NCBI GenBank assembly: GCA_022823225.1
Contig: JAJDXM010000055.1
Location: forward strand, 62,001-126,000
Direction of reading: 5' to 3'
Source: Gemmatimonadota bacterium
GTDB taxonomy: Bacteria > Gemmatimonadota > Gemmatimonadetes > Longimicrobiales > Gaopeijiaceae
DNA length: 64,000 bases
Part shown: one piece after another, positions 1 through 64,000 of the stretch
How positions within the stretch are numbered: position 1 is the stretch's first letter
Layout of the letters: each line of letters starts with the position of its first letter
Notes under the pieces: model-generated
Told to the model about the DNA's origin: nothing
Databases searched by the model: none
The model's input: only the letters and a program-made list of their open reading frames with translations
Translations under genes and position numbers: made by a program

Positions 1-589
1 GCGGGTCGCCGAGCACGAACATCGCCGCCGTGCGCTCGTCGGCCCACGCGTGATAGCCGACGGGCTCCACGGTCCCGAAGATCGGGCCCAGGTCGGCGCC
101 GTCCGTGCCGTAGCGCCAGAGGTACTGTGCGCCGCGCTCCTCGTGGATGGCGGAGAAGGCGTCCTGGCCGGGGATCACGTTGGGGGAGAACTCGCTGGCG
201 GCGGGGGTGCGGGTGACCTGGCCAGCGGCGCCGTCCTCGAGGCTGTACCGGAAGATCTCCGTCTGCGTGGAGTCCACCGCCGAGGTGTAGTAGAGGGCCG
301 CTCCCGAAGGGTCGAAGGAGGGCTGGTTGTCGTAGCCGTCGCGGTCGGTGGCGTTGGTGAGTCCGGTGACGGCGATGGTGCCGTCCTCGGCGCTTTCGAG
401 GCGGCCGACCCAGATGTCGGTCGAGGGGGCACCTGCCGCGGTGGGGCGGTAGTCCTCCGGAGCCGGGCCGATCTCGGGAGGCGGTCCGTCCGCGGGGGTG
501 GCATCGAAGGGGTCGCCGGCAGGCGGTCCGCCGGGGTCCGGGTCCCCGGTGCAGGACAGGGCGACCGCCACTGAAAGTAAACAAAACAT
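1..589 (-). CDS. Secreted lipoprotein with TolB/PD40-like propeller, 3' part outside window
   Basis: This minus-strand frame stays open from an ATG at 589 to the left edge, so only the first 196 residues are visible. It begins MFCLLSVAVALSC, a short signal peptide with a lipobox-like ALSC, then a Pro/Gly/Asp-rich linker. Next comes a repeat-like segment with DIWVGRL, QPSFDPSGAALYYTS and EIFRYSL. Those motifs resemble PD40/TolB beta-propeller blades that read out stored values, so a cell-surface propeller lipoprotein is likely. The function is unknown. The start codon lies inside an inverted repeat (577-613), which may be regulatory or may mean that the true start differs. Confidence 0.7.
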   Translation of the reverse strand, partial: MFCLLSVAVALSCTGDPDPGGPPAGDPFDATPADGPPPEIGPAPEDYRPTAAGAPSTDIWVGRLESAEDGTIAVTGLTNATDRDGYDNQPSFDPSGAALYYTSAVDSTQTEIFRYSLEDGAAGQVTRTPAASEFSPNVIPGQDAFSAIHEERGAQYLWRYGTDGADLGPIFGTVEPVGYHAWADERTAAMFVLGDP

Positions 590-613
590 GACATTGTGTA
601 AGGTTTTGTTTAC
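577..613. repeat. 11-bp perfect inverted repeat over the start of the first gene
   Basis: GTAAACAAAAC at 577-587 and GTTTTGTTTAC at 603-613 are exact reverse complements with a 15-nt spacer. The element covers the ATG of the lipoprotein at 589-587 and overlaps the TGTAAGG-N4-GTTTACA dyad. The position suits an operator or an mRNA hairpin that masks the start codon. Confidence 0.6.
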
Positions 614-614
614 A
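597..614. promoter_or_regulatory. TGTAAAG-N4-CTTTACA dyad, copy 1
   Basis: TGTAAGG-TTTT-GTTTACA follows the bases ATGACATT, as in copy 2 at 28280. It has one mismatch to a perfect dyad. It lies in the 88-bp gap between two minus-strand genes. The shared flank and spacing across three sites suggest a common regulator, which is not identified. Confidence 0.5.
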
Positions 615-677
615 GTGTGGCTTGTCGAACACGACCGTGCGGCGCGGATCCAGCGGCGGCCAGACATGGGACGGGGT

Positions 678-1091
678 TCAGTCATCGGCTTCGGCCAGTG
701 CGGCAGCGAGTGCGTCCTCCCTCATTCCCCAGCCTTCCAGCACGCCGCGCGATTCGTCGTCGCCCGCCTTCGCAACGCCGACCAGAAGGTGGGCGCTCGC
801 GGTCGGGTTGCCGGGTCCGGCAGATTCGATGGCGGCGGCGAGGACCTCGTGGGCGTCGGGGGTGAAGGGGAGGTGCCCTCCGTACACTTCGGGGGCGTCG
901 CGGAGGTGCTCGGGGAGGGCGTCGAGGGCGAGGGCGAGCTGGTCCAGGGCTTTGATCAGCGCGGGGGCGCGCTGGGAGATGGCGCCCGCGAGGATGTGCC
1001 CCGGCGTAATCGCCTCCTTGTCTTCGCGCGCGGCCGCGGCGGCGGCCCGATTCAGCGCGTGGACAGCGTCTTCGGTCAGGTTGATGGCCAT
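678..1091 (-). CDS. Free-standing Clp N-terminal (Clp_N repeat) domain protein
   Basis: The 137-residue protein consists of two Clp_N-like repeats. The first contains NRAAAAAAREDKEAITPGHI and the second NPTASAHLLVGVAKAGDDES. ClpA/ClpB/ClpC chaperones carry this pair at the N-terminus for substrate or adaptor binding. No AAA+ module or Walker motif follows here, and the protein stops at normal double-repeat length. Members of this type are thought to act as partners or decoys of Clp ATPases. It sits alone between an esterase operon and a lipoprotein gene. No strong ribosome binding site is visible. The cytosolic location is inferred from the absence of a signal peptide. Confidence 0.75.
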   Translation of the reverse strand: MAINLTEDAVHALNRAAAAAAREDKEAITPGHILAGAISQRAPALIKALDQLALALDALPEHLRDAPEVYGGHLPFTPDAHEVLAAAIESAGPGNPTASAHLLVGVAKAGDDESRGVLEGWGMREDALAAALAEADD

Positions 1092-1136
1092 GCTGGAATC
1101 TGGGATCGTGGCCGGGAGCGTTTCAAGGCCGGACGG

Positions 1137-2042
1137 TCAGCCGCCTGCACCGGCGAACCACGCGACCACCCGCGCGCCGAAGTCGTCTGCGTCAAAGCCA
1201 GGCACGTGGCCCCCGTCCTCGACGGTCCAGAGTTCCACCCTCAGGCCGCCGTCACAGCCAGTGTCGTAACGAGTCACGTCCGTCTCATCGTCGGGCAGCG
1301 CCTCGACCAGGTCCATCGCCGGCATGGCTTCCGCGGCTTCCATTTCGCACCCCGCGCGGGCGGCCCAGCGGTGCACGGTCTCTTCGGCACCGGGATAGCG
1401 AGCCCCCCCTTCACGACCGCCCCCGGCGTACCGAATGGTGCGGTCCGCGGTTCCGTGGATGTGCAGGATCGAGATCGGGCGGGCGCCTTCGCACCTGGCA
1501 GGGTCCTGGAAGGTGGTGCCGGCCACGGACGCGATCGCCCGCAGCTCCGGCATCGACTCGCAGGCCATCCGGTACGACATGAACCCACCGTTGGACAGGC
1601 CGATCAGGTACACGCCGTCGACCGCCATGTGCTCGGCCGCTTCTTCGACCAGGCCGTTCAGGTAGGCGACATCGTCGACTTCGCTCCCCTGAAGGTTGCA
1701 GCAGAAGTCGGTTGCGTTCCAGAATGATCGGTCCTGGGAATCGCGGGTGCCGTTGGGCAGGATGACCGCGATTCGATCCGACTCAATGCGCCGCGAAATG
1801 CCGAAGTAGGCATCGGTCCACTCGGCATTGCTGGTGAATCCGTGCAGGACGATCACCAGCGAAATGGGGGTGCCGGCTTCGTAGTCGCTGGGGAGCGTCA
1901 GCGTCGCGGGCCGGTCGCCGCCGATCGTGCGGACGGGGTCGCTGACGGGGCTGCTGGTCTCGGCTTCGTCGTAGCACGCGGTCAAACCCGCGAGCGCCAG
2001 TGCGGCCGGTGCGATGAGTGTCCACGATCTCAGTCTCTTCAC
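1137..2042 (-). CDS. Secreted lipoprotein esterase of the PHB depolymerase / LpqC type
   Basis: The 301-residue alpha/beta hydrolase starts at a GTG. AAGGAGG stands just upstream, and GTGA overlaps the stop of the preceding gene, so translation is coupled. The N-terminus is a signal peptide ending in the lipobox LTAC. VLHGF forms the oxyanion-hole segment, GLSNGG holds the nucleophile Ser150, HGTADRTI offers the acid and GGHVPGF the histidine. This order fits the family that cleaves polyhydroxybutyrate or feruloyl esters. A longer open frame upstream (to 3152) is only the antisense-free third frame of the hydantoinase gene. The substrate is not deducible. Confidence 0.85.
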   Translation of the reverse strand: MKRLRSWTLIAPAALALAGLTACYDEAETSSPVSDPVRTIGGDRPATLTLPSDYEAGTPISLVIVLHGFTSNAEWTDAYFGISRRIESDRIAVILPNGTRDSQDRSFWNATDFCCNLQGSEVDDVAYLNGLVEEAAEHMAVDGVYLIGLSNGGFMSYRMACESMPELRAIASVAGTTFQDPARCEGARPISILHIHGTADRTIRYAGGGREGGARYPGAEETVHRWAARAGCEMEAAEAMPAMDLVEALPDDETDVTRYDTGCDGGLRVELWTVEDGGHVPGFDADDFGARVVAWFAGAGG

Positions 2043-5000
2043 GAGTCTCCCTCCTTCATTCCATACTCCCGTGCTGCCGCTTCCGCCGTAACATACCCGT
2101 CGAGCACATCCTCGCGCACCTTCTCGCGGGCGCGGCGACTCGGATCCCCCAGCCCCCCGCCCCCCGGCGTCTCCATCACGATCCGGCGTCCCGGCGGGAC
2201 GATTTCGCGTCCCTTCACGCGCAGCACCTCCCCGCCCGGAATGTATACCCGCCCCGGGGCGCCCGCCCCGCCCCCCTCCCTGCCCCGCGCGGCGTTGCGT
2301 ACGCGTTCGAACATCTTGGACACTGCGAAGGCCGCCCCCTGCGCGTGCGCAACTTCCATGACCTGGCCCAGCCCGCCCCGGTGCTCGCCCGGCCCGCCCG
2401 AGTCCGGGATGTACTGCTTTCGCCAGAAGATCAGCGGCGCGACGGTCTCGGTGATCTCGATCGGGGTCGAGCGCACGCCCGATGGGAAAGCCGTCGCGGA
2501 GAGCCCGTCCTTGCCCGGGCGCGCGCCCGTGCCCCCTGTGTGGAACGGGTTGACGATGAACGGCTCCGCGTCGCCGTAGCCGTACGAGCCGGCCAGCCCG
2601 GGACCCCCCATGATGACCGGGTTCCAGAGGCAGGACGAGCCCTCGGCTGGAACGGACCCCGGCGGCATCGCCTGGCCGAGCGCGCCGAGCACGACGTCGG
2701 GCAGCATCTGGCCGATCGAGTGGCGGGCCGAGACGGCGGCGGGGCTCGGCGCGTTGAGGAGGCAGCCGCGTGGGGCGGTGACGGTGATCGCGCTCAGGGA
2801 GCCGGCATTGTTGGGGACTTCCGACCCGACCACGCAACGGACGCCGAAGGAAGCGTACGCGCGGGTGTACGTCTCCGGCACGTTGATGCCGTACGGCGAC
2901 ATGGGCGAGGTCCCGTCCCAGTCGATGCGGATCCCGTCCGGCGAGACCGTCAGCGCGCACACGAGTTCGAGGTCCTGGTCGTAGCCGTCGATGGTCATGC
3001 GGTGGCGGTAGGTGCCGGGGCGGAGTGCGCGGATGCGGTCGAGCATGGCGCGCCGGGAGGTGGTGACGATCATGTCGGCCAGCCCGTCGAGCGAATCGAG
3101 GCCGAACTCGGTCATCATCGCGGCGAGGCGCTCGCACCCGGCTTCGTTGCACGCCGCAAGCGAGTAGAGGTCGCCCTGCGCGACATCGGGTTCACGCACG
3201 TTGGCGCGGACCATCCGCATCAGGGTCCCGTCGACCTTGCCGGCGCGGATGAGGTAGCCGATCGGGATGCGAATCCCTTCTTCGAAGACCTGGTTGGCGT
3301 CGGCGCCGAACCCGCGTCCGCCCACGTCGGCGATGTGGCTGGTCGCCGCGAAGAGCGCCACGAGGCAGCCGCGCAGGTAGGCGGGGGTGACGACCGTGAA
3401 GTCGTTGAGGTGGCCGGTGCCCTCCCAGGGGTCGTTGGTGACGAGGACATCGCCTTCGCGCAGGGTGTCGATGGGATGGTCGCGCAAGAAGCAGCCCACC
3501 GAGGCGGCCATGGCGTTGACGTGCCCGGGCGTCCCCGTGACGGCCTGGGCCAGCATGCGGCCCTGCAGGTCGAAGACGCCCGCCGACAGGTCGCCCGCTT
3601 CGCGCACCGGGGTGGAGAACGCCGTGCGGACCAGGGTGCGGGCCTGTTCCTCCACCACCGAAAGGAGCCGGCTCCACATGATCTGGTCCTCGAGGGCGGA
3701 GACGCCGGTGCGGGCGGCCCGGCGCTCGCGGCGCTCCACAAGCAGATGGCCACCGGTGAGCACGCGCGCCTCCCAGCCGGCGGGCACCACGGTCGTGGTC
3801 TGCTCCTCGGCGATGAGTGCGGGGCCGGGGATGGTGGCGTGTCGCGGCAGGTCGGGGCGGTGGTGAACGGCGGCCGTGACGTGGCCCTCCGCGGCACCGG
3901 CGAACACGTCGGAGAAGGCGGCGGGTTCGGGGCGGGACTGGGGCTGGAAACGTGCGGACGTTTCAGCTGAAACGTTGGCGGGCTCGGATGGGGCGGCGGG
4001 ATTGCCTCCTGAGGCGGCAGGCTCCCCCGCCGACACACCGCCGGGCAGTCCCTGGCGGGAAGCGACCCCTTCCACCGACCCTCCAGCCCCAGGCGCCGAC
4101 ACCACCAGCGTCCAGCTCAGCACCTCGATGTCGAGCCCGGGGATCGTGCGGCCGTACACGGCTTCGTAGGCACGGTCGAAGGCGGCCTTCAGCGAGCCTT
4201 CGCCTCCGCCTCCCCCCACCACCTCCGGCGGCAGCTCCACCCCGATCTCGTGACCCTGTCCCACGTACCTCATGAACGCGTGCGCGCGCTCGATGGTCGG
4301 CACCCCGGGAGCCCCGCTTTCCACCACCGCCGCCGCCTCCCCCCTCATCGCGGCGAGCACCTCGCGCACCAGCGCCCGGTCAAACTCGGAGAGGCGCATG
4401 TAGCGGCTCTGCACGACCTCGTACGAGATCGGCGCCAGGAGAGACCCCACCGCCGAGCCCACCCCCGCATGTCCGGGCACGAGGAAGCGGTCCAGCTCGA
4501 GCTTGTCCGCCACGCGCGCCGCGTGAATCGGCGCCGATCCCCCGAACGCCACCACGGTGCGCCCCGCGAGACCCTTCCCCCATTCGATCGCGTGGGTGCG
4601 GGCGGCGTTGGACATGTTCTCGTCCACCATCTCGCTCACCCCCAGCGCGGCCACGACCGTCTCCAACCCCAGGCTGCCGCCCACGCGGCCCCCGATCGCC
4701 GCCTCGGCCCGGCCCCGGTCCAGCCCGATCGCGCCGCCTGCAAACAGCTCCGGATCGATGCGCCCCAGCACCACGTCCGCGTCGGTGACCGTCGGCTCTG
4801 CCCCACCCCGCCCATACGCCGCCGGCCCCGGCTCCGACCCCGCGCTCTCGGGCCCCACATGGATGCGGTCCAGATCGTCCACCCCCGCGATCGACCCGCC
4901 CCCCGCCCCGATCTCGACCATCTCGATCACGGGGATCCGCACGGGCAGTCCGCTGCCCTGCTTGAAGCGGTAGCTGCGCGCCACCTCGAAGGTGCGCGAA

Positions 5001-5914
5001 TGGAGCGGCTCGCCGCCGTCGATCACGCAGAGCTTGGCGGTGGTGCCCCCCATGTCGAACGAGAGCACGTCGCCCAGCGCGAGCTCCCGCGCGAGGTGGC
5101 TCGCCAGGATCGCGCCCCCCGCCGGGCCGGATTCGACCAGCCGGATCGGGGCGGCTACGGCGGCGTCAAGAGTGGTCAGGCCGCCGCCCGAGGTCATGAG
5201 CAGGAAGGGACAGGCGAGGCCCGCGTCGTGCAGCGATGCCGCGAGGCCGGTCAGGTAGCGCGCCATCAGCGGCCGTACGTACGCGTTGGCGCACGCCGTG
5301 GAGAGGCGCTCGAATTCGCGTACCTCGGGGCAGACCTCGGAGGCCAGCGTGACCGAGAGACCGGGCCGCTCGGCGGCGAGGACCTTCGCGATGCGCTGCT
5401 CGTGCGCGGGGTTCGCGTAGCCGTGGATCAGGCCGACCGCGACGGACTGGACGCCGTGTTCGTCGAGCGCGGGCAGGACGGCCCGCACCGAGTCCTCGTC
5501 GAGCGGGACGAGGACGCGGCCGCGACAGTCGACCCGCTCGGTCACCGGCAGGCGCAGGTGGCGCGGGACCAGCGGCGGTGGCCGGTCCACCCCGATGTCG
5601 TACTGCTCGAAGCGGTTCTCGTGGGCCATCTCGAGGGCGTCGCGGTGCCCCTCGGTCACGATCAGCGCGGTCTTCGCGCCCTTGCGTTCGATGATCGCGT
5701 TGGTGGCGAGGGTCGTGCCGTGAATGACCAGCCGCACGGACGATGGCGCGACCGCGCCGATGTCGAGAACCTTGCGGACGGCGTCCAGGACGCCCCGTTC
5801 GGGGGCGGCGTGCGTGGTGAGGACCTTGGTGGTGACGAGGCGGCCGCCGGTCTCCAGCGCCACGTCGGTGAAGGTGCCGCCGATGTCGACGGCGAGGCGG
5901 GCGCCGTCAGCCAT
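2039..5914 (-). CDS. Hydantoinase/5-oxoprolinase, HyuA and HyuB domains fused
   Basis: The 1291-residue protein joins both subunits in one chain, as in eukaryotic 5-oxoprolinase. The HyuA half starts with the phosphate-binding DIGGTFTD (residues 10-17) and HGTTLATNAI. It then carries ESGPAGGAI, FDMGGTTAKL and GAGGGSIA of the actin-like ATPase fold. A low-complexity Ala/Pro/Ser linker comes before the HyuB half, which starts near Met746 (MWSRLLSVVEEQARTLVRTA) and contains GTPGHVNAMA, NDPWEGTGHLNDF and GGTGARPGKDG. The family hydrolyses 5-oxoproline or hydantoins with ATP in the cytosol. It overlaps the SDR gene upstream by 8 bp and the esterase by 4 bp, so it is the core of a four-gene operon. 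Confidence 0.92.
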   Translation of the reverse strand: MADGARLAVDIGGTFTDVALETGGRLVTTKVLTTHAAPERGVLDAVRKVLDIGAVAPSSVRLVIHGTTLATNAIIERKGAKTALIVTEGHRDALEMAHENRFEQYDIGVDRPPPLVPRHLRLPVTERVDCRGRVLVPLDEDSVRAVLPALDEHGVQSVAVGLIHGYANPAHEQRIAKVLAAERPGLSVTLASEVCPEVREFERLSTACANAYVRPLMARYLTGLAASLHDAGLACPFLLMTSGGGLTTLDAAVAAPIRLVESGPAGGAILASHLARELALGDVLSFDMGGTTAKLCVIDGGEPLHSRTFEVARSYRFKQGSGLPVRIPVIEMVEIGAGGGSIAGVDDLDRIHVGPESAGSEPGPAAYGRGGAEPTVTDADVVLGRIDPELFAGGAIGLDRGRAEAAIGGRVGGSLGLETVVAALGVSEMVDENMSNAARTHAIEWGKGLAGRTVVAFGGSAPIHAARVADKLELDRFLVPGHAGVGSAVGSLLAPISYEVVQSRYMRLSEFDRALVREVLAAMRGEAAAVVESGAPGVPTIERAHAFMRYVGQGHEIGVELPPEVVGGGGGEGSLKAAFDRAYEAVYGRTIPGLDIEVLSWTLVVSAPGAGGSVEGVASRQGLPGGVSAGEPAASGGNPAAPSEPANVSAETSARFQPQSRPEPAAFSDVFAGAAEGHVTAAVHHRPDLPRHATIPGPALIAEEQTTTVVPAGWEARVLTGGHLLVERRERRAARTGVSALEDQIMWSRLLSVVEEQARTLVRTAFSTPVREAGDLSAGVFDLQGRMLAQAVTGTPGHVNAMAASVGCFLRDHPIDTLREGDVLVTNDPWEGTGHLNDFTVVTPAYLRGCLVALFAATSHIADVGGRGFGADANQVFEEGIRIPIGYLIRAGKVDGTLMRMVRANVREPDVAQGDLYSLAACNEAGCERLAAMMTEFGLDSLDGLADMIVTTSRRAMLDRIRALRPGTYRHRMTIDGYDQDLELVCALTVSPDGIRIDWDGTSPMSPYGINVPETYTRAYASFGVRCVVGSEVPNNAGSLSAITVTAPRGCLLNAPSPAAVSARHSIGQMLPDVVLGALGQAMPPGSVPAEGSSCLWNPVIMGGPGLAGSYGYGDAEPFIVNPFHTGGTGARPGKDGLSATAFPSGVRSTPIEITETVAPLIFWRKQYIPDSGGPGEHRGGLGQVMEVAHAQGAAFAVSKMFERVRNAARGREGGGAGAPGRVYIPGGEVLRVKGREIVPPGRRIVMETPGGGGLGDPSRRAREKVREDVLDGYVTAEAAAREYGMKEGDS

Positions 5915-6695
5915 CTTCCCTGAGCGGCACCGTGTAGTTGAGCGACAGCCGTCCCCCGTCGGGAAAGATCGTCTCGCCGGTCAGGTAGGACGCGTAGTCG
6001 GACGCCAGGAAGACCGCGACCGTGGCCACTTCCGACGGGTCTCCCGGCCGGCCGAGCGGGGTGCGGGACATGATCGTGCGGCGCGCCTTTTCGTCGTTCA
6101 TCGTCACCTTGGCCATCTCGGTGAGGATCGTCCCGGGGCCGATCGCGTTTACACGGATGTCGTGGGCGGCCAGCGCCATCGCCATCACCCGCGTGAGCTG
6201 CTGGATGCCCCCCTTGGACGCCGCATAGGGCAGCTGGTCGGGGATCGCCACCACCGAATTCGTCGAGGACATGTTGATGATCGTCCCCTTGATGCCCCGC
6301 TCGACCATGTGGCGCGCCACCAGGCGACCGAGCAGGAAGGGCCCCCGGAGGTTCACGGCGATCACCCTGTCGAAGTCCTCGACCGTGCCGTCGAGGATCG
6401 AGCCCGGCGCGATGATGCCTGCGTTGTTGAGCAGGATGTCGCACTGCCCGAACCGCTCCAGGCACGCTTCGAGCACGGCGGCGCAATCCTCCTCGCGGCT
6501 GACGTCCGCGCGCACCGCAAAGGTGGGTTCCCCCGTGTCCTCTGCGATCTCAACGGCCGCGACCGCGCACTCGTCTTCCAGCACATCCGCAAGCACGACC
6601 CGCGCCCCGTGCTCGGCAAAGGCCCGCGCGCACGCCGCACCGATCCCCCGGGCCGCCCCGGTCACGATGGCCGTCTGGCCCGCGAGCGAGATCAT
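5907..6695 (-). CDS. Short-chain dehydrogenase/reductase
   Basis: A classical SDR of 262 residues. It has the dinucleotide-binding TGAARGIG (12-19), NNAG at 90, Ser143/144, and the catalytic pair Tyr157 and Lys161 in YAASK. GPG and the late DGG motif are also present, and length and spacing are normal for the family. The acidic Asp37 after the second strand favours NAD over NADP. The gene overlaps DinB upstream by 1 bp and the hydantoinase start by 8 bp. It probably oxidises or reduces an intermediate of the same pathway, but the substrate is unknown. Confidence 0.9.
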   Translation of the reverse strand: MISLAGQTAIVTGAARGIGAACARAFAEHGARVVLADVLEDECAVAAVEIAEDTGEPTFAVRADVSREEDCAAVLEACLERFGQCDILLNNAGIIAPGSILDGTVEDFDRVIAVNLRGPFLLGRLVARHMVERGIKGTIINMSSTNSVVAIPDQLPYAASKGGIQQLTRVMAMALAAHDIRVNAIGPGTILTEMAKVTMNDEKARRTIMSRTPLGRPGDPSEVATVAVFLASDYASYLTGETIFPDGGRLSLNYTVPLREDG

Positions 6696-7165
6696 CAGCT
6701 GTAGGGCATCTTCGGCGTCTTGCCCATCAGCCGCGCGTACACCGTCAGCGCGCCCCGGTGGTGCGCCGAGTGGTCGGAGATCCCATTGACGATCGCGAAC
6801 CGGGGCGCTCCCCCCATGATGCGCTTGTCCGCGATCGGCGCGAGCAATTCCTCCTCGCTGGCCGCCTCCACCGCCGCGATCGCGGCCTCGTAGGCGCGCT
6901 CCAGCCAGGCGTTGGCCTCCTTCAGCGAGGTGACGCCCCTCACGGCGGCGATCATGCCCTCGAAGTCCATGTTCCAGCCCTCACCGAAGGCCCCCTCCAC
7001 GAACCAGTCGACCGAGTCCGCCGCGTGCGCGACGTGCCCGGCCACGGTGTAGAGTTCGGGCTGCGGCGCGAATCCGGAGTCCTCTTCTTCGAAGGTCGAC
7101 GCCGTGGCCTGGAAGTACTTGAGCGAAGACCGAAGCTGGGAGACGAGGGTTGCGTGCATTGTCAC
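6695..7165 (-). CDS. DinB/YfiT-like metal-dependent four-helix protein
   Basis: The 156-residue protein shows the DinB superfamily histidine pattern. His44/His47 sit in VAGHVAHAADSVDWF, and His132/135/136 sit in ISDHSAHHRGAL. They form a triad that holds a divalent metal in a four-helix bundle. Family members include thiol-dependent S-transferases and damage-inducible proteins of unknown reaction. The product is the first gene of the DinB-SDR-hydantoinase-esterase operon, and its stop codon overlaps the next start. A role in thiol transfer or detoxification is possible but not shown. Confidence 0.85.
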   Translation of the reverse strand: MTMHATLVSQLRSSLKYFQATASTFEEEDSGFAPQPELYTVAGHVAHAADSVDWFVEGAFGEGWNMDFEGMIAAVRGVTSLKEANAWLERAYEAAIAAVEAASEEELLAPIADKRIMGGAPRFAIVNGISDHSAHHRGALTVYARLMGKTPKMPYS

Positions 7166-7335
7166 GGGCGTGTCCTGGGGTTCATTGTGGTTGGCGGGGC
7201 CCCCACGAGGAAGCCATGCCAGGTGGTTGCCGGCCCTGGTGTTGCCGGCTGACGAGCCCCAAGTCTAGCTTGCCGCTCCGCTTGCCTCCACCCCGGGGTG
7301 GTGAATCGCGCCATTTCGCAGCCAGGAAGGCCACC

Positions 7336-8673
7336 ATGTCGTCAGCATTGCACGCTCCCGCCGCTCCGCAACCCAGCCCCGCGCTCCCAGCCAATCGCCC
7401 GTTTCATCCGGCCCTGCTCTGCGCGGCGGCCCTCCTTCTCACCCACCTCGGCACGGGCGCGGCATTCGCCCAGGAACTCCCGCGCGCCGACGCGGTCGAG
7501 GCCGGGTTCTCGCGCGCAGGAATCGAGCGGCTCGACGCGTTCCTCAACGACTACACCTCCAACGGCAGCCTTTCCGGGGCGGTGGCCATGGTGCTGCGCG
7601 ACGGCGCGGTCGTCTACGAGAAGGCGGCCGGATTCCGGGACATCGAGTCCGGCGACCTGATGCGCCCGGACGCGATCTTCCGCATCGCGTCGCAGACCAA
7701 GGCGATCGTGAGCGTGGCCGTGATGATCCTCCAGGACGAAGGCGCGCTGCTGATTTCGGACCGCGTCGGGAGGTATCTGCCGGCCTTCGCGCGCACCACG
7801 GTTGCGGTTCCCGACGGCGAGGGCGGCGGGTACGAGATCGTCGGCGCCGACCGCGCGATCACGATCCGCGACCTTCTCACGCACACCGCGGGGATTGCCT
7901 ACGGGAACGGACCCGGCGGCGACCTCTGGCGCGAAGCCGAGATCACCGGGTGGTATTTCGCGCACCGGGACGAGCCGGTTCGCGCCACCGTCGACCGCCT
8001 GGCCGAGCTTCCCTTCCAGGCACAGCCGGGATCGCGGTTCGTGTACGGGTACGCCACCGATATCCTCGGGGCGCTGGTGGAGGAGGTTTCCGGATTGCCG
8101 CTGGACGAGTTCCTCTACCGGCGCATCTTCGAGCCGCTCGGCATGCACGACACCCACTTCTACCTGCCGCCCGAGAAACGGGACCGCCTGGCAACCGTCT
8201 ACGGCCACGACGGCGAGGGCAAGCTCACGCGCTCGCCCGACGGCCCCGGAATGAACACGCAGGGTCAGTACACCGACGGCCCCCGGGTCAGCTTTTCCGG
8301 CGGTGCAGGGCTGCTCTCGACCGCCCGCGACTACAGCCGCTTCCTTCAGATGATGCTGAACGGCGGTTCCCTGGGCGACGCCCGCATTCTGTCTCCCACC
8401 AGCGTCGAGCTCATGACCACCAACCACATCGGCGACCTAATGGGCCGCGGGACCGGGTTCGGGCTGGGCTTCCAGGTGCGGCTCGATCTCGGCGAGGCCG
8501 GCGCGCCCGGTTCGGTTGGAGACTACGGATGGGGCGGCGCATATCACACGACCTACTGGGTCGATCCGGCCGAGCGCCTGGTCGTCACATACTTCACCCA
8601 GCTCCGGGGCTTCCGGCCGGTCGACGACCACGGGAAGCTGCGCGCGCTGGTCTACGGCGCCCTCGCGAGGTGA
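7336..8673 (+). CDS. Secreted serine hydrolase, class C beta-lactamase/esterase family
   Basis: I chose the ATG at 7336, which follows GGAAGG, over the longer frame from 7150. It places a typical signal peptide ending GAAFAQ. The 445-residue protein has the nucleophile motif S119-Q-T-K122, Y237 in VYGYATD in place of the usual YxN, the LLTHTAGI segment and WGGAYHT near the C-terminus. This is the penicillin-binding/EstB fold acting in the periplasm on esters or peptides. Real beta-lactamase activity is not implied. The gene is divergent from the DinB operon across 170 bp. Confidence 0.88.
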   Translation: MSSALHAPAAPQPSPALPANRPFHPALLCAAALLLTHLGTGAAFAQELPRADAVEAGFSRAGIERLDAFLNDYTSNGSLSGAVAMVLRDGAVVYEKAAGFRDIESGDLMRPDAIFRIASQTKAIVSVAVMILQDEGALLISDRVGRYLPAFARTTVAVPDGEGGGYEIVGADRAITIRDLLTHTAGIAYGNGPGGDLWREAEITGWYFAHRDEPVRATVDRLAELPFQAQPGSRFVYGYATDILGALVEEVSGLPLDEFLYRRIFEPLGMHDTHFYLPPEKRDRLATVYGHDGEGKLTRSPDGPGMNTQGQYTDGPRVSFSGGAGLLSTARDYSRFLQMMLNGGSLGDARILSPTSVELMTTNHIGDLMGRGTGFGLGFQVRLDLGEAGAPGSVGDYGWGGAYHTTYWVDPAERLVVTYFTQLRGFRPVDDHGKLRALVYGALAR

Positions 8674-8814
8674 GGGGGCGACACGCGGCAAACGCCCTTC
8701 GGCGCACCAGCCGTCGGCGTCCGCCCGCGGCGAACCCTTGCCGCGACAGGTTGAATCTGGCTAACCTGATGGAAACAGATGGAGCAACGCTAGTTCGGCT
8801 CCTCGCCGCCCCAG

Positions 8815-9954
8815 TTGCGATGCGGGGACTATCCACGGACCGCCAGAGTGATACTTATCGACCGGCATACGCGGGCCGGCAAGGGCCCCTTCCACGCCAC
8901 ACTTCGGATCAAGCCCGCCGCGCGCATCCAGCTCACCGACGTGCGCGGCGAGCTGCTTGACGAATTCGGCGACGAGTTCACGAGGTACACCCGCTCCTTC
9001 TACATCTCCAACCACACCACCGCGGGGTACCTGGATCAGCGGCTGGCCGAGCTCCTCGAACACGACGGCCGCGGCATCCAGGGCTACCTGCAGCTGTTCC
9101 GCGAGCTCTTCCCCCCCGGGGCCGGGTACGTTCACGACAAGATGCACCTGCGGACCGAGCTTTCGGAGGAGCAGCGCGCGAACGAGCCGGAGAACGCGGA
9201 CTCGCACCTGACGTTCATCGGGGCGGGCCTGCGCAATTCGGCGTCCTACGAGCTGGGCGGCGCGGAGCCCGTCTGGTTCGTCGAGCTTGACGGTGTTCAC
9301 CTGGGCGGCACCCGGCACCGCCGCACCTCGGTGATCGCCTACGATGGCGAAGAGGAGGTCGAAAGGAAGGTGATCGACGTGGCCTCTTCGCCCCATGCGA
9401 TCGACGCCCAGAACCTGCGCGACCCCGAACTCGGGTTCCTCGGTACGCTCGAAGAGATGGTGGAGAAGCACGAAGTGGCTTTCGGCCGCTTCGACGTGAC
9501 CCTCGCCGACGGGGAGGACGACGCGGGCCTCACGGTGAACGAGTACGAAACGCTGCTGATGAACTACGACCTGCGCGAGGCCGTCCGGAACCCCTTCCGC
9601 TTCATGAAACAGACCGGGAAGGACGTGCGGGACGTGCTCCGCGACCCCCGCACGATCCCGGCCAAGGCGCTCAACTTCGCACAGTTCGACGCCGTCCAGG
9701 TGATGAATCAGGTGATCGACCGGATCGGGCTGCGCGACTCGGTGGTCGAGCGCGTCGTGAACAGGGCGGTCGCGCTCCCCGTTTCGCACTTCCTGCGCAT
9801 GAAGCGCGGTTTCAGCCTCCCCGTGCTTGACCGCAGCGGCGACGGGACCGGCGAGATCGGCTGGGGCACCTACCAGAGCCCGATCCTGGTGCAGTGGAAG
9901 GGATCGGGGAAGACCACCCGCGCGCTGGAAGTGAGGCTGGTGCGGTTCGTTTGA
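8815..9954 (+). CDS. YjbQ-like domain protein with a long unassigned C-terminal region
   Basis: The 379-residue protein has an N-terminal half that resembles the YjbQ/UPF0047 fold: FYISNHTTAGYL, PGAGYVHDKMHLR, then ADSHLTFIGAGLRNSASYEL and WFVELDGVH. YjbQ proteins are about 135 residues and have been linked to thiamin phosphate synthase activity. Here a further 170 or so residues follow, rich in Arg, Asp and hydrophobic heptads, with no motif I recognise. The family match is by eye and moderate. A GTG at 8848 is an alternative start, because the sequence just before it (TATCCACGGAC) recurs at 32789 and may be noncoding. Confidence 0.6.
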   Translation: MRCGDYPRTARVILIDRHTRAGKGPFHATLRIKPAARIQLTDVRGELLDEFGDEFTRYTRSFYISNHTTAGYLDQRLAELLEHDGRGIQGYLQLFRELFPPGAGYVHDKMHLRTELSEEQRANEPENADSHLTFIGAGLRNSASYELGGAEPVWFVELDGVHLGGTRHRRTSVIAYDGEEEVERKVIDVASSPHAIDAQNLRDPELGFLGTLEEMVEKHEVAFGRFDVTLADGEDDAGLTVNEYETLLMNYDLREAVRNPFRFMKQTGKDVRDVLRDPRTIPAKALNFAQFDAVQVMNQVIDRIGLRDSVVERVVNRAVALPVSHFLRMKRGFSLPVLDRSGDGTGEIGWGTYQSPILVQWKGSGKTTRALEVRLVRFV

Positions 9955-10054
9955 GGGTGGGCATTCGCGCAGCCGCACCTTTCCTGTGAGCTCTGCACTG
10001 CATCGTGGGGGGATTCGTTGCTCCGCGTGACATCACTCGGATAGTGAAACGCAA

Positions 10055-10086
10055 GAGCCCCGAGGACGGAATCCGCCTCGGGGCTC
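10055..10086. terminator. Stem-loop terminator-like hairpin
   Basis: GAGCCCCGAGG at 10055-10065 pairs perfectly with CCTCGGGGCTC at 10076-10086 around a 10-nt loop. It follows the YjbQ-like gene by 100 bp. No long T tract follows. The rest of the gap 9955-10196 shows nothing else. Confidence 0.6.
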
Positions 10087-10196
10087 CTACCTCAGCGTCT
10101 TGCTGCGCCCGAAGGCTTGTACAGTAGAGGACGACCTGAGGAATCACGTATGGACTATCGTCGATACCCACCCAAAACGCAACTCACGGAACTGCC

Positions 10197-10910
10197 ATGC
10201 TATCCATCGGAAGCCTTCGGAACGCCCTTTCAGCGGAGCGGCTAGGTGCCTACACCCTGCCTGGAGACGCCGACGAAATCGACTGCATGGCCAGGTACCT
10301 GTGGAACCTGGCGCTGAGTAGCGCCCTCCAGCCCGCGCTCCACACCCTAGAGATCACCGTTCGGAACCACCTGTTCAGAGTGTCCAGAAGGATTGTAGAT
10401 GAGACCACGCTCAGTTTCGACAGGGTTCCCTGCTGGCTCGATGCGCGCCCTTCCCTGCTTGCTGATCGCGAGCGTCAGGCGGTCGAGGTAGCCAAGAGGA
10501 CGATCGGGATCCGGAGGAGTCCCATGACCGAGGGCCGGCTTGTCTCGATCCTGGGCTTTGGGTTCTGGGTGAGCCTGTGTAAGAGGCCGTACGAGCAGGG
10601 GAGAGTTGGCGGGCCGCGCCTGTGGCCCGAACTGGCCAGGAAGGGATTCCCCCACCTACCCAAAGCCAAGCGGACACGCAGCCACATCTATCACGCCTTG
10701 AATCTACTCCGCGACCTGCGAAACCGTGTCTCTCACCACGAGGCGGTTTGGGACCGCAGACTCAATCGAAGCCACGAAGACATCCTCGAAACCATAGGCT
10801 GGATCAACCGCGACCTGGCCGCGACCCTTAGGACTCACTCACCTCTGCCGGCGGTGGTCGCCCGGGGTGTGGCCGGCTACCGTGCGCAGGCGGAGGCAAT
10901 CATCAAGTGA
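10197..10910 (+). CDS. Abi_2-like protein with HEPN ribonuclease motif
   Basis: The 237-residue, mainly helical, cytosolic protein resembles the AbiD/AbiF (Abi_2) family. It has ALHTLEITVRNHLF near residue 50, an FGFWVSL segment, and the HEPN active-site pattern R175-N176-x3-H180 inside LRDLRNRVSHHEAVW. HEPN proteins of this type are RNases, often toxins that abort phage infection. Its base composition is lower in GC than the flanking genes, and it stands alone with no visible antitoxin, which fits a transferred defence gene. The molecular target is unknown. Confidence 0.78.
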   Translation: MLSIGSLRNALSAERLGAYTLPGDADEIDCMARYLWNLALSSALQPALHTLEITVRNHLFRVSRRIVDETTLSFDRVPCWLDARPSLLADRERQAVEVAKRTIGIRRSPMTEGRLVSILGFGFWVSLCKRPYEQGRVGGPRLWPELARKGFPHLPKAKRTRSHIYHALNLLRDLRNRVSHHEAVWDRRLNRSHEDILETIGWINRDLAATLRTHSPLPAVVARGVAGYRAQAEAIIK

Positions 10911-11154
10911 AGTCGACGCTGATCGCCGAGTTGGATTGGCTTGCGAGACAGGGCATCAGAACTGCCAGACCCCATGCCCGAAGCGGTCTCGAGGGGCCAG
11001 TGCGCTGACGCCTACGTACACGCACGGCCTGAACCACCGGTGGCCGTCCATGATGCGATCCGGTGGGGTCGAAGGCCTTCAGTATCCGCCGGATGTGATT
11101 CAGCCGGTATCCGGTAACCTGCGCGATTCGCCGTGCCCTTTCGTGAGCGCTCAT
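10903..11154 (-). CDS. Possible small DNA-binding protein (doubtful)
   Basis: This 83-residue frame starts with MSAHERARRIAQVTGYRLNH, which looks like a short helix-turn-helix. The rest is Arg/Pro-rich without family features. It overlaps the end of the Abi_2 gene by 8 bp in convergent direction. It may be a remnant of a regulator. The gap 10911-11193 otherwise shows nothing. Confidence 0.25.
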   Translation of the reverse strand: MSAHERARRIAQVTGYRLNHIRRILKAFDPTGSHHGRPPVVQAVRVRRRQRTGPSRPLRAWGLAVLMPCLASQSNSAISVDFT

Positions 11155-11176
11155 CTCTACAGCGGTGATGGACGAA

Positions 11177-11214
11177 ATCCGTGAGGATGGACCTTATCCG
11201 TGAGGATGGACCTT
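11177..11214. repeat. 19-bp perfect tandem duplication at a gene end
   Basis: ATCCGTGAGGATGGACCTT occurs at 11177-11195 and again at 11196-11214. The second copy carries the last codons of the HD-domain gene. The stop codon of that gene falls at the junction, so the duplication altered or created the C-terminus. Confidence 0.8.
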
Positions 11215-11772
11215 ATCCGCGAGCCGCCCGATTTCGGCGACGACCCGCTCCAGTTCGTCAACAAGCGGCGTCCGACCCGACTGAATGAGGGCATTCACCA
11301 GCGCCTTGTAATACCAAAGCGTCCCTTCCCTACCGCCCACGAAGCGCTGCCAGACTTCCTCGCCCAGAGTCCGGTAGTCGCCGAGGACGCAGCGCGCATT
11401 GTGGAGCTTGTCGGCCGCGCAAACGAGCTTGACGGACGGCGACTTTTGGCCGATTCCTGCGATGAACGTCTCCTTTCTTGCTCTCCACGGGGGTCTCGGA
11501 TCGGCTTGGGAATCGGTGCAGCCTTCGACGATTCTCGTCACACGCTCGCCGAAAAGACGCTGAATCTCGTCCCGTGCCCGAGGGCCGCCCTGGTCCTCGA
11601 TGGCATCGTGCAGCAGTGCCGCGATGGCCTGGTCCTCGTCTCCGCCGTGTTCCATGACGAGCGACGAGACGGCGAGCAGATGTGAGACATAGGGTACGTT
11701 CGAGCCTTTCCTGCGCTGCTCTCGGTGGAGTTGCGCGGCGAACACGAGTGCGTCTTCAAAACGGCCGGCCAT
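11194..11772 (-). CDS. HD-domain phosphohydrolase (RelA/SpoT hydrolase-like)
   Basis: The start at 11772 (MAGRFEDALVFAAQLHREQ) fits the family better than the upstream ATG at 11829, which lies inside the neighbouring SDR gene. The 192-residue product has His31, H55-D56 in LLHDAIEDQ, and KLVCAADKLHNAR with the distal Asp. These are the metal ligands of the HD fold. The sequence resembles the hydrolase half of (p)ppGpp enzymes without the synthetase domain, so a small alarmone-type hydrolase is likely. It lies 20 bp after the SDR stop, probably in one transcript. Confidence 0.85.
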   Translation of the reverse strand: MAGRFEDALVFAAQLHREQRRKGSNVPYVSHLLAVSSLVMEHGGDEDQAIAALLHDAIEDQGGPRARDEIQRLFGERVTRIVEGCTDSQADPRPPWRARKETFIAGIGQKSPSVKLVCAADKLHNARCVLGDYRTLGEEVWQRFVGGREGTLWYYKALVNALIQSGRTPLVDELERVVAEIGRLADKVHPHG

Positions 11773-11791
11773 TCGAGTACCGAGCCCCCCC

Positions 11792-12568
11792 TCACACCAG
11801 CGACCGCCCCTGCCCCCCATCCGCCGCAATACACGCCCCCGTGATCAGGCTCGCTCGCTCCGATGCGAGGAACGCCACCACGTCCCCCACCTCCTCCCCC
11901 CGCCCGAACCTCCCTAGCGGCAGGTTCGCCTTCACGAATGCGCGCATTCCTTCCGGGTCGGCCTTCACGCGCTTGTCCCAGCTGCCGCCCGGGAATTGAA
12001 TCGACCCCGGCGCCACGCAGTTCACGCGAATGGCCTCGGGGGCCAGCTCCAGCGCCATGATCCCGGCGGCCGAGATCAGCGCCGATTTGGTCGTGTTGTA
12101 GATCGAGAGCCCGGGGCCGCCCTTTTCGCGCCCAAAGACCGACGAGATGAAGACGATCGAGCCGCCGCCGCGCTCGCGCATCATCGGGATCGCCAGCCGG
12201 GCGGTCCGGAACCCCGACAGCACGTTGAGCTGAATGATGTCGAGCCAGTCCTGATCGCTGGTCTCCTCAAAACGGCCTCGGCGGTTGCCCCCGACGTTGT
12301 TGACCAGCACGTCGAGGGCGCCGTAGCGCTCCCGCACGGCGTCGATCAACTCGGCCGCGCCGCCCTCTTCGCCGACATCGCAGCACACCGTCAGCACCTC
12401 GGCGCCATCAGCCCGCAGCTTCTCGGCGGCCGCCCCCAGCCCCTCCTCCCCCCTCGCGCAGATCGCGATCCTCGCGCCCTCGGCGGCCATTGCCCGCGCA
12501 CTGTAGAAGCCGAGGCCGCGGCTGCCGCCCGTCACAGCCGCGACCTTGCCATTGAGTCCCAGATCCAT
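11792..12568 (-). CDS. Short-chain dehydrogenase/reductase
   Basis: An SDR of 258 residues with TGGSRGLG at 13-20, NNVG at 90, Ser142/143, and Tyr157/Lys161 in YNTTKSAL. APG follows the active site, and DGG stands at the C-terminus. An Arg39 follows the second strand, which hints at NADP use. The gene lies 3 bp downstream of the large BNR-propeller gene and 20 bp upstream of the HD gene, so all three may be co-transcribed. The substrate is unknown. Confidence 0.9.
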   Translation of the reverse strand: MDLGLNGKVAAVTGGSRGLGFYSARAMAAEGARIAICARGEEGLGAAAEKLRADGAEVLTVCCDVGEEGGAAELIDAVRERYGALDVLVNNVGGNRRGRFEETSDQDWLDIIQLNVLSGFRTARLAIPMMRERGGGSIVFISSVFGREKGGPGLSIYNTTKSALISAAGIMALELAPEAIRVNCVAPGSIQFPGGSWDKRVKADPEGMRAFVKANLPLGRFGRGEEVGDVVAFLASERASLITGACIAADGGQGRSLV

Positions 12569-12571
12569 ATG

Positions 12572-15500
12572 TCAGCGCCCGCCGCCCGCACCCGCGCCAC
12601 CGCGCCGCGCCCAACCAAGCATGTCGGCGCCCGCCGCCCGCCAGGCACGCGCAACGGCCGCCTCCCCGTCCGCGCCGGACGCTGCATCGGCCCCGGCGGC
12701 CGCGCCTGCAGCCGCTTCCGTCCCACCGCCGCCGGCCTCCTCATCCGAAATCGTCGCCCGCAGCAGCCGCTCCAGCGTCCGGATGTGCCCCTGCAGCGCC
12801 GTGTTCAGCTGGCCGTAGCGCCTCACCGCGTCCTCGCCCGGCTCCTGGTCGGCACGGGTCAGGTTGCCGTACAGGTACTGCAGCTGGTCGACCAGCATGG
12901 GGCGCGAGTAGCGGCGCGATTCGGTGACCAGCTCCTTCTCCACCGCCTCGATCTCGTCGGCGAGTTCGCCGCCCCCGCGCCGCCGCGCCTCGCTGATCCG
13001 GTTCACGGCCAGGCGCGCCTCGCTGAGCGCGTCCCGCACCTGGAGCGCGAACTCGACCTGGCGCTCGACCAGGTCGGCATCGATCCCCTCGGCCGCGACG
13101 CGCGGGTCGAGCATGATCTCGAAGGTGTGGCTGGCGCTCCAGTCGCCGGCGGAGAGGCGCGCCGTGTACGTCCCCGGCGGCACCATCGGGCCACCGCGCC
13201 CGGCGGCACCCGGGTTGGGAGACCAGGGACCGGGGTGTGACAGGTCCCAGGTGAAGCGGTGCGTCCCCGCGGACGCGTCCAGCCGCGGCGTGCCGAAACG
13301 CTCCAGCCGCCACTCGCGCATGCCGGGCTCGGCCGGCACCGTGTATTCGCCGGGCCCCTCGTTCGAGAACGACCGCACCAGGTTCCCGCCGGCGTCCATG
13401 ATGTCGAGGGTGAGCGTGCCGTCCACGTCGCCGGCAAGCATGTAGTCGATGTTGGCGCCCGCCGGCGGGTAGCTCGGGCGCGCCTCGGCGCCGGCGCCGC
13501 GTCCGCCCCCGAAGCCGCCACCGTAACGCAGCCTGTACACGTCGCCCACCTCGTAGAAGTGTGCGCTAGCGCTGGCTACACGGTCGCTGAGCTCGTGCAG
13601 CGGCGCCACGTCGTCCATGATCCAGAACCCCCGGCCCATCGTCGACAACACCAGGTCCCCGTGCACGCGCTTCATGTCCGTGATGGGCGTCACCGGGAGG
13701 TTGAGCTGGAAGGGCTGCCAAGAGCCGCCATCGTCGAAGGACACGAACATCCCGAACTCGGTGCCCAGGTAGAGAAGCCCCTCGCGGTCGGGGTCCTCGC
13801 GCACGACGCGCACAGGATGGTTGCCCGGCACGCCGTTCTGGCCGGTCGTGATGCGCGTCCAGGTCGCGCCGTAGTCGTCGGTGCGGTAGGTGTGCGGCGA
13901 GAAGTCGCCCATCATGTACCTGAGGATGGCCACATAGGCCTTCGCCGGGTCGTGATGGGACACTTCGATCGTCTGCACGCGCCCGTACGGGCCGATCCCG
14001 GGGGGCGTTACGTCGGTCCAGTTGGCGCCGCCGTCGCGGGTCACATGGACCGGCCCGTCGTTCGCGCCCGCCCAGATCACGCCGGGCTCCAGCACCGACT
14101 CCTGGATGTCGTAGAGCACCGCGAAGTGCTCCTCGCCGGTTACGTCGATGGTGATCGGATACCCCGAAACGACCTGCGTCTCCGGGGTGAAGGCGGTCAA
14201 GTCCGGCGAGATCGTCTCCCAGAGCTGGCCCCCGTTTGTGCTCACGTGCACGAACTGGGAACCGTGGTAGACCTTGTCCGGGTCGTGCGGCGAAACGTGG
14301 ACCGGCACGACGCGCTGGAAGCGGAACTCCAGGTCGCGCGGATTGTGTCCGTAGAGGTTCCCGAAGCCGACGTAGTACTGCTGCTCCTGTCCCGTTCTGC
14401 GGTTGTAGAGCCCGAAACGCCCCTTGCAGTTGGCGTAGACGATGTCCGGATCGCCGGGCTTGGGCACCACCGGGCCGGTCTCGCAGCCGCCGTGGGCTTC
14501 CCAGGCGCCCTGCGCCCCTCCGGGGACCGAGCGCTCGGGCAGGCTGGGCACCGAGATGGTCGAATTGTCCTGCTGGCCCGCGTAGAGCCGGTAGGGAAAG
14601 TCGTCCGAGACGTCCACCTGGTAGAGCTCGGCGGTGGGCTGGTTCAGCTGGGTCGACCAGGTCTGGCCGCCATCGATCGAGACGTTCGCCCCCCCGTCGT
14701 TCGACTGGATCATGACGAGCGGGTTGTCCGGGTTGATCCACAGGTCGTGGTTGTCGCCGTGGGGGGTGCGTTGCGACTGCCAGGTCACGCCCCCGTCGGT
14801 GCTCATCCAGTGGCCCTCGGCCATCCCCCAGAGGATGTCGGGATCGGTCGGATGGCCCTCCAGGTTCATGTAGTAGAAGGGCCGGTTGAGGATCGGCTGG
14901 AAGCTGGTGACCTGACGCCAGGTGGCGCCGCGGTCGTCGGAACGGTAGACGCCGCCGGTGTCGGGGGGCGCCTCGATCATCGCGTACACGCGGTCGGGAT
15001 CGGCCGCGCTGACGGCCAGATCCGACTTGCCGCGCAGCCCGGTCGGAAGTCCCGCCGTGGCCTGCTCCCAGCTGTCGCCGCCGTCGCGAGAAATGTAGAC
15101 GCCGCCCTCCATCCCGCCCGAGATGATCGTCCAGGGCTTGCGCTCGGCCCGCCACATGCTCGCGTAGATGGTGTTCGGGTCGTCCGGCGCGAACTCCAGG
15201 TCGACGGCGCCGGTGCTGTCCGTGACGAAGAGGACGTTCTCCCAGCTGGCGCCCCCGTCGCGGCTGCGGTAGACGCCCCGCTCCGGGTTGGGCGCGAAGG
15301 GATTGCCGATCGCGGCCACGTAGACCAGGTCGGGGTTGTCCGGGTGGATGAGGATCGCGCCGCTGTTCCCCGTGAGCTCCAGCCCCATGTGCTGCCAGGT
15401 CTCGCCGGCGTCGGTGGACCTGTAGACCCCGTCGCCGATGATCACGTTGCTGCGCAGCCCGTCCGAGCCGGTCGACACGTAGACGATGTTCGGGTCCGAC

Positions 15501-15835
15501 TCCGCAACCCGGATCGCGCCGATCGAGCCGGTCCCGAAGTAGCCGTCCGAGATGTTGCGCCAGTTGTGGCCCCGGTCGGTGGTCTTCCACACGCCGCCGC
15601 CCGTGGCGCCCATGTAGAAGGTGGAGGGGTGGGCGCGGTGTCCTGCCACGGCGGTGACGCGCCCGCCGCGCGAGGGGCCGACGTAGCGGTAGCCCAGGCC
15701 GCCGAAGAGGTCCTCGGAGAAGCCCGCGCCGCCGTTCTGGGCGTGGGCGGGGGTGGGAGGGTGGAGGGTGGCGGCGGTGGCGGCGAGGACCGCCAGCGCG
15801 GCGAAGGTGACCGGAGATAGGTGCGTCCTGGTCAT
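12572..15835 (-). CDS. Large secreted sortilin/BNR-type beta-propeller protein
   Basis: The 1087-residue protein starts with a signal peptide ending AHAQ. It then has many Asp-box/BNR blades: VWKTTDRGHNW, GVYRSTDAGETW, GVYRSRDGGASW, GVYISRDGGDSW, GVYRSDDRGATW and more. This is the pattern of the VPS10/sortilin and photosystem-II-stability propellers, often labelled glycosyl hydrolase. A C-terminal part after about residue 740 holds a beta-sandwich-like segment and a helical stretch (VERQVEFALQVRDALSEA). The protein ends in an Ala/Gly-rich tail. It is probably exported and may bind or cleave peptides or glycans. No catalytic site is identified. Confidence 0.85.
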   Translation of the reverse strand: MTRTHLSPVTFAALAVLAATAATLHPPTPAHAQNGGAGFSEDLFGGLGYRYVGPSRGGRVTAVAGHRAHPSTFYMGATGGGVWKTTDRGHNWRNISDGYFGTGSIGAIRVAESDPNIVYVSTGSDGLRSNVIIGDGVYRSTDAGETWQHMGLELTGNSGAILIHPDNPDLVYVAAIGNPFAPNPERGVYRSRDGGASWENVLFVTDSTGAVDLEFAPDDPNTIYASMWRAERKPWTIISGGMEGGVYISRDGGDSWEQATAGLPTGLRGKSDLAVSAADPDRVYAMIEAPPDTGGVYRSDDRGATWRQVTSFQPILNRPFYYMNLEGHPTDPDILWGMAEGHWMSTDGGVTWQSQRTPHGDNHDLWINPDNPLVMIQSNDGGANVSIDGGQTWSTQLNQPTAELYQVDVSDDFPYRLYAGQQDNSTISVPSLPERSVPGGAQGAWEAHGGCETGPVVPKPGDPDIVYANCKGRFGLYNRRTGQEQQYYVGFGNLYGHNPRDLEFRFQRVVPVHVSPHDPDKVYHGSQFVHVSTNGGQLWETISPDLTAFTPETQVVSGYPITIDVTGEEHFAVLYDIQESVLEPGVIWAGANDGPVHVTRDGGANWTDVTPPGIGPYGRVQTIEVSHHDPAKAYVAILRYMMGDFSPHTYRTDDYGATWTRITTGQNGVPGNHPVRVVREDPDREGLLYLGTEFGMFVSFDDGGSWQPFQLNLPVTPITDMKRVHGDLVLSTMGRGFWIMDDVAPLHELSDRVASASAHFYEVGDVYRLRYGGGFGGGRGAGAEARPSYPPAGANIDYMLAGDVDGTLTLDIMDAGGNLVRSFSNEGPGEYTVPAEPGMREWRLERFGTPRLDASAGTHRFTWDLSHPGPWSPNPGAAGRGGPMVPPGTYTARLSAGDWSASHTFEIMLDPRVAAEGIDADLVERQVEFALQVRDALSEARLAVNRISEARRRGGGELADEIEAVEKELVTESRRYSRPMLVDQLQYLYGNLTRADQEPGEDAVRRYGQLNTALQGHIRTLERLLRATISDEEAGGGGTEAAAGAAAGADAASGADGEAAVARAWRAAGADMLGWARRGGAGAGGGR

Positions 15836-15964
15836 GCGTGCTTCTCTTCCTGTCTCGGGGTGATGTCCGGTGCGTGAGCGCGCCCAGTGGCGCGACCGGG
15901 TGTCAAGGTACAGTGACGGGGGGGAATGGAAAAGCGACCGTCTGGTCTGTTGGGAAACGAGGCG

Positions 15965-17251
15965 TTATCGCACCCAGCGGATGTCATGGATCGAGACCGC
16001 GACCCGGCCCATCTCGTCATGCACAGTCGTCAGCACGGTCCGCCCTCTCACCTGCGCCGGCCAGACGTTGGCGGGCAGTCGCACCGGGCCGACAAAAACG
16101 CCCTCGGCGTCGAAAGCATCCCAGACCAGATCGACTTCGGGAACGCCAGCCATCGCGGCTTCGGCACCGCCGGCCCGCAGGAGCCACACACCACCTTCAT
16201 CCGTCGGCAACACGGCATCCCAAGGCCGTCGCCGTGCCTCCGGAATCGGCATGTCCGACAGGTGTCCTTCGTAGATTCGCAGCTGGTCGCCGGTAACGCG
16301 GCCGCGCAAACGCTCAACGAACGCAGCAGCAGAGAAGCCATCGACCTGCGAGGGCGCCCGATCAATCTCGACCCTGCGCTCGAGACCTCCCGGGCCATAC
16401 ACCGAATACGACGCCTCCCCGGCGGCATCGGTCACGTAGACCCGGTCGGCCCGGAGGCCCCAGATCGAGCCGCCGGCGTACGGTGCCGGAAGACCCCCGG
16501 TGTACGGCACGACGACCTGCTCGTCATCCCGGAAGTACCACAGTGCGCCCAGGGTCTCCCACATCAGTGCGGGGGCCGAACCGTCCAGCGGCATCGTCCA
16601 GATCCTGACGGTATCCCTGACCGTCGAGCCGTTCGCCGGCTTGCGCTCCATCAGTTGCGGTATCTGGCCGAGGATGTTTCCTGTCCGGGTCACAGCAAGT
16701 GGCCCCGGCATGATGCCGAGGGACGAGGGCATCAGGTGGCTGCGCTGGAACTCGCCGCTCTCCGAGAACACCGACAGCCGCCTGTGCGTCTCGTCATACA
16801 CGTAGGCATTCCCTTCGCCATCGAACCCGAGGAAACCACTCCGCCGGAACTCACCGGGGCCGTCGCCTCTCCCGCCGACCGTGAACAGATGCTCCCCGGA
16901 GCCGGGATCGAAGACCCGGATCTCCTGGGTCTGCGACTCCGCGATCCACAGCGATCCGTTCCGGTGTAATCGAGCACCGCCGACTCCGCCGAACAGTTCC
17001 GGGCCCTCTTCCTCGGAACCGAAAACGCGCCTGGCGGGCTGAACGAGCTCTCCGCGAGCCGCAGGTGCATCGGTGTTCCGGACGATGGCCACTCCCGCGC
17101 TGTCCGTGCGGCCGGGACCGGGTGCTTCGCTCCGGTCGGAAACGCCGCAACCGGCACAGAGCAGGATGACGGCGAGGTGGCGACTCGGGGAGCATACGGC
17201 GGCGAATGGGTGAACGGCAGCGGGACCGGCACACCTCACCGGTCGAGCCAA
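15965..17251 (-). CDS. 6-bladed beta-propeller lipoprotein
   Basis: The 428-residue product has a lipobox (LLCAGC) after a hydrophobic stretch, so the first 15-20 residues may be mis-assigned. The propeller part shows the typical LFTVGGRGDGPGEFRRSGF, GNAYVYDETHRRLSVFSESG and VYVTDAAGEASYSVYGP blades. Proteins of this 6-bladed class are abundant in Gemmatimonadota and Bacteroidota, and their ligands are unknown. The start overlaps the stop region of the thioredoxin-like gene by 16 bp, so both are co-translated. The 129-bp gap before it is empty. Confidence 0.78.
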   Translation of the reverse strand: MARPVRCAGPAAVHPFAAVCSPSRHLAVILLCAGCGVSDRSEAPGPGRTDSAGVAIVRNTDAPAARGELVQPARRVFGSEEEGPELFGGVGGARLHRNGSLWIAESQTQEIRVFDPGSGEHLFTVGGRGDGPGEFRRSGFLGFDGEGNAYVYDETHRRLSVFSESGEFQRSHLMPSSLGIMPGPLAVTRTGNILGQIPQLMERKPANGSTVRDTVRIWTMPLDGSAPALMWETLGALWYFRDDEQVVVPYTGGLPAPYAGGSIWGLRADRVYVTDAAGEASYSVYGPGGLERRVEIDRAPSQVDGFSAAAFVERLRGRVTGDQLRIYEGHLSDMPIPEARRRPWDAVLPTDEGGVWLLRAGGAEAAMAGVPEVDLVWDAFDAEGVFVGPVRLPANVWPAQVRGRTVLTTVHDEMGRVAVSIHDIRWVR

Positions 17252-17760
17252 GCGGGGAGCTCGAGGAGCATTCCTTCTGCGTGGTGCTTCACTCTCCCGT
17301 CACTTCCGACCAGGTAGTGCGTCGGTGTGCCCCTCACCCGATACAGCTCGGGCGCATACAGCAGTCGCCCGATGGACAACGAGCTGCACTGTTCGGAGAA
17401 TCCGGCTCGATTCGCCTCCCACCAGGCAGCCAATGCCGGCTGCGAGAGGTCAGTAAACACAAGCGTCAGAGATGGATCGCACATCTCGCTCACCAGACGA
17501 TAGACGGGAAGCGATAGCTGGCAGTATCCACAGTCAATTGAATAAAAGACAACCAGTCGATCTCTCTCTTCAGCCGTGAACTCAACCTCACTCGTATCCC
17601 CGTTCAGCCCAATGAGCACCAGAGCCGGGAAATCGCTTCCCGCAGAAAGACCGGGCCCTGCGGGTTGCCGCCGGTGAATTACCGTTCCCGCGATAACAAC
17701 AGCCGTGATCACCAAGGCAACGTTCGTCGCTCTCCTGACAACGGGCGCATTCTGTCGCAT
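17236..17760 (-). CDS. Membrane-anchored thioredoxin-like protein
   Basis: The 174-residue protein has one N-terminal membrane helix (VALVITAVVIAGTVI) and a thioredoxin-like domain with the redox motif C-G-Y-C in FYSIDCGYCQLSLP. RGTPTHYLVGSDGRV marks the cis-Pro region. It should face the periplasm and act in disulphide reduction or exchange. It is coupled to the propeller lipoprotein downstream, a pairing that suggests service to exported proteins. It resembles TlpA/ResA-type proteins but is divergent. Confidence 0.78.
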   Translation of the reverse strand: MRQNAPVVRRATNVALVITAVVIAGTVIHRRQPAGPGLSAGSDFPALVLIGLNGDTSEVEFTAEERDRLVVFYSIDCGYCQLSLPVYRLVSEMCDPSLTLVFTDLSQPALAAWWEANRAGFSEQCSSLSIGRLLYAPELYRVRGTPTHYLVGSDGRVKHHAEGMLLELPAWLDR

Positions 17761-17776
17761 CTAGTTGTCGTCTCTC

Positions 17777-18496
17777 CTACTTCCGGCCCTCTCCGAGAGG
17801 AGGGTCATGAACCTCGGCGCCCATGTAGACATCCTCCACCGCGCGACGAATCCAGAATCCAAGAGGCACGTTCGGCAGCTGACTGGGCGCCTTTCCCACT
17901 AACGCCTGAACAAAGCGTGTCCAGCCCGATGGATCGCTGAACCCGATCTGCCAGGCGGCGTGAAGAGCGGAGACACCCGCAGCCCGCAGAGCGACCCCGT
18001 GGAAGAACCGGATCCACCGCAACGCCTTCGAGTAGGAATACCCTCGTCGTTGTGCTGCTTGAGAAAGGTAGTCGGGACGCACGCCCAATCTTCCGGCTGC
18101 GGCCATGACGGAGCTCACACATGGCCCCTCAAGTGCATCAATCCGGTGTTGTGCGGCAATCCCATCCTCCAGCTCCTGGATGCCGGGAATCCGCTGATAG
18201 GCGGTGATCCGCAGCCCATGCTCAGCAAGAAGCGGACCTGGGCACGCCCGAACAAAGCATTCCATTGCCTGCTGAAACCCCTGGTTCTCCAAATGCTGAG
18301 GCGCCAATCGCGCGGGCGTATCCTGGCCAGCCGCGTTTGAGCGGCGATCTAAGGCATTCAACGAGAACTTCCTTTCCCCCGGGGGAATCGCAGGCGAGGA
18401 GAACGGTCGCCCAAACGCGCCCATCGATACTTGATTGACAGCTCCCGGGTGGAAGCGTGCAATCCAGGGGAACGGTTGCGGAGCTGCGGTGGGCAC
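17777..18496 (-). CDS. AraC-family transcriptional regulator
   Basis: The C-terminal 100 residues carry both helix-turn-helix motifs of AraC proteins: VMAAAGRLGVRPDYLSQAA, then AAWQIGFSDPSGWTRFVQAL followed by a Pro-containing end. The N-terminal 110 residues show no known sensor fold, and the true start may be later, for example near Met80. The gene precedes the thioredoxin-propeller pair by 16 bp and follows the other propeller gene by 14 bp. It may control this group. The ligand is unknown. Confidence 0.65.
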   Translation of the reverse strand: MPTAAPQPFPWIARFHPGAVNQVSMGAFGRPFSSPAIPPGERKFSLNALDRRSNAAGQDTPARLAPQHLENQGFQQAMECFVRACPGPLLAEHGLRITAYQRIPGIQELEDGIAAQHRIDALEGPCVSSVMAAAGRLGVRPDYLSQAAQRRGYSYSKALRWIRFFHGVALRAAGVSALHAAWQIGFSDPSGWTRFVQALVGKAPSQLPNVPLGFWIRRAVEDVYMGAEVHDPPLGEGRK

Positions 18497-18509
18497 TTCA
18501 TTTCACCAT

Positions 18510-19604
18510 CTAGCCCGGTTGGACCAACACCGCTTCCAGAACGATCAGGGTCAGCATATCCTCGGTCATGCTGTACCAGAGGTTTCCGCGCACCGGTATC
18601 GCCGCATCCCAGAAGGAATCGAATCGAGTGGATGCAACCAGACGACCATCCGGAGTGAACGCTTCGACGACCGTATCCCTAGTCCTGATTCTGGTGGTCG
18701 CGAGAGCCTCGTCGTCCATGGCCACTTCACCGACAGTCTCTTCGTGCCAGGCGGTGAGGCTGCCCGGCGGCGTATCGGGATCGGCGGCCTCGACCACGGT
18801 CCATAACAAGCCCCGGCCATCGGCATGAATCCAGGAAAGGATCGCTTCGTTATCGCGGGGACCGGGAAACCAGTCCCGAGCCACCACCAGCGAGTCCGCC
18901 ACGCCGCCGCTGGGCAACGCATGTCGTCGGAGGACGTACCGGTCACGCTCGGCCGACCAGAGACCGACATCTTCCGCAGCAGCCAGGTGCAGAAACACGG
19001 TACGGCGTCCGCGGAGTTCAAGGGTGCGGACACTGTCGTCCTCCAGAAGGAAGCCGCGCCGACCATCAGCGGTGCCGGCCGAGGTGATCGCAAGATCTCC
19101 GTGAGTGACGGCGAACATCGCCCCACCACCCGTTGGAAGGCGATATGAGCGAAGAAAGCGGCCCGCAGTCGAATACTTGTGGATTACGGACCGGCCCGTC
19201 AGGACGAGGAACTCGTCCTCGGCAACCTGGGCAAAGCCTGAGGGAAGGTCGAACTCGCCAGGGCCCTCCCCCGGCCCGTTTCCGATGACTTCCAGCAACT
19301 GTCCGTCCGGCGCCCATAGGGCGAGCTTGCCGAGAGAGTACGTGGCGGTAACGTACCTTCCGTCCATCAACGCCGTGACGACATAGGCCGGGATGACACC
19401 GTCAATATCCCCCTCGAGACGGACGACTTCACGGAACTCGATGTCGCACACGGGCTCGCCCGCATCGCCCGGCTCAGGCGCGCGGCGCCAGTCGCATTCC
19501 GCAGCGGCGAGGGCGTCGCCGGAAGGGGGCGATGACCTGCCTTCATCCAGCTGACAGCCAATCACGGCTGAGAAGACGAGCGCGACGGCAACGAGGCATT
19601 TCAT
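18510..19604 (-). CDS. 6-bladed beta-propeller lipoprotein
   Basis: I start the gene at the ATG at 19604, which gives MKCLVAVALVFSAVIGC, a clean lipoprotein signal, instead of the long frame from 19766. The 364-residue product has propeller blades with LALWAPDGQLLEVIGNGPGE, EFDLPSGFAQVAEDEFLVL and VEAFTPDGRLVASTRFDSFW. The ligand is unknown. It lies 88 bp downstream of the Cys-rich secreted protein gene, in the same direction, and probably forms one transcript with it. Confidence 0.8.
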   Translation of the reverse strand: MKCLVAVALVFSAVIGCQLDEGRSSPPSGDALAAAECDWRRAPEPGDAGEPVCDIEFREVVRLEGDIDGVIPAYVVTALMDGRYVTATYSLGKLALWAPDGQLLEVIGNGPGEGPGEFDLPSGFAQVAEDEFLVLTGRSVIHKYSTAGRFLRSYRLPTGGGAMFAVTHGDLAITSAGTADGRRGFLLEDDSVRTLELRGRRTVFLHLAAAEDVGLWSAERDRYVLRRHALPSGGVADSLVVARDWFPGPRDNEAILSWIHADGRGLLWTVVEAADPDTPPGSLTAWHEETVGEVAMDDEALATTRIRTRDTVVEAFTPDGRLVASTRFDSFWDAAIPVRGNLWYSMTEDMLTLIVLEAVLVQPG

Positions 19605-19692
19605 GAGCCGAACTTCGGGGCTTCCGAGCGGGTCCGCCCTGTGTGGTGCTTCGAACGCAGCATCTCTCGTGTCAACTCCCAGTTTTGGCACG

Positions 19693-20088
19693 TCAGGTGG
19701 CTTCGGGCTCGCAACATGCAACGAAGTGAGCTTCCTCACACCTACCCGGGTAGAGTCCGTCATCATTCCTATGGTAATAGTTTAGCCCGGACGGATATCT
19801 CTCGAACCAGGGTAGCCTTTTCGATGTCGCATGCACACTTCTGTTCTGCATGAAGCTCCAGCCCTCGTAGCACCAGTTGCAGACGTAGAGGGGTTCCTGA
19901 GCGGCTCTCGCCATCGTGGGGGAAACGACGAGTGCGGCGGCAAGCGAAACGTTGACGGCCATCAGGCCCACAGTGGTCATCCACGACCTCGCGAACAGAC
20001 CGCCGTCAGTCGGGTCTGTGAAGCGGCGAGCAGCCGTGGCGACCTCGTGAACGCCAGTGGTGAGAGCGGTGCCGATCGTCTTAAACAT
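19693..20088 (-). CDS. Small secreted Cys-rich protein of unknown function
   Basis: AGGAGACC precedes the ATG at 20088, which fixes the start and excludes the longer frame from 20220. The 131-residue product has an N-terminal region, a hydrophobic segment (LMAVNVSLAAALVVSPTMA) and then AAQEP, a likely signal cleavage site. The mature part of about 60 residues has five cysteines in CNWC, GRCEE and ACC, plus many aromatic residues. This could be a disulphide-knotted peptide or a binding partner of the propeller lipoprotein encoded next. I recognise no family. Confidence 0.6.
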   Translation of the reverse strand: MFKTIGTALTTGVHEVATAARRFTDPTDGGLFARSWMTTVGLMAVNVSLAAALVVSPTMARAAQEPLYVCNWCYEGWSFMQNRSVHATSKRLPWFERYPSGLNYYHRNDDGLYPGRCEEAHFVACCEPEAT

Positions 20089-20349
20089 CTCCAGGTCTCC
20101 TTTCGGGAGGTAGAAAGCGAAGGAGTGGTTCCACCTGCTCCTCCGATGGCGATGCCCAAAAGATATGGGGTTGCGGCGACGCTCGCGTTGTCGATTCGGT
20201 GCGTCTACTTGTCGTTTCAACCGCTTTCGCTTCCTCTCTTCGCCCGGACCGCCTGCGAAAGCGCGCGATCACGGCTGGGTCGATGGCTTCACGGCGCCAC
20301 CCGCAGGTTCGACATCCGTCCCAGCACCCGACCGTCTCCCCGCCCCCGC

Positions 20350-21160
20350 TCACGCCGTTGCCTGCTCCTCGCCCGGTCTGGCCCGCACGACGCATCGCAC
20401 CCAGTTGGGCTCCACGTCGAAGAACGGTTCCGGCTGCGCGTTTCGGCGCAGCGCGGCGCGGGCGATGCCGATTCCCACATCGAATCTCTGGACGATGCCG
20501 AGGACGCGCATCGACTCGGCCGGGCTCGGATTCCGGTAGTCGGCGGCCCCCGGCCGGCCAAAGTTCTCGGCCGTGACCGCTCCGTACCCCGCCCCCCGGA
20601 CTCATGATCTCGACCCGGTCGTCGTACCAGGTGACCCGGACGGGCGCGTTGGTGGCCTCGTAGGTCCGGTGCATGACCGCGTTGTAGGCGATCTGCCGCA
20701 GCGCCACCGCAGAATGTGTCGAGCGGCGCTCCTCGATCGGCCCCGACGTGATGTCGACCGCGGTGCGGTTGTGCGAGTCGAGCTTCCCGACGAGTCGATC
20801 GAGCTGGGTCAACACGGCGCCCGTGCACCTGGCCTCGTCCAGCACCGGACCCGGGAACTCGGTGCCGCCCATGCGCCGGAACTGGATGTACGCCCCGGGA
20901 ATGAAGTGTTGCGGGTCGCGCCCGAAGACCAGCATCCCCACGACCGTGGGAACGGGATCGTCGACCGACGCGGTCATCCGCGTGGCGGCGAGACGTTCCT
21001 CGGTGGTACGGTCGTTCGCGGCCAGCAACTCGGGGTCGAATGCGCGGGGTAAGTAGTCCTCCTCGAAGCGTCGAACGTCGATGTGCAAGAGCGTGGCCCG
21101 CGACACGGGGTGGACGTCGAAGGACGCGTCGAGATCCGCGTCGGAGAAGGGGTTGGTCAT
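20350..21160 (-). pseudogene. ATP-binding transcriptional regulator (HATPase_c_4 type), frameshifted and missing its N-terminus
   Basis: From an ATG at 21160 the frame matches the AlbA-type ATP-binding regulators: FGRDPQHFIPGAYIQFRR, ALRQIAYNAVMHRTYE and WYDDRVEIMSPGG. In the G-rich stretch near 20600 the frame is lost. Removing one G restores YGAVTAENFGRPGAADYRN, VLGIVQRFDVGIGIARAAL and a stop at 20350-20352. The usual N-terminal AlbA_2 domain of about 130 residues is absent, so the gene is also truncated. A homopolymer sequencing error could explain the frameshift but not the missing domain. It lies directly after the RES toxin gene. The gap 20089-20349 shows nothing. Confidence 0.75.
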
Positions 21161-21174
21161 GATTGCGTCGGCTA

Positions 21175-21738
21175 TCACATCGCCAACCGCATCCCGAGCG
21201 CGTCGGCGGCCTCGTGGAGCGCGGGGGTATCGCGCGAGATGACCTCCGGTTCGCCGAAGTGGAGTCCTCGCCGCGTGCGCTTCATGAAGAGGACGACGCC
21301 CTGCCAGTCGCCCCAGAAGCTGGCCCACCAGCGCAGGCCCACGTGACCGCTGTCCCAGGCCGAAGCCGCGATGGACTGGGTCCTGTGGCGGTGCCGCGAC
21401 GCGATCCGTTCGGGATTCAGGCGGCTGTGGCGCAGCGTGCGCGGATCGCACAGGTCCAGCAGCCTGGACGCCTCGTCCGGCTCCAGCTGCACCCCGACCA
21501 GCGCCAGGGGACGTCCGGCCCGCAGCAGGTGGGGTCTTCGCAACGGGCGATTGCGCCAGGGTTGAATGGTCTCGGCGATCGCGTGCTCGGGTGACTCGGC
21601 CAGGTAGAGGACGGGCGAACAGTCCGGGGGCAGGTCGAAGCGGCCGCGGCCGGTCGTCGGCGGAATGTAGGACGCCGAAAACGGGTTTCCCTCCTTGACG
21701 TCCGGATCCCAGGGAAAGACGCGCCAGAAGAGAGACAT
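21175..21738 (-). CDS. RES-domain toxin
   Basis: The 187-residue protein begins LFWRVFPWD and has the RES pattern, with GRGRFD (Arg33), YLAESPEHAIAE (Tyr45, Glu48) and a later conserved serine region. RES toxins degrade NAD+ or ADP-ribosylate targets and inhibit growth. Its start codon overlaps the stop of the antitoxin gene (TGATG), the usual layout of Xre-RES modules. All family landmarks seem intact, so the toxin is probably active. It acts in the cytosol. Confidence 0.88.
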   Translation of the reverse strand: MSLFWRVFPWDPDVKEGNPFSASYIPPTTGRGRFDLPPDCSPVLYLAESPEHAIAETIQPWRNRPLRRPHLLRAGRPLALVGVQLEPDEASRLLDLCDPRTLRHSRLNPERIASRHRHRTQSIAASAWDSGHVGLRWWASFWGDWQGVVLFMKRTRRGLHFGEPEVISRDTPALHEAADALGMRLAM

Positions 21739-22112
21739 CAGGCAAACACACCGCCCTTCATCGCCTCCACCGCGCCCACCACCTCGGCGATCCGGCTCCG
21801 CTGAATGAAGTACGCCGGCGTGGCGCCGTTGAGGTGGGCGTTGGCGCCGGTGAGCCATTCCTCGACGATCTCCGCGTCCAGCCACCGCACCAGCATCTCC
21901 ACAACCAGGGCCAGAGCCGCCATCCTGTCCGCGTTCTCGCGGTCCGGGCGCTGACCCTGGCGCCACCTCGAGACCTGCGAGGACGATACCCCCAGAATGC
22001 CAGCGATCATTCGGTCCGAGCGTACGCCGACCCGGATCATCCTCAGATGACTCACGGCCCTGGCGGTGCGGCGATCGGGGGTCGGAAAGGTGGTCTCGGC
22101 TGGTCGGCCCAT
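21738..22112 (-). CDS. Xre/MbcA/ParS-type antitoxin
   Basis: The 124-residue protein has an N-terminal helix-turn-helix (IAGILGVSSSQVSRWRQGQ) and a C-terminal DUF2384 toxin-binding segment with EEWLTGANAHLNGATPAYFI, ending in GGVFA. This is the partner of the RES toxin encoded next. Such antitoxins block the toxin active site with the C-terminal helix and repress their own promoter. Two repeated upstream boxes at 22142 and 22194 are likely binding sites. Confidence 0.88.
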   Translation of the reverse strand: MGRPAETTFPTPDRRTARAVSHLRMIRVGVRSDRMIAGILGVSSSQVSRWRQGQRPDRENADRMAALALVVEMLVRWLDAEIVEEWLTGANAHLNGATPAYFIQRSRIAEVVGAVEAMKGGVFA

Positions 22113-22141
22113 AGTGACTGAAGGTAGCGTCCGAAAAAGCG

Positions 22142-22206
22142 ATGCGCAACATAATCTGCTGCGTTCCTAGTCTCTCAGACGCGTTCGCGGCCCATACGCA
22201 ACATAA
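22142..22206. promoter_or_regulatory. Paired operator boxes upstream of the Xre-RES module
   Basis: ATGCGCAACATAA at 22142-22154 and ATACGCAACATAA at 22194-22206 are the same motif 52 bp apart, five helical turns. The second is extended into the near-palindrome CGCAACATAAAATATTGTGCG. They lie 30-95 bp upstream of the antitoxin start, as expected for autorepression. Confidence 0.6.
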
Positions 22207-22239
22207 AATATTGTGCGGCCCGGTGAACCCCACCCCTGG

Positions 22240-23094
22240 CTACCGGGCTTTGCCGCCCCCCTTCAGGGCCACGATCGCCCCCCCGTGTATCGACTCCACG
22301 AAGGCGCGCACCTCGGCCTCGCGGCCGGGATCGCCGCGAATCACGGCCTGCACCTGCGGATCGGCCAGGATGTGCCCGCCCGGGTAGCGCTGCCGCGGCT
22401 CCACGCTGATTTCCACGAATCCCGCGGCGGCCAGGTCCTCCTCGTACTCACGCACCCGCACGGGCAGGCACCCCACCAGCGAGTCCCGCGACGCGGCCAC
22501 GAACTCCGGCACTTCGCGCTCCGACACCAGGTCCGAGATCATCACCCGGCCGCCCGGTTTCAGCACGCGCATCACCTCGGCGAGCACGCGCGGGCGGTCG
22601 GCCGAGAGGTTGAGCACGCAGTTGGAGATGACCGCGTCGACGGTCCCGTCCGCGACCGGCAGCGCTTCGATCTCGCCCAGGCGAAACTCGACGTTTCCGT
22701 ATCCGCCCTCCCTGGCGTTGCCTCGGGCCCGCTCCAGCATCTCCGGGGTCATGTCGACGCCGATCACCCTTCCGGCCGGCCCCACCCTCCCGGCGGCGAG
22801 GAAGCAGTCGATGCCACCGCCGGAGCCGAGGTCGAGCACCGTTTCGCCAGGGGCCAGCGAGGCGAGCGCGACCGGGTTGCCGCAACCCAGCCCCAGGTCC
22901 GCCCCCTCCGGGACGCCGGCCAGCTCGCCCTCGTCGTAGCCCACGGCGCAGCTGATCGTGGAGGCCTGGCGACCGACACCGGCCGAGCCATTTCCGGGCG
23001 CCCCGCACTCCGTCGGCCCGCAACACCCGTCCGCTTCCGTCGCTGCCCTCGCATATCGTTCCCGCACGGCCGTGCGGCGTTCGTTCGTGTCCAT
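22240..23094 (-). CDS. arsM: Arsenite S-adenosylmethionine methyltransferase
   Basis: GGGAGAGG precedes the ATG at 23094. The 284-residue enzyme has the SAM motif DLGSGGGID (88-96) and an N-terminal Cys cluster (CCGPTEC). Cys49, Cys149 and Cys199 have the spacing of the three arsenic-binding cysteines of known ArsM proteins. It methylates As(III) in the cytosol, giving volatile or exportable methylarsenicals. It follows the transporter gene by 62 bp in the same direction. No ArsR gene is close by. The longer frame to 24237 is not used. Confidence 0.9.
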   Translation of the reverse strand: MDTNERRTAVRERYARAATEADGCCGPTECGAPGNGSAGVGRQASTISCAVGYDEGELAGVPEGADLGLGCGNPVALASLAPGETVLDLGSGGGIDCFLAAGRVGPAGRVIGVDMTPEMLERARGNAREGGYGNVEFRLGEIEALPVADGTVDAVISNCVLNLSADRPRVLAEVMRVLKPGGRVMISDLVSEREVPEFVAASRDSLVGCLPVRVREYEEDLAAAGFVEISVEPRQRYPGGHILADPQVQAVIRGDPGREAEVRAFVESIHGGAIVALKGGGKAR

Positions 23095-23156
23095 TTTCCT
23101 CTCCCTGTATCCCGGCATCCGCGGCAGCCCCCCCGGGGGCCGGCGCCACCCCGAAT

Positions 23157-24392
23157 CTAAGCGGTTTGCGCCTTCGGATCCTTCACGCGCTGCAGTAGGA
23201 TCAGGCCGACCAGGAAAAACGCGGTGAGCACCAGGAAGCCGGGACGCTGGTTGCCGCCGGCAAGGTAGGTGACCCCCCCGAAGAGCAGCGGCCCGAGCAC
23301 CGACGACGACCTTCCGCACAACGCGTAGAAGCCGAACATCTCCGCCTCCCTGCCGTCGGGGATGAGCGACGCCATCAGCGCCCGGCTGGCCGACTGCACC
23401 GAGCCCAGACCGAACCCGGCGGCGATCGCCAGACCATAGAAGATGATCGGGTCCTCGACGAAGTAGGCGAAGATCCCCGCCGCGACCCAGAGGCAGAGCA
23501 CGCCCGTCAGCACCTTCTTGGGCCCGAGGGTGTCGGTCGGCTTCGCCAGCAGGAACGCCCCGGCCATTGCCGAGAACTGCACGATCAGGAAGAGGATGAT
23601 CACCTGCTGCAGATCGAAGCCGAAGGTCCCCTGCGCGATCACGGCGGCCATCACGATGATGGTCAGCACCCCGTCGATATAGAAGAAGAACGCGGTGAGA
23701 AACCGCCTCAGGTTGGCGTGGCCCCACACCTCGGCGGCGATCCGCCTGAAGTCGGCAAACCCCTTCTTCGCAGCCTGCGCGATCGCCATCCCTCCGCTGG
23801 TGTCCTTGGGAAGGAAGAGGAACGCCGGGATCGAGAAGACCGCGAAAAAGGCGATGACGATCAGCCAGACGATTTCCAGCTGCCCGGCCTGCGCGAGCGG
23901 AAGCACGAGCAGCAGCCCGAGCGCGGATCCGATGTATCCGAGACCGTATCCGTGGCCCGACGTACGACCCAGGCGCTCCGGCGGGACGATGTCCGGCAGA
24001 TAGGCGTTGTAGAAGACGTTCGCGCTCTCGAACCCTACGTTCGCAACGATGAAGAAGAGGAAGCCGGCGACGATCATCCCCGGCCCCAGCGTCGTCATCA
24101 ACGCCACACCGATCAGGCAGGCGACGACGTAGAACGCCAGAAAGCGCTTGCGTGCGCCGCTCCGGTCCGCGATCGCGCCCAGGAGTGGCGAGGTGCAGGC
24201 GACGATCAGCGCCGAAGCGGCTACCGCCCAGCTCCACCAGAGTTCACCGAGGCCCTCTTCCCCACCGACGATCGTGCCCCGGTAGAAGAAGGGGAATACG
24301 ACCGTCGTGACGACCGCCGGGAAGATGGAATTCGCGAAATCGTACAGCACCCACGACCGGACGGTGCGCTTGTCGCATTTGACGGAGCTCAC
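23157..24392 (-). CDS. MFS transporter, UMF1/Atg22-like
   Basis: The 411-residue membrane protein has about 12 hydrophobic helices. It begins SWVLYDFANSIFPAVV, the signature of the UMF1/Atg22-like branch of the major facilitator superfamily, and has the loop motif GAIADRSGARKR between helices 2 and 3. The family is thought to export small solutes such as amino acids. The tandem order with arsM raises export of arsenicals or their conjugates, but no sequence feature proves it. Confidence 0.85.
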   Translation of the reverse strand: MSSVKCDKRTVRSWVLYDFANSIFPAVVTTVVFPFFYRGTIVGGEEGLGELWWSWAVAASALIVACTSPLLGAIADRSGARKRFLAFYVVACLIGVALMTTLGPGMIVAGFLFFIVANVGFESANVFYNAYLPDIVPPERLGRTSGHGYGLGYIGSALGLLLVLPLAQAGQLEIVWLIVIAFFAVFSIPAFLFLPKDTSGGMAIAQAAKKGFADFRRIAAEVWGHANLRRFLTAFFFYIDGVLTIIVMAAVIAQGTFGFDLQQVIILFLIVQFSAMAGAFLLAKPTDTLGPKKVLTGVLCLWVAAGIFAYFVEDPIIFYGLAIAAGFGLGSVQSASRALMASLIPDGREAEMFGFYALCGRSSSVLGPLLFGGVTYLAGGNQRPGFLVLTAFFLVGLILLQRVKDPKAQTA

Positions 24393-24410
24393 GGACGTGG
24401 TGCCTCGGCC

Positions 24411-24689
24411 CTACTCTCCCCGTGCCTTCTTGGCGCCCAGCGCCACACCCGTCCCCACCCCGAGTCCCACGATCACCGCGGGCAGAAACGCCACATTCAC
24501 GAAGGGGATCATGCTCCCGACGACCCCAACGGTGACGGCAGTCGCCCCGCCCGAGGCCAGCCCGAGCGCGGCGGCCGGCTTCTCCACTACCTTTGTGTAG
24601 CGGAGTCTGCGGCTCACCCAATTCTTCGACTTGACGTGTCCAAAGAGCCCCGCCACTCCGGCGGCGCCCAATCCAATCAACTCCAGCAT
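24411..24689 (-). CDS. Small two-helix membrane protein
   Basis: The 92-residue protein has Gly/Ala-rich hydrophobic segments (LIGLGAAGVAGLFG and FLPAVIVGLGVGTGVALGA) around a basic loop SKNWVSRRLRYTK. No family is recognised. It lies 18 bp upstream of the transporter start and may be co-expressed with it. Confidence 0.6.
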   Translation of the reverse strand: MLELIGLGAAGVAGLFGHVKSKNWVSRRLRYTKVVEKPAAALGLASGGATAVTVGVVGSMIPFVNVAFLPAVIVGLGVGTGVALGAKKARGE

Positions 24690-24770
24690 TGTCTTCAGAT
24701 CCTTTCCCGGGAATTCTCTCCCGTTTCCTGCCGTCCTACGTCGCCCGCCGCCGAAACGTTTCCCGCCCGC

Positions 24771-25283
24771 TCACGACGGCTGCCCCATCTCCGCCCAGAC
24801 TCTGCTGACCTGGGTGGACACATCCTGAAGGGCGAAGATCGACGCCGCGTCCAGCTTGCGGCTGATGTCGGGGCCCACCAGCCGCCTCAGGAAGCGCAGC
24901 GGCTCCCCGAAGTCGGCATCGAACAGCGGATCCGGACCCCGGTTCAGGTTCTCCAGGATTCTGAGTGCAAGGTACGTGTCGTCCAGCAATCCGGCCATTC
25001 CCTGGGTCATTTCGGGGATCAGGTCGACGGGGTTGATGAAGTAGCGCGACGCGTGATCGAGCAGCGGGGTGACGACCACGCTCAGCCCCCGCTGTTCGGC
25101 GGCCTGGGCGGCCCGGGCCAGAAGCAGCGGAACGGTCTCGACGACCTCGGTCGCCACGGAGGCCGCGTCCGCCACCTCCGTTTCGGTCGCGTTGGGTGAA
25201 GTCGCGCGTATGAACTCCTCAAGCCGCCCTTCGTCGCGCACCTTGGCGCTGTCGATGACCGCGCGAACGTCGGAGAGATTCAC
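24771..25283 (-). CDS. DUF1232-type protein
   Basis: The 170-residue protein contains the DUF1232 core YFINPVDLIPEMTQGMAGLL with the following DDTYLALRILE. In many bacteria this short motif marks small membrane-associated proteins of unknown job. Flanking parts are helical and acidic. Its start overlaps the stop of the FG-GAP gene by 4 bp, so the two are translationally coupled. The 81-bp gap to the next gene is empty. Confidence 0.75.
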   Translation of the reverse strand: MNLSDVRAVIDSAKVRDEGRLEEFIRATSPNATETEVADAASVATEVVETVPLLLARAAQAAEQRGLSVVVTPLLDHASRYFINPVDLIPEMTQGMAGLLDDTYLALRILENLNRGPDPLFDADFGEPLRFLRRLVGPDISRKLDAASIFALQDVSTQVSRVWAEMGQPS

Positions 25284-27178
25284 CCCGCCCCCCCGGTCCG
25301 CATGTGGACCACCAGTCCGCCGCCCACCCCCCCGGACACCAGGTCGAGATCGCCGTCGCCGTCGATGTCGGCAAATGCCGGCGTCGCGAAGGCGGGTGCT
25401 TCGACGGGGACCGGGTCCGTCTCCACGAAGCGGGCCCTGCGCCGCGACCCTTCGTTGATGAACACGCGGATGCCAGACACCTCGGAGCCCGCCGCGAGGT
25501 CCAGGTCGCCGTCGCCGTCCAGATCCACGAGCACGGGCACGCTCCTGCGGCCGATGTCGATGTCCTGGTACTCGTCCGAGACGAGCACGAATTCGGGACC
25601 CCCGGCGCCGCCGTCGTTGCGGTAGTAGTTCAGCGTGCCCGAAGACTCGCCGAGCAGCAGATCGAGGTCGCCATCGCCGTCCAGATCGCCCAGCGCGGGA
25701 GTCGTGTTGCGCCCCCGGGTCAGGGTGGCGGCGGCGGAATCGACCAGCGTCCAGCGCGGCAGGATCCCGTCGGCGCCGGGTCCGTCGTTGCGGTAGTACG
25801 CGACCCGGTCACGCCACTGCCCGAGGATGAGGTCGTCGTCGCCGTCGCCGTCCAGGTCCCCGAAGGCGGGGGCGTAGTGGTACGCGTCGGGGAGCCCCGG
25901 CACCGTCCCGCGCGCGGTGAAGGCGGGTGCGGTGGCGGATCCGGTGTTCTCGAAGACGTAGAGGTGCCCGGTGCGGACGTTGTCGAAATCGATCTTGTTG
26001 GAGAGGAGGAGGTCGAGGTCCCCGTCGCCGTCGAGGTCGTTGAACGCCGGATACGACTCGCTGCCGACGTCAACCGCGCGGATCAGGCGCCGGGTGACTT
26101 CGGTGAAGGCGCCGTCGCTCCCCTGCTCGAAGAGGTGGAGGTTGTCCACCGAGCTGCGGTTCGGGTTGAAGGCGCCCCCGAGGACCCCCATGACGAGATC
26201 CATGTCGCCGTCGCGGTCGACGTCACCGAGCGCGGGGGCGTTGTAGCCCGAAGTCTCCACCGGATCGGCGAGCGGCCATGAGCGCGGCGTTCCCCGCAGC
26301 ACCGGGTTCGCGCAGGTGCCGGTGTTCTGGATGAGGAGGAGGCCGGGCTCGAAGAAATCTCCCCAGAAGAGGTCGTGGTCGCCGTCCTGGTCCACGTCGT
26401 CCAGCGCCATGGTGTTCGCGCCGTGCATGGTCCCCTGGAAGGCGCCGATGATCTCGATGTCCTCGAAGGAATCGGTGATGTGCCGGAAGCGGGGGATTCC
26501 GTCGGCGTCGAGGGTCTCCGCCTCGTAGCGCGTGATTGTCCCCGTGAGGCGGCCGATCAGCAGGTCGAGGAAGCCGTCGCAGTCGATGTCCGCGGCGTTG
26601 GGGATGTTCTGCCGGTCCGAGAAGATCGGCTCGCCGTTCAAGTCCTTGAGCGTGTCCGTGGCGAGCACGTACGATGCGGGTCCCGCGCCGCCGTCGTTCC
26701 GGTAGTAGCGGATGTAGCTGTAGAGCTCTTCGGCGAGCAGGTCGAGGTCGCCGTCCAGGTCCACGTCGACGAAGCGATACCATTCGCCGACGGGCAGATC
26801 CTCGAAGTTGTCCGTCTCCCAGCGGTACACGCTCGCGCCGCTGGTGGCGATGTTGCGGAAGAACATCACGCGGTTCGAGCGCTCCTGAATGAAAAGGTCC
26901 AGGTCGCCGTCTCCGTCGGAGTCGGCCAGCTGGGGCCGCGGCAGGTTGAAGCCCCCCAGGAAGGGGTGGTCGATGACGACGCCCGCCTCGTCCCGGAACT
27001 CGATCCCGTAGACGATGCGCTCCCAGGCGGCGGGGTCCTGCACGGGCCGGCCGCCGTTCTGTGCCAGCGCAGCGGCGGGCGCGGCGAGGGCGAGGAGCGC
27101 GAGGGCCAGGTGCGCGAGGGTCAGGGTGCGCGCGCCCGGGGCGGCGGCCGCAAGGCGTGCGACGCGGGGATTGGCCAC
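25280..27178 (-). CDS. Secreted FG-GAP/VCBS repeat protein
   Basis: The 632-residue protein starts at GTG with a long Ala/Leu signal peptide ending ALAQ. It has about ten FG-GAP/VCBS units, each with the calcium-binding loop D-x-D-x-D-G-D-x-D (for example DLDGDGDLDLLLGE). The DNA shows matching GTCGCCGTC-rich repeats. Such seven-bladed integrin-like propellers bind ligands or surfaces outside the cell. It is the central member of three neighbouring minus-strand propeller genes. Confidence 0.88.
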   Translation of the reverse strand: MANPRVARLAAAAPGARTLTLAHLALALLALAAPAAALAQNGGRPVQDPAAWERIVYGIEFRDEAGVVIDHPFLGGFNLPRPQLADSDGDGDLDLFIQERSNRVMFFRNIATSGASVYRWETDNFEDLPVGEWYRFVDVDLDGDLDLLAEELYSYIRYYRNDGGAGPASYVLATDTLKDLNGEPIFSDRQNIPNAADIDCDGFLDLLIGRLTGTITRYEAETLDADGIPRFRHITDSFEDIEIIGAFQGTMHGANTMALDDVDQDGDHDLFWGDFFEPGLLLIQNTGTCANPVLRGTPRSWPLADPVETSGYNAPALGDVDRDGDMDLVMGVLGGAFNPNRSSVDNLHLFEQGSDGAFTEVTRRLIRAVDVGSESYPAFNDLDGDGDLDLLLSNKIDFDNVRTGHLYVFENTGSATAPAFTARGTVPGLPDAYHYAPAFGDLDGDGDDDLILGQWRDRVAYYRNDGPGADGILPRWTLVDSAAATLTRGRNTTPALGDLDGDGDLDLLLGESSGTLNYYRNDGGAGGPEFVLVSDEYQDIDIGRRSVPVLVDLDGDGDLDLAAGSEVSGIRVFINEGSRRRARFVETDPVPVEAPAFATPAFADIDGDGDLDLVSGGVGGGLVVHMRTGGAG

Positions 27179-27184
27179 GGGCTG

Positions 27185-28306
27185 CTACGCCGCGGGCCCG
27201 ATCGAGATGCCGGCCGGGTAGGTCCCGACCTCGATCACCTGCACCACCTCGAAGGTCTCCAGGTCGATCTTCACGACGGTGCCCACGTCGGCGGGATTCT
27301 CCACCTGCGCCCGCGGTGTGTAGGTGCCCTTCAGGTTGCGGTTCGACACGAAGAGGTAGCGCCCGTCCGCGGTGATCGCGCTGCCGTGCGGCTCCACGAT
27401 CCCTTCGCCGGTGAGCCGCCTCGACACGGTCCACCCCGCCGTCTCGACCTCGACGATCGCGTCGTCGTCCTTGGCGCCGAAATACACATGCGCCCCGTCC
27501 GGCGAGAATACGGGGTGCCACGGCTGGGTGCCCACATCGACCTCGGCGACGAGCGCCAGATCCGGGTCGGCCGCATCGAAGACCAGGAGCTTGCCGGTCA
27601 GCTGCGTGGTGGCAACGAGGTGCGCGCGGTCCGGCGACAGCGCGAATTGCACCAGGGTGTGGGGTGGGCCGGCCACGCCCGCCAGCTCCGGATCGCCCGA
27701 CACGCCGTCCACAACGGCGATGCTGTTCTCGACCAGCGAAGCCGAGAAGACCCGGTTGGCCTCGGCGTCGACGATGAGGGCGTGGGGGCGGGGGAAGAAG
27801 ACATCCAGCTCCTCGACGCTCATGTCGCCCCGGACGATTGCGCCGATCCGCTGCGGCGGGTTCACCGCCATCATCGAGCGCCCGACGTAGAGCAGGTCGG
27901 TGGCCGGATCGACCGCCAGCAGTCCTGGAGTCTCGAACGGCGCCTGCCCGACGAGCTCGAAGGCCGAGTTGAAGCGCAGCACATTCCCGCCGCCGATCAG
28001 CGACACGTACCAGTGCTCGCCATCGGGATCCGCCGCGGTGTGATGGGGACGGCTGTTGGCATCGAAGCCCAGCTCCGTGACGTCGACCGTGTGAATGACC
28101 TCGCCCGATCCGGCGTCGATCACCGACACGCTGGCCGACGACTGATTGGCCACGTACACGCGCTCGCCGGGTGTGGGCGCCGACTCGTAGGCGCACCCCG
28201 CCCCGGCCCCCAGGAGCATCGCCGCGGCAGCCGCCACGCCGGAGAACCGCGCCAGCCGACCCCGTTGCGCAAGCCCAAATGTAAAGTCAGCTTTACAGAA
28301 TGTCAT
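27185..28306 (-). CDS. YncE-like seven-bladed beta-propeller lipoprotein
   Basis: I use the ATG at 28306, preceded by TAAGG at 5 nt. A GTG at 28330 is an alternative. The 373-residue product has a hydrophobic N-terminus with lipobox-like AGAGC, then YVTN-type blades: VYVANQSSASVSVIDAGSGE, YVSLIGGGNVLRFNS, LFVSNRNLKG and VVKIDLETFEVVQVIEVG. YncE-type proteins sit in the periplasm or on the surface, and some bind DNA. The regulatory dyad at 28280-28297 lies inside the first codons of this reading frame, so the true start could be different. Confidence 0.8.
   Translation of the reverse strand: MTFCKADFTFGLAQRGRLARFSGVAAAAAMLLGAGAGCAYESAPTPGERVYVANQSSASVSVIDAGSGEVIHTVDVTELGFDANSRPHHTAADPDGEHWYVSLIGGGNVLRFNSAFELVGQAPFETPGLLAVDPATDLLYVGRSMMAVNPPQRIGAIVRGDMSVEELDVFFPRPHALIVDAEANRVFSASLVENSIAVVDGVSGDPELAGVAGPPHTLVQFALSPDRAHLVATTQLTGKLLVFDAADPDLALVAEVDVGTQPWHPVFSPDGAHVYFGAKDDDAIVEVETAGWTVSRRLTGEGIVEPHGSAITADGRYLFVSNRNLKGTYTPRAQVENPADVGTVVKIDLETFEVVQVIEVGTYPAGISIGPAA
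28280..28297. promoter_or_regulatory. TGTAAAG-N4-CTTTACA dyad, copy 2 (perfect)
   Basis: TGTAAAG at 28280-28286 and CTTTACA at 28291-28297 form a perfect 7-bp inverted repeat with a 4-nt spacer. On the minus strand it follows ATGACATT as in copy 1. It lies at the border of the YncE-like gene and the large choice-of-anchor gene. Confidence 0.6.
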
Positions 28307-28335
28307 GTCCACCTTACTTTGTCGTGACACCAGTG

Positions 28336-30693
28336 TTATGAAATCGGGGTCCGGCCACGGTACTTCACCACGAAGAACCCTTCACCCCCCGACGTCACGA
28401 TCACGATCCCGGACTTGAAGAACGGGTAGTTGCTCCAGGACCCGTTCATCGACGGGGAGTCGGGTCCGGGGACCGTGTCGAAGAAGGCGACTTCGCGGGG
28501 GCTCTCGCGGTCGGAGATGTCAAGCACGCGCAGGCCGCTGTTGTAGTTCGACTGGAACATCAGGTCGCCGACGATATACAGGTTGTGGTCGCTGGCCGTG
28601 TTCTCGGAAAGGTGCTCCTTGACCAGGATCGGGTCGTCGAGATCGGAGACATCCCAGATCAGCGTCCTCGTGCCGACGATCAGGTCGTTCACCTCGTCGA
28701 GCTCGTCGTTCATGTAGAAGTAGGTGTGATCCTCGGTCAGCCAGCCCTGGTGCGAGTAGCCGATGGAGGGGTAGTCCCGGGCGGAGATCGCGACCGGGTT
28801 CTCCTTGTCGGTGACGTCGGCGATGCTGAGCGCGTTCTCGTTGGCGCCCAGGCAGATCTCCTTGCCCACGTGCTCCTCGTCCGGTCCGCGGTAGATCACG
28901 CACTGCGCGTCGTGCGAGTACCCGGTGTTGTTCCTGCCCGTGCTCTCGTCGGCGAAGCATCCCGCGAAGGTCGGATTCTTCGGCTCGCGGATGTCGATCA
29001 TGTGGAGGCCGCCGCCACAGGAATCGCCGCCGCCGCCCGCACCCACCGCGTAGGCGAAGCCGGTCTCCTCGTTGATCACGATGTTGTGGACGCTGCTGAG
29101 GCGGTCGTAGTGCACGTCGTGGTCGAAGGTCAGGGGCTCGCCCGCGAATTCCCGCAGGCGCGTCAGGTCGAACACCTGCATGCCGTGTTCGGGGGCCCCG
29201 TCGGAGACCACGAAGACATGGTTGCTGTAAACCTTCATGTCCCGCCAGGTCGACCCCGGCGCCCACTCGGGCTTGGGCAGGTTCCCGATCAGGAACGGGT
29301 TGGGCGGGTCGGTGACGTCCACGAAGGAGGTCCCGTCGGTGCGCCCGATGATCGCGTAGTCGCGGTTCGTCTCCGGGTCCGTCCAGCCCCAGACGTCGTT
29401 GACGCGAACGCCGCGCGCGCCTCCCAGCTTCGACACCGGCATGTAGGAGACGAGATCCACCTGGTTGCACCCGAAGGCGGTCGCTTCGCCGTTGGCGCAG
29501 TCGACCTGCCCGCCCGTCACCGCCGCGTACCTGTCGACATCCTTGAAGACCGTGTGGCCTGCGGACCAGTTGCCGGGGCCGCCGTCCATGACGATCGCGT
29601 TGCCCAGGCCGTAGTCGGCACGGGGGTTGCCGGCGACGAGCACGCCCTCGCCGTAGGCGATCCGGGTGCCGAGCCGGGCACCTGCGGCGGGGCGTCCGCC
29701 CACCTTCCGAACCGACCCCCAGCCGGCGTCGTCCATGGTGACCTCGTAGATCGCCCCCCGGTTTCCATCCGCGGAGGGCGCGCCCACCCAGATGATATTG
29801 CCATCGGCGGCCATTGTCGTGCCGAACCCGTCGCGCGGAGCGCCGTCGAAGGCCCGCAGTCGGCCGACCTCGGTCCACTCGCCGCCGTCTCGCTCGAATA
29901 CCACGACCTGCCCCGGCTGGTTCGCGGGGTTGCCCGCCGAAGCCAGGATACGGTCGCCCGCGGCGAGCACCGTTCCGCCAACGAAGGATCCCGGTCCGTC
30001 CTCGACCGCGAGGGTGCCGGTCATGCTCCAGCCGTCCTGGCCCTGTTCGTAGACGTAGGCGGCGCCTGCCAGCGATTCGGCCCGCGACGCCCCGACCACC
30101 ACCATGCCGTCACTCACGTCGAGCGAGCCGCCGAACCCCGTCCGCCTCTCGGAGGGGGACTCCAGCGTGGCCTCCTGCACCCAGCCGTTGCCGGTGTCCC
30201 GGAAGAGGACGACCATTCCATCCGTCGGCGGCGTGCCTCGCTGCGGACGCATCGCGATGGCCGCCGCGGCCAGATCACCGCTCAGGGCCAGACCTCCCAG
30301 CACCGCGCGCTCGGGAAGGTCGGCCGGGACGATCCTGCCGTCGGGGGACCAGCCGCCCGCCGACCTGGTGAAGACATGGATGGCGCCGGGCTCCGTGCCG
30401 CGCGGGTTGCTCGCGGCCACCAGCAGGCGTTCCCCGGAAACGGCGATGCCGGCGCCGAACCCGTCGCCCCCGGAAGCCTCCGGACTCATGATGCTGCCCG
30501 ACTCGACCCACTCCCCGCCCTCCTGCGAGTAGATCAGCACGCAGCCCCCGGCGCTCCCCTGGCAACCGGGGAACCCGATCAGAACCTGGCCGTCGACCAC
30601 CGCGACCGCGCCTCCGTAGCCCTGCGCGACTGCGCCAGCCGGCAACAACCCGGCGGCAAGGGCAAAAAACGCAACGACGGACGCTCTCTTCAT
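28336..30693 (-). CDS. Large secreted FG-GAP plus LVIVD-repeat protein (choice-of-anchor B type)
   Basis: GGAAGTAAGGAAG precedes the ATG at 30693. The 785-residue product starts with a signal peptide ending AVAQ. The N-terminal half has FG-GAP-like blades (YGGAVAVVDGQVLIGFPG, GDGFGAGIAVSGERLLV, DGFGTTMAADGNIIWVG). The C-terminal half has LVIVD-type blades (SFVDVTDPPNPFLIGNLP, LHMIDIREPKNPTFAGCF, LRVLDISDRESPREVAFFD). It is two propellers in one exported chain. Cysteine pairs suggest a disulphide-stabilised surface protein. The function is unknown. Confidence 0.85.
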   Translation of the reverse strand: MKRASVVAFFALAAGLLPAGAVAQGYGGAVAVVDGQVLIGFPGCQGSAGGCVLIYSQEGGEWVESGSIMSPEASGGDGFGAGIAVSGERLLVAASNPRGTEPGAIHVFTRSAGGWSPDGRIVPADLPERAVLGGLALSGDLAAAAIAMRPQRGTPPTDGMVVLFRDTGNGWVQEATLESPSERRTGFGGSLDVSDGMVVVGASRAESLAGAAYVYEQGQDGWSMTGTLAVEDGPGSFVGGTVLAAGDRILASAGNPANQPGQVVVFERDGGEWTEVGRLRAFDGAPRDGFGTTMAADGNIIWVGAPSADGNRGAIYEVTMDDAGWGSVRKVGGRPAAGARLGTRIAYGEGVLVAGNPRADYGLGNAIVMDGGPGNWSAGHTVFKDVDRYAAVTGGQVDCANGEATAFGCNQVDLVSYMPVSKLGGARGVRVNDVWGWTDPETNRDYAIIGRTDGTSFVDVTDPPNPFLIGNLPKPEWAPGSTWRDMKVYSNHVFVVSDGAPEHGMQVFDLTRLREFAGEPLTFDHDVHYDRLSSVHNIVINEETGFAYAVGAGGGGDSCGGGLHMIDIREPKNPTFAGCFADESTGRNNTGYSHDAQCVIYRGPDEEHVGKEICLGANENALSIADVTDKENPVAISARDYPSIGYSHQGWLTEDHTYFYMNDELDEVNDLIVGTRTLIWDVSDLDDPILVKEHLSENTASDHNLYIVGDLMFQSNYNSGLRVLDISDRESPREVAFFDTVPGPDSPSMNGSWSNYPFFKSGIVIVTSGGEGFFVVKYRGRTPIS

Positions 30694-30768
30694 CTTCCTT
30701 ACTTCCTTCTCAAACACGGAACAAATGACGGATAAGAAGGCTGGCACCATTCGGGCCGCGGGACAAGG

Positions 30769-32514
30769 CTACTGCGGCGGCCCCTCGCCGAGCCCGGACC
30801 GGTCGAGAAGCCAGATGGCCTCCGCGAGGCGCTGGGCCACTTCGTTCGCCCCCCGACGCAGGTCGGTGAGCACGAACGGGAGCCGCTCCGACTCCTCCTC
30901 CATGAGCGCCTCGAGCTCGTGGATCTTCGCCAGCCGCGGGATCGGGGCGCGGGGCGTGGCGGGATCGTGCTCGAAACGCGCGCTTTCGGAATAGCCAAGC
31001 GGGACGATGAGTCTGCCGAGACGGAGCAGAAGGTCGTTGGTTTCCGTCGGGTCGACATCACCATCTTCGATCAGGGTGTAGAGCAGCGCGAGGCGCTCGG
31101 CCACCGCGTCGAGGCTCGGGCGGATCGGGCCCAGGTTGAAACGCTTGTGAGCGCTGGCCTCGTAGGCCTGCAACGCCTCGTCCAGTTCGGCCAGCGTCTT
31201 CCTGAAATCGAGCGGAAGAATCTCGTCGGTCACGAAGCGCCCGACGGCGGTGAGGTAGACGCGCAGGTCGCGCTCCAGGTTGTTGCGGTCCGCGATCTCG
31301 ATCCTGTCCTTCTCCGTGTGCCAGGCAATGTTCCCGCCACAGCCTCCCACGGGATAGAACCCCAAGCGCTCCCGCTCCGTCTGGGGGATGTTGGAGAGCA
31401 GCATGTAGAAGGAACTGATCCCCAGCTGGTTGAACGAATAGTCGCCCGCCCTGAGCGGCCGGGTGCCCGTCGGCTCGATCCCGGTCACCACCTGGATCGC
31501 GGAATGCGCCACTTCGCCCGTTTCGGCCATCCAGGCGACGTCGTCGTAGTCGGTCGCGCCCCAGCAGCCGGGCGAATCGATGTTCACGGCGGCCACGCAG
31601 TGCCGGTGCAGTTCGAGGGCAAAGTTGTCGGCGTACCAGGTGGAGCCGCCGTAGCGCCCGGTGGAGTGGCCCGGCCACCAGGCGATCCTGACGGAGCGGC
31701 GCAGTTCCTCGCGATTATTGTGGAAGATCCGCGCGAGTTCCAGGAGCGTGGCGTCGCCGACCGCGTTGTCGCCGATGCCGATGTCCCAGGAATCGTAGTG
31801 CCCGTGAACCAGGACGAAATCCTTCTCTTCGCCGTCGATGCGCGCGACCGGGATGGGGCACGAGAACCATCCTTCGTCGAGTTCGGTCTTGATGGTGATC
31901 CGCTCAAGCCCCTCCGCCACGGCCTCGACGACCCGGTCCCCGTCCGGCCGGTTGATCGCGGCCACCGGGGTTGACGGCTTGAGCGCGAGCTGCGCCTCCC
32001 CGGGCGCGCCCCAGATCGGGGTGCAGATGCCCCAGTGGATCCATGGGCCCGGGTTGATGTACAGCTGACCGACCGCGCCCGCCGCCTCGAAGCGCGCCAC
32101 CGTGACGGGCATGGGGTATCCCTCGGTGACGACGATCTTGCCGGCCACTTCGGGGATCTCCCCCTCGTTCGTGGCCTGGAAAAGCTCCGAACCGTCGCGT
32201 GGGAGGTCCGCCGGGACGTGGACCGGCTCCGCGGAGAGCCCCTCGGGACCGGTCGACGCCGAAAACGACGGGGTCTTGGCGGTCAGTTCCGCATCGCCGA
32301 ACTCGACAGAGGCGCTCTTCGGAACCGAGAGGTACAGATCCGGTTCGTGAACCTCGTGCGGGATCCCCAGTGACTCGAGGCGCGAGAGGATGAAGTGCGA
32401 GGCGGCCCGTTCGTCGAGGGATCCGGATTCCCGCACGAGCACGGCGAATCGTTCGACGAGGCTCCAGCCCAGATCGAACGATGCATCCGCGAGCAGGGCG
32501 TCCAGCGTTTTCAT
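30769..32514 (-). CDS. M28-family metallopeptidase-like protein with PA domain
   Basis: The start at 32514 (MKTLDALLADASFDLGW) excludes an N-terminal stretch with no homology. The 581-residue protein has a protease-associated insert (residues about 90-200), then HGHYDSWDIG (His239, Asp241) and GDNAVGDATLLELAR (Asp249), two metal-ligand segments of M28 aminopeptidases. The next segment reads WWPGHSTGRYGGSTWY where classical members have the catalytic Glu-Glu. WHTEKD supplies a late His. No signal peptide is visible. The missing Glu pair makes peptidase activity uncertain. Confidence 0.8.
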   Translation of the reverse strand: MKTLDALLADASFDLGWSLVERFAVLVRESGSLDERAASHFILSRLESLGIPHEVHEPDLYLSVPKSASVEFGDAELTAKTPSFSASTGPEGLSAEPVHVPADLPRDGSELFQATNEGEIPEVAGKIVVTEGYPMPVTVARFEAAGAVGQLYINPGPWIHWGICTPIWGAPGEAQLALKPSTPVAAINRPDGDRVVEAVAEGLERITIKTELDEGWFSCPIPVARIDGEEKDFVLVHGHYDSWDIGIGDNAVGDATLLELARIFHNNREELRRSVRIAWWPGHSTGRYGGSTWYADNFALELHRHCVAAVNIDSPGCWGATDYDDVAWMAETGEVAHSAIQVVTGIEPTGTRPLRAGDYSFNQLGISSFYMLLSNIPQTERERLGFYPVGGCGGNIAWHTEKDRIEIADRNNLERDLRVYLTAVGRFVTDEILPLDFRKTLAELDEALQAYEASAHKRFNLGPIRPSLDAVAERLALLYTLIEDGDVDPTETNDLLLRLGRLIVPLGYSESARFEHDPATPRAPIPRLAKIHELEALMEEESERLPFVLTDLRRGANEVAQRLAEAIWLLDRSGLGEGPPQ

Positions 32515-32632
32515 GGAGCACCAGCGGAGGTAGGGGAAATACGACTCATCCTTAGCAGCCCGTGGAATAGGTCCCCGCTGCATTCGGGCAGCGATGCATC
32601 CGGGCTGAACTGCGGCGCTCTCGCACTCGCGA

Positions 32633-32650
32633 TGTCAAGATAACTTTACA
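32633..32650. promoter_or_regulatory. TGTAAAG-N4-CTTTACA dyad, copy 3
   Basis: TGTCAAG-ATAA-CTTTACA has one mismatch to the dyad. On the minus strand it is preceded by ATGACAAAG, close to copies 1 and 2. It lies 119 bp upstream of the M28-type gene and reads toward it. Confidence 0.5.
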
Positions 32651-32734
32651 CTTTGTCATGTTTACTTCACTATGCACGTTCCTGAGGCCCTGCTCTGCGT
32701 TGCTCCTCGGGCGAATAGCGCCGCTATGCGCCGG

Positions 32735-32763
32735 TCGTCGCGCCTTGCCAGCCCGGCGCCTCG
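32735..32763. repeat. Dispersed 29-bp repeat, copy A
   Basis: These 29 bases are identical, in the same orientation, to 44308-44336. The copy lies within the 173-bp gap 32664-32836 between dyad copy 3 and the peroxiredoxin. The adjoining bases (TATGCGCC before, CGGCGCTACGCGG after) are also GC-rich and hairpin-prone. Confidence 0.7.
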
Positions 32764-32836
32764 CCGCCCTCGGCGCTACGCGGAGATTATCCACGGACTA
32801 GAGTATAACCCCGCCCACAAGGGGGTCCCGGCGGGC

Positions 32837-33460
32837 TCAGTCCAGGGCTTCCAGCACCGCCAGAATGTCCTGGTTGGTGGGCCGCACGCGGTAGTCCGTC
32901 TCCACGAAGCGGTACCTGACGACCCCCTCCTTGTCGATCACGTAGGTGGCGGGATGGGGAAGCGGGCGGTTCGGCGGTGCGTCCGCGTTGAAGAGGCCGT
33001 AGCGGTCGATCACGGCGTGATCCGGGTCCGACAGCATGATGAAGTCCGGGGCGACGCCGTCGGTCGCCTGCACCCGGTCGATCATCCGCTTCATGCCTTC
33101 CTCGTCATCGACCGACACGGTGACGATCTCGGTATCGTCCTGCAGCGCATCCGGGAGAAGGGCTCTCAGCTCCACGAGCTGACCGGCGCAGTACGGTCAC
33201 CAGTGGCCGCGGTAGAAGACCAGGACCACGTTCTTGTCGCCGCGGAAGCTCGCCAGCTCCACGGGGCCGCGGTCGTAGGACGCCAGGGTGAAGAGCGGCG
33301 CCTCGTCACCGACGGAGACGCGCTCCAGATCGGTGGCCGGCAGGTCGTGCCCATCCGCGGGACCGAGGGTCTGGGCGCCAGCGGGGACCGCCGCAAGGAG
33401 GAGGACGGCGAGGAGCGCGAAGGGGAGCGCGCGCCGGTGGAGCAGGATTGCAGGATTCAT
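32837..33460 (-). CDS. Secreted peroxiredoxin-like selenoprotein (in-frame UGA at residue 88)
   Basis: Read from the ATG at 33460, the frame encodes a signal peptide ending AGAQ and an AhpC/TSA thioredoxin fold: VGDEAPLFTLASY, VELASFRGDKNVVLVFYRGHW. A TGA follows at 33199-33197, and the same frame continues PYCAGQLVELRALLP to a stop at 32837. The TGA replaces the first Cys of the CPYC redox motif. The remaining 119 codons keep the family (SVDDEEGMKRM, PATYVIDKEGVVRYRFVE). With Sec at 88 the product has 207 residues, a normal length. A hairpin 14 nt after TGA fits a bacterial SECIS. A nonsense mutation is the alternative. The expected role is peroxide reduction in the periplasm. Confidence 0.82.
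33166..33182 (-). promoter_or_regulatory. Candidate bacterial SECIS hairpin in the first selenoprotein gene
   Basis: On the mRNA, TCAGCTC and GAGCTGA pair perfectly (7 bp) around the loop GTG. The stem starts 14 nt and the loop 21 nt after the UGA, within the range known for bacterial SECIS elements, and the loop begins with G. Confidence 0.6.
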
Positions 33461-33505
33461 GAGCAGCAGCCTTTGGGGGAAGCGAGGTTCGTCTATCTTA
33501 AGCAC

Positions 33506-35167
33506 ATGTGCTCGGTCCTCGCCATCCTGGATATCGATCCTGCCGACCCGCCAGCGCGGGAACGCGTCCTCGCGCTCTCGAAGCTGCAGCGGCACCGCGG
33601 GCCGGACTGGTCGGGCGTCTTCGTGCACGATCGGGCCGTCCTGGCCCACAACCGTTTGGCGATCGTGGACATCGAGCACGGTGCGCAGCCGCTCCTGAAC
33701 GCGGCCGGGACCCACGTCCTCGCGGTGAACGGGGAGATCTACAATCACCGCGAGATCGCCGCCGGAATCCCGTCCTTCCACCCCCGCACCGGGAGCGACT
33801 GCGAGGTCATCCTCGGGCTCTACGCCGCCGAGGGCGCGGGCTTCCTGGACCGCCTGAACGGGATCTTCGCCTTCGTCCTCTACGACATCGAGCGGGACCG
33901 CTACCTCGTGGCCCGCGATCACCTCGGCATCGTCCCGCTCTACACGGGCCGCGACGACGAGGGGCGTTTCCACGTCGCCTCCGAAATGAAGGCGCTGACG
34001 CCGGTGTGCCGCTCGGTCGAGGAGTTTCCGCCAGGGCACGTGCTCGATTCGACGGACGCCTCTGCCGGGCCGCGGCGCTACTACCGGCGGAGCTGGCGGA
34101 GTCCCGCGGGTGCGGTGGCCAAACCGAGTCCCGCGCGAATCCGCGAGGCGCTGGAGGCCGCGGTGCATCGCCAGCTCATGTCCGACGTGCCCTACGGGGT
34201 GCTGCTGTCGGGAGGACTCGACTCGTCGATCATCTCGGCCGTGACCCGGCGGTACGCGCGCCGCCGCATCGAGGACGACGGACGCTCCGAGGCGTGGTGG
34301 CCCCGTCTGCACTCGTTCTGCATCGGGCTGGAGGGGTCTCCGGATCTTGCAAGTGCCAGGACGGTCGCCGAGCACATCGGCACCGTGCACCACGAGTTCC
34401 GCTTCACGGTGCAGGAGGGGCTGGACGCGCTCTCCGACGTCATCCACCACCTGGAGACCTACGACGTCACGACCGTGCGCGCCGCCACGCCGATGTACCT
34501 GATGGCGCGCCGGATCCGTGCCATGGGGATCAAGATGGTGCTCTCGGGCGAGGGGGCCGACGAGGTCTTCGGCGGCTACCTGTACTTCCACCGCGCGCCC
34601 GACCCCGCCTCGTTCCACGAGGAGACGGTGCGCAAACTCGACCGCCTGCATCAATTCGACTGTCTGCGGGCCAACAAGGCCATGGCGGCGTGGGGTGTCG
34701 AGGCCCGCGTTCCGTTCCTGGACAAGGAGTTCCTCGACGTGGCCATGTCTATCGATCCTGCGGCCAAAATGCCGGCGGGCGGGATCGAGAAGCGGATCCT
34801 GCGCGAGGCCTTCTCGGACTACCTGCCGCCCGAGATCCTGTGGCGCCAGAAGGAACAGTTTTCCGACGGCGTCGGGTATTCCTGGATCGACGCGCTCAAG
34901 GACCACGCGGAGGCGGCGGTTACGGACCGGCAGCTCGCCAACGCCCGCTTCCGGTTCCCGTGGAATCCGCCGCCCGACAAGGAGGCATACCTCTACCGGC
35001 GAATCTTCGAATCGCACTTCCCCCTTCCGGACGCGGCCCGGTGCGTGCCGGGCGGTCCCAGCGTGGCCTGCTCGACCCCGGAGGCGCTGGCATGGGACGA
35101 GGGGCTTGCGAAGACGATCGACCCTTCGGGACGGGCTGTGGCGGGGGTGCACCGGGCGGCGTTTTGA
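33506..35167 (+). CDS. asnB: Glutamine-hydrolysing asparagine synthetase B
   Basis: The 553-residue enzyme starts at ATG 33506, so the glutaminase nucleophile Cys2 follows Met directly (MCSVLAILDID). The N-terminal Ntn domain has RHRGPDWSG, HNRLAIVDIEHGAQPL and NGEIYNH. The C-terminal synthetase domain has the ATP pyrophosphatase loop LLSGGLDSS and LSGEGADEVFGGY. It converts Asp, Gln and ATP to Asn in the cytosol. Length and motifs match E. coli AsnB. It diverges from the selenoprotein gene with only 45 bp between the starts, so both promoters overlap. Confidence 0.95.
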   Translation: MCSVLAILDIDPADPPARERVLALSKLQRHRGPDWSGVFVHDRAVLAHNRLAIVDIEHGAQPLLNAAGTHVLAVNGEIYNHREIAAGIPSFHPRTGSDCEVILGLYAAEGAGFLDRLNGIFAFVLYDIERDRYLVARDHLGIVPLYTGRDDEGRFHVASEMKALTPVCRSVEEFPPGHVLDSTDASAGPRRYYRRSWRSPAGAVAKPSPARIREALEAAVHRQLMSDVPYGVLLSGGLDSSIISAVTRRYARRRIEDDGRSEAWWPRLHSFCIGLEGSPDLASARTVAEHIGTVHHEFRFTVQEGLDALSDVIHHLETYDVTTVRAATPMYLMARRIRAMGIKMVLSGEGADEVFGGYLYFHRAPDPASFHEETVRKLDRLHQFDCLRANKAMAAWGVEARVPFLDKEFLDVAMSIDPAAKMPAGGIEKRILREAFSDYLPPEILWRQKEQFSDGVGYSWIDALKDHAEAAVTDRQLANARFRFPWNPPPDKEAYLYRRIFESHFPLPDAARCVPGGPSVACSTPEALAWDEGLAKTIDPSGRAVAGVHRAAF

Positions 35168-35270
35168 GGCAACGGTCGCGAGGTATGGGACGTTTCCGCC
35201 GGACGCCTTTCGATGCTGGTGGAGCGGCGGCTGCCGCGGCGGGCGCGGTCGGGCGTACCTGGGTGCGGTG

Positions 35271-35405
35271 AAGCTGCCACACGACCTCGGCATTACCGAG
35301 ATTGGCGCCGACTACGTGCTCGGGGTGGCCACCGACGATCTCGACATCCAATACGTCAACCTCTACGGGCTCGACCGGGGGGTCGCCGGGACGGTGGCAC
35401 GATGA
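35271..35405 (+). pseudogene. C-terminal fragment of a 6-bladed propeller protein
   Basis: This 44-codon stretch reads LGITEIGADYVLGVATDDLD and QYVNLYGLDR before its stop, the usual last blade of the 6-bladed propeller proteins found elsewhere in the window. No upstream part remains, because asnB ends 103 bp before it. The whole gap 35168-35429 holds only this remnant. Confidence 0.55.
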
Positions 35406-35429
35406 CGCCGCCCCGGTTCATCGCGACCG

Positions 35430-36740
35430 CTACTCCGACGCCGACCGCCCCGCGTTGAGGTAGTCCAGCAGCAGGTTCGACATCGCGCGGATGCCCACCG
35501 GGACGGCCGAGTTGTCGGCCTGGAAGTCGGGCGTGTGGTGTCCGCCTGACGTCCCGCCGGGAATGACCTGCCCGAGCCGGAAGAAGAACCCGGGGATCTC
35601 GTTCGCATAGTAGGCGAAGTCCTCGCCGCCCATCGTGGGGTCGAGTTCGACGACGTTTTCGGCGCCAACGACCCGCGCCAGGGTGGGGAGCATCTGCTCG
35701 CCGAGCGCGGGATCGTTGATGGTGGCGGGGGTGCCGCGGTCGTAGTCCAGCTCGTAGGTGCCGCCGCCGGCGGCTGTGATGCCGGCCAGGATCTCGCCCA
35801 TGCGCCGCTCGACCGCGTCGCGCACGTCGGGGTTGTAGGTGCGCACCGTGCCCTCCAGCTCGACCTCGTTCGGGATGATGTTGAAGCGGGTGCCGCCGCG
35901 GAAGATCCCCACCGTGACCACGCTGGGCTCGAGCGGCGGGAGGTTGCGGGAGCGGATGGTCTGGAAGGCGGTCACGGCCTGGGACGCCATCACGACAGGG
36001 TCGATGCCCAGGTGCGGCGCCGCGCCGTGCGACTGCTGCCCGATGATGCGGACCTTGAAGTGGTCGACCGCCGCGAGCGCCGGCCCGGAGGTGAAGCCGA
36101 CCTTCCCCACCTCCATCTCGGCGAAGCTGTGGAGCCCGAAGATCGCGCTCGGGGCGGGATCCCGCAGCACCCCTTCCCTCACCATCAGGTCGGCGCCGCC
36201 CTCCTCGCCCGGTGGCGGCCCCTCCTCGGCCGGCTGGAAGATGAACTTGACGGTCCCGGGGAGCTCGTCGCGCATGCCCGCCAGCACCGACGCCACCCCG
36301 AGCTGCACGGCCACGTGGATGTCGTGACCGCAGGCGTGCGAAACCCCCACCTCCTGGCCCAGGTAGGTGGTCCGCACGGTCGACCTGAACGGGTACGGCG
36401 TGTCCTCGGTGACGGGGAGCGCGTCCATGTCGGCCCGCACGGCCACCACCGGGCCGGGGCGGCCGCCGCGCAGGATCCCGACCACCCCCGTGTGGGCAAC
36501 CCCCGTCCGGACCTCGTCGAAGCCGAGCGCGCGCAGGTGGTTCGCGACGAGTTCGGCGGTCTTGAATTCGCGGTTGCCGAGTTCCGGGTGCTGGTGGATG
36601 TGTTCCCGCAACCGGATGATCGAGTCCTGCACCCGGGCCACCGCCGCGTCGATGTCGGGGTTTTGGGCGTGGAGGGGGGCGGGCGGGCGCAGTGCGACGG
36701 CCACGGCAGCGGACAGGGCGAGCAAAATGCGGTGAGTCAT
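35430..36740 (-). CDS. Secreted M20-family amidohydrolase/carboxypeptidase
   Basis: The 436-residue protein has a signal peptide (ending PLHAQ) and the M20D features: HQHPELGNREFKTAE, RADMDALPVTE, the metal-binding ACGHDIHVAVQLG, QPAEEGPPPGEEGG with the catalytic Glu, HGAAPHLGIDP in the dimerisation domain and TMGGEDFAYY. The family cleaves N-acyl amino acids or amide conjugates such as hippurate and IAA-amino acids. Export is unusual for the biosynthetic members and fits scavenging. All ligands are present, so activity is likely. Confidence 0.9.
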   Translation of the reverse strand: MTHRILLALSAAVAVALRPPAPLHAQNPDIDAAVARVQDSIIRLREHIHQHPELGNREFKTAELVANHLRALGFDEVRTGVAHTGVVGILRGGRPGPVVAVRADMDALPVTEDTPYPFRSTVRTTYLGQEVGVSHACGHDIHVAVQLGVASVLAGMRDELPGTVKFIFQPAEEGPPPGEEGGADLMVREGVLRDPAPSAIFGLHSFAEMEVGKVGFTSGPALAAVDHFKVRIIGQQSHGAAPHLGIDPVVMASQAVTAFQTIRSRNLPPLEPSVVTVGIFRGGTRFNIIPNEVELEGTVRTYNPDVRDAVERRMGEILAGITAAGGGTYELDYDRGTPATINDPALGEQMLPTLARVVGAENVVELDPTMGGEDFAYYANEIPGFFFRLGQVIPGGTSGGHHTPDFQADNSAVPVGIRAMSNLLLDYLNAGRSASE

Positions 36741-36798
36741 AGGTTCGTTTTCCGATCAGTCTATGGGTTGGTGTCGCGGCGGGGTCCCAAACAATCTC

Positions 36799-37710
36799 CT
36801 ACGAGCCGGCCAAGCTCGTGTACACCGCTCGCACGAATCGCTCCGGGTTGGCGCCCCAGACCTCGTCCAGGTCCGCCGTCGGCGCCGCCGCCACCACCTC
36901 GTCGGCCGTACGTCCGTCCGCGACCATGCCCGCAACCCGCAGGCGCACCGTCTCCAGCATGTCGCGGTAAGCGCGCAGGTCTGCGGGCGAAGCCAGGTCG
37001 CCGTGGCCCGGAATGATCCGTGTGGCTTCGTCCGAACGCTCCAGCACGAAGTTCGCCGCCTCGATCACCCCGTCGACCCCGCCCCCGCTGTCGATGTCGA
37101 TGAAGGGGTAGCGGCCATTGAAGAAGGTGTCGCCCATGTGGAAGACGTTCGCGCGCGGGAAATGGATGATCGCGTCGCCGTCGGTGTGGGCGGTGCCGAC
37201 GTGCGTCACTCGGATGTGGCGGCCGTTCCAGTGGAAGGTCACGGCGTTGTCGAAGGTGACCACCGGGAGCGCGGCACGCGGCGCCTGGGCCGAGCGCCCG
37301 ATCAGGTCCTCGAACTCGGCGGGGTTCATGCGCCGGTACACGTTCTCGTGTGCGACGATCATTGCGCCCGCTTCGCCCAGGTTCTCATTGCCCCCGGTGT
37401 GGTCGCCGTGCCAGTGCGTGTTCAGCACCCAGCGGACCGGCTCGTCGGTCACTGCGGCCACGGCGGCGACGATCCTGTCGGTCAGCGGCGCGAACTGGTC
37501 GTCGATGAGGAAGGCCCCGTCGTCCCCCACCGAAAGCCCGATGTTGCCGCCCCGCCCGATCAGCATGAAGAGGTCGCTCTCGAGCTCGATCGTCTCGATC
37601 TCGACGTCGGCCATGTTCTGCTGGGCAGCGAGCGGAGTGGCGAGGAGCGATGTGGAAGCTGCCGCAACCAGCGCAGTTCTCCGAATTGTGATTGTCAGTC
37701 GGGTTGACAT
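36799..37710 (-). CDS. Secreted metallo-beta-lactamase-fold hydrolase
   Basis: The 303-residue protein has a signal peptide ending PLAAQ and the MBL fold, with HWHGDHTGGNE (HxHxDH), then HVGTAHTDGDA and GDTFFNG, and a final PGHGDLAS. Both zinc sites are complete. The sequence is closest in style to periplasmic MBL proteins next to quinoprotein genes. The substrate is unknown, and beta-lactamase activity is not implied. It is divergent from the dienelactone hydrolase lipoprotein across 158 bp in which I see no motif. Confidence 0.87.
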   Translation of the reverse strand: MSTRLTITIRRTALVAAASTSLLATPLAAQQNMADVEIETIELESDLFMLIGRGGNIGLSVGDDGAFLIDDQFAPLTDRIVAAVAAVTDEPVRWVLNTHWHGDHTGGNENLGEAGAMIVAHENVYRRMNPAEFEDLIGRSAQAPRAALPVVTFDNAVTFHWNGRHIRVTHVGTAHTDGDAIIHFPRANVFHMGDTFFNGRYPFIDIDSGGGVDGVIEAANFVLERSDEATRIIPGHGDLASPADLRAYRDMLETVRLRVAGMVADGRTADEVVAAAPTADLDEVWGANPERFVRAVYTSLAGS

Positions 37711-37868
37711 GTGCCGATCCGTTTCCCGGTGTCGTGCGATGGCCGCGGTCCGGCCGCTCGCGTCGGTGTGACTATATCATTAATGATTGAAGCCCGGAAA
37801 CCCGGCAGCTTCGGCGGGTGCAAGCCAGCCAGCCGAGGCGCCGCCACCCGAACCTGGAGGATATCCGG

Positions 37869-38753
37869 ATGCTTCGATCAGCCACCGCCGCCTTGCGGGC
37901 AGGCCTCGTGGCCGCAACGCTCACCCTGTTCACGGTCACCTGCGGCGGCGCCCCGCCTGATGGCGAGTCCGCGGCCGATGGTTCCCCATCCACGGACTCC
38001 GCTCCCGCCGACGGGGGCCAGGATGGAGCCCTCCCTCCGGCCATCGTCGGCAACGGCGGGCCCCTCGAGGGCACAGATCTCAACTATGTCGACGGGGACG
38101 CGGCCACCAACGGCTACCTTGCCGTCCCGGAAGGCGACGGCCCCTTCCCCGCCCTGGTGATCATTCACGAGTGGAACGGACTTCAGGACCGGGTCCGCCA
38201 GCTCGCCGACGATTTCGCCGATGAGGGTTACGTGACCCTGGCCGCGGACCTCTTCCAGGGGCGCACGGGCAGCAACCCTCAGGAGAACATGGCGCTCGTG
38301 CGAGAGGCGCAGGCCGACCAGCCCGCCATGATCGCCAACCTGAACGCTGCGGTGGCCTACCTGAAGGGGCGTCCCGATGTGACCGGGCGGGTCGGCGCGA
38401 TGGGGTGGTGCTTCGGCGGCGGCGTGGCGCTCTCCTTCGGTCTGGACGGCGACAACCACGAGGCCACCGCGATCTTCTACGGGCGGCTGGTAGACGATCC
38501 CGAGGTGGTTGCCAGGTTGGACCACGAGGTCTACGGCACCTTCGCCGCGCTCGACAATGGTCCGTCGCCCGAGTCGGTGGCCGGCTTCGAGGCCGCGCTG
38601 CGCGCCGCGGGTGTCGAGAACGACCTGCACATCTACGACGATGTCGACCACGGCTTCTGGCTGCGGGTGGACGGCGATCCGGAGGTCCGCACCGCCCCCG
38701 CCACCGACGCCTGGGAGCGCTTGAAGGCCTACCTGCAGAGGACGCTGGGTTGA
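37869..38753 (+). CDS. Dienelactone hydrolase-family lipoprotein
   Basis: GGAGG stands upstream of the ATG at 37869. The 294-residue protein has a lipobox (TVTC|GG), an acidic Gly/Ser linker and an alpha/beta hydrolase domain. LVIIHEWNGL holds the oxyanion segment, GAMGWCFGGGVAL holds the nucleophile cysteine of the DLH family, and DHGFWL supplies the His. Known members open dienelactones or related esters. Here the enzyme is anchored outside the cytoplasm, which is unusual for the catabolic type. The substrate is unknown. Confidence 0.87.
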   Translation: MLRSATAALRAGLVAATLTLFTVTCGGAPPDGESAADGSPSTDSAPADGGQDGALPPAIVGNGGPLEGTDLNYVDGDAATNGYLAVPEGDGPFPALVIIHEWNGLQDRVRQLADDFADEGYVTLAADLFQGRTGSNPQENMALVREAQADQPAMIANLNAAVAYLKGRPDVTGRVGAMGWCFGGGVALSFGLDGDNHEATAIFYGRLVDDPEVVARLDHEVYGTFAALDNGPSPESVAGFEAALRAAGVENDLHIYDDVDHGFWLRVDGDPEVRTAPATDAWERLKAYLQRTLG

Positions 38754-38889
38754 GGGTGACGGGCCGGGGCACGGTGGGCGGCCGGTATGCGCGCCGTCTG
38801 TCCGGTTTGTGCGACGGGCCTGTCACCGGAAGGGGGCATCGCGGCCCGGGGCGCTGGGCCAGCGGGCCACGGAAATCGCTGTTCGTTCC

Positions 38890-38903
38890 GGCACGCCTCT
38901 TGC
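38890..38903 (+). promoter_or_regulatory. Sigma-54 (-24/-12) type promoter
   Basis: GGCACGCCTCTTGC has the invariant GG and GC separated by 10 nt and matches the GGCACG-N4-TTGC consensus exactly. It lies 66 bp before the ATG of the outer-membrane barrel gene, giving a 5' leader of about 54 nt. Confidence 0.55.
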
Positions 38904-38968
38904 GACACAGTTCCCTTCATAGCGATCGTGCGAGCATGCGATCGGGACCAGTTGAGCCCGGAGGCAAC

Positions 38969-39745
38969 ATGAAGAGACTCGCTGCAGCCCGTCTCCAGAT
39001 CACCCGGATAACCTTGGCCGGACTGGCGCTGCTGTCGGTGGGCGCACCGACGGTGTCCGCCCAGGGCGACGGTTTTCTCCTGGGCGTTCCCAGGGTCACC
39101 ATGACCTTCATGGCCGGCTACGTGCAACCGCGCGCGGCGAGCGGCGGCGATGCGCAGAGCCTCTGGGATCTGACTCGGGAGGAGCTCACGGTCGATACGC
39201 GGGACCTTGGCGGCACTTCGCTCGGCGGCCAACTGGGGATCCGCGTCTCCGAACGGTTCGATCTGACGGTCGCATTCAGCTACAACCACAGCGAGACGAG
39301 ATCCGAGTTCCGAGACTGGGTCGACCAGGATGACCTTCCGATCGAACAAACCACCAGGTTCGTGACCGCACCCGTCACGGTCGGGTTCAAGGCCTATTTG
39401 CTCGACCGGGGGCGTTCGTTCGGGCGCTACGCCTTCGTTCCGCGCACGTGGAACCCCTACCTGGGGCTGGCCGGCGGTCTGGTCTACTATCGCTTCCAGC
39501 AGCGCGGCGACTTCGTCGACTTCGAGACGCTGGACATATTCAACGACAACTTTCTTTCGCAGGCGCGGGCCCCGACGGTACATTTCCTGGGCGGAATCGA
39601 CGTAGCCGTGAACCAGCGCCTGCTGTTGGTCGGCGAAGGCCGGTACACTCTGGGAACGGCGCCGCTGGACAGCGATTTCGTGGGATTCCCCGACCTTGAT
39701 CTTGCGGGCTTTCAGTTCAACCTGGGCCTCTCGCTGAGGTATTGA
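38969..39745 (+). CDS. Outer-membrane beta-barrel protein
   Basis: GGAGG precedes the ATG at 38969. The 258-residue product has a signal peptide ending VSAQ. Alternating hydrophobic strands follow (VTMTFMAGYVQP, LGGQLGIRVSERFDLTVAFS, VTAPVTVGFKAYLL, YLGLAGGLVYYRF), and the C-terminal strand FQFNLGLSLRY ends in aromatic Tyr, as needed for BAM insertion. Size suggests an 8- to 10-strand barrel. A sigma-54-like promoter sits upstream. The following gene starts 26 bp after its stop and probably belongs to the same transcript. Confidence 0.8.
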   Translation: MKRLAAARLQITRITLAGLALLSVGAPTVSAQGDGFLLGVPRVTMTFMAGYVQPRAASGGDAQSLWDLTREELTVDTRDLGGTSLGGQLGIRVSERFDLTVAFSYNHSETRSEFRDWVDQDDLPIEQTTRFVTAPVTVGFKAYLLDRGRSFGRYAFVPRTWNPYLGLAGGLVYYRFQQRGDFVDFETLDIFNDNFLSQARAPTVHFLGGIDVAVNQRLLLVGEGRYTLGTAPLDSDFVGFPDLDLAGFQFNLGLSLRY

Positions 39746-39771
39746 CGATGATCTGTGCAAGGAAAACGAAC

Positions 39772-41037
39772 ATGGCCGAGAAGAACGTGAGTATTGGCGT
39801 GCTGGCCGCCCTCGGCGCCGTCGTGGCGCTTGCGGGCCTGCCGGCCGACATGGCTGCGCAGGAAGCGAACAACCGGATGGCCTTGCAGCCTTTCCTGGGA
39901 TGCTGGCAGCCGGACGGCGAGGAAGAGGAAGCGGGCATCCTGTGCTTCGTGGCTGACGGAAGTCGGGTCGAGATGTTGACGGTCGCGGAGGGCGGGATCA
40001 CGCACCGTGAGCTTTTCGCGGTGGACGGCCAGTTGCGCAGGATCGAGCAGGACGGGTGCACGGGCGAGGAGTCGGCACGATTCTCCGACGACTACCAGCG
40101 CATCTACACCACTTCCAGCATGACCTGTGCGGGCGAGCCTCCGCGCAGCGGAACCGGCATCATCTTCATGCCCGAGGCTGATGAATGGGTGGATGTGCGG
40201 GCGATTGCGGCGGACGACAGCGAGGTCACGGCATGGGCGCAGTGGTATGTGCGCACCGGAGAAAGCGAGCTGAACGCCCTCGGGATCGAGAGCGGCCGCT
40301 ACACCGCGCCGCTGGCGGTAAGGGCCATGGCGGGTGGCGCCCGGGCCCGGATCACCATCGACGACGTGATCGATGCCAGCCGCAACGTGCATGAAAAGGC
40401 CGTCGAGGCCTGGATCGCCGAAGTGGGGCAGGAGTTCGCCGGGCTGGATGTCGACGACCTCGTGGAGCTGGACGGCGCCGGCGTTTCGGGCAACCTCATC
40501 GACGTGATCGTCGCGGTGTCCTTTCCCGAGCGTTTCGCGCTCAGCCAGCCGCAGCAGGGCCAGGTTCAGACGGGTTACTACGGCGCCCGTCCGATCTGGA
40601 TCGATCCCTACTACTCGAGGTGGGGATACCCGTACGGCAGCTATTACTCGGGGTGGGGATACCGGTACGGACCCTATCGCAGCTCGTACTACTACCCGCG
40701 CGTGATCGTCGATGTGACGCCCGTACGCCCGAGCGGCGGGGGCAGGGTGATCGCGGGCAGAGGCTACAGCAGCGGCGGTTCCAGCCGCGGATTCATCGGG
40801 AGCTCCTCCTCGGGTTCCTCCCGGATCTCGACCGGCGGCGGTTCATCCGGACGCAGCAGCACCGGCAGAACCGCCAAGGGGCGCGGCAGCAGCAGCAGTC
40901 TGTCGAGCTGGGACTCCGGCGGCAGTTCCTCCACGGGGTCGGCGTCCTCGCGGGCCTCGTCGGGCGGCACGCGGGGCGGCGTGGCGGCCACGAGCACCGG
41001 GCGGACAGCGCAGCGGCGTGGCGGCAGCAGCGGCTGA
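39772..41037 (+). CDS. Secreted protein with Tyr-rich segment and Ser/Gly/Arg low-complexity tail
   Basis: AAGGA precedes the ATG at 39772. The 421-residue product has a signal peptide ending DMAAQ, a globular part to about residue 230 with Cys residues (FLGCWQP, ILCFVADG), and a Tyr/Gly/Pro-rich stretch (GYPYGSYYSGWGYRYGPY). It ends in about 100 residues almost wholly Ser, Gly, Arg and Thr. The globular part contains a segment on HEAT-like counting (VGQEFAGLDVDDLVEL). The tail could be a surface linker or matrix-binding region. The function is unknown. Confidence 0.75.
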   Translation: MAEKNVSIGVLAALGAVVALAGLPADMAAQEANNRMALQPFLGCWQPDGEEEEAGILCFVADGSRVEMLTVAEGGITHRELFAVDGQLRRIEQDGCTGEESARFSDDYQRIYTTSSMTCAGEPPRSGTGIIFMPEADEWVDVRAIAADDSEVTAWAQWYVRTGESELNALGIESGRYTAPLAVRAMAGGARARITIDDVIDASRNVHEKAVEAWIAEVGQEFAGLDVDDLVELDGAGVSGNLIDVIVAVSFPERFALSQPQQGQVQTGYYGARPIWIDPYYSRWGYPYGSYYSGWGYRYGPYRSSYYYPRVIVDVTPVRPSGGGRVIAGRGYSSGGSSRGFIGSSSSGSSRISTGGGSSGRSSTGRTAKGRGSSSSLSSWDSGGSSSTGSASSRASSGGTRGGVAATSTGRTAQRRGGSSG

Positions 41038-41076
41038 CCCGGGCAGCCCGAGCCCGGGCCCGGGTGCGGTGACGAG

Positions 41077-41805
41077 TTGATCGAGCCGTACCTGCAGTTC
41101 GGCGACACAGGGGGACTCTCAGAGGCGCTGGCAGCGAATCCGCTGCTGGCGCTTGCCCTTCTGTTCGCGGGGGGCGTTGCGATCAGTCTCACGCCCTGCG
41201 TCTATCCGATGATCCCGATCACGGCGTCGGTGATTTCAGGCACCGCACAGGAGGGACAGTCGTGGCGGCGCACCCTGGGCCTCACCATGACCTACGTCGT
41301 GGGCATGGCGATGCTGTACGCCTTTCTCGGCATGCTGGCGGGTCTCACCGGGACGCTCTTCGGCACGGTCAGCGCCAGCCCCTGGGCGCTGCTCGCGATC
41401 GGCAACCTGCTGCTGTTCTTCGCGCTGGCCATGTTCGACGTGATTCCGGTGCGGGTGCCGCAGCGCCTCATCTCCTGGGCGGGGTCGCGGACGGGCGGAT
41501 CCTACGGCGCGGTCTTCGTGCTGGGGGCCACTTCGGGGATCGTCGCGGCGCCGTGCGGCGCCCCCGCGTTCGCCGCCGTACTGGCGTGGGTCGCGGCGAC
41601 CCGTGCGGGCTTCATGGGATTCGTCTACCTTTTCGTATTCTCCCTTGGCATGACAACCCTGCTGGTCGTGGTCGGCCTCTTCTCGGGGGCGCTGTCCCGG
41701 CTGCCGCAGTCCGGCCGCTGGATGGTCACGGTCAAACGCGTGGCCGCGGTGATCATGCTCGGGGTCGCACAGTACTATTTCATCCAGGCCGGATACAACC
41801 TGTGA
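41077..41805 (+). CDS. CcdA/DsbD-type thiol-disulphide transmembrane protein
   Basis: The frame starts at TTG 41077 and encodes 242 residues with six or more membrane helices. Paired cysteines lie in SLTPCVYPMIPI and VAAPCGAPAF, the redox pair of the DsbD membrane domain that carries electrons from cytosolic thioredoxin to the periplasm. The N- and C-terminal soluble domains of full DsbD are absent. Its stop overlaps the next gene, a TlpA-like thioredoxin, which is the natural periplasmic acceptor. Confidence 0.88.
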   Translation: MIEPYLQFGDTGGLSEALAANPLLALALLFAGGVAISLTPCVYPMIPITASVISGTAQEGQSWRRTLGLTMTYVVGMAMLYAFLGMLAGLTGTLFGTVSASPWALLAIGNLLLFFALAMFDVIPVRVPQRLISWAGSRTGGSYGAVFVLGATSGIVAAPCGAPAFAAVLAWVAATRAGFMGFVYLFVFSLGMTTLLVVVGLFSGALSRLPQSGRWMVTVKRVAAVIMLGVAQYYFIQAGYNL

Positions 41806-41813
41806 GGTGGATC

Positions 41814-42344
41814 GTGAAGAAAGCCGTGTTGGCAGCCGTCGTCATCGCCGCGCCGCTCATCGTGCCAGTGCCCGCGGTGGCCCAGGAAACCGGTGCCGAA
41901 CTGGGTCTGCCCCCCGGGACCACCGCTCCGGACGCCCAGGTCGAGGACCTGGAGGGCAACGCGGTCTCGCTCCTCGAGGTGGTGGGGGGCGGCCCGGCCC
42001 TGATCGAGTTCTGGGCGTCGTGGTGCGAGCAGTGCGAGCTGCTCCAGCCCGAGATCGACGCCGTGCAGGAGCGGTTCGGGGCGCGGGTGAAGGTCGTGGC
42101 GGTCGCCGTGGCGGTTTCGCAGTCGGTGCGCCGGGTGCGGCGTCACGTAGACCGGCACGAGCCCGGGTACACCTTCGTATACGACGCAAAAGGCGAGGCC
42201 GTGAGAGCCTACGAAGCCCTCACGACCTCAATCGTGGTCCTCATCGACGGCGAGGGGCGCGTCGTTTCCACCGGCGTGGGGCCGAAGCAGGGGCTTGTGG
42301 ACGCGGTGGAGGCAATGCTGGGAGACGGCGTCTCGCCCGGCTGA
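41814..42344 (+). CDS. TlpA-like periplasmic thioredoxin
   Basis: I use the GTG at 41814, which follows GAGGTGG. The GTG at 41802 overlapping the previous stop is an alternative. The 176-residue protein has a signal peptide ending AVAQ and a thioredoxin fold with the redox motif W-C-E-Q-C in EFWASWCEQCELLQPEID. It should be kept reduced by the CcdA-type protein encoded directly upstream. It ends 25 bp before the convergent selenoperoxiredoxin gene, so the three may form one reducing system. Confidence 0.85.
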   Translation: MKKAVLAAVVIAAPLIVPVPAVAQETGAELGLPPGTTAPDAQVEDLEGNAVSLLEVVGGGPALIEFWASWCEQCELLQPEIDAVQERFGARVKVVAVAVAVSQSVRRVRRHVDRHEPGYTFVYDAKGEAVRAYEALTTSIVVLIDGEGRVVSTGVGPKQGLVDAVEAMLGDGVSPG

Positions 42345-42369
42345 AGGGCTGTCGCCGCGCCGTCGGCCC

Positions 42370-42948
42370 CTATCCCTCCTCCGGCTCCGGCGTCACCTCA
42401 TCGATGATGGCGCCCAGCTCCTCGTAGGCGGTCGGGTCCGTCTGCCTGAACTGGGGTATCACCCCGGCGACGCGGCCGTCCGGGCCGACCACGATGACGG
42501 CGCGGCTTCCCACCATCCCGTTGTCCCGCATCGATCCGCCGAACGCCGCGAAGGCGCCGTCATCGGTGCCGAACAGGTACGGGAAGTCCTCGTCCTTGAG
42601 CCATGAGGCACCCTCTTCCGGCGAGTCGTTCGAGATCGCCATGAGCACGACGTTGCGGCCTTCGTTGAACAGCTCTGCGTACTGATCACGGTACGCTCTC
42701 ATTTGAACCGTTCAGCCACGCGTCCTGACCCTGAAGAAGAACGCGAGGACTACCGTCTCGCCGCGGTAGTCGCTCAGCCGGATCGGGTCCCGGAGGACGC
42801 CGTGCCGGGTGGCGCCGGTGAGTTCGAAGTCGGGGGCCATCGCCCCGACCTCGATCAGGCCGTCGCCAGGTTCCTGTGCCGCCGTGCCGGTCGGCGCGGC
42901 AAGCCCGACTATGGCGACCAGCGCCGCCGCTATCAGAAGTTTGCGCAT
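42370..42948 (-). CDS. Secreted peroxiredoxin selenoprotein (in-frame UGA at residue 79)
   Basis: From ATG 42948 the frame gives a signal peptide (to GTAAQ), then VGAMAPDFELTGATRHG, YRGETVVLAFFFRVRTRG and a TGA at 42714-42712. The frame continues TVQMRAYRDQYAELFNEG and runs to a stop at 42370. In peroxiredoxins the TGA position is the peroxidatic cysteine of the TPGCT motif, here TRG-Sec-T. The second part keeps DFPYLFGTDDGAFAAFGG and AVIVVGPDGRVAGVIPQF. With Sec the product has 192 residues. A 6-bp hairpin starts 15 nt after UGA. A nonsense mutation cannot be excluded, but the exact position argues against it. Role: peroxide reduction beside the CcdA-TlpA pair. Confidence 0.85.
42677..42696 (-). 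promoter_or_regulatory. Candidate bacterial SECIS hairpin in the second selenoprotein gene
   Basis: On the mRNA, GCGTAC pairs with GTACGC (6 bp) around the 8-nt loop CGTGATCA. The loop starts 21 nt after the UGA, the same distance as in the first gene, and has G at its second position. Confidence 0.6.
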
Positions 42949-43018
42949 TCGTCTGCTATCTCCGCTGTTCCCGGCCCGTGGTCCCGGTCGCCCCGTGCGT
43001 CCGGCGTTCGGCCGAAAG

Positions 43019-43050
43019 ATGTGCATGTGAGCATATGTGCATATGAGCAG
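43019..43050. repeat. Tandem 16-bp repeat upstream of the second selenoprotein gene
   Basis: ATGTGCATGTGAGCAT and ATGTGCATATGAGCAG stand head to tail between the end of the creatininase-like gene and the peroxiredoxin start, 71-102 bp upstream of it. Two mismatches separate the units. The position suits a two-site operator. Confidence 0.45.
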
Positions 43051-43977
43051 CTACTGCCCCGAGCTGCCGGAGTCCTGCCCCATGATCGCCGCCCGGATCG
43101 CCTCCACGGTGCGGTCAACACGGAACTGCAGCAGCTTCCTGCCGATCTCGATCGTGGCTTCGGCATCCTCGATGCTCACCCCGTTGATCGACGCCTTCCC
43201 CGCCGCCACCCGCTGCGCGTGCCGCACCGACTCCGGATCCTCGGTCATCATGATCGAGGTGATCACGAAGTCGTCGTGCAGGCCGTCGTTTGTGGGCTCG
43301 CTGATCCCGAGTTCGGTTTCCATGTACTCGAACACCTCGCGGTAGCGGTAGAACTCCGGGACGAAGTGGGCCCGGGCGCTGCCACGCCAGCGTTCGGTCA
43401 GCGCGGCTGCCACCGCCGCCATTCCGCCCTGGTTGCCCCCGCTGTCGCCGATGAAGACGATGTCGGTGAAGCCGTGGGCGCGCAGACTGCTCGCCACGTC
43501 GTCCAGGACGGCGCGGAAGGTCTCCTCGCGCAGGCTGATCGTGCCCGGGTAGCGCATGTGGCCCGACGGGTTGTCGATGTTCCCCTCCGGGACCAGCTTC
43601 AGCACGGGGGCGCAAAGCGCGTTGCCCAGCTTGCGCGCGATCCCCTCACAGGCGCCCGCCAGCACGTAGTTGTGCTTTCCGGTAGCCAGGTAGGGGCCAT
43701 TCTGCTCGATCCCGCCCGTCGAGATGATCGCGGTCGTCTTCCCGTCGCGAAGCGCGTCTCGCACCTCCATCCAGGTGAGCTCCTCGATCCAGACCGAGTT
43801 TAGCGCTTCGATCGGACGCTCCATCTGCATGTCGGCCAGCAGCGCCTGCGCCTGCTGCACCGCCATCTGTGCGCGCCGCTCCGCGCTCATGCCGCGGCGA
43901 CCCTGTTGCGCCTGGCTCGCCATCGGCGCCAGGAGCGCCAATGCGGCCGCGATCAGGATGCATCTCCGGTATGTCAT
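43051..43977 (-). CDS. Secreted creatininase-family amidohydrolase
   Basis: GGAGG precedes the ATG at 43977. The 308-residue protein has a signal peptide ending SQAQ and the creatininase fold, with ISTGGIEQNGPYLATGKHNY (usual form GxxEQHGPHLP), GDSGGNQGGM and HFVPEFYRY. One expected His is Asn in EQNGP, a change that is common in exported members. The family cleaves cyclic amides using two metal ions. The substrate is unknown. The gene is followed by the selenoperoxiredoxin on the same strand. Confidence 0.85.
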   Translation of the reverse strand: MTYRRCILIAAALALLAPMASQAQQGRRGMSAERRAQMAVQQAQALLADMQMERPIEALNSVWIEELTWMEVRDALRDGKTTAIISTGGIEQNGPYLATGKHNYVLAGACEGIARKLGNALCAPVLKLVPEGNIDNPSGHMRYPGTISLREETFRAVLDDVASSLRAHGFTDIVFIGDSGGNQGGMAAVAAALTERWRGSARAHFVPEFYRYREVFEYMETELGISEPTNDGLHDDFVITSIMMTEDPESVRHAQRVAAGKASINGVSIEDAEATIEIGRKLLQFRVDRTVEAIRAAIMGQDSGSSGQ

Positions 43978-44307
43978 TTCTTCAGACCTCCGTTGTGTGG
44001 GCCCCATTTCGTCGCGCGCGTTTGCCGCCCGCGCAGCCCGGATCGAACCACGTTGTCGATCGTTCGGGCGTTCCGAGCATCATTGTAGCGCCGACGCGTC
44101 GGGAAGGCGACTTTTCCCGACCGGTTTCGCCAATCAATCACACCGCAGCCGTCAGCGGATTCCTGGGCGCGGCAGCTCGCCGAGGTGGCAAGGTCGACTC
44201 CCGCCGACTGTCGCCTTAGAATCCACAACGCCGACTTCAGCCCGTGTTGTAGTCTCACTCACCCGATTCAATGGACCAGTCAAGAGCGAAATGAGCGCGC
44301 ATACCCT

Positions 44308-44336
44308 TCGTCGCGCCTTGCCAGCCCGGCGCCTCG
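44308..44336. repeat. Dispersed 29-bp repeat, copy B
   Basis: Identical over 29 bases to 32735-32763, in the same orientation. It ends 42 bp before the likely start of the Rieske gene. The gap 43978-44378 (about 400 bp) otherwise shows no gene, and antisense frames there have no family features. Confidence 0.7.
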
Positions 44337-44378
44337 GCATTCTCGTTGGCACGCGAACTTCCGGGCCGGGACACTGAC

Positions 44379-45479
44379 GTGAGCTTCCTGACTCGCCGCT
44401 CGAAGCGCCGAGAGACGCAATACTCCGACGATCTGCGTCTTGCCAGCTATCCCCCTCCCTATCCCGATGGCTGGTATCGGCTGTTCCGGTCGAAGTCGCT
44501 CGGGCGCGGGAAAGCGCGCTACCTGGAATGCCTGGGCCGCGCACTGGTCGTCTGGCGCAGCGAGGACGCGGACGAAGTATTCGCGATGTCGGCGTTCTGT
44601 CCTCACCTGGGCGCGAACCTCGCGGGCGGCCACGTCCGCAACGACCGCATCGAGTGTCCCTTTCACGGCTGGCAATTCACGGGCGACGGACGGGCGGCCA
44701 GCGTGCCCTATAGCGACACCGTACCCACCCGCGTAGCGACCGAGAGTTTCCCCGTACAGGAGGTACACGGGCAGATCTTCATGTATCATCGGGGTGACGG
44801 AGCCCGGCAACAGGCTGGCGAAGAGGTTCCGTACCCGGTCCCCCGCATCCCGGAAGTCGATGACGGGACCTTCGTCTTTCGCGGGCATTACGAAGCCGGT
44901 CGCTCCCGGATGCACATCATCGAGCCTATTGAGAATGCGGCCGACTCCGGGCACTTCGGACACCTCCATAACCGACTGACGGTGCCCTGGACGCAATTCC
45001 CGATCCCCCGCGCGGCAATCGAATACACGACGCGCCTGGACTTTGACGCTGCCCGGGGGAGCTACAGCATGCCGCTCCTCGTCGAGACCGTGTTCAACGT
45101 CGGCGGCCGTCGCCTGGAACGTACCCGGATAAAGACTCGAGTCATGTTCTCGGGAGTCGGCAGCATCATGAACCTGAGGATCACCTTGCCCACCGGTGGC
45201 GTCGTGGAGATCGTACAGACCTACCTGCCGATCGGACCACTTGACCAGCAGGTCGCTTTTCACTGGTTCGCCGAACGCAACGTGCCGCGACTTCTGGTCT
45301 GGGGTGCGGTGGGAGGCTGGGTCTCCCAGTGGCGCAACGATGTCCGCATCTGGGAAGAAAAAGGCTTCATGGCCCCCCCTATGCTCTCACGGGACGACGG
45401 GCCGGTGATGCGTCTGCGGGGCTGGTACCGACAGTTCTTTCCCGAACTGGCAGCCAGCCCCCGAGAGGCCCGACCATGA
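44379..45479 (+). CDS. Rieske non-haem iron oxygenase, steroid desaturase/KshA-like
   Basis: I take the GTG at 44379. A TTG at 44346 is also possible. The 366-residue protein has the Rieske cluster C74-P-H-L (FCPHLGANL) and C93-P-F-H (CPFHGW), followed by the mononuclear iron site in EPIENAADSGHFGHLHN. The overall pattern and the late WEEKGFMAPPM resemble the cholesterol 7-desaturase/3-ketosteroid hydroxylase branch. It needs a reductase partner, which is not nearby. No signal peptide. The next gene starts at an overlapping ATGA, so they are coupled. Confidence 0.85.
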   Translation: MSFLTRRSKRRETQYSDDLRLASYPPPYPDGWYRLFRSKSLGRGKARYLECLGRALVVWRSEDADEVFAMSAFCPHLGANLAGGHVRNDRIECPFHGWQFTGDGRAASVPYSDTVPTRVATESFPVQEVHGQIFMYHRGDGARQQAGEEVPYPVPRIPEVDDGTFVFRGHYEAGRSRMHIIEPIENAADSGHFGHLHNRLTVPWTQFPIPRAAIEYTTRLDFDAARGSYSMPLLVETVFNVGGRRLERTRIKTRVMFSGVGSIMNLRITLPTGGVVEIVQTYLPIGPLDQQVAFHWFAERNVPRLLVWGAVGGWVSQWRNDVRIWEEKGFMAPPMLSRDDGPVMRLRGWYRQFFPELAASPREARP

Positions 45480-46441
45480 AAACCACGCCCGCTCGCACCG
45501 CCGCGCCGGCGGCACTCCTCGCCGCCCTGGCCTGCGCCGCCCCGGCAGACACAGACCCCATCCGCACGGCCGACCCGTACGCCCGCGGCTACACCGACGA
45601 CGACTTCCCGCGCGTCCAGGAACTCGCACCCGGTGTGTATTCCTACGAACAGCTGCGCTCCGCGGGCGAGGAGCGCTTCACCACGGTGAGCATGTTCGTC
45701 GTCACCGACGAGGGGGTGCTCGTCGCCGACGGCCAGGGCAGCCCCGAGGAGACCCGCCGCCTGATCGACACGATCGCCGACATCACCGACCAGCCCATCA
45801 CCCACGTCGTGGTCTGTTCCGACCACGGCGACCACACCGCCGGCAACAGCGAGTTCCCGACCGAGGCCCGCTTCTACGCGCATCCTACTTCGCAAGCCCT
45901 GCTGCAGGCGGCCGCCGACAACCCCATCCGCCCCGCCACCGCACCCCCCGTCATCGTCCCCACCGAGCTGGTCGAGTCCTCCGAGACGCTCCGCCTCGGC
46001 GGTCGCGAGATCCGCATCCTCTTCCTGGGGCGAGCCCACACCGGCGGCGACCTGGCCGTCCACCTCCCCGCCGAGAAGATCCTCTTCATGAGCGAGGCGT
46101 ACCTGAACCGCGTCTTCCCGGCGATGCGGTCCGCGTACCCGTCGGAATGGGTCGCGATGATCGAGGCGGCGCAGGCGATGGACATCGACACCTACGTGCC
46201 GGGGCACGGCTTCGTCGATTCGCCCGAGGTGCTGGCGGAAGAGCTGGAGACGTACCGCCGCGCCATGGTCCAGGTGATCGAGGAAGCCAGCCGGATGCAC
46301 GCCGCAGGCCTCGCGCTGGAAGACGCGATCGAGCAGGCCGAATTCGGGGAGCTGGAGAGCTGGTCGCTGCGGTCCAGCCAGGCCGGCCGCGCGATCGGCC
46401 GCGTGTACATGGAGCTGAACGGGGAGCTGCCGCCGGGGTAG
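45476..46441 (+). CDS. Metallo-beta-lactamase-fold lipoprotein-like hydrolase
   Basis: The ATG at 45476 overlaps the Rieske stop (ATGA). The 321-residue protein has a signal region with LALACAAP, possibly a lipobox, and an MBL fold with CSDHGDHTAGNSEF, LGRAHTGGDLAVHLP and YVPGHGFVD. The first ligand of the usual HxHxDH is Ser, so one zinc site is altered (SDHGDH). It may hydrolyse an ester or lactone made by the oxygenase, but this is only inferred from coupling. The 175-bp gap after it is empty. Confidence 0.85.
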   Translation: MKTTPARTAAPAALLAALACAAPADTDPIRTADPYARGYTDDDFPRVQELAPGVYSYEQLRSAGEERFTTVSMFVVTDEGVLVADGQGSPEETRRLIDTIADITDQPITHVVVCSDHGDHTAGNSEFPTEARFYAHPTSQALLQAAADNPIRPATAPPVIVPTELVESSETLRLGGREIRILFLGRAHTGGDLAVHLPAEKILFMSEAYLNRVFPAMRSAYPSEWVAMIEAAQAMDIDTYVPGHGFVDSPEVLAEELETYRRAMVQVIEEASRMHAAGLALEDAIEQAEFGELESWSLRSSQAGRAIGRVYMELNGELPPG

Positions 46442-46616
46442 CCGAGCCCAGATTACCCGAGGCTCCCATGGGGGGCCACCAGCGTTTTGTGGCCGCCCAC
46501 ACGCGCGTGCCACCGCGTGCGCCGCCACTGGCCGAACCGCCGCCGCCGGGGTATTCTGTTCCGGCGCACGGAAACTGGCGCCGACACCTCAATCCAGGAC
46601 CCTTCCGGAGGGACAC

Positions 46617-48554
46617 GTGAAACCGACGACCCTGCTCCTCGCCGCCGCACTCGCCCTCGCGGCCCCGCCCGCCCTCTCCGCCCAGGAGAGCGAGTGGCGC
46701 TACTGGGGCGCCGACGTCGCCAGCAGCCGCTACTCCCCCCTCGACCAGATCGACGCGTCGAACTTCGAGCAGCTCGAGGTGGCCTGGATCTGGCGGGCCG
46801 ACAACTACAACGGGCCGGCGACGGGAACAATGCTCCGAGCCACGCCCATCTACGTGGACGGCACGCTCTACTCCGTGGCCGGCAACCGCCGCACAGCCGT
46901 GGCCATCGACCCCGCCACCGGCGAGACCCTCTGGGCCTTCCGCGAACCGACCACCAAGCGGTGGGAGGACTCCATGCGGAAGGACTACGGGAAGGGCGTC
47001 GCCTACGCCGAGGTCAACGGTCGTCCGATGATCTATCTGGTCACGCCGGCCTTCTTCCTGCACGCGCTGGATCCGCAAACCGGCCGGCCGATCGACTCGT
47101 TCGGCGACGGCGGCACGGTGGACCTCCTCGGCGACCTCGGCCGCTGGGATCCCCACCCCACGGACGGCATTCCCTTCGAGGTCGGCTACATCACCAACTC
47201 GTCGCCGCCGATCGTGGTCAACGGCGTGGTCGTGGTCGGCAATTCCCACGAGCAGGGCTACTACCAGTACCTGCAGGAGAACGTGCCGGGGAACATCCTC
47301 GCCTACGACGCCGGGACCGGCGAGCACCTCTGGACCTTCAACGTGATCCCGCAGGAGGGCGAATTCGGCAACGACACATGGGAGAACGACGCCTGGAAGT
47401 GGACCGGGAACGTGTCGGCCTGGGCACCGCTTTCCGCCGACCCCGAACTGGGCCTCGTCTATGTCGTGACGGACCCCCCGCCGGTCGACTACTACGGCGG
47501 CTTCCACCCGGGCGACAACCTGTTCTCGACCAGCATCCTGGCCCTGGACGTCCGCACCGGCGAGCGCCGCTGGCACTTCCAGACGGTGCACCACGATGTC
47601 TGGAACTACGACAACCCCACCGCGCCCAACCTGGTCGACATCACGGTCGACGGGCGCGAGATCAAGGCGCTCGTGCAGACCACCAAGCAGGGCTGGGCCT
47701 ACGTCTTCGACCGCGAGACCGGCGAGCCCGTATGGCCGATCGAGGAGCGTCCGGTGCCGCAGTCCAACGTGCCCGGCGAGAAGCTGTCGCCCACCCAGCC
47801 CTTCGTGACCCGCCCCGCTCCCTTCGAGATGCAGGGAATCACCGAGGACGACCTCATCGACTTCACCCCCGAGCTCCGCGCCCAGGCGCTCGATATCGTC
47901 AGCGAATTCCGGCTGGGCCCGCTCTTCAACCCGCCGATGCTCGAAGACGACGATGGCGGCCCCTCGATCCACTGTCCGGGCGCAAACGGCGGCGCCAACA
48001 TCCCCGGAGGCGCGGCCGTGGACCCCGAGACCGGCATCCTGTATGTCGCTTCGACGCGCGGCTGCAGCGCACCGAGGCTCTTTCCGGGGGTCGACCGCGA
48101 TGAGAACTCCAATGTGGACTGGGTGACCCTCGGCCCGGGCGGCGCGCGCGGCCCGCGGGGCCTGCCGCTCGTCAAGCCTCCCTACGGCAGCATCACGGCG
48201 ATCGATCTGAACACTGGCGACCACATCTGGCAGATTCCCAACGGAGACACCCCGGACAGAATCAGAAACCATCCGCTGCTCGAAGGCGTCGATATCGGCA
48301 ACACCGGCGCATCGGCGCACGCCACCAAGCTGGTCACGAAGACGCTCCTCATGTACGGCGAGGGGCGTGGCGCCGCGCCCGTCTTCCGGGCCGTCGACAA
48401 GATGACCGGCGAGGAACTGGGCGCCATCGATCTTCCGGGCTCCACCATGACCGCGCCGATGACCTACATGCACGAAGGACAGCAGTACGTGGCGATGGCG
48501 CTCCGACTGGCGGACGGCGGGTATGCGTTGGTGGCGCTGCGGTTGCCGGAGTAG
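46617..48554 (+). CDS. Secreted PQQ-dehydrogenase-like propeller protein
   Basis: GGAGG precedes the GTG start at 46617. The 645-residue protein has a signal peptide ending LSAQ and eight-bladed PQQ-type repeats: WGADVASSRYSPLDQID, AVAIDPATGETLWAFREP, ILAYDAGTGEHLWTFNV, ILALDVRTGERRWHFQTV and ITAIDLNTGDHIWQIPNG. The motif HHDVWNYDNPTAPNLVD matches quinoprotein glucose/alcohol dehydrogenases. No cytochrome c CxxCH motif is present, so electrons would pass to a separate carrier. The substrate is unknown. Confidence 0.88.
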   Translation: MKPTTLLLAAALALAAPPALSAQESEWRYWGADVASSRYSPLDQIDASNFEQLEVAWIWRADNYNGPATGTMLRATPIYVDGTLYSVAGNRRTAVAIDPATGETLWAFREPTTKRWEDSMRKDYGKGVAYAEVNGRPMIYLVTPAFFLHALDPQTGRPIDSFGDGGTVDLLGDLGRWDPHPTDGIPFEVGYITNSSPPIVVNGVVVVGNSHEQGYYQYLQENVPGNILAYDAGTGEHLWTFNVIPQEGEFGNDTWENDAWKWTGNVSAWAPLSADPELGLVYVVTDPPPVDYYGGFHPGDNLFSTSILALDVRTGERRWHFQTVHHDVWNYDNPTAPNLVDITVDGREIKALVQTTKQGWAYVFDRETGEPVWPIEERPVPQSNVPGEKLSPTQPFVTRPAPFEMQGITEDDLIDFTPELRAQALDIVSEFRLGPLFNPPMLEDDDGGPSIHCPGANGGANIPGGAAVDPETGILYVASTRGCSAPRLFPGVDRDENSNVDWVTLGPGGARGPRGLPLVKPPYGSITAIDLNTGDHIWQIPNGDTPDRIRNHPLLEGVDIGNTGASAHATKLVTKTLLMYGEGRGAAPVFRAVDKMTGEELGAIDLPGSTMTAPMTYMHEGQQYVAMALRLADGGYALVALRLPE

Positions 48555-48625
48555 GGGGCAGGGGCAGGCGGGTTACGCCGACAAGAAATGGAAAGTTAAA
48601 CATTACATTCCGTAATGTCTTGCTT

Positions 48626-49810
48626 ATGGCCGAGGACAGGACGATGGCGCGAGCAACGACCACCCTGGCCGCGTTGACCGGCCTGCTCCTGGGCGCGGTG
48701 GTGCCCCCCGGCCTGGCGAACGGCCAGGAAGTGCCGCTCCGAGCCGGGTCAATTCAACTGGAGACCGAGTCGGCCGGCGATCAGCCCTTCGGCCGCATCT
48801 CCTGGCTCACGATGACTGCCGATGAAGAAGTCTGGGTCCTGGACGGATCTGCAAGCGTCTTCTACCTCATTGGAGTTGATGGCCAGGTGGTGGCCAGTTT
48901 CGGACGCAGCGGGGACGGCCCCGGCGACCTGTCCATGCCCTGCTGCCTTAGAGTGGACGCGACAGGCCGTCTGTGGGTGCAGGGCATGACACGACTGGAC
49001 ATATTTCGGCTGACAGCTGACCAGGTGGTCTTTGAGAAGCGGCTCCTGAACGAGGTTTTCCTGCATGACAATTCCCTGGCGTCGTTCGGGGCCAGGCCTC
49101 CGGTCCTGCTAACGGAAAGCAACACGGCTCTGGTTCGAGCAGCGCGTATGGGAAACAGCTATAGGCCCGAGATTCACCTGTTCGAAATCGACTCGAGCGG
49201 CGAGACCGTGCGGCGATGGGCGTACCCCGAGACGCCGGAACCTGATCGGATCATGTACGAGTTTCCCCGCCGCGGCGGGCACATTATTCCGCAAATGCTC
49301 CCGTATGGCAGTCGATCCCATCTGGCACGAAGCAGCAAGGCGATGTACGCCCTGGTCACGACGAATGAATATGAGGTTGCAGTTCACGATCTGGACGGCG
49401 CCGTCGTTGCCCGGATCTCGCGACCGGACGTCCAGGGGCCGTCGGTGACCGCGTCCGAGCGGAGCCAGGCCGAGGCCCAGGTGCGCCAGTGGGACCAGGC
49501 CGCAAGGAGGGTCGGAGGGATTATCCCCCAAGTGACCATTCCCGCGCGAAAACCGGCCGTCAACCGCATCTGGTTCGACGCCGAGGACCGGCTGTGGGTA
49601 TCGCTGAGCGTCGACGGGGATGCTGTGATGTCGGAGGCCGATGTTTACGATACCACGGGTGCATTGCTGTTTCGCGCTCAGTGGCCACGGGGAGTGGAGC
49701 TGCGCCACGGAGCCGCCCGGGGCACGGTCGCCTGGGGCATCGGAAAGGGCCCCCTTGATGAGCCCCGCCTGGTGCTGATCCGGTTCAGGGATCAGGGATC
49801 CGTCAAATGA
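48626..49810 (+). CDS. 6-bladed beta-propeller secreted protein
   Basis: The 394-residue product starts at ATG 48626 or, less likely, at 48644. It has a signal peptide (LTGLLLGAVVPPGLANGQ) and propeller blades with GVDGQVVASFGRSGDGPGDL, PCCLRVDATGRLWVQGM and RIWFDAEDRLWVSLSVDGDA. The upstream gap carries CATTAC-N5-GTAATG at 48601-48617, partly similar to the TGTAAAG dyad region. The ligand is unknown. The next gene follows 25 bp after its stop. Confidence 0.82.
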   Translation: MAEDRTMARATTTLAALTGLLLGAVVPPGLANGQEVPLRAGSIQLETESAGDQPFGRISWLTMTADEEVWVLDGSASVFYLIGVDGQVVASFGRSGDGPGDLSMPCCLRVDATGRLWVQGMTRLDIFRLTADQVVFEKRLLNEVFLHDNSLASFGARPPVLLTESNTALVRAARMGNSYRPEIHLFEIDSSGETVRRWAYPETPEPDRIMYEFPRRGGHIIPQMLPYGSRSHLARSSKAMYALVTTNEYEVAVHDLDGAVVARISRPDVQGPSVTASERSQAEAQVRQWDQAARRVGGIIPQVTIPARKPAVNRIWFDAEDRLWVSLSVDGDAVMSEADVYDTTGALLFRAQWPRGVELRHGAARGTVAWGIGKGPLDEPRLVLIRFRDQGSVK

Positions 49811-49835
49811 CATAACATGTAGGAGGGCGCTCAGA

Positions 49836-50663
49836 ATGACCCGAACAACAGCCGCGTTTGCCGCCATGACCTCCACCCTTCTCGCCACGGGCTGCCTGCA
49901 GGATGCCCCGCCACCCGACCACACAGCAGTCTTCACCGGCAGCGCGGGCGCGTGGGTCGACCTCTCCCACGCCTTCGGGCCGTCCACGATCTACTGGCCC
50001 ACCGACACAGCGGGCTTCCAGCTCACCGAACTGGCGTACGGCCAGACGGAGGGCGGGTACTTCTACGCGTCCTACTCCTTCGCGTCGGCCGAGCACGGCG
50101 GCACCCACCTCGACGCGCCGATCCACTTCGCCGAGGGGCGCATGACGGCGGACGAGATCCCGCTGTCCAGCCTGATCACCACGGCGTCGGTGGTCGATGT
50201 CTCGGCCGCGGCCGGCGCCGACCCGGACTACCAGCTCGCGGTCGAGGATCTCACCGCGTGGGAGGCCGAGCACGGGGAGCTCGCCGACGGCACCGCGCTG
50301 CTCGTCCGCACGGGGTGGTCATCGCGCTGGGGTGACCGCACCGCCTATCTGGGCACGGATCTCACCGGGCCCGAGGCGGTGCCGGAGCTTCACTTCCCCG
50401 GGATCGGCCCCGAGGCCGCGCAGTGGCTGGTCGACAACCGCAACGTCGCGGCCGTGGGGCTCGACACGCCCAGCATCGACTACGGCCAATCGACCGACTT
50501 TCGCGCCCACGTGATCCTCTACAGCGCGAACATCGTGGGGTTCGAGAACCTCACCAACCTGGACCGGCTGCCGCCGACGGGCGCCGGTATCGTGGCGTTG
50601 CCGATGAAGATCGAGGGGGGGAGCGGGGGGCCGCTGCGGGTGGTGGGGTGGGTGGGGGGGTAG
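49836..50663 (+). CDS. Cyclase/kynurenine formamidase-like lipoprotein
   Basis: The 275-residue protein starts with a lipoprotein signal (LLATGC). The cyclase fold shows VDLSHAFGPSTIYWP and the metal motif HGGTHLDAPIHFAEG (HxGTHxDxPxH), followed by VVDVSA, LLVRTGW and GLDTPSIDYG. All metal ligands of the family are present. Members hydrolyse formylkynurenine or related amides and esters. Here the enzyme is exported, and its substrate is unknown. The tail is Gly-rich. Confidence 0.87.
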   Translation: MTRTTAAFAAMTSTLLATGCLQDAPPPDHTAVFTGSAGAWVDLSHAFGPSTIYWPTDTAGFQLTELAYGQTEGGYFYASYSFASAEHGGTHLDAPIHFAEGRMTADEIPLSSLITTASVVDVSAAAGADPDYQLAVEDLTAWEAEHGELADGTALLVRTGWSSRWGDRTAYLGTDLTGPEAVPELHFPGIGPEAAQWLVDNRNVAAVGLDTPSIDYGQSTDFRAHVILYSANIVGFENLTNLDRLPPTGAGIVALPMKIEGGSGGPLRVVGWVGG

Positions 50664-50724
50664 CCCCCTGACAGGCTTCGGCCATTTGCCCATCCTGTCT
50701 GTGCAATATGCCAAGGGAGGGCCG

Positions 50725-50948
50725 ATGACATCCCAAATGCTCGCTGAATACCTGGGCGGCAGCCAGGCACTCGGACGCGAAATCCAGTCCGACTTCGACC
50801 TGGACGACGCGGAGCCAGAGGGATTGCCGTTGTCGACGATCGAGTCCGTGGTACGCGGCGGGGCACTCCGCGCCTCCTTGCCAGCGACGTGGGTGCGCGG
50901 GTCATCGAACAGCTCCTGGGGCGCATCGAGCACGGTCTGGCGGCGTAA
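50725..50948 (+). pseudogene. Decayed Xre/MbcA-type antitoxin
   Basis: GGGAGG precedes the ATG at 50725. The first 45 codons read MLAEYLGGSQALGREIQSD and EGLPLSTIESVVRGG, like Xre antitoxins of RES modules. Near 50875 the frame shifts, and the other frame gives LLASDVGARVIEQLLGRIEH and GLAA to a stop at 50946-50948, the end of the DUF2384 domain. The helix-turn-helix and central region are missing. Confidence 0.65.
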
Positions 50949-50975
50949 CAAACCTGGCCGATCGGCTCACGTCCG

Positions 50976-51204
50976 TTGCACGTCTGCCGCCTCACACGAG
51001 GAGCTCACGCCGCCCTCGACGGCGAGGGCGCGCGCCTTCACGGTACACGGTGGAACTTCAGCGGAACCGCGGTGGTGTACGCTGCCCGAAGAATCCAACG
51101 TGCTCGTGAATCCGGCCCACCCGGAAGCATCGCAGGTCAGGGTTTCCACGTCGCGCAACTTCTCTTACGATCTACGGCTGATTGGCCGCACACGGTCTCC
51201 GTAG
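50976..51204 (+). pseudogene. Decayed RES toxin, internal deletion
   Basis: The first 30 codons read HVCRLTRGAHAALDGEGARL and GTRWNFSGTAVVYAA, the N-terminus of RES toxins. Directly after, in another frame, LPEESNVLVNPAHPEASQVR and NFSYDLRL match the RES C-terminus. About 80 central codons with catalytic residues are lost and the frame is broken, so no active toxin can be made. It follows the antitoxin remnant by 27 bp, as in an intact module. Confidence 0.7.
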
Positions 51205-51227
51205 GCACCTTCCACCCGCCCTCACCC

Positions 51228-51674
51228 ATGACACGCACAACGGTCAGCACAACCATCCTGGCACCAGTCGACGCCGTCTTCGACCTCATCGCCGACCCCG
51301 TCAACTACACCAGGGCCGTGCCGCAGATCACGAAGGTGGAGTTCCTCACCGAGCAGCGGAGTGGCGTCGGCACCCGCTTTCGCGAGACCCGCGAAATGGG
51401 GAGCCGGGAAGCCGCGACCGAACTCGAGGTCACCGAGTACGTGAAGAACGAGCGCGTCCGTATGGTTTCGGACGCCGGCGGAACCATCTGGGACTCCGTC
51501 TTCACGGTGACGCCGACGGGGGACGGGGGCGCGACGGAGCTGCAATTGGTAATGGAGGCGCGGCCCTACCGCCTGCTGGCGCGGGTTGTCGTCCCACTCA
51601 CGAAGAGGATCGTGGCCAAGGCCGTCACAGGGGACATGGAGGCGGTCAAGGCGTACCTGGAGAACGCGCGATAG
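51228..51674 (+). CDS. SRPBCC/polyketide cyclase-like protein
   Basis: The 148-residue protein shows the START/SRPBCC helix-grip pattern: TTILAPVDAVFDLIADPVNY at the start, central strands GVGTRFRETREMG and ELEVTEYVKNERVRMVSD, and the long C-terminal helix with VAKAVTGDMEAVKAYLE. The fold forms a pocket for lipids or small hydrophobic molecules. No signal peptide. The function is unknown. It lies just after the decayed toxin, with its start at 51228 in GC-rich sequence and no strong ribosome binding site. Confidence 0.8.
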   Translation: MTRTTVSTTILAPVDAVFDLIADPVNYTRAVPQITKVEFLTEQRSGVGTRFRETREMGSREAATELEVTEYVKNERVRMVSDAGGTIWDSVFTVTPTGDGGATELQLVMEARPYRLLARVVVPLTKRIVAKAVTGDMEAVKAYLENAR

Positions 51675-51759
51675 CGAGCAGCAGAGGCGATCCGGTCCAG
51701 TCCACTGGACTATAAAGCACTCGCAACGACGACAGACGTTGCGCCGCGCAGACCTCGGA

Positions 51760-52110
51760 TCCTCCGAGTTGTCAAGCGTGACGGCCCACACGGGGCGACT
51801 CCGAGGCGAGGTGCGAACAGTCGGCGAGCGGTTTCCGCGCGGGGTCCGGACCTACCGTTGGCAGGGACCCTGGGTGCTGCACGTCGCCAGCATGTACACA
51901 CCGGACAGGGCCGGCTATCCGCTCCATACTGTCAACGTTGAGACAGGAGAAATCGGCCTTTCCTTCGGGTCGCCAACAGGTGAACTGGAATTGGGTGGCA
52001 CCCCGGTGCCTGCGATCGCCATCACGGCGGACCGACGCATCTGGATGGCCAGGGGCCCTCTTGACAGATACGAAATCAGCCTGTGGGACGGGAATCGGGG
52101 CTCTCGAGGC
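51760..52110 (+). pseudogene. Internal fragment of a 6-bladed propeller gene
   Basis: An open frame here reads YTPDRAGYPLHTVNVETGEI, SFGSPTGELELG and AIAITADRRIWMARGPLDRY. These are blades typical of the 6-bladed propeller proteins in the window, but there is no signal peptide, start or C-terminus. The fragment ends before the palindrome and terminator at 52114-52201. It fills most of the gap 51675-52264. Confidence 0.5.
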
Positions 52111-52113
52111 GGG

Positions 52114-52129
52114 CGGGCGCTAGCGCCCG
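52114..52129. repeat. 16-bp perfect palindrome
   Basis: CGGGCGCTAGCGCCCG is fully self-complementary. It stands 35 bp before the terminator hairpin, in the convergent gap. It may be part of the termination region or a leftover junction. Confidence 0.5.
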
Positions 52130-52163
52130 TCGACCGGCACCCCTCAGGGTTGGACCATGGCAA

Positions 52164-52201
52164 GAGACCCCGGCGGGTCTTCTCGAACCCGCCGGGGTCT
52201 C
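52164..52201. terminator. Strong bidirectional stem-loop terminator
   Basis: GAGACCCCGGCGGGT at 52164-52178 pairs without mismatch with 52187-52201 around an 8-nt loop. It lies 63 bp after the 3' end of the TonB receptor gene (minus strand) and after the plus-strand fragment, between convergent units. Confidence 0.75.
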
Positions 52202-52264
52202 CATTGCCAGCCGATTCTGGAATTGGCCAGCCTATCGAACTAAGTCGACCGGACTAGACTAATC

Positions 52265-55045
52265 CTACCGAGTCGCCCACAGCCAGTCATAGCTCAACCG
52301 CAGGTAGTAATACCCGCCGTTGAAGCCGTAGGGGGCACTCTCCGGGTAGAGCGCGCCGACGCCGCCCGAGTTGGGGTTTTTGTCCGGATAGGTGTTGAAC
52401 AGGTTGTTGGCGCCCAGCGCGATCATCGCGTTGTCCGTCAGAGGCATCGAGACCTCGGCGTCGACGAGGACGCGCGCACCGTACCGCAGGTCGGGGTCGC
52501 TGAGCTCGGAATCGTAGAATCCGTCGTAGTAGGTCCCCCGGACCAGGGCGTCCAGCCGTCCCAGCTGCTGCGACAGGCTGAGCACGCCGCGGTAGCGCGG
52601 CAGCGCCCGCTCGAGCTGGTCCACGCGCGCGTCGTTCACAACTTCGGGATTGCGCTCGGTGACCTCGGTGCCGGTGTAGTTGAAGAGCAGGCTCACGTTG
52701 GTCGCCTCGCCGGGCGAGTAGTTCGCCACCAGGTCGATCCCCTGGGTCAGGGTCGCGAAATCATTGGTGAAGAAGCGGAACTCCGCGAGGTTCGCGGCGC
52801 TCGTCACGCCCTCCGATACCAGTTGCGTCACCTCGTGGGGCTCCAGCTTGAAGGTCCTGGTCTGCGCGAACCGGTCCGAGATCGAGATGCGGAAGTAGTC
52901 CGCCGTGAGCCGGAATGCGCCCGCTTCGTACATGACCCCGCCGGTCAGGCTGACCGAACTCTCGGGCTCCAGCTGCCTGCCCCCGCGGGTCTGCGCCACC
53001 GCCGAGGTGGAGGGAATGGTGCCGCGATTGACCAGGTCGCCGAGATCGGTATCGAAGACCGTCGACACGTTGAAGGCATTCTGCTGCCCGGGCGTGGGGG
53101 CGCGGAAGCCGGTGTTGGCGTTGGCCCGCAACGCGATCTGGTCCGTCGCCTGGAATCGGAAGGAGACCTTTCCGGTCGCCTTGCCGCCGAAGTCGGAGAA
53201 GTTCTCGTAGCGGCCCGCGATCCCCAGGGCCCAGGCGTCGTCGGGTCTGCCCAGGTTGAGGTCGGCGTACAGCGCTGTGTTGCTGCGGGTCCAGTCGCCG
53301 GCGGCCAGCGGGCTGAAGCCGGGGAAGCCGTTCGACGAGGAGCTGAAACCCTGCGCCGCATAGGGACCGATCTTCCAGGACTCGTCCTGGCCCTGTCCGA
53401 TCTCGAAGCGCTCCTCGCGCTGCTCGAATCCGGCGGCCACGTTCGCCATTTCGTTGACCTGGTAGGAGAGATCGAGGTTGAGGTTGATCTCCTCCTGGTT
53501 GTAGAGGCCGGGGTCGAAGTCGGTGGGCGTGTCCGGGCCAAGCGCGGCGTTCACCGTATTGTAGATGAAGAAGTCGGCCTGGTTCCTGCCCCAGCTCGTG
53601 CTGGCGTCCCAGTTGACGCCGTTGTCGGTGCGGCCCCTGACGCCGCCGACGATCGAACCGTCGAAGACCTCACCGCCGAACTGCGGTGTGAAGCCCCCGG
53701 GGAACATCTCCTGGTAGGAGAAGCAGTTCGGGTCGTCGAAAACCTGCTGGAGCGCGACCGGATCGGGGACGTTGTTGTTGATCGACACGACCGGGCAGTC
53801 GGCCGAACCGAGGCCCCTCGCCTGCAGCACGTCGCCGATCAGCAGGCTCTCCCCGCCGTCGCCCGAGAAGACGCCGCCGCGGGTGTTCGGGTTCCGGAAG
53901 AAGAAGCCGCCGTCCACCCGCTTCGTGGCGACGTTGCCGAAGGCATAGACCTGCTCGTTGTCGTCGAAGTTGTAGCCGGTGTTCAGCCACACCTTGAGGT
54001 CGTCGGTGACCCTGGGGGACCCCCAGACCTGGGCGGTCGGCGTCCGCACGGCGGTGTTTCCGGCCCTCACGAGCGCGGCCGCGTCGTTCCGCTGGATGGC
54101 GCGGTCGGTCGGCTCCTGGTTGCCGTATTCGACGCTGAGGTTGGCGAATCCGAACTCGCCGAGCGGAATCCCGAAATTGCTCGCCACGGAGACCGATCTC
54201 CCGCGACCGGCCCAGCTGCGCTCGGCGCCGTCGACGAACTCGACACCGTCGTAGTGCTGGCCCTGCTTGACCTGGATCGAACCGCCGGAGCGGTCGTTCT
54301 TCAGCTGGAAGTTGAGCACGCCGGCGATGGCGTCCGAACCGTACTGCGCCGAGGCCCCGTCGCGCAGCACCTCGACCTGCCTGAGCGCGATGCCCGGGAT
54401 GGACCCGATGTCGGGCCCCTGGGCGCCATCGGAGAGCCCCGCGCCCAGCCAGGTGATCACCGCGCCCCGGTGCCGGCGCCTGCCGTTGATGAGCACCAGC
54501 GTGTGGTCCGACGCGAGGCCGCGCAGATTGGCGGGCCGCGTGATCGTCGCCGCGTCGCTGATCGGCTGGATGTTGACGTTGTAGGACGGGACCACGTTCC
54601 TCAGCAGGAAGTCGATGTTGGTCTCCGCCTGGCGGGCGATCTCGCCGACCGGGATCACGTCCACCGGAACCATCGATTCAGTGACGGTTCTGGGCCTGGT
54701 CCGGCTCCCCACCACGACGAGCTCGTCGAGCGCGAAGGCCGCCACGTCGAGCGCAAGCTCCACATTGGTGGTCTGTCCGCTGGAGACCGTGACCTCCCGG
54801 GTGAGCACCCGGTAGCCGATGAGCCGGACTTCGAGCGTGTGGGTCCCCGCGGCGACGCCGGCGATCGTGAAGGTGCCGTTGGGGTTGGTGAAGGTGATGA
54901 AATCGAGTGCGGGGATCGCGACCCGCGCGGTGCCGACTCCGAGCCCGGTGTCCGCGCTGCGGACGACGCCGTCGATCGTGCCCTGGGCGAGCGCCGTCGT
55001 GGGCATCGCCGCAAGGGCCAGAATCAGGAATCCTCTTCTGAACAT
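52265..55045 (-). CDS. TonB-dependent outer-membrane receptor
   Basis: The 926-residue protein has a signal peptide (to TTALAQ). A carboxypeptidase-regulatory-like domain follows (residues about 22-105, GTIDGVVRSADTGLGVGTAR and GTHTLEVRLIGYRVLTREV). The plug domain comes next, with NIDFLLRNVVPSYNVNI, RGLASDHTLVLINGRRRH and RQVEVLRDGASAQYGSDAI. The 22-strand barrel ends in YYYLRLSYDWLWATR. The substrate is imported with ExbBD-TonB energy. The N-terminal CarboxypepD_reg type is common in receptors for polymers or peptides, but the ligand is not deducible. The 349-bp gap 55046-55394 upstream shows no gene or clear motif. Confidence 0.9.
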   Translation of the reverse strand: MFRRGFLILALAAMPTTALAQGTIDGVVRSADTGLGVGTARVAIPALDFITFTNPNGTFTIAGVAAGTHTLEVRLIGYRVLTREVTVSSGQTTNVELALDVAAFALDELVVVGSRTRPRTVTESMVPVDVIPVGEIARQAETNIDFLLRNVVPSYNVNIQPISDAATITRPANLRGLASDHTLVLINGRRRHRGAVITWLGAGLSDGAQGPDIGSIPGIALRQVEVLRDGASAQYGSDAIAGVLNFQLKNDRSGGSIQVKQGQHYDGVEFVDGAERSWAGRGRSVSVASNFGIPLGEFGFANLSVEYGNQEPTDRAIQRNDAAALVRAGNTAVRTPTAQVWGSPRVTDDLKVWLNTGYNFDDNEQVYAFGNVATKRVDGGFFFRNPNTRGGVFSGDGGESLLIGDVLQARGLGSADCPVVSINNNVPDPVALQQVFDDPNCFSYQEMFPGGFTPQFGGEVFDGSIVGGVRGRTDNGVNWDASTSWGRNQADFFIYNTVNAALGPDTPTDFDPGLYNQEEINLNLDLSYQVNEMANVAAGFEQREERFEIGQGQDESWKIGPYAAQGFSSSSNGFPGFSPLAAGDWTRSNTALYADLNLGRPDDAWALGIAGRYENFSDFGGKATGKVSFRFQATDQIALRANANTGFRAPTPGQQNAFNVSTVFDTDLGDLVNRGTIPSTSAVAQTRGGRQLEPESSVSLTGGVMYEAGAFRLTADYFRISISDRFAQTRTFKLEPHEVTQLVSEGVTSAANLAEFRFFTNDFATLTQGIDLVANYSPGEATNVSLLFNYTGTEVTERNPEVVNDARVDQLERALPRYRGVLSLSQQLGRLDALVRGTYYDGFYDSELSDPDLRYGARVLVDAEVSMPLTDNAMIALGANNLFNTYPDKNPNSGGVGALYPESAPYGFNGGYYYLRLSYDWLWATR

Positions 55046-55394
55046 GTGTTGCTCCTTGGGTAATCCAGTGTGAAATCACGCCTGCGGGATCCGCAGGTCA
55101 GTCATGGGTACGAAAAGCCATACGCCAAAGTGCCCGGGTGGTTGCGCCGGGCAGGTGAGTCCACAGGTCGTGGAAGGGCGGGAGACAAGTCGTGCCTGTG
55201 ACTGGTGATGGCGGGTAATCAACCCGTTCGAGCGTGTTCGACCGAACGGGCGGGGCGCAGCCACCGATGGGGTGAGTGCGCCGCAGACGTTTAATATAGC
55301 CAACTAATGCCCGCGTCGATACCGCTCTGCACCGGGTTGTCCCGGCGCGACCGTGGTCGAGGTCGCGCGGTGGGTCTACCGGGTCTTCAGCAGC

Positions 55395-55751
55395 CTATAG
55401 CGACCCCTTCGGCGCCACCCACTCCACAGCCTGACCGCTCACCGCCGAGATCCGGTCAAAGTCGGCATCGTAGTGAAGCAGGACCATCCCCGCCTGCTCC
55501 GCGGCCGCCGCGATGATCAGGTCCGGAATCGGCACCCGGTGCTGCCCCCGCTGGGCCAGGAGACCCTGCACCTCGATCGCCCGCTGGAACGTCGCCTCCG
55601 ACAGTGGGACGTGCGCGTAGGCCAGGGCACGGCGGCGACGCGTCCTTCGATGCTCATCGGCGCTACGGGTCGAATACAGGACCTCCAGGTCGATGATCGC
55701 GCAGGTGGCGGCCTCGCCCGCTTCCAGGATCGGTACCAGCCTGGCCTGCAC
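55395..55751 (-). CDS. VapC-like PIN-domain toxin lacking the first catalytic segment
   Basis: From the GTG at 55751 the 118 residues match a PIN domain from helix 1 on: CAIIDLEVLYSTRSADEHRR with the catalytic Glu, VPIPDLIIAAAAEQAG with the second Asp, and HYDADFDRI with the third. The N-terminal strand with the first catalytic Asp (usual LLDTSA) is missing. The same frame runs up to the VapB stop without any start codon or this motif. The toxin is therefore probably inactive, a remnant of a VapBC module, unless a sequence error hides the start. Confidence 0.65.
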   Translation of the reverse strand: MQARLVPILEAGEAATCAIIDLEVLYSTRSADEHRRTRRRRALAYAHVPLSEATFQRAIEVQGLLAQRGQHRVPIPDLIIAAAAEQAGMVLLHYDADFDRISAVSGQAVEWVAPKGSL

Positions 55752-55814
55752 GCGCGCATCCCGACATGCGGGCCAGCGCCGATCATGCAGGGCATGGTCG
55801 CCGGGGCCGGCTCG

Positions 55815-56024
55815 TCAGTCGCGCCAGGTCGTCGCCATCACCTTCTCGTCGGCGAGGTCCAGCCCCTTCATCCCGATCAGGGCCTGGATCTCCTGGCGCC
55901 GCGCATCATGCCGCTCCACCTCGCGCAGCGCTTGGTCGATCGTGTCCTTGATCGACGATGTTCCCAGAAGAACCCGCACCCGCGCGACAAGGTCATCGTC
56001 GATTTCGACGGTTGTCTTTCTCAG
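55815..56024 (-). CDS. VapB-like ribbon-helix-helix antitoxin
   Basis: The 69-residue frame starts with LRKTTVEIDDDLVARVRVLL, the beta-strand of RHH antitoxins, followed by IKDTIDQALREVERHDARRQ. The first codon is CTG at 56024, in the position of the usual ATG, and no other in-frame start fits. The C-terminus (ALIGMKGLDLADEKVM) is the toxin-binding part. It precedes the PIN gene by 63 bp. The gap 56025-56187 to ahcY contains nothing else I recognise. Confidence 0.65.
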   Translation of the reverse strand: MRKTTVEIDDDLVARVRVLLGTSSIKDTIDQALREVERHDARRQEIQALIGMKGLDLADEKVMATTWRD

Positions 56025-56187
56025 TCGTGGAGATTGTGGCCGTGGAGCTGGAAGCGAAAGTAGCGAGGAGCGGGCCCCCGCGCCCGCAGCCGGGGGGGTT
56101 CCCGGCGCCGAGCCCGGTCGAGGGACTGGATTCGCGCACCTCCCCCGATAGATTACTGTAGTCACACAACCCGAGGTGCGCACAATC

Positions 56188-57668
<1,481 letters not shown>

Positions 57669-57669
<1 letters not shown>

Positions 57670-58103
57670 TGTCTGTGGCCAGGCCACGACTCCGCCGGGC
57701 GCCGCGGCTGCTCGCCGCGATGATCGCCCTGGCTGCGCTCTCGTGCGCCCAGCCCCGTGATCCGCTGTTGGGCGCATGGGTGTCCGTGGGATCCGACGGC
57801 ACGCCGACGACCTATGTCTTCCACGAGGAAGGCCGCGCCGAGTGGATTCTGCAGCTGAGCGAAGCTACGGACACCTTCGAGGTTGCCTACCGGGTCGACT
57901 ACGACACCTCGCCGATCAGGCTCGACATGGGCCCCTGGAGCAGCGGACCGCTCGCCGGACAGACGCTGTTCGGGATCGTGGAGCTGCAGGGGCCGGACCG
58001 TTTCCGGGTCGATTTCGAACCGGCCGATCCGGACGGCGACGGCTCGGAGCGGCCGGTCACCTTTTCGGAGCAGGCGGTGACCTTCGTCAGGAGGGTCAAC
58101 TGA
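57669..58103 (+). CDS. Small lipoprotein of unknown function
   Basis: The GTG at 57669 overlaps the ahcY stop, so translation is coupled. A GTG at 57675 is an alternative. The 144-residue product has an Arg-rich N-terminus and lipobox LALSC. The short beta-rich domain starts DPLLGAWVSVGSDGTPTTYV and includes WILQLSEATDTFEVAYRVDY and FVRRVN. The layout (a 'LxGxW' opening and strand pairs) resembles lipocalin-like quantity sensors. No family is certain. Confidence 0.7.
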
Positions 58104-58268
58104 GGCCGTATTGACGCGGGGCCAGGTGCGGCGTGATTGCCGCCCCCGGCCCCGATGTCCGGCGCGTCAGGGCCGTGGCCGGTCGCCCGGAATCCGCGGC
58201 GCGTCAGGCGTCCGGCCCCGCAAGCCGCGGCGCGCGTCACGCATCCGCCACGGCCCGGTCAGCCGCTG

Positions 58269-58724
58269 CTAGTTCCTGCGGCTGACCTCGATCTTCCGGC
58301 TGAGCGCCTCGTCGGCCTTCGGAAGCCGGACGTTGAGCAGGCCGTTGTCGAACTCGGCCGTGATGCCTTCGGCGCTGATGGTCCGCGGCAGGGTGAAGGA
58401 CCGGCGGAAGGAGCCGAAGCTGCGCTCCACAAGGTGGAACTTGCCGCCCGCCTCGCTCTCTGCGCGCGTCTCGCGCTTCTCGCCGGAGATGGTGAGGACG
58501 TTGTTCTCGAGGCTGATCTCGACCTGGTCCTCGGTCATCCCGGGAAGTTCGGCCGTGAGCAGGATCTCGCCGCTGCGCTCTTCCACGCTGACAGGCGGCA
58601 CCCAGTCGGAGCCGTAGGTGAGGTTGCCGAATCCGGCCTCGCCGAAGAGGCGGTTCATGCGGTTCGCAAATGCGTCGAGGTGGTTCCAGTCGACTGGACG
58701 GTAGGTGTGTTTCGTCAGTGACAT
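58269..58724 (-). CDS. hsp20: Small heat-shock protein Hsp20
   Basis: AAAGGA precedes the ATG at 58724. The 151-residue chaperone has a short N-terminal arm, and its alpha-crystallin domain includes VEERSGEILLTAELPGMTED, VLTISGEKRE, RSFGSFRRSFTLP and ITAEFDNGLLNVRLPKA. It ends in the IxV-type tail RKIEVSRRN. It holds unfolding proteins during stress. Upstream stand a sigma-54-like element (58800-58814) and seven phased palindromes (58823-59049), which suggest a dedicated activator. CIRCE and HAIR elements are absent. Confidence 0.95.
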   Translation of the reverse strand: MSLTKHTYRPVDWNHLDAFANRMNRLFGEAGFGNLTYGSDWVPPVSVEERSGEILLTAELPGMTEDQVEISLENNVLTISGEKRETRAESEAGGKFHLVERSFGSFRRSFTLPRTISAEGITAEFDNGLLNVRLPKADEALSRKIEVSRRN

Positions 58725-58799
58725 GTGTCGAAGTCCTTTGTGCGAATGGGTTTCGATAGGCTCGGTGCCCGGGAGCCCGGGCGACCGCGAAATCCATTG

Positions 58800-58814
58800 G
58801 CAGGCTTCGTGCCA
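58800..58814 (-). promoter_or_regulatory. Sigma-54 type promoter of hsp20
   Basis: On the minus strand TGGCACGAAGCCTGC matches TGGCACG-N4-TTGC with one mismatch and keeps GG-N10-GC exactly. Transcription would start near 58789, giving a leader of about 65 nt to the ATG. Confidence 0.55.
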
Positions 58815-58822
58815 GAAAAAAC

Positions 58823-59049
58823 CTGCCAAAATGGCAGGGAACGGGGGCGGCGGGGGCGCTGAATCTGCCAAGATGGCAGGCTGGACTGCCAAAATGGCAG
58901 TCCCCTTCCATCCGCGCCCCTGACGAACCTGCCAAAATGGCAGACCCGTACCGTAGCGCCGCGGCAAGACCTGCCAAAATGGCAGGGCGGAACTGCCAAA
59001 ATGGCAGACCCGTACCGTAGCGCCGCGGCAAAACCTGCCAAAATGGCAG
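58823..59049. repeat. Seven helically phased copies of a 15-bp palindrome
   Basis: CTGCCAAAATGGCAG (6-bp arms, AAA centre) starts at 58823, 58886, 58929, 58971, 58993 and 59035. One variant, with AGA centre, starts at 58865. The steps are 42, 21, 43, 42, 22 and 42 bp, so all copies face one side of the helix. The first lies 8 bp upstream of the sigma-54-like element of hsp20. This is the layout of enhancer sites for an activator. The array also lies upstream of the SLC13 gene in the other direction. Confidence 0.9.
58929..59049. repeat. 64-bp tandem duplication inside the palindrome array
   Basis: 58927-58985 and 58991-59049 are nearly identical, including a 26-bp unique part (CCCGTACCGTAGCGCCGCGG and flanks) between two palindromes. 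The period is 64 bp, about six helical turns, so the phase of the sites was kept when the unit was duplicated. Confidence 0.85.
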
Positions 59050-59106
59050 CCCCGGCGCGGCCCCACCGGACTGGCGCAGGGACCGGCCGGACACCAACAT
59101 CTCCCC

Positions 59107-60885
59107 ATGACCTTCGAGATCGTATTCGTCCTCGCGCTGACCCTGGCGGCCCTGGTCCTCTTCGCCCTCGACCGGCTGCGGATCGACCAGGTCGCCATGG
59201 CGATTCCGGTCGTGCTCCTTCTGAGCGGCATCCTCACGCCGGCCGAAGCGGTTTCGGGCCTGTCGAGCCGTGCGACCGTGACTGTCGGCTCAATGCTGGT
59301 GCTCGGGCTGGGGCTCCGCAAGACCGGACTCGTGGCCGCCATCGGGGCGTGGGCGCGAACCGCTCCCCTCGGCGGCAAGTACACGCGCCTGTTCGCGCTC
59401 TGCCTCGTCTGCGCGTTCCTCTCCCCGTTTCTCATGACCACTGCCGTCGTGATGGTATTCATTCCCGTCTTCATCGCGCTCGCGGATCAGGCCGGGGAGC
59501 CGCCCTCCAGGTATCTCATGCCGCTCTCCTTCGTCTCGATCCTCGGAGGCACCGTCACCCTCATGGGAACCTCCACCAACCTGGTCGTGCACGGCGAAGC
59601 GATGAGCCGGGGGTTCGACGAGCTCCGCATGTTCTCGATCACCCCGCTGGGCCTGATCTGTCTCGCCGTGGGCCTGCTTTATCTCTTCACCGCCGGCCGG
59701 GTGCTCCTGCCGCGCCGCATCCGGCCGCCGGACCTGTCGGCCAAGTACGATGTCCGCCGGTTTGTCACGGAGCTGCACGTCCCGGTGGATTCGCCAGCGA
59801 ACGGCCGCACGCTGGCCGAGCTGGGGTGGGGTGCGCGCTACGACGTCACCGTGCTGGACATCGAACGGGATGAAGAGGAGATCACGGCGCCGCACGGGGA
59901 CCGGCACGTCCGCCCGGGCGACATCCTGTACGTGCAGGGGTCCGCCGAGAACCTCGTCGACCTCGCGCGCAGACAGCGGCTCAGGACGCCGGCGGAAGGG
60001 GAAGAGCACGACCTGGACTTGACGAGTGGGCGCGGCCGGCTGGTCGAGGTTCTCGTGGCGCCCGGCTCAAGTCTCGCGGGCCGGACGCTCCGCGACTCGG
60101 ACTTCGGGCAGCGCTTCGACTCGACGGTGCTCGCGGTCCAGCGCACCGGCGTCACGGTGTCGGAAAGGCTCGCGGAGCTCTCGCTGCGCGTCGGCGACCT
60201 GCTGCTGGTACACGGAACGACGAGCGCGCTCCAGCGCCTCGCCGACGATCCCGGGTTCGTCCCAATGGCCGAGGTGAAGACGCCGGCCGGCGGAAGGCCG
60301 CGGGCGGGCGTTGCCGCGGCGATCATGGTGGGCGTGGTGCTCAGCGCCAGCCTCGGCATCCTCGACATCATGACGGCCGCGCTCACCGGCGTCGGGCTGA
60401 TGGTGTTCACGCGCTGCGTGCATGTGGAGGAGATCTACGCGGAGGTGGAGTGGCTGGTCATCTTCGTTCTGGCCGGCCTGATTCCGCTCGGCGTGGCGCT
60501 CGAGACCACCGGGGCGGCGGAGCTGCTCGCGGGCTGGGTGGTGACCCTGACGGCGCCGCTGGGCGAGGCCGGACTCATCGCCGCGTTCTACCTGGTCACC
60601 GCCATCATGACCGCCATCGTGTCCAACGCGGCGACGGCCGTGATGCTGACCCCCGTCGCGATCCTGGCCGCCACGCAGGCCGGCGTGAACCCGTACGCGC
60701 TGCTCATCGCAGTCATGTTCGGAGCGTCGGCCTCGTTCGTCACGCCCTTCGGCTACCAGACCAACGTGATGATCTACGGGCCGGGCGGATACCGCTTCTC
60801 GGACTTCGTGAAGGTGGGCGGCCTGCTCAACCTCATCCTGCTCGTCACGGCCAGCCTCTTCATTCCGCTGTTCTGGCCCAGCTAG
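59107..60885 (+). CDS. SLC13/DASS-type anion permease with two RCK_C domains
   Basis: The 592-residue membrane protein has helices at both ends, with LGGTVTLMGTSTNLVVHGE (the SNT signature of the DASS family) and ATAVMLTPVAILAATQAG and SFVTPFGYQTNVMIYGPGGY in the second half. Between residues about 210 and 390 it carries two RCK_C (TrkA-C) regulatory domains (LHVPVDSPANGRTLAELGW and LVEVLVAPGSSLAGRTLRDS). Members import sulphate or dicarboxylates with Na+. Substrate unknown. It is divergent from hsp20 and shares the palindrome array region. Confidence 0.9.
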   Translation: MTFEIVFVLALTLAALVLFALDRLRIDQVAMAIPVVLLLSGILTPAEAVSGLSSRATVTVGSMLVLGLGLRKTGLVAAIGAWARTAPLGGKYTRLFALCLVCAFLSPFLMTTAVVMVFIPVFIALADQAGEPPSRYLMPLSFVSILGGTVTLMGTSTNLVVHGEAMSRGFDELRMFSITPLGLICLAVGLLYLFTAGRVLLPRRIRPPDLSAKYDVRRFVTELHVPVDSPANGRTLAELGWGARYDVTVLDIERDEEEITAPHGDRHVRPGDILYVQGSAENLVDLARRQRLRTPAEGEEHDLDLTSGRGRLVEVLVAPGSSLAGRTLRDSDFGQRFDSTVLAVQRTGVTVSERLAELSLRVGDLLLVHGTTSALQRLADDPGFVPMAEVKTPAGGRPRAGVAAAIMVGVVLSASLGILDIMTAALTGVGLMVFTRCVHVEEIYAEVEWLVIFVLAGLIPLGVALETTGAAELLAGWVVTLTAPLGEAGLIAAFYLVTAIMTAIVSNAATAVMLTPVAILAATQAGVNPYALLIAVMFGASASFVTPFGYQTNVMIYGPGGYRFSDFVKVGGLLNLILLVTASLFIPLFWPS

Positions 60886-60911
60886 TGTTCAGAGTACCGA
60901 GAGGATCGACC

Positions 60912-62027
60912 ATGCTTCACTCGATCAGCAGCATCGCCCGGAATGCCGACGCCCTGTCCGCGGTCTGGAACGGTGGCGAGCGCACCGACCTTCCCTACCT
61001 CTGGCTGCGCGACAACTGCGGTTGCAGCGAGTGCCGGGTCTTGCAGACTTCCGAGAAGCGCTTCCACCTCTTCCGGGTCCCCGGTGACCTGCGGCCGCGC
61101 CGGGTCAGCCTGGAGGACGCCGGATCCGAGGACGAGGCGATCTGCATCGACTGGCCGGACGGACACCACACCCGCTACCGGTCGAGCGAGATCCGCGGCT
61201 TTCTGAGCCTGCCCGGCTTCGAGCTGCACTACTGGGACGACCGGTTCCAGCCGCGGAGATTCGACTACCGGCGGTTTCTGGAGAACGACCGCGCGGCGGC
61301 GGAGCTGATCGAGGAATTCCTGCGGACCGGGGTCTGCGTGCTCGTCGACGCTCCCACCGAGCCGGAATCCTGCGAAGAGCTCGCGGCCCGTCTGGGCCCC
61401 ATCCGCGAGGTGCTGTTCGAGCGCATCCACAACGTCAAGGTCGATCCGAAGGGATACAACATCGCGCACACGGGCCTGGCGGTCGCGCCGCACAACGACT
61501 TTACCAGCTACACCTGGCCGCCTAACGTGCAGGCGCTGCACATGCTGGTGAACGAGTGCGAAGGCGGCGAATCGGTTGTCGTGGACGGGTTCGGCCTGCT
61601 CAACGAGCTGCGCAGCGATCACCCCGGGAAGTTCGACGCGCTGTGTGCGGTACCGGTGCCGTTCAGGATCTTCAGCGAGGAACACGAGTGCTACGCAGTC
61701 AAGCCGATGGTCGGGCTGGACAGCGGCGGGGAGGTCAGGATGGTGCGCTTCAATACCGCGCAGATGCAGGCCGTTCCCCTGTCGGAGCCCCGGCTGGGCG
61801 ACTTCTACGCCGCCTACCACGAACTGTCGAGGCGCGTCAATTCCCCCGACGCCCAGGTCACCTTCCGGCTGGAGGGCGGGCAGATTCTGCTCTGCGACGG
61901 GCACCGGGTGCTGCACGGACGCACGGCGCTGCGCTCGGATGGCCGGCGACACCTGCAGGACGCCTACTTCGAGCACGACAACGTGCGCAACCACCTGAGG
62001 TGGCTGCGGCTCAGCGGCCGGGTGTGA
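60912..62027 (+). CDS. Gamma-butyrobetaine hydroxylase-like 2-oxoglutarate dioxygenase
   Basis: The 371-residue enzyme has the GBBH-type N-terminal zinc domain (LWLRDNCGCSECR, Cys at 37, 39 and 42 by eye) and the TauD/TfdA catalytic domain. H194-N-D196 in APHNDFTSYTWP and the distal His in CDGHRVLHGR form the Fe(II) triad, and the final Arg binds 2-oxoglutarate. The family hydroxylates gamma-butyrobetaine to carnitine or trimethyllysine. The gene starts 26 bp after the SLC13 gene, probably in one transcript, so the permease might import a related substrate. No betaine pathway partner is seen. Confidence 0.88.
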   Translation: MLHSISSIARNADALSAVWNGGERTDLPYLWLRDNCGCSECRVLQTSEKRFHLFRVPGDLRPRRVSLEDAGSEDEAICIDWPDGHHTRYRSSEIRGFLSLPGFELHYWDDRFQPRRFDYRRFLENDRAAAELIEEFLRTGVCVLVDAPTEPESCEELAARLGPIREVLFERIHNVKVDPKGYNIAHTGLAVAPHNDFTSYTWPPNVQALHMLVNECEGGESVVVDGFGLLNELRSDHPGKFDALCAVPVPFRIFSEEHECYAVKPMVGLDSGGEVRMVRFNTAQMQAVPLSEPRLGDFYAAYHELSRRVNSPDAQVTFRLEGGQILLCDGHRVLHGRTALRSDGRRHLQDAYFEHDNVRNHLRWLRLSGRV

Positions 62028-62094
62028 GGAGCAATCGACGTGAGCGACGAGGCTCCGGGCTGGCCAACCCTTGATTCTTCGGAGCGGCCCCGCC

Positions 62095-64000
62095 TCACCG
62101 CCTCCAGGCAACCGAGGCGGGCACCCCGCCGCTGACCATGATGTCGAGCCCCCTCTCGGGCGCAAGCGCATCGAGAGCCCCGGGAGCCATCGCGCCGGCC
62201 GGCAGGTCCCGCAGAATCGCCCGCACCTGCCCGGTCGCCGGATCGCGCATGATCGCCATGGGCGGCTCACTCCCCTGCCGCATTTCAACGGAGCCGTCCG
62301 GCCCGGCAAGCACGAGGCTCGCCAGCTCCGCCTCCCACCCGGCCTGCGCCGGAAGCGCGAAGGTGAAGCCCGAACGCCCGTCGCCGTCCCAAACCTCCTG
62401 CATCTCGAAGGTCAGCGAGAACAGCTCGCGTCCATCCGCGCGTCTTCCCGTCAGCCGGTACGGCCCATCCACGACCGGCACGACCGGCGATGTTTCGACG
62501 ACGAAGGCGGGATCCAGGTGCATCGCCCCCAGCGCGGAGGCACCGCCCGATACCAGGAGCGTCCGTTCGGCCGAAGATGTTGGAAGCTCGTTCTTGTCGA
62601 TGAGCCGGAAGCGCAGCGCATTCGTGAAGTAGTAGTCGCTGACCCAGGTCGGATCGCAGTAGCTCATGAAGTCCGCCCGGTCCGGGGGCACCAGCGAGCC
62701 TCCTGCGCGCGGATCGTATCCCCACACACCAGTCTGGCCGTTGTCATACGGGAAGGTGTTGTCGGGGTTCCCCTCGCTCCCGCTGCACGTCGCATGACGC
62801 AGGTTCAGGTTATGTCCGAGCTCGTGCGCGATTGTCTCCGCGCTAAGCCGGGACATGCTGATCTTTCCTCGGACCGGATTGGAGTTTGCACCGAGGTACG
62901 CGACGCCGCCGGCTCCGACGGCGACCGCGTTGAGGCCCATCCAGTGTCCCGTGCCCTGCTCCAGAATGCGGATTTTCTGCATCTCGGCCAGCATGTCGAA
63001 GATGCTGTTCGAATCGATCGTAACGGTGCCGTGCTTTGCGATCTTGAATTCGCCCACCGGCAGCAGGGTCTTTGTCTGGAAGAACATGGGATCGTCCTCG
63101 GTGGCGTTCGCCACGAAAGTGACGGCCCGGCGGTCGTTGTCCGCCCGTGAGACGAAGGGGACCAGGGTCAGGTGCAGTGGCGGCACCTCCCTGACCTCCA
63201 CCGCGACCCGCCCTTCCGCGGGGATTCGCTTCGCCACGCCGAGCGACGCGTCGACGGTCTCGTTCGGATCGACCTCGACGACCATCTCGAGGCCAGGCTG
63301 AATCACGTCGGCCGGGATCTCGGCATTGGCCGACAGGTCGATTTCGCCTACCTGCATTTCCGCCGGGATCGGGGACGAGCCGGCGGGGATGTCCACGGCA
63401 TGCACCTCCGTTCCGTCCACGAAGAAGGTCGCACGTACCGGAGGCACGGTCTCGGTAGTCTCCTTCTCCGACGCGACGAACACTCGCAGGAACGCACTCC
63501 TCCCGGCCACGAGCGGGACCGGATACTCGGTCGACTGAGTCGCCTGAATCAGGAGGACATCGGCCTGGGCCTCGGCTCCGCACGACCGGATGCGCCACTT
63601 GGCGACCACGTCGTTCAGCCAGCTTCGCAACTCAGGCTCGGCGGGCGCGCACAGCCCGGTCTCGTACGCGATGAGCTCCCTGAGGTTGAGCATCGACGCC
63701 AACTCGGACGGCAGAGGCCCGGACAACTCCGGATTGTTCTGAACGTGCAACCGGATCAGGGATTCCATGCCGCCGAGTTCCGGAGGGAGCGGTCCGGACA
63801 GCGAGTTGTCCTGCATCGAGATCCAAAGGATGGCGCCGAGTTCACCGAGCCCCGCGGGCACAGGGCCTTCGATCATGTTGTCGCGGAGTTCCATGATTCT
63901 GAGGCGGTCGAGTTGGCCGAGTTCCGGAGGGAGCGGTCCGGTTACCTGGTTGTAGCTCAGGTCGAGCACCTCCAGGCGGCCCAACTTGCCGAGTTCCGCC
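62095..64000 (-). CDS. Leucine-rich-repeat zinc metalloprotease, N-terminus outside window
   Basis: The frame is open to the right edge, and 635 residues are visible. The first 120 have plant-type LRRs (LEVLDLSYNQVTGPLPPELG, LIRLHVQNNPELSGPLPSEL) ending in a Cys cap (GLCAPAEPELRSWL). A beta-rich region follows. A zincin domain comes next, with HELGHNLNLRH (HExxHxxxxxH) near residue 385 of the visible part and a Met-turn FMSYCDPTWVSDYY. A C-terminal beta-sandwich closes it. Such a chain suggests an exported protease that binds a target through the LRRs. The signal peptide lies outside the window. Confidence 0.85.
   Translation of the reverse strand, partial: AELGKLGRLEVLDLSYNQVTGPLPPELGQLDRLRIMELRDNMIEGPVPAGLGELGAILWISMQDNSLSGPLPPELGGMESLIRLHVQNNPELSGPLPSELASMLNLRELIAYETGLCAPAEPELRSWLNDVVAKWRIRSCGAEAQADVLLIQATQSTEYPVPLVAGRSAFLRVFVASEKETTETVPPVRATFFVDGTEVHAVDIPAGSSPIPAEMQVGEIDLSANAEIPADVIQPGLEMVVEVDPNETVDASLGVAKRIPAEGRVAVEVREVPPLHLTLVPFVSRADNDRRAVTFVANATEDDPMFFQTKTLLPVGEFKIAKHGTVTIDSNSIFDMLAEMQKIRILEQGTGHWMGLNAVAVGAGGVAYLGANSNPVRGKISMSRLSAETIAHELGHNLNLRHATCSGSEGNPDNTFPYDNGQTGVWGYDPRAGGSLVPPDRADFMSYCDPTWVSDYYFTNALRFRLIDKNELPTSSAERTLLVSGGASALGAMHLDPAFVVETSPVVPVVDGPYRLTGRRADGRELFSLTFEMQEVWDGDGRSGFTFALPAQAGWEAELASLVLAGPDGSVEMRQGSEPPMAIMRDPATGQVRAILRDLPAGAMAPGALDALAPERGLDIMVSGGVPASVAWRR

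Follow-up and report, generated by a model that had tools for sequence, protein, structure and literature searches.

An apparently exported peroxiredoxin of Gemmatimonadota with a predicted selenocysteine at the peroxidatic position

Introduction

Peroxiredoxins with a TxxU motif are already an established kind of selenoprotein. They are described as Prx, with the TxxU motif and COG1225 (PMC1088965; Table 1 of PMC13188914), the published motif being PxxxTxxU. From the Sargasso Sea, 43 such genes were reported (PMC1088965), and PrxU of Eubacterium acidaminophilum is cited in PMC13188914 as a verified selenocysteine (Sec) peroxiredoxin. The protein analysed here is encoded in a 64,000-nucleotide stretch of a Gemmatimonadota genome (hereafter the window) and resembles the Sargasso Sea proteins in its PF00578 fold, the Sec at the peroxidatic position of TxxU and the bacterial SECIS downstream. 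Judged by the published motif PxxxTxxU rather than by sequences, it differs from them in that Phe, Tyr or Ile replaces the Pro in 130 of 136 Sec forms. Compared with their description, the family of the window protein is also apparently exported, has no second Cys, occurs class-wide in Gemmatimonadota and carries a single, nearly invariant 20-nt hairpin. Like PrxU (NF040737, peroxi_PrxU), the window protein belongs to the AhpC/TSA proteins and would have Sec as its peroxidatic residue; membership of the PrxU family was rejected because of a score of 34.9 bits against a cut-off of 270. The nearest proteins in fold and sequence class are the BCP/PrxQ thiol peroxidases, such as Sulfolobus Bcp4 (3hjp), although the window protein reaches 42 bits with the BCP model NF006960, for which the cut-off is 140. 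Unlike the window protein, BCP uses Cys instead of Sec, often together with a resolving Cys, and is cytoplasmic.

We consider it very probable that the gene encodes an exported peroxiredoxin with Sec as the peroxidatic residue, the UGA being decoded through SelB and a hairpin. The argument draws on sequence evidence, namely the UGA itself, the Sec machinery, a conserved and covarying SECIS, orthology, a predicted peroxiredoxin fold, the lack of any other Cys and a conserved DsbD/TlpA neighbourhood. What is new is the Phe or Tyr in place of the Pro of PxxxTxxC in 129 of 136 Sec forms, the absence of a resolving Cys, the apparent export and the class-wide presence. On balance, we favour the view that these proteins constitute a subfamily of exported 1-Sec peroxiredoxins that has not been described before and is ancient in Gemmatimonadota. 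In this view, Sec made it possible to lose a near-universal active-site Pro, and the Pro accompanies the return to Cys, which took place in one lineage at least and probably in two. The SECIS would consist of a nearly frozen 20-nt hairpin plus a flanking pair with alternating Watson-Crick and homopurine (A.A, G.G) states. A literature search over titles and abstracts of open-licence papers found no report of selenoproteins in Gemmatimonadota, and a full-text search for selenium in papers on this phylum returned no relevant mention.

The gene and its in-frame TGA

The gene occupies positions 42370-42948 on the reverse strand, with the ATG start codon at 42948 and the TAG terminator ending at 42370. 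Its sole in-frame TGA lies at 42714-42712, precisely where the sequence-only reading had placed the codon that splits a peroxiredoxin gene. The reverse strand translates as MRKLLIAAALVAIVGLAAPTGTAAQEPGDGLIEVGAMAPDFELTGATRHGVLRDPIRLSDYRGETVVLAFFFRVRTRG-U-TVQMRAYRDQYAELF..., up to the TAG, and, with the UGA read through as in its orthologues, gives a protein of 192 residues in which the TGA corresponds to Sec79 in the context VRTRG-U-TVQMRAYRDQY. The joined protein matches the AhpC-TSA profile PF00578 with 71.4 bits against a gathering score of 26, whereas the two halves alone score 22.6 and 28.9 bits; both sides of the codon thus keep the family, as had been claimed from the sequence alone. Automatic annotation probably presents the gene as two fragments. 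Rfam families gave no match in the window at gathering scores, and no tRNA gene was found there.

Homologues were searched for in 121 genomes of the same family-level group and in a sample of the phylum. The codon at the position of Sec79 is TGA in 136 and TGC in 20 of the 156 aligned homologues, which represent several family-level groups of one class, and nothing else occurs there. One of the 20 Cys rows (L244) is a typical BCP and merely a distant homologue. The alignment of the in-frame UGA with either UGA or Cys is what is expected of a selenoprotein gene. The TGA sits at the peroxidatic position (TRG-U-TVQM).

Fold, active site and export

The AlphaFold2 model has a predicted peroxiredoxin fold of moderate quality (mean pLDDT 72.8, falling below 50 at residues 76-78, which belong to the active site). 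The assignment to the AhpC/TSA family is based on both the profile score and the fold of the model. Residue 79 is located near the start of the long helix 78-94, and the best PDB matches of the model are BCP/PrxQ and Prx1. T76, position 79 and R149 are invariant in alignment A1, and F72 stands in the position of the Pro. The N terminus (MRKLLIAAALVAIVGLAAPTGTAAQ, 42874-42948 on the reverse strand) resembles an export signal, and relatives have a similarly hydrophobic N terminus. The protein therefore looks exported and would be periplasmic.

The Pro position of PxxxTxxC is occupied by Phe in 117, Tyr in 12, Ile in 1 and Pro in 6 of the 136 Sec forms, compared with Pro in 20 of 20 Cys homologues. 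The mature part contains no other Cys in 133 of the 136 Sec forms; the remaining three (L125, L129 and L130) have a longer C terminus whose last residue is their single additional Cys (AGDC, TAGC) and might act as the resolving residue. Because the window protein itself has no other Cys and hence lacks the resolving residue of 2-Cys peroxiredoxins, its sequence identifies it as a 1-Sec peroxiredoxin. The label "TPGC-type" given in the sequence-only reading is accordingly loose: the protein is a peroxiredoxin, but it has Phe where PxxxTxxC has Pro and is devoid of a resolving Cys.

The same two features raise the question of whether the Sec protein could have a role other than that of a peroxidase, such as thiol oxidation or redox sensing. 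The replacement of the Pro by Phe, Tyr or Ile in 130 of 136 Sec forms would fit such a function. However, the Arg and the fold persist, as does the Thr of TxxU in all but a few homologue rows, and the Pro is retained in six Sec forms. Moreover, 1-Cys peroxiredoxins are active without a resolving Cys. We therefore regard a non-peroxidase function as unlikely and infer peroxidase activity for the window protein from its sequence.

The UGA could also be a regulated stop, in which case the functional form would be a short exported product of 78 residues or the product of a downstream restart, with only occasional Sec insertion. There is an in-frame ATG at codon +4, and bacteria do not insert Sec with full efficiency. 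Against this, the C-terminal half shows strong conservation, with Arg149 and the C-terminal helix among the conserved parts, and a restart product would be devoid of the exported N terminus and the first beta strands. This makes a regulated stop very improbable as compared with a full-length peroxiredoxin containing Sec.

Selenocysteine machinery

The source genome (4.19 Mb in 97 contigs, 96% complete) contains all the components demanded of a genome with a bacterial selenoprotein gene: tRNA-Sec (79.6 bits; ARAGORN anticodon tca), SelA (470 bits), SelB (307 bits) and SelD (381 bits), the last with an in-frame TGA of its own in the context GAGUGCK. The search for selenium machinery proposed in the sequence-only reading thus had a positive outcome. 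Among genomes of the same family, a strong tRNA-Sec was found in 79 of 85 with the TGA gene and was absent from 26 of 36 without it (Fisher P = 6e-13, which is only a guide because related genomes are not independent). Since all six remaining genomes with the TGA gene have SelA, their missing tRNA-Sec is probably a gap in the draft assembly. The family's only genome with a Cys form (G114) has neither tRNA-Sec nor SelA. SelA is also absent from three Cys-only genomes of one genus (G138, G156 and G182) and from G132; two other genomes (G126 and G187) have Cys forms, yet they kept SelA.

The SECIS hairpin

The core hairpin GCGUAC-CGUGAUCA-GUACGC, with a 6-bp stem and an 8-nt loop, is located at 42677-42696 on the reverse strand. 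It begins 16 nt after the UGA, with the loop following at 21 nt, in agreement with the hairpin described from the sequence alone. According to the published model, a bacterial SECIS has a loop of 3-9 nt, a stem of 4-16 bp, a G in the first two loop positions, a distance of 16-37 nt from the UGA and an MFE <= -7.5 (PMC13188914). The hairpin passes this model with an 8-nt loop CGUGAUCA (CG..., with G second), 6 bp, 21 nt and -8.5 kcal/mol, which answers the call for a SECIS prediction. The fold from the UGA onwards has an energy of -18.5 kcal/mol, as against a mean of -10.5 for shuffled sequences (z = -3.5). A longer lower helix of 10 bp that includes the UGA can be drawn in the window's own sequence; it was rejected as part of the SECIS, not being conserved.

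Nucleotides 19-38, counted from the U of the UGA, read GCGUACCGUGAUCAGUACGC in 128 of the 136 Sec genes, an identity that extends to the silent codon positions. Complete pairing of the stem, with all six pairs, is possible in 135 of 136 Sec genes versus 1 of 20 Cys homologues, in which the hairpin is eroded. Codons +5 to +12 are frozen on synonyms seldom used in the rest of the gene (CGT 98% versus 15%, GAT 98% versus 27%, GCA 88% versus 8% and AGA 100% versus 4%). Because these codons hold to one synonym where others are used elsewhere in the gene, their sequences indicate that the constraint acts on the RNA and not on the protein. The Cys gene L132 retains MRAYRDQY, but its codons after the Met are CGT GCC TAC CGC GAC CAG TAT. 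The codons just 5' of the UGA (CGT GGC, 42715-42720 on the reverse strand) are also strongly biased in the family, with 93% and 94% compared with 15% and 48% elsewhere, and a partner with which they could pair was not found.

As the 6-bp stem barely varies, covariation was assessed on the flanking pair formed by the third bases of codon +5 (42697, nt 18 from the U of the UGA, beside the stem) and codon +12 (42676, nt 39), both on the reverse strand. These two bases changed together on 15 branches of the protein tree, whereas about 1.7 such double changes would be expected if they were independent (19 x 23 / 260; P = 2e-15). Seven of the 15 are changes from U-A to C-G, and some are switches from A.A to G.G, which is not Watson-Crick. 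The pair swings between Watson-Crick and A.A or G.G, and A.G almost never occurs. No coupling was detected among the other third-position pairs tested. This covariation set is deep and clean, and defines the SECIS well enough to test the features that are read by SelB.

If a suppressor tRNA or an altered code made the UGA encode Trp, Cys or Arg instead, the outcome would appear identical to Sec at the protein level. Nevertheless, TGA is an ordinary stop in the window, where it ends 12 of 27 long open reading frames, the gene follows tRNA-Sec and SelA across genomes, the SECIS-type hairpin is conserved in TGA genes only, and the alternative residue in homologues is always Cys. We judge such decoding to be hardly credible and infer that Sec is incorporated at the UGA.

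Orthologues and loss of selenocysteine

The TGA form occurs in about 85 of the 121 genomes of the family-level group and, in the phylum sample, in further families of the class. The named matches are Gemmatimonadota MAGs, including Longimicrobiales and Candidatus Palauibacter. None of the homologues is truncated at the TGA; all stay in frame up to a common end, their protein sequence is conserved, and the Sec protein is nearly frozen around the codon (RTRGUTVQMRAYRDQY). Although the two halves give separate open reading frames in the standard reading, a pseudogene or a sequencing or assembly error, with the TGA as a random nonsense mutation in a peroxiredoxin that uses Cys, is refuted by TGA at the same codon in 136 of 156 homologues from several family-level groups, which is far beyond chance, and by a protein conserved on both sides without decay. 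The selenoprotein interpretation had been staked on the presence of Sec machinery, the absence of reads with a sense codon and homologues that continue beyond the TGA. It is supported on each point; on the second, the evidence is that TGA recurs in other families of the class and, within the family, in about 85 genomes that were assembled separately. An additional "TAG" in homologues from one genus (g2) was ruled out as a second recoding event, being an ordinary terminator shortly before the end of the query.

In the tree built with the Sec/Cys and Pro-position columns masked, a single Sec clade without any Cys row was rejected (AU P = 0.004). The Cys rows L132 and L215 fall within a Sec clade with a support of 100/98, so that Sec was lost at least once and probably twice. 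Both have the Pro, and the tree allows that it was either regained or kept in these lineages. Two genomes (G172 and G146) carry a Sec copy and a Cys copy side by side (L221 and L229). The family is thus a natural experiment: both Sec and Cys occur, the active-site Pro may be present or absent, and the forms sometimes lie in tandem in one genome. The reason why an enzyme keeps Sec, be it speed or resistance to over-oxidation, is therefore directly testable. The family also implies widespread use of selenium in a phylum for which the literature search found no selenoprotein report. A search of plasmids returned merely distant homologues with less than 41% identity. Three contigs titled Gammaproteobacteria (L161, L165 and L166) have the gene with about 70% identity, among Gemmatimonadota relatives; they are probably mislabelled.

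Gene neighbourhood and proposed mechanism

Two conserved neighbours lie on the forward strand: a DsbD/CcdA-type transmembrane electron carrier (PF02683, 41077-41805), a probable electron source, and an exported TlpA/thioredoxin-like protein with WCEQC (41814-42344, the start being approximate), a probable reductant, which is arranged tail to tail with the peroxiredoxin gene. A TlpA relative is near, convergent with and downstream of the peroxiredoxin gene in 67 of 87 loci of the family; across the class, it is near in 36 of 67 loci and convergent in 32. From gene position, the chances are about even that the DsbD/TlpA pair is the electron source of the peroxiredoxin. The electron-donor step is weak because the pair is convergent and not co-transcribed with the peroxiredoxin gene.

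In the proposed mechanism, SelB, recruited by the hairpin just 3' of the UGA, would bring Sec-tRNA-Sec to the ribosome. The selenolate at the N terminus of helix 2 would attack the peroxide, and the resulting selenenic acid, with no resolving Cys in the chain, would be reduced by an external thiol, most likely that of the neighbouring TlpA-like protein. DsbD would then recharge the TlpA-like protein from the cytoplasm.

Other TGA-bearing peroxiredoxin genes in the genome

Three of the 24 AhpC/TSA genes in the genome have one in-frame TGA, and two of these three are inside the window. The other gene in the window, also pointed out in the sequence-only reading, is located at 32912-33313 on the reverse strand and encodes a Prx-like UxxC protein (VFYRGHW-U-PYC). 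It has the same fold and would likewise contain Sec, but a Cys follows the Sec (WUPYC), unlike in the protein of 42370-42948, which has no second Cys. Downstream of the UGA of this gene, CAGCUC-GUG-GAGCUG may form a short hairpin, whose loop would lie about 21 nt from that codon. The third (L057, G000:C61:48828-49268) is on the same contig outside the window and encodes FFRGRW-U-PYC.
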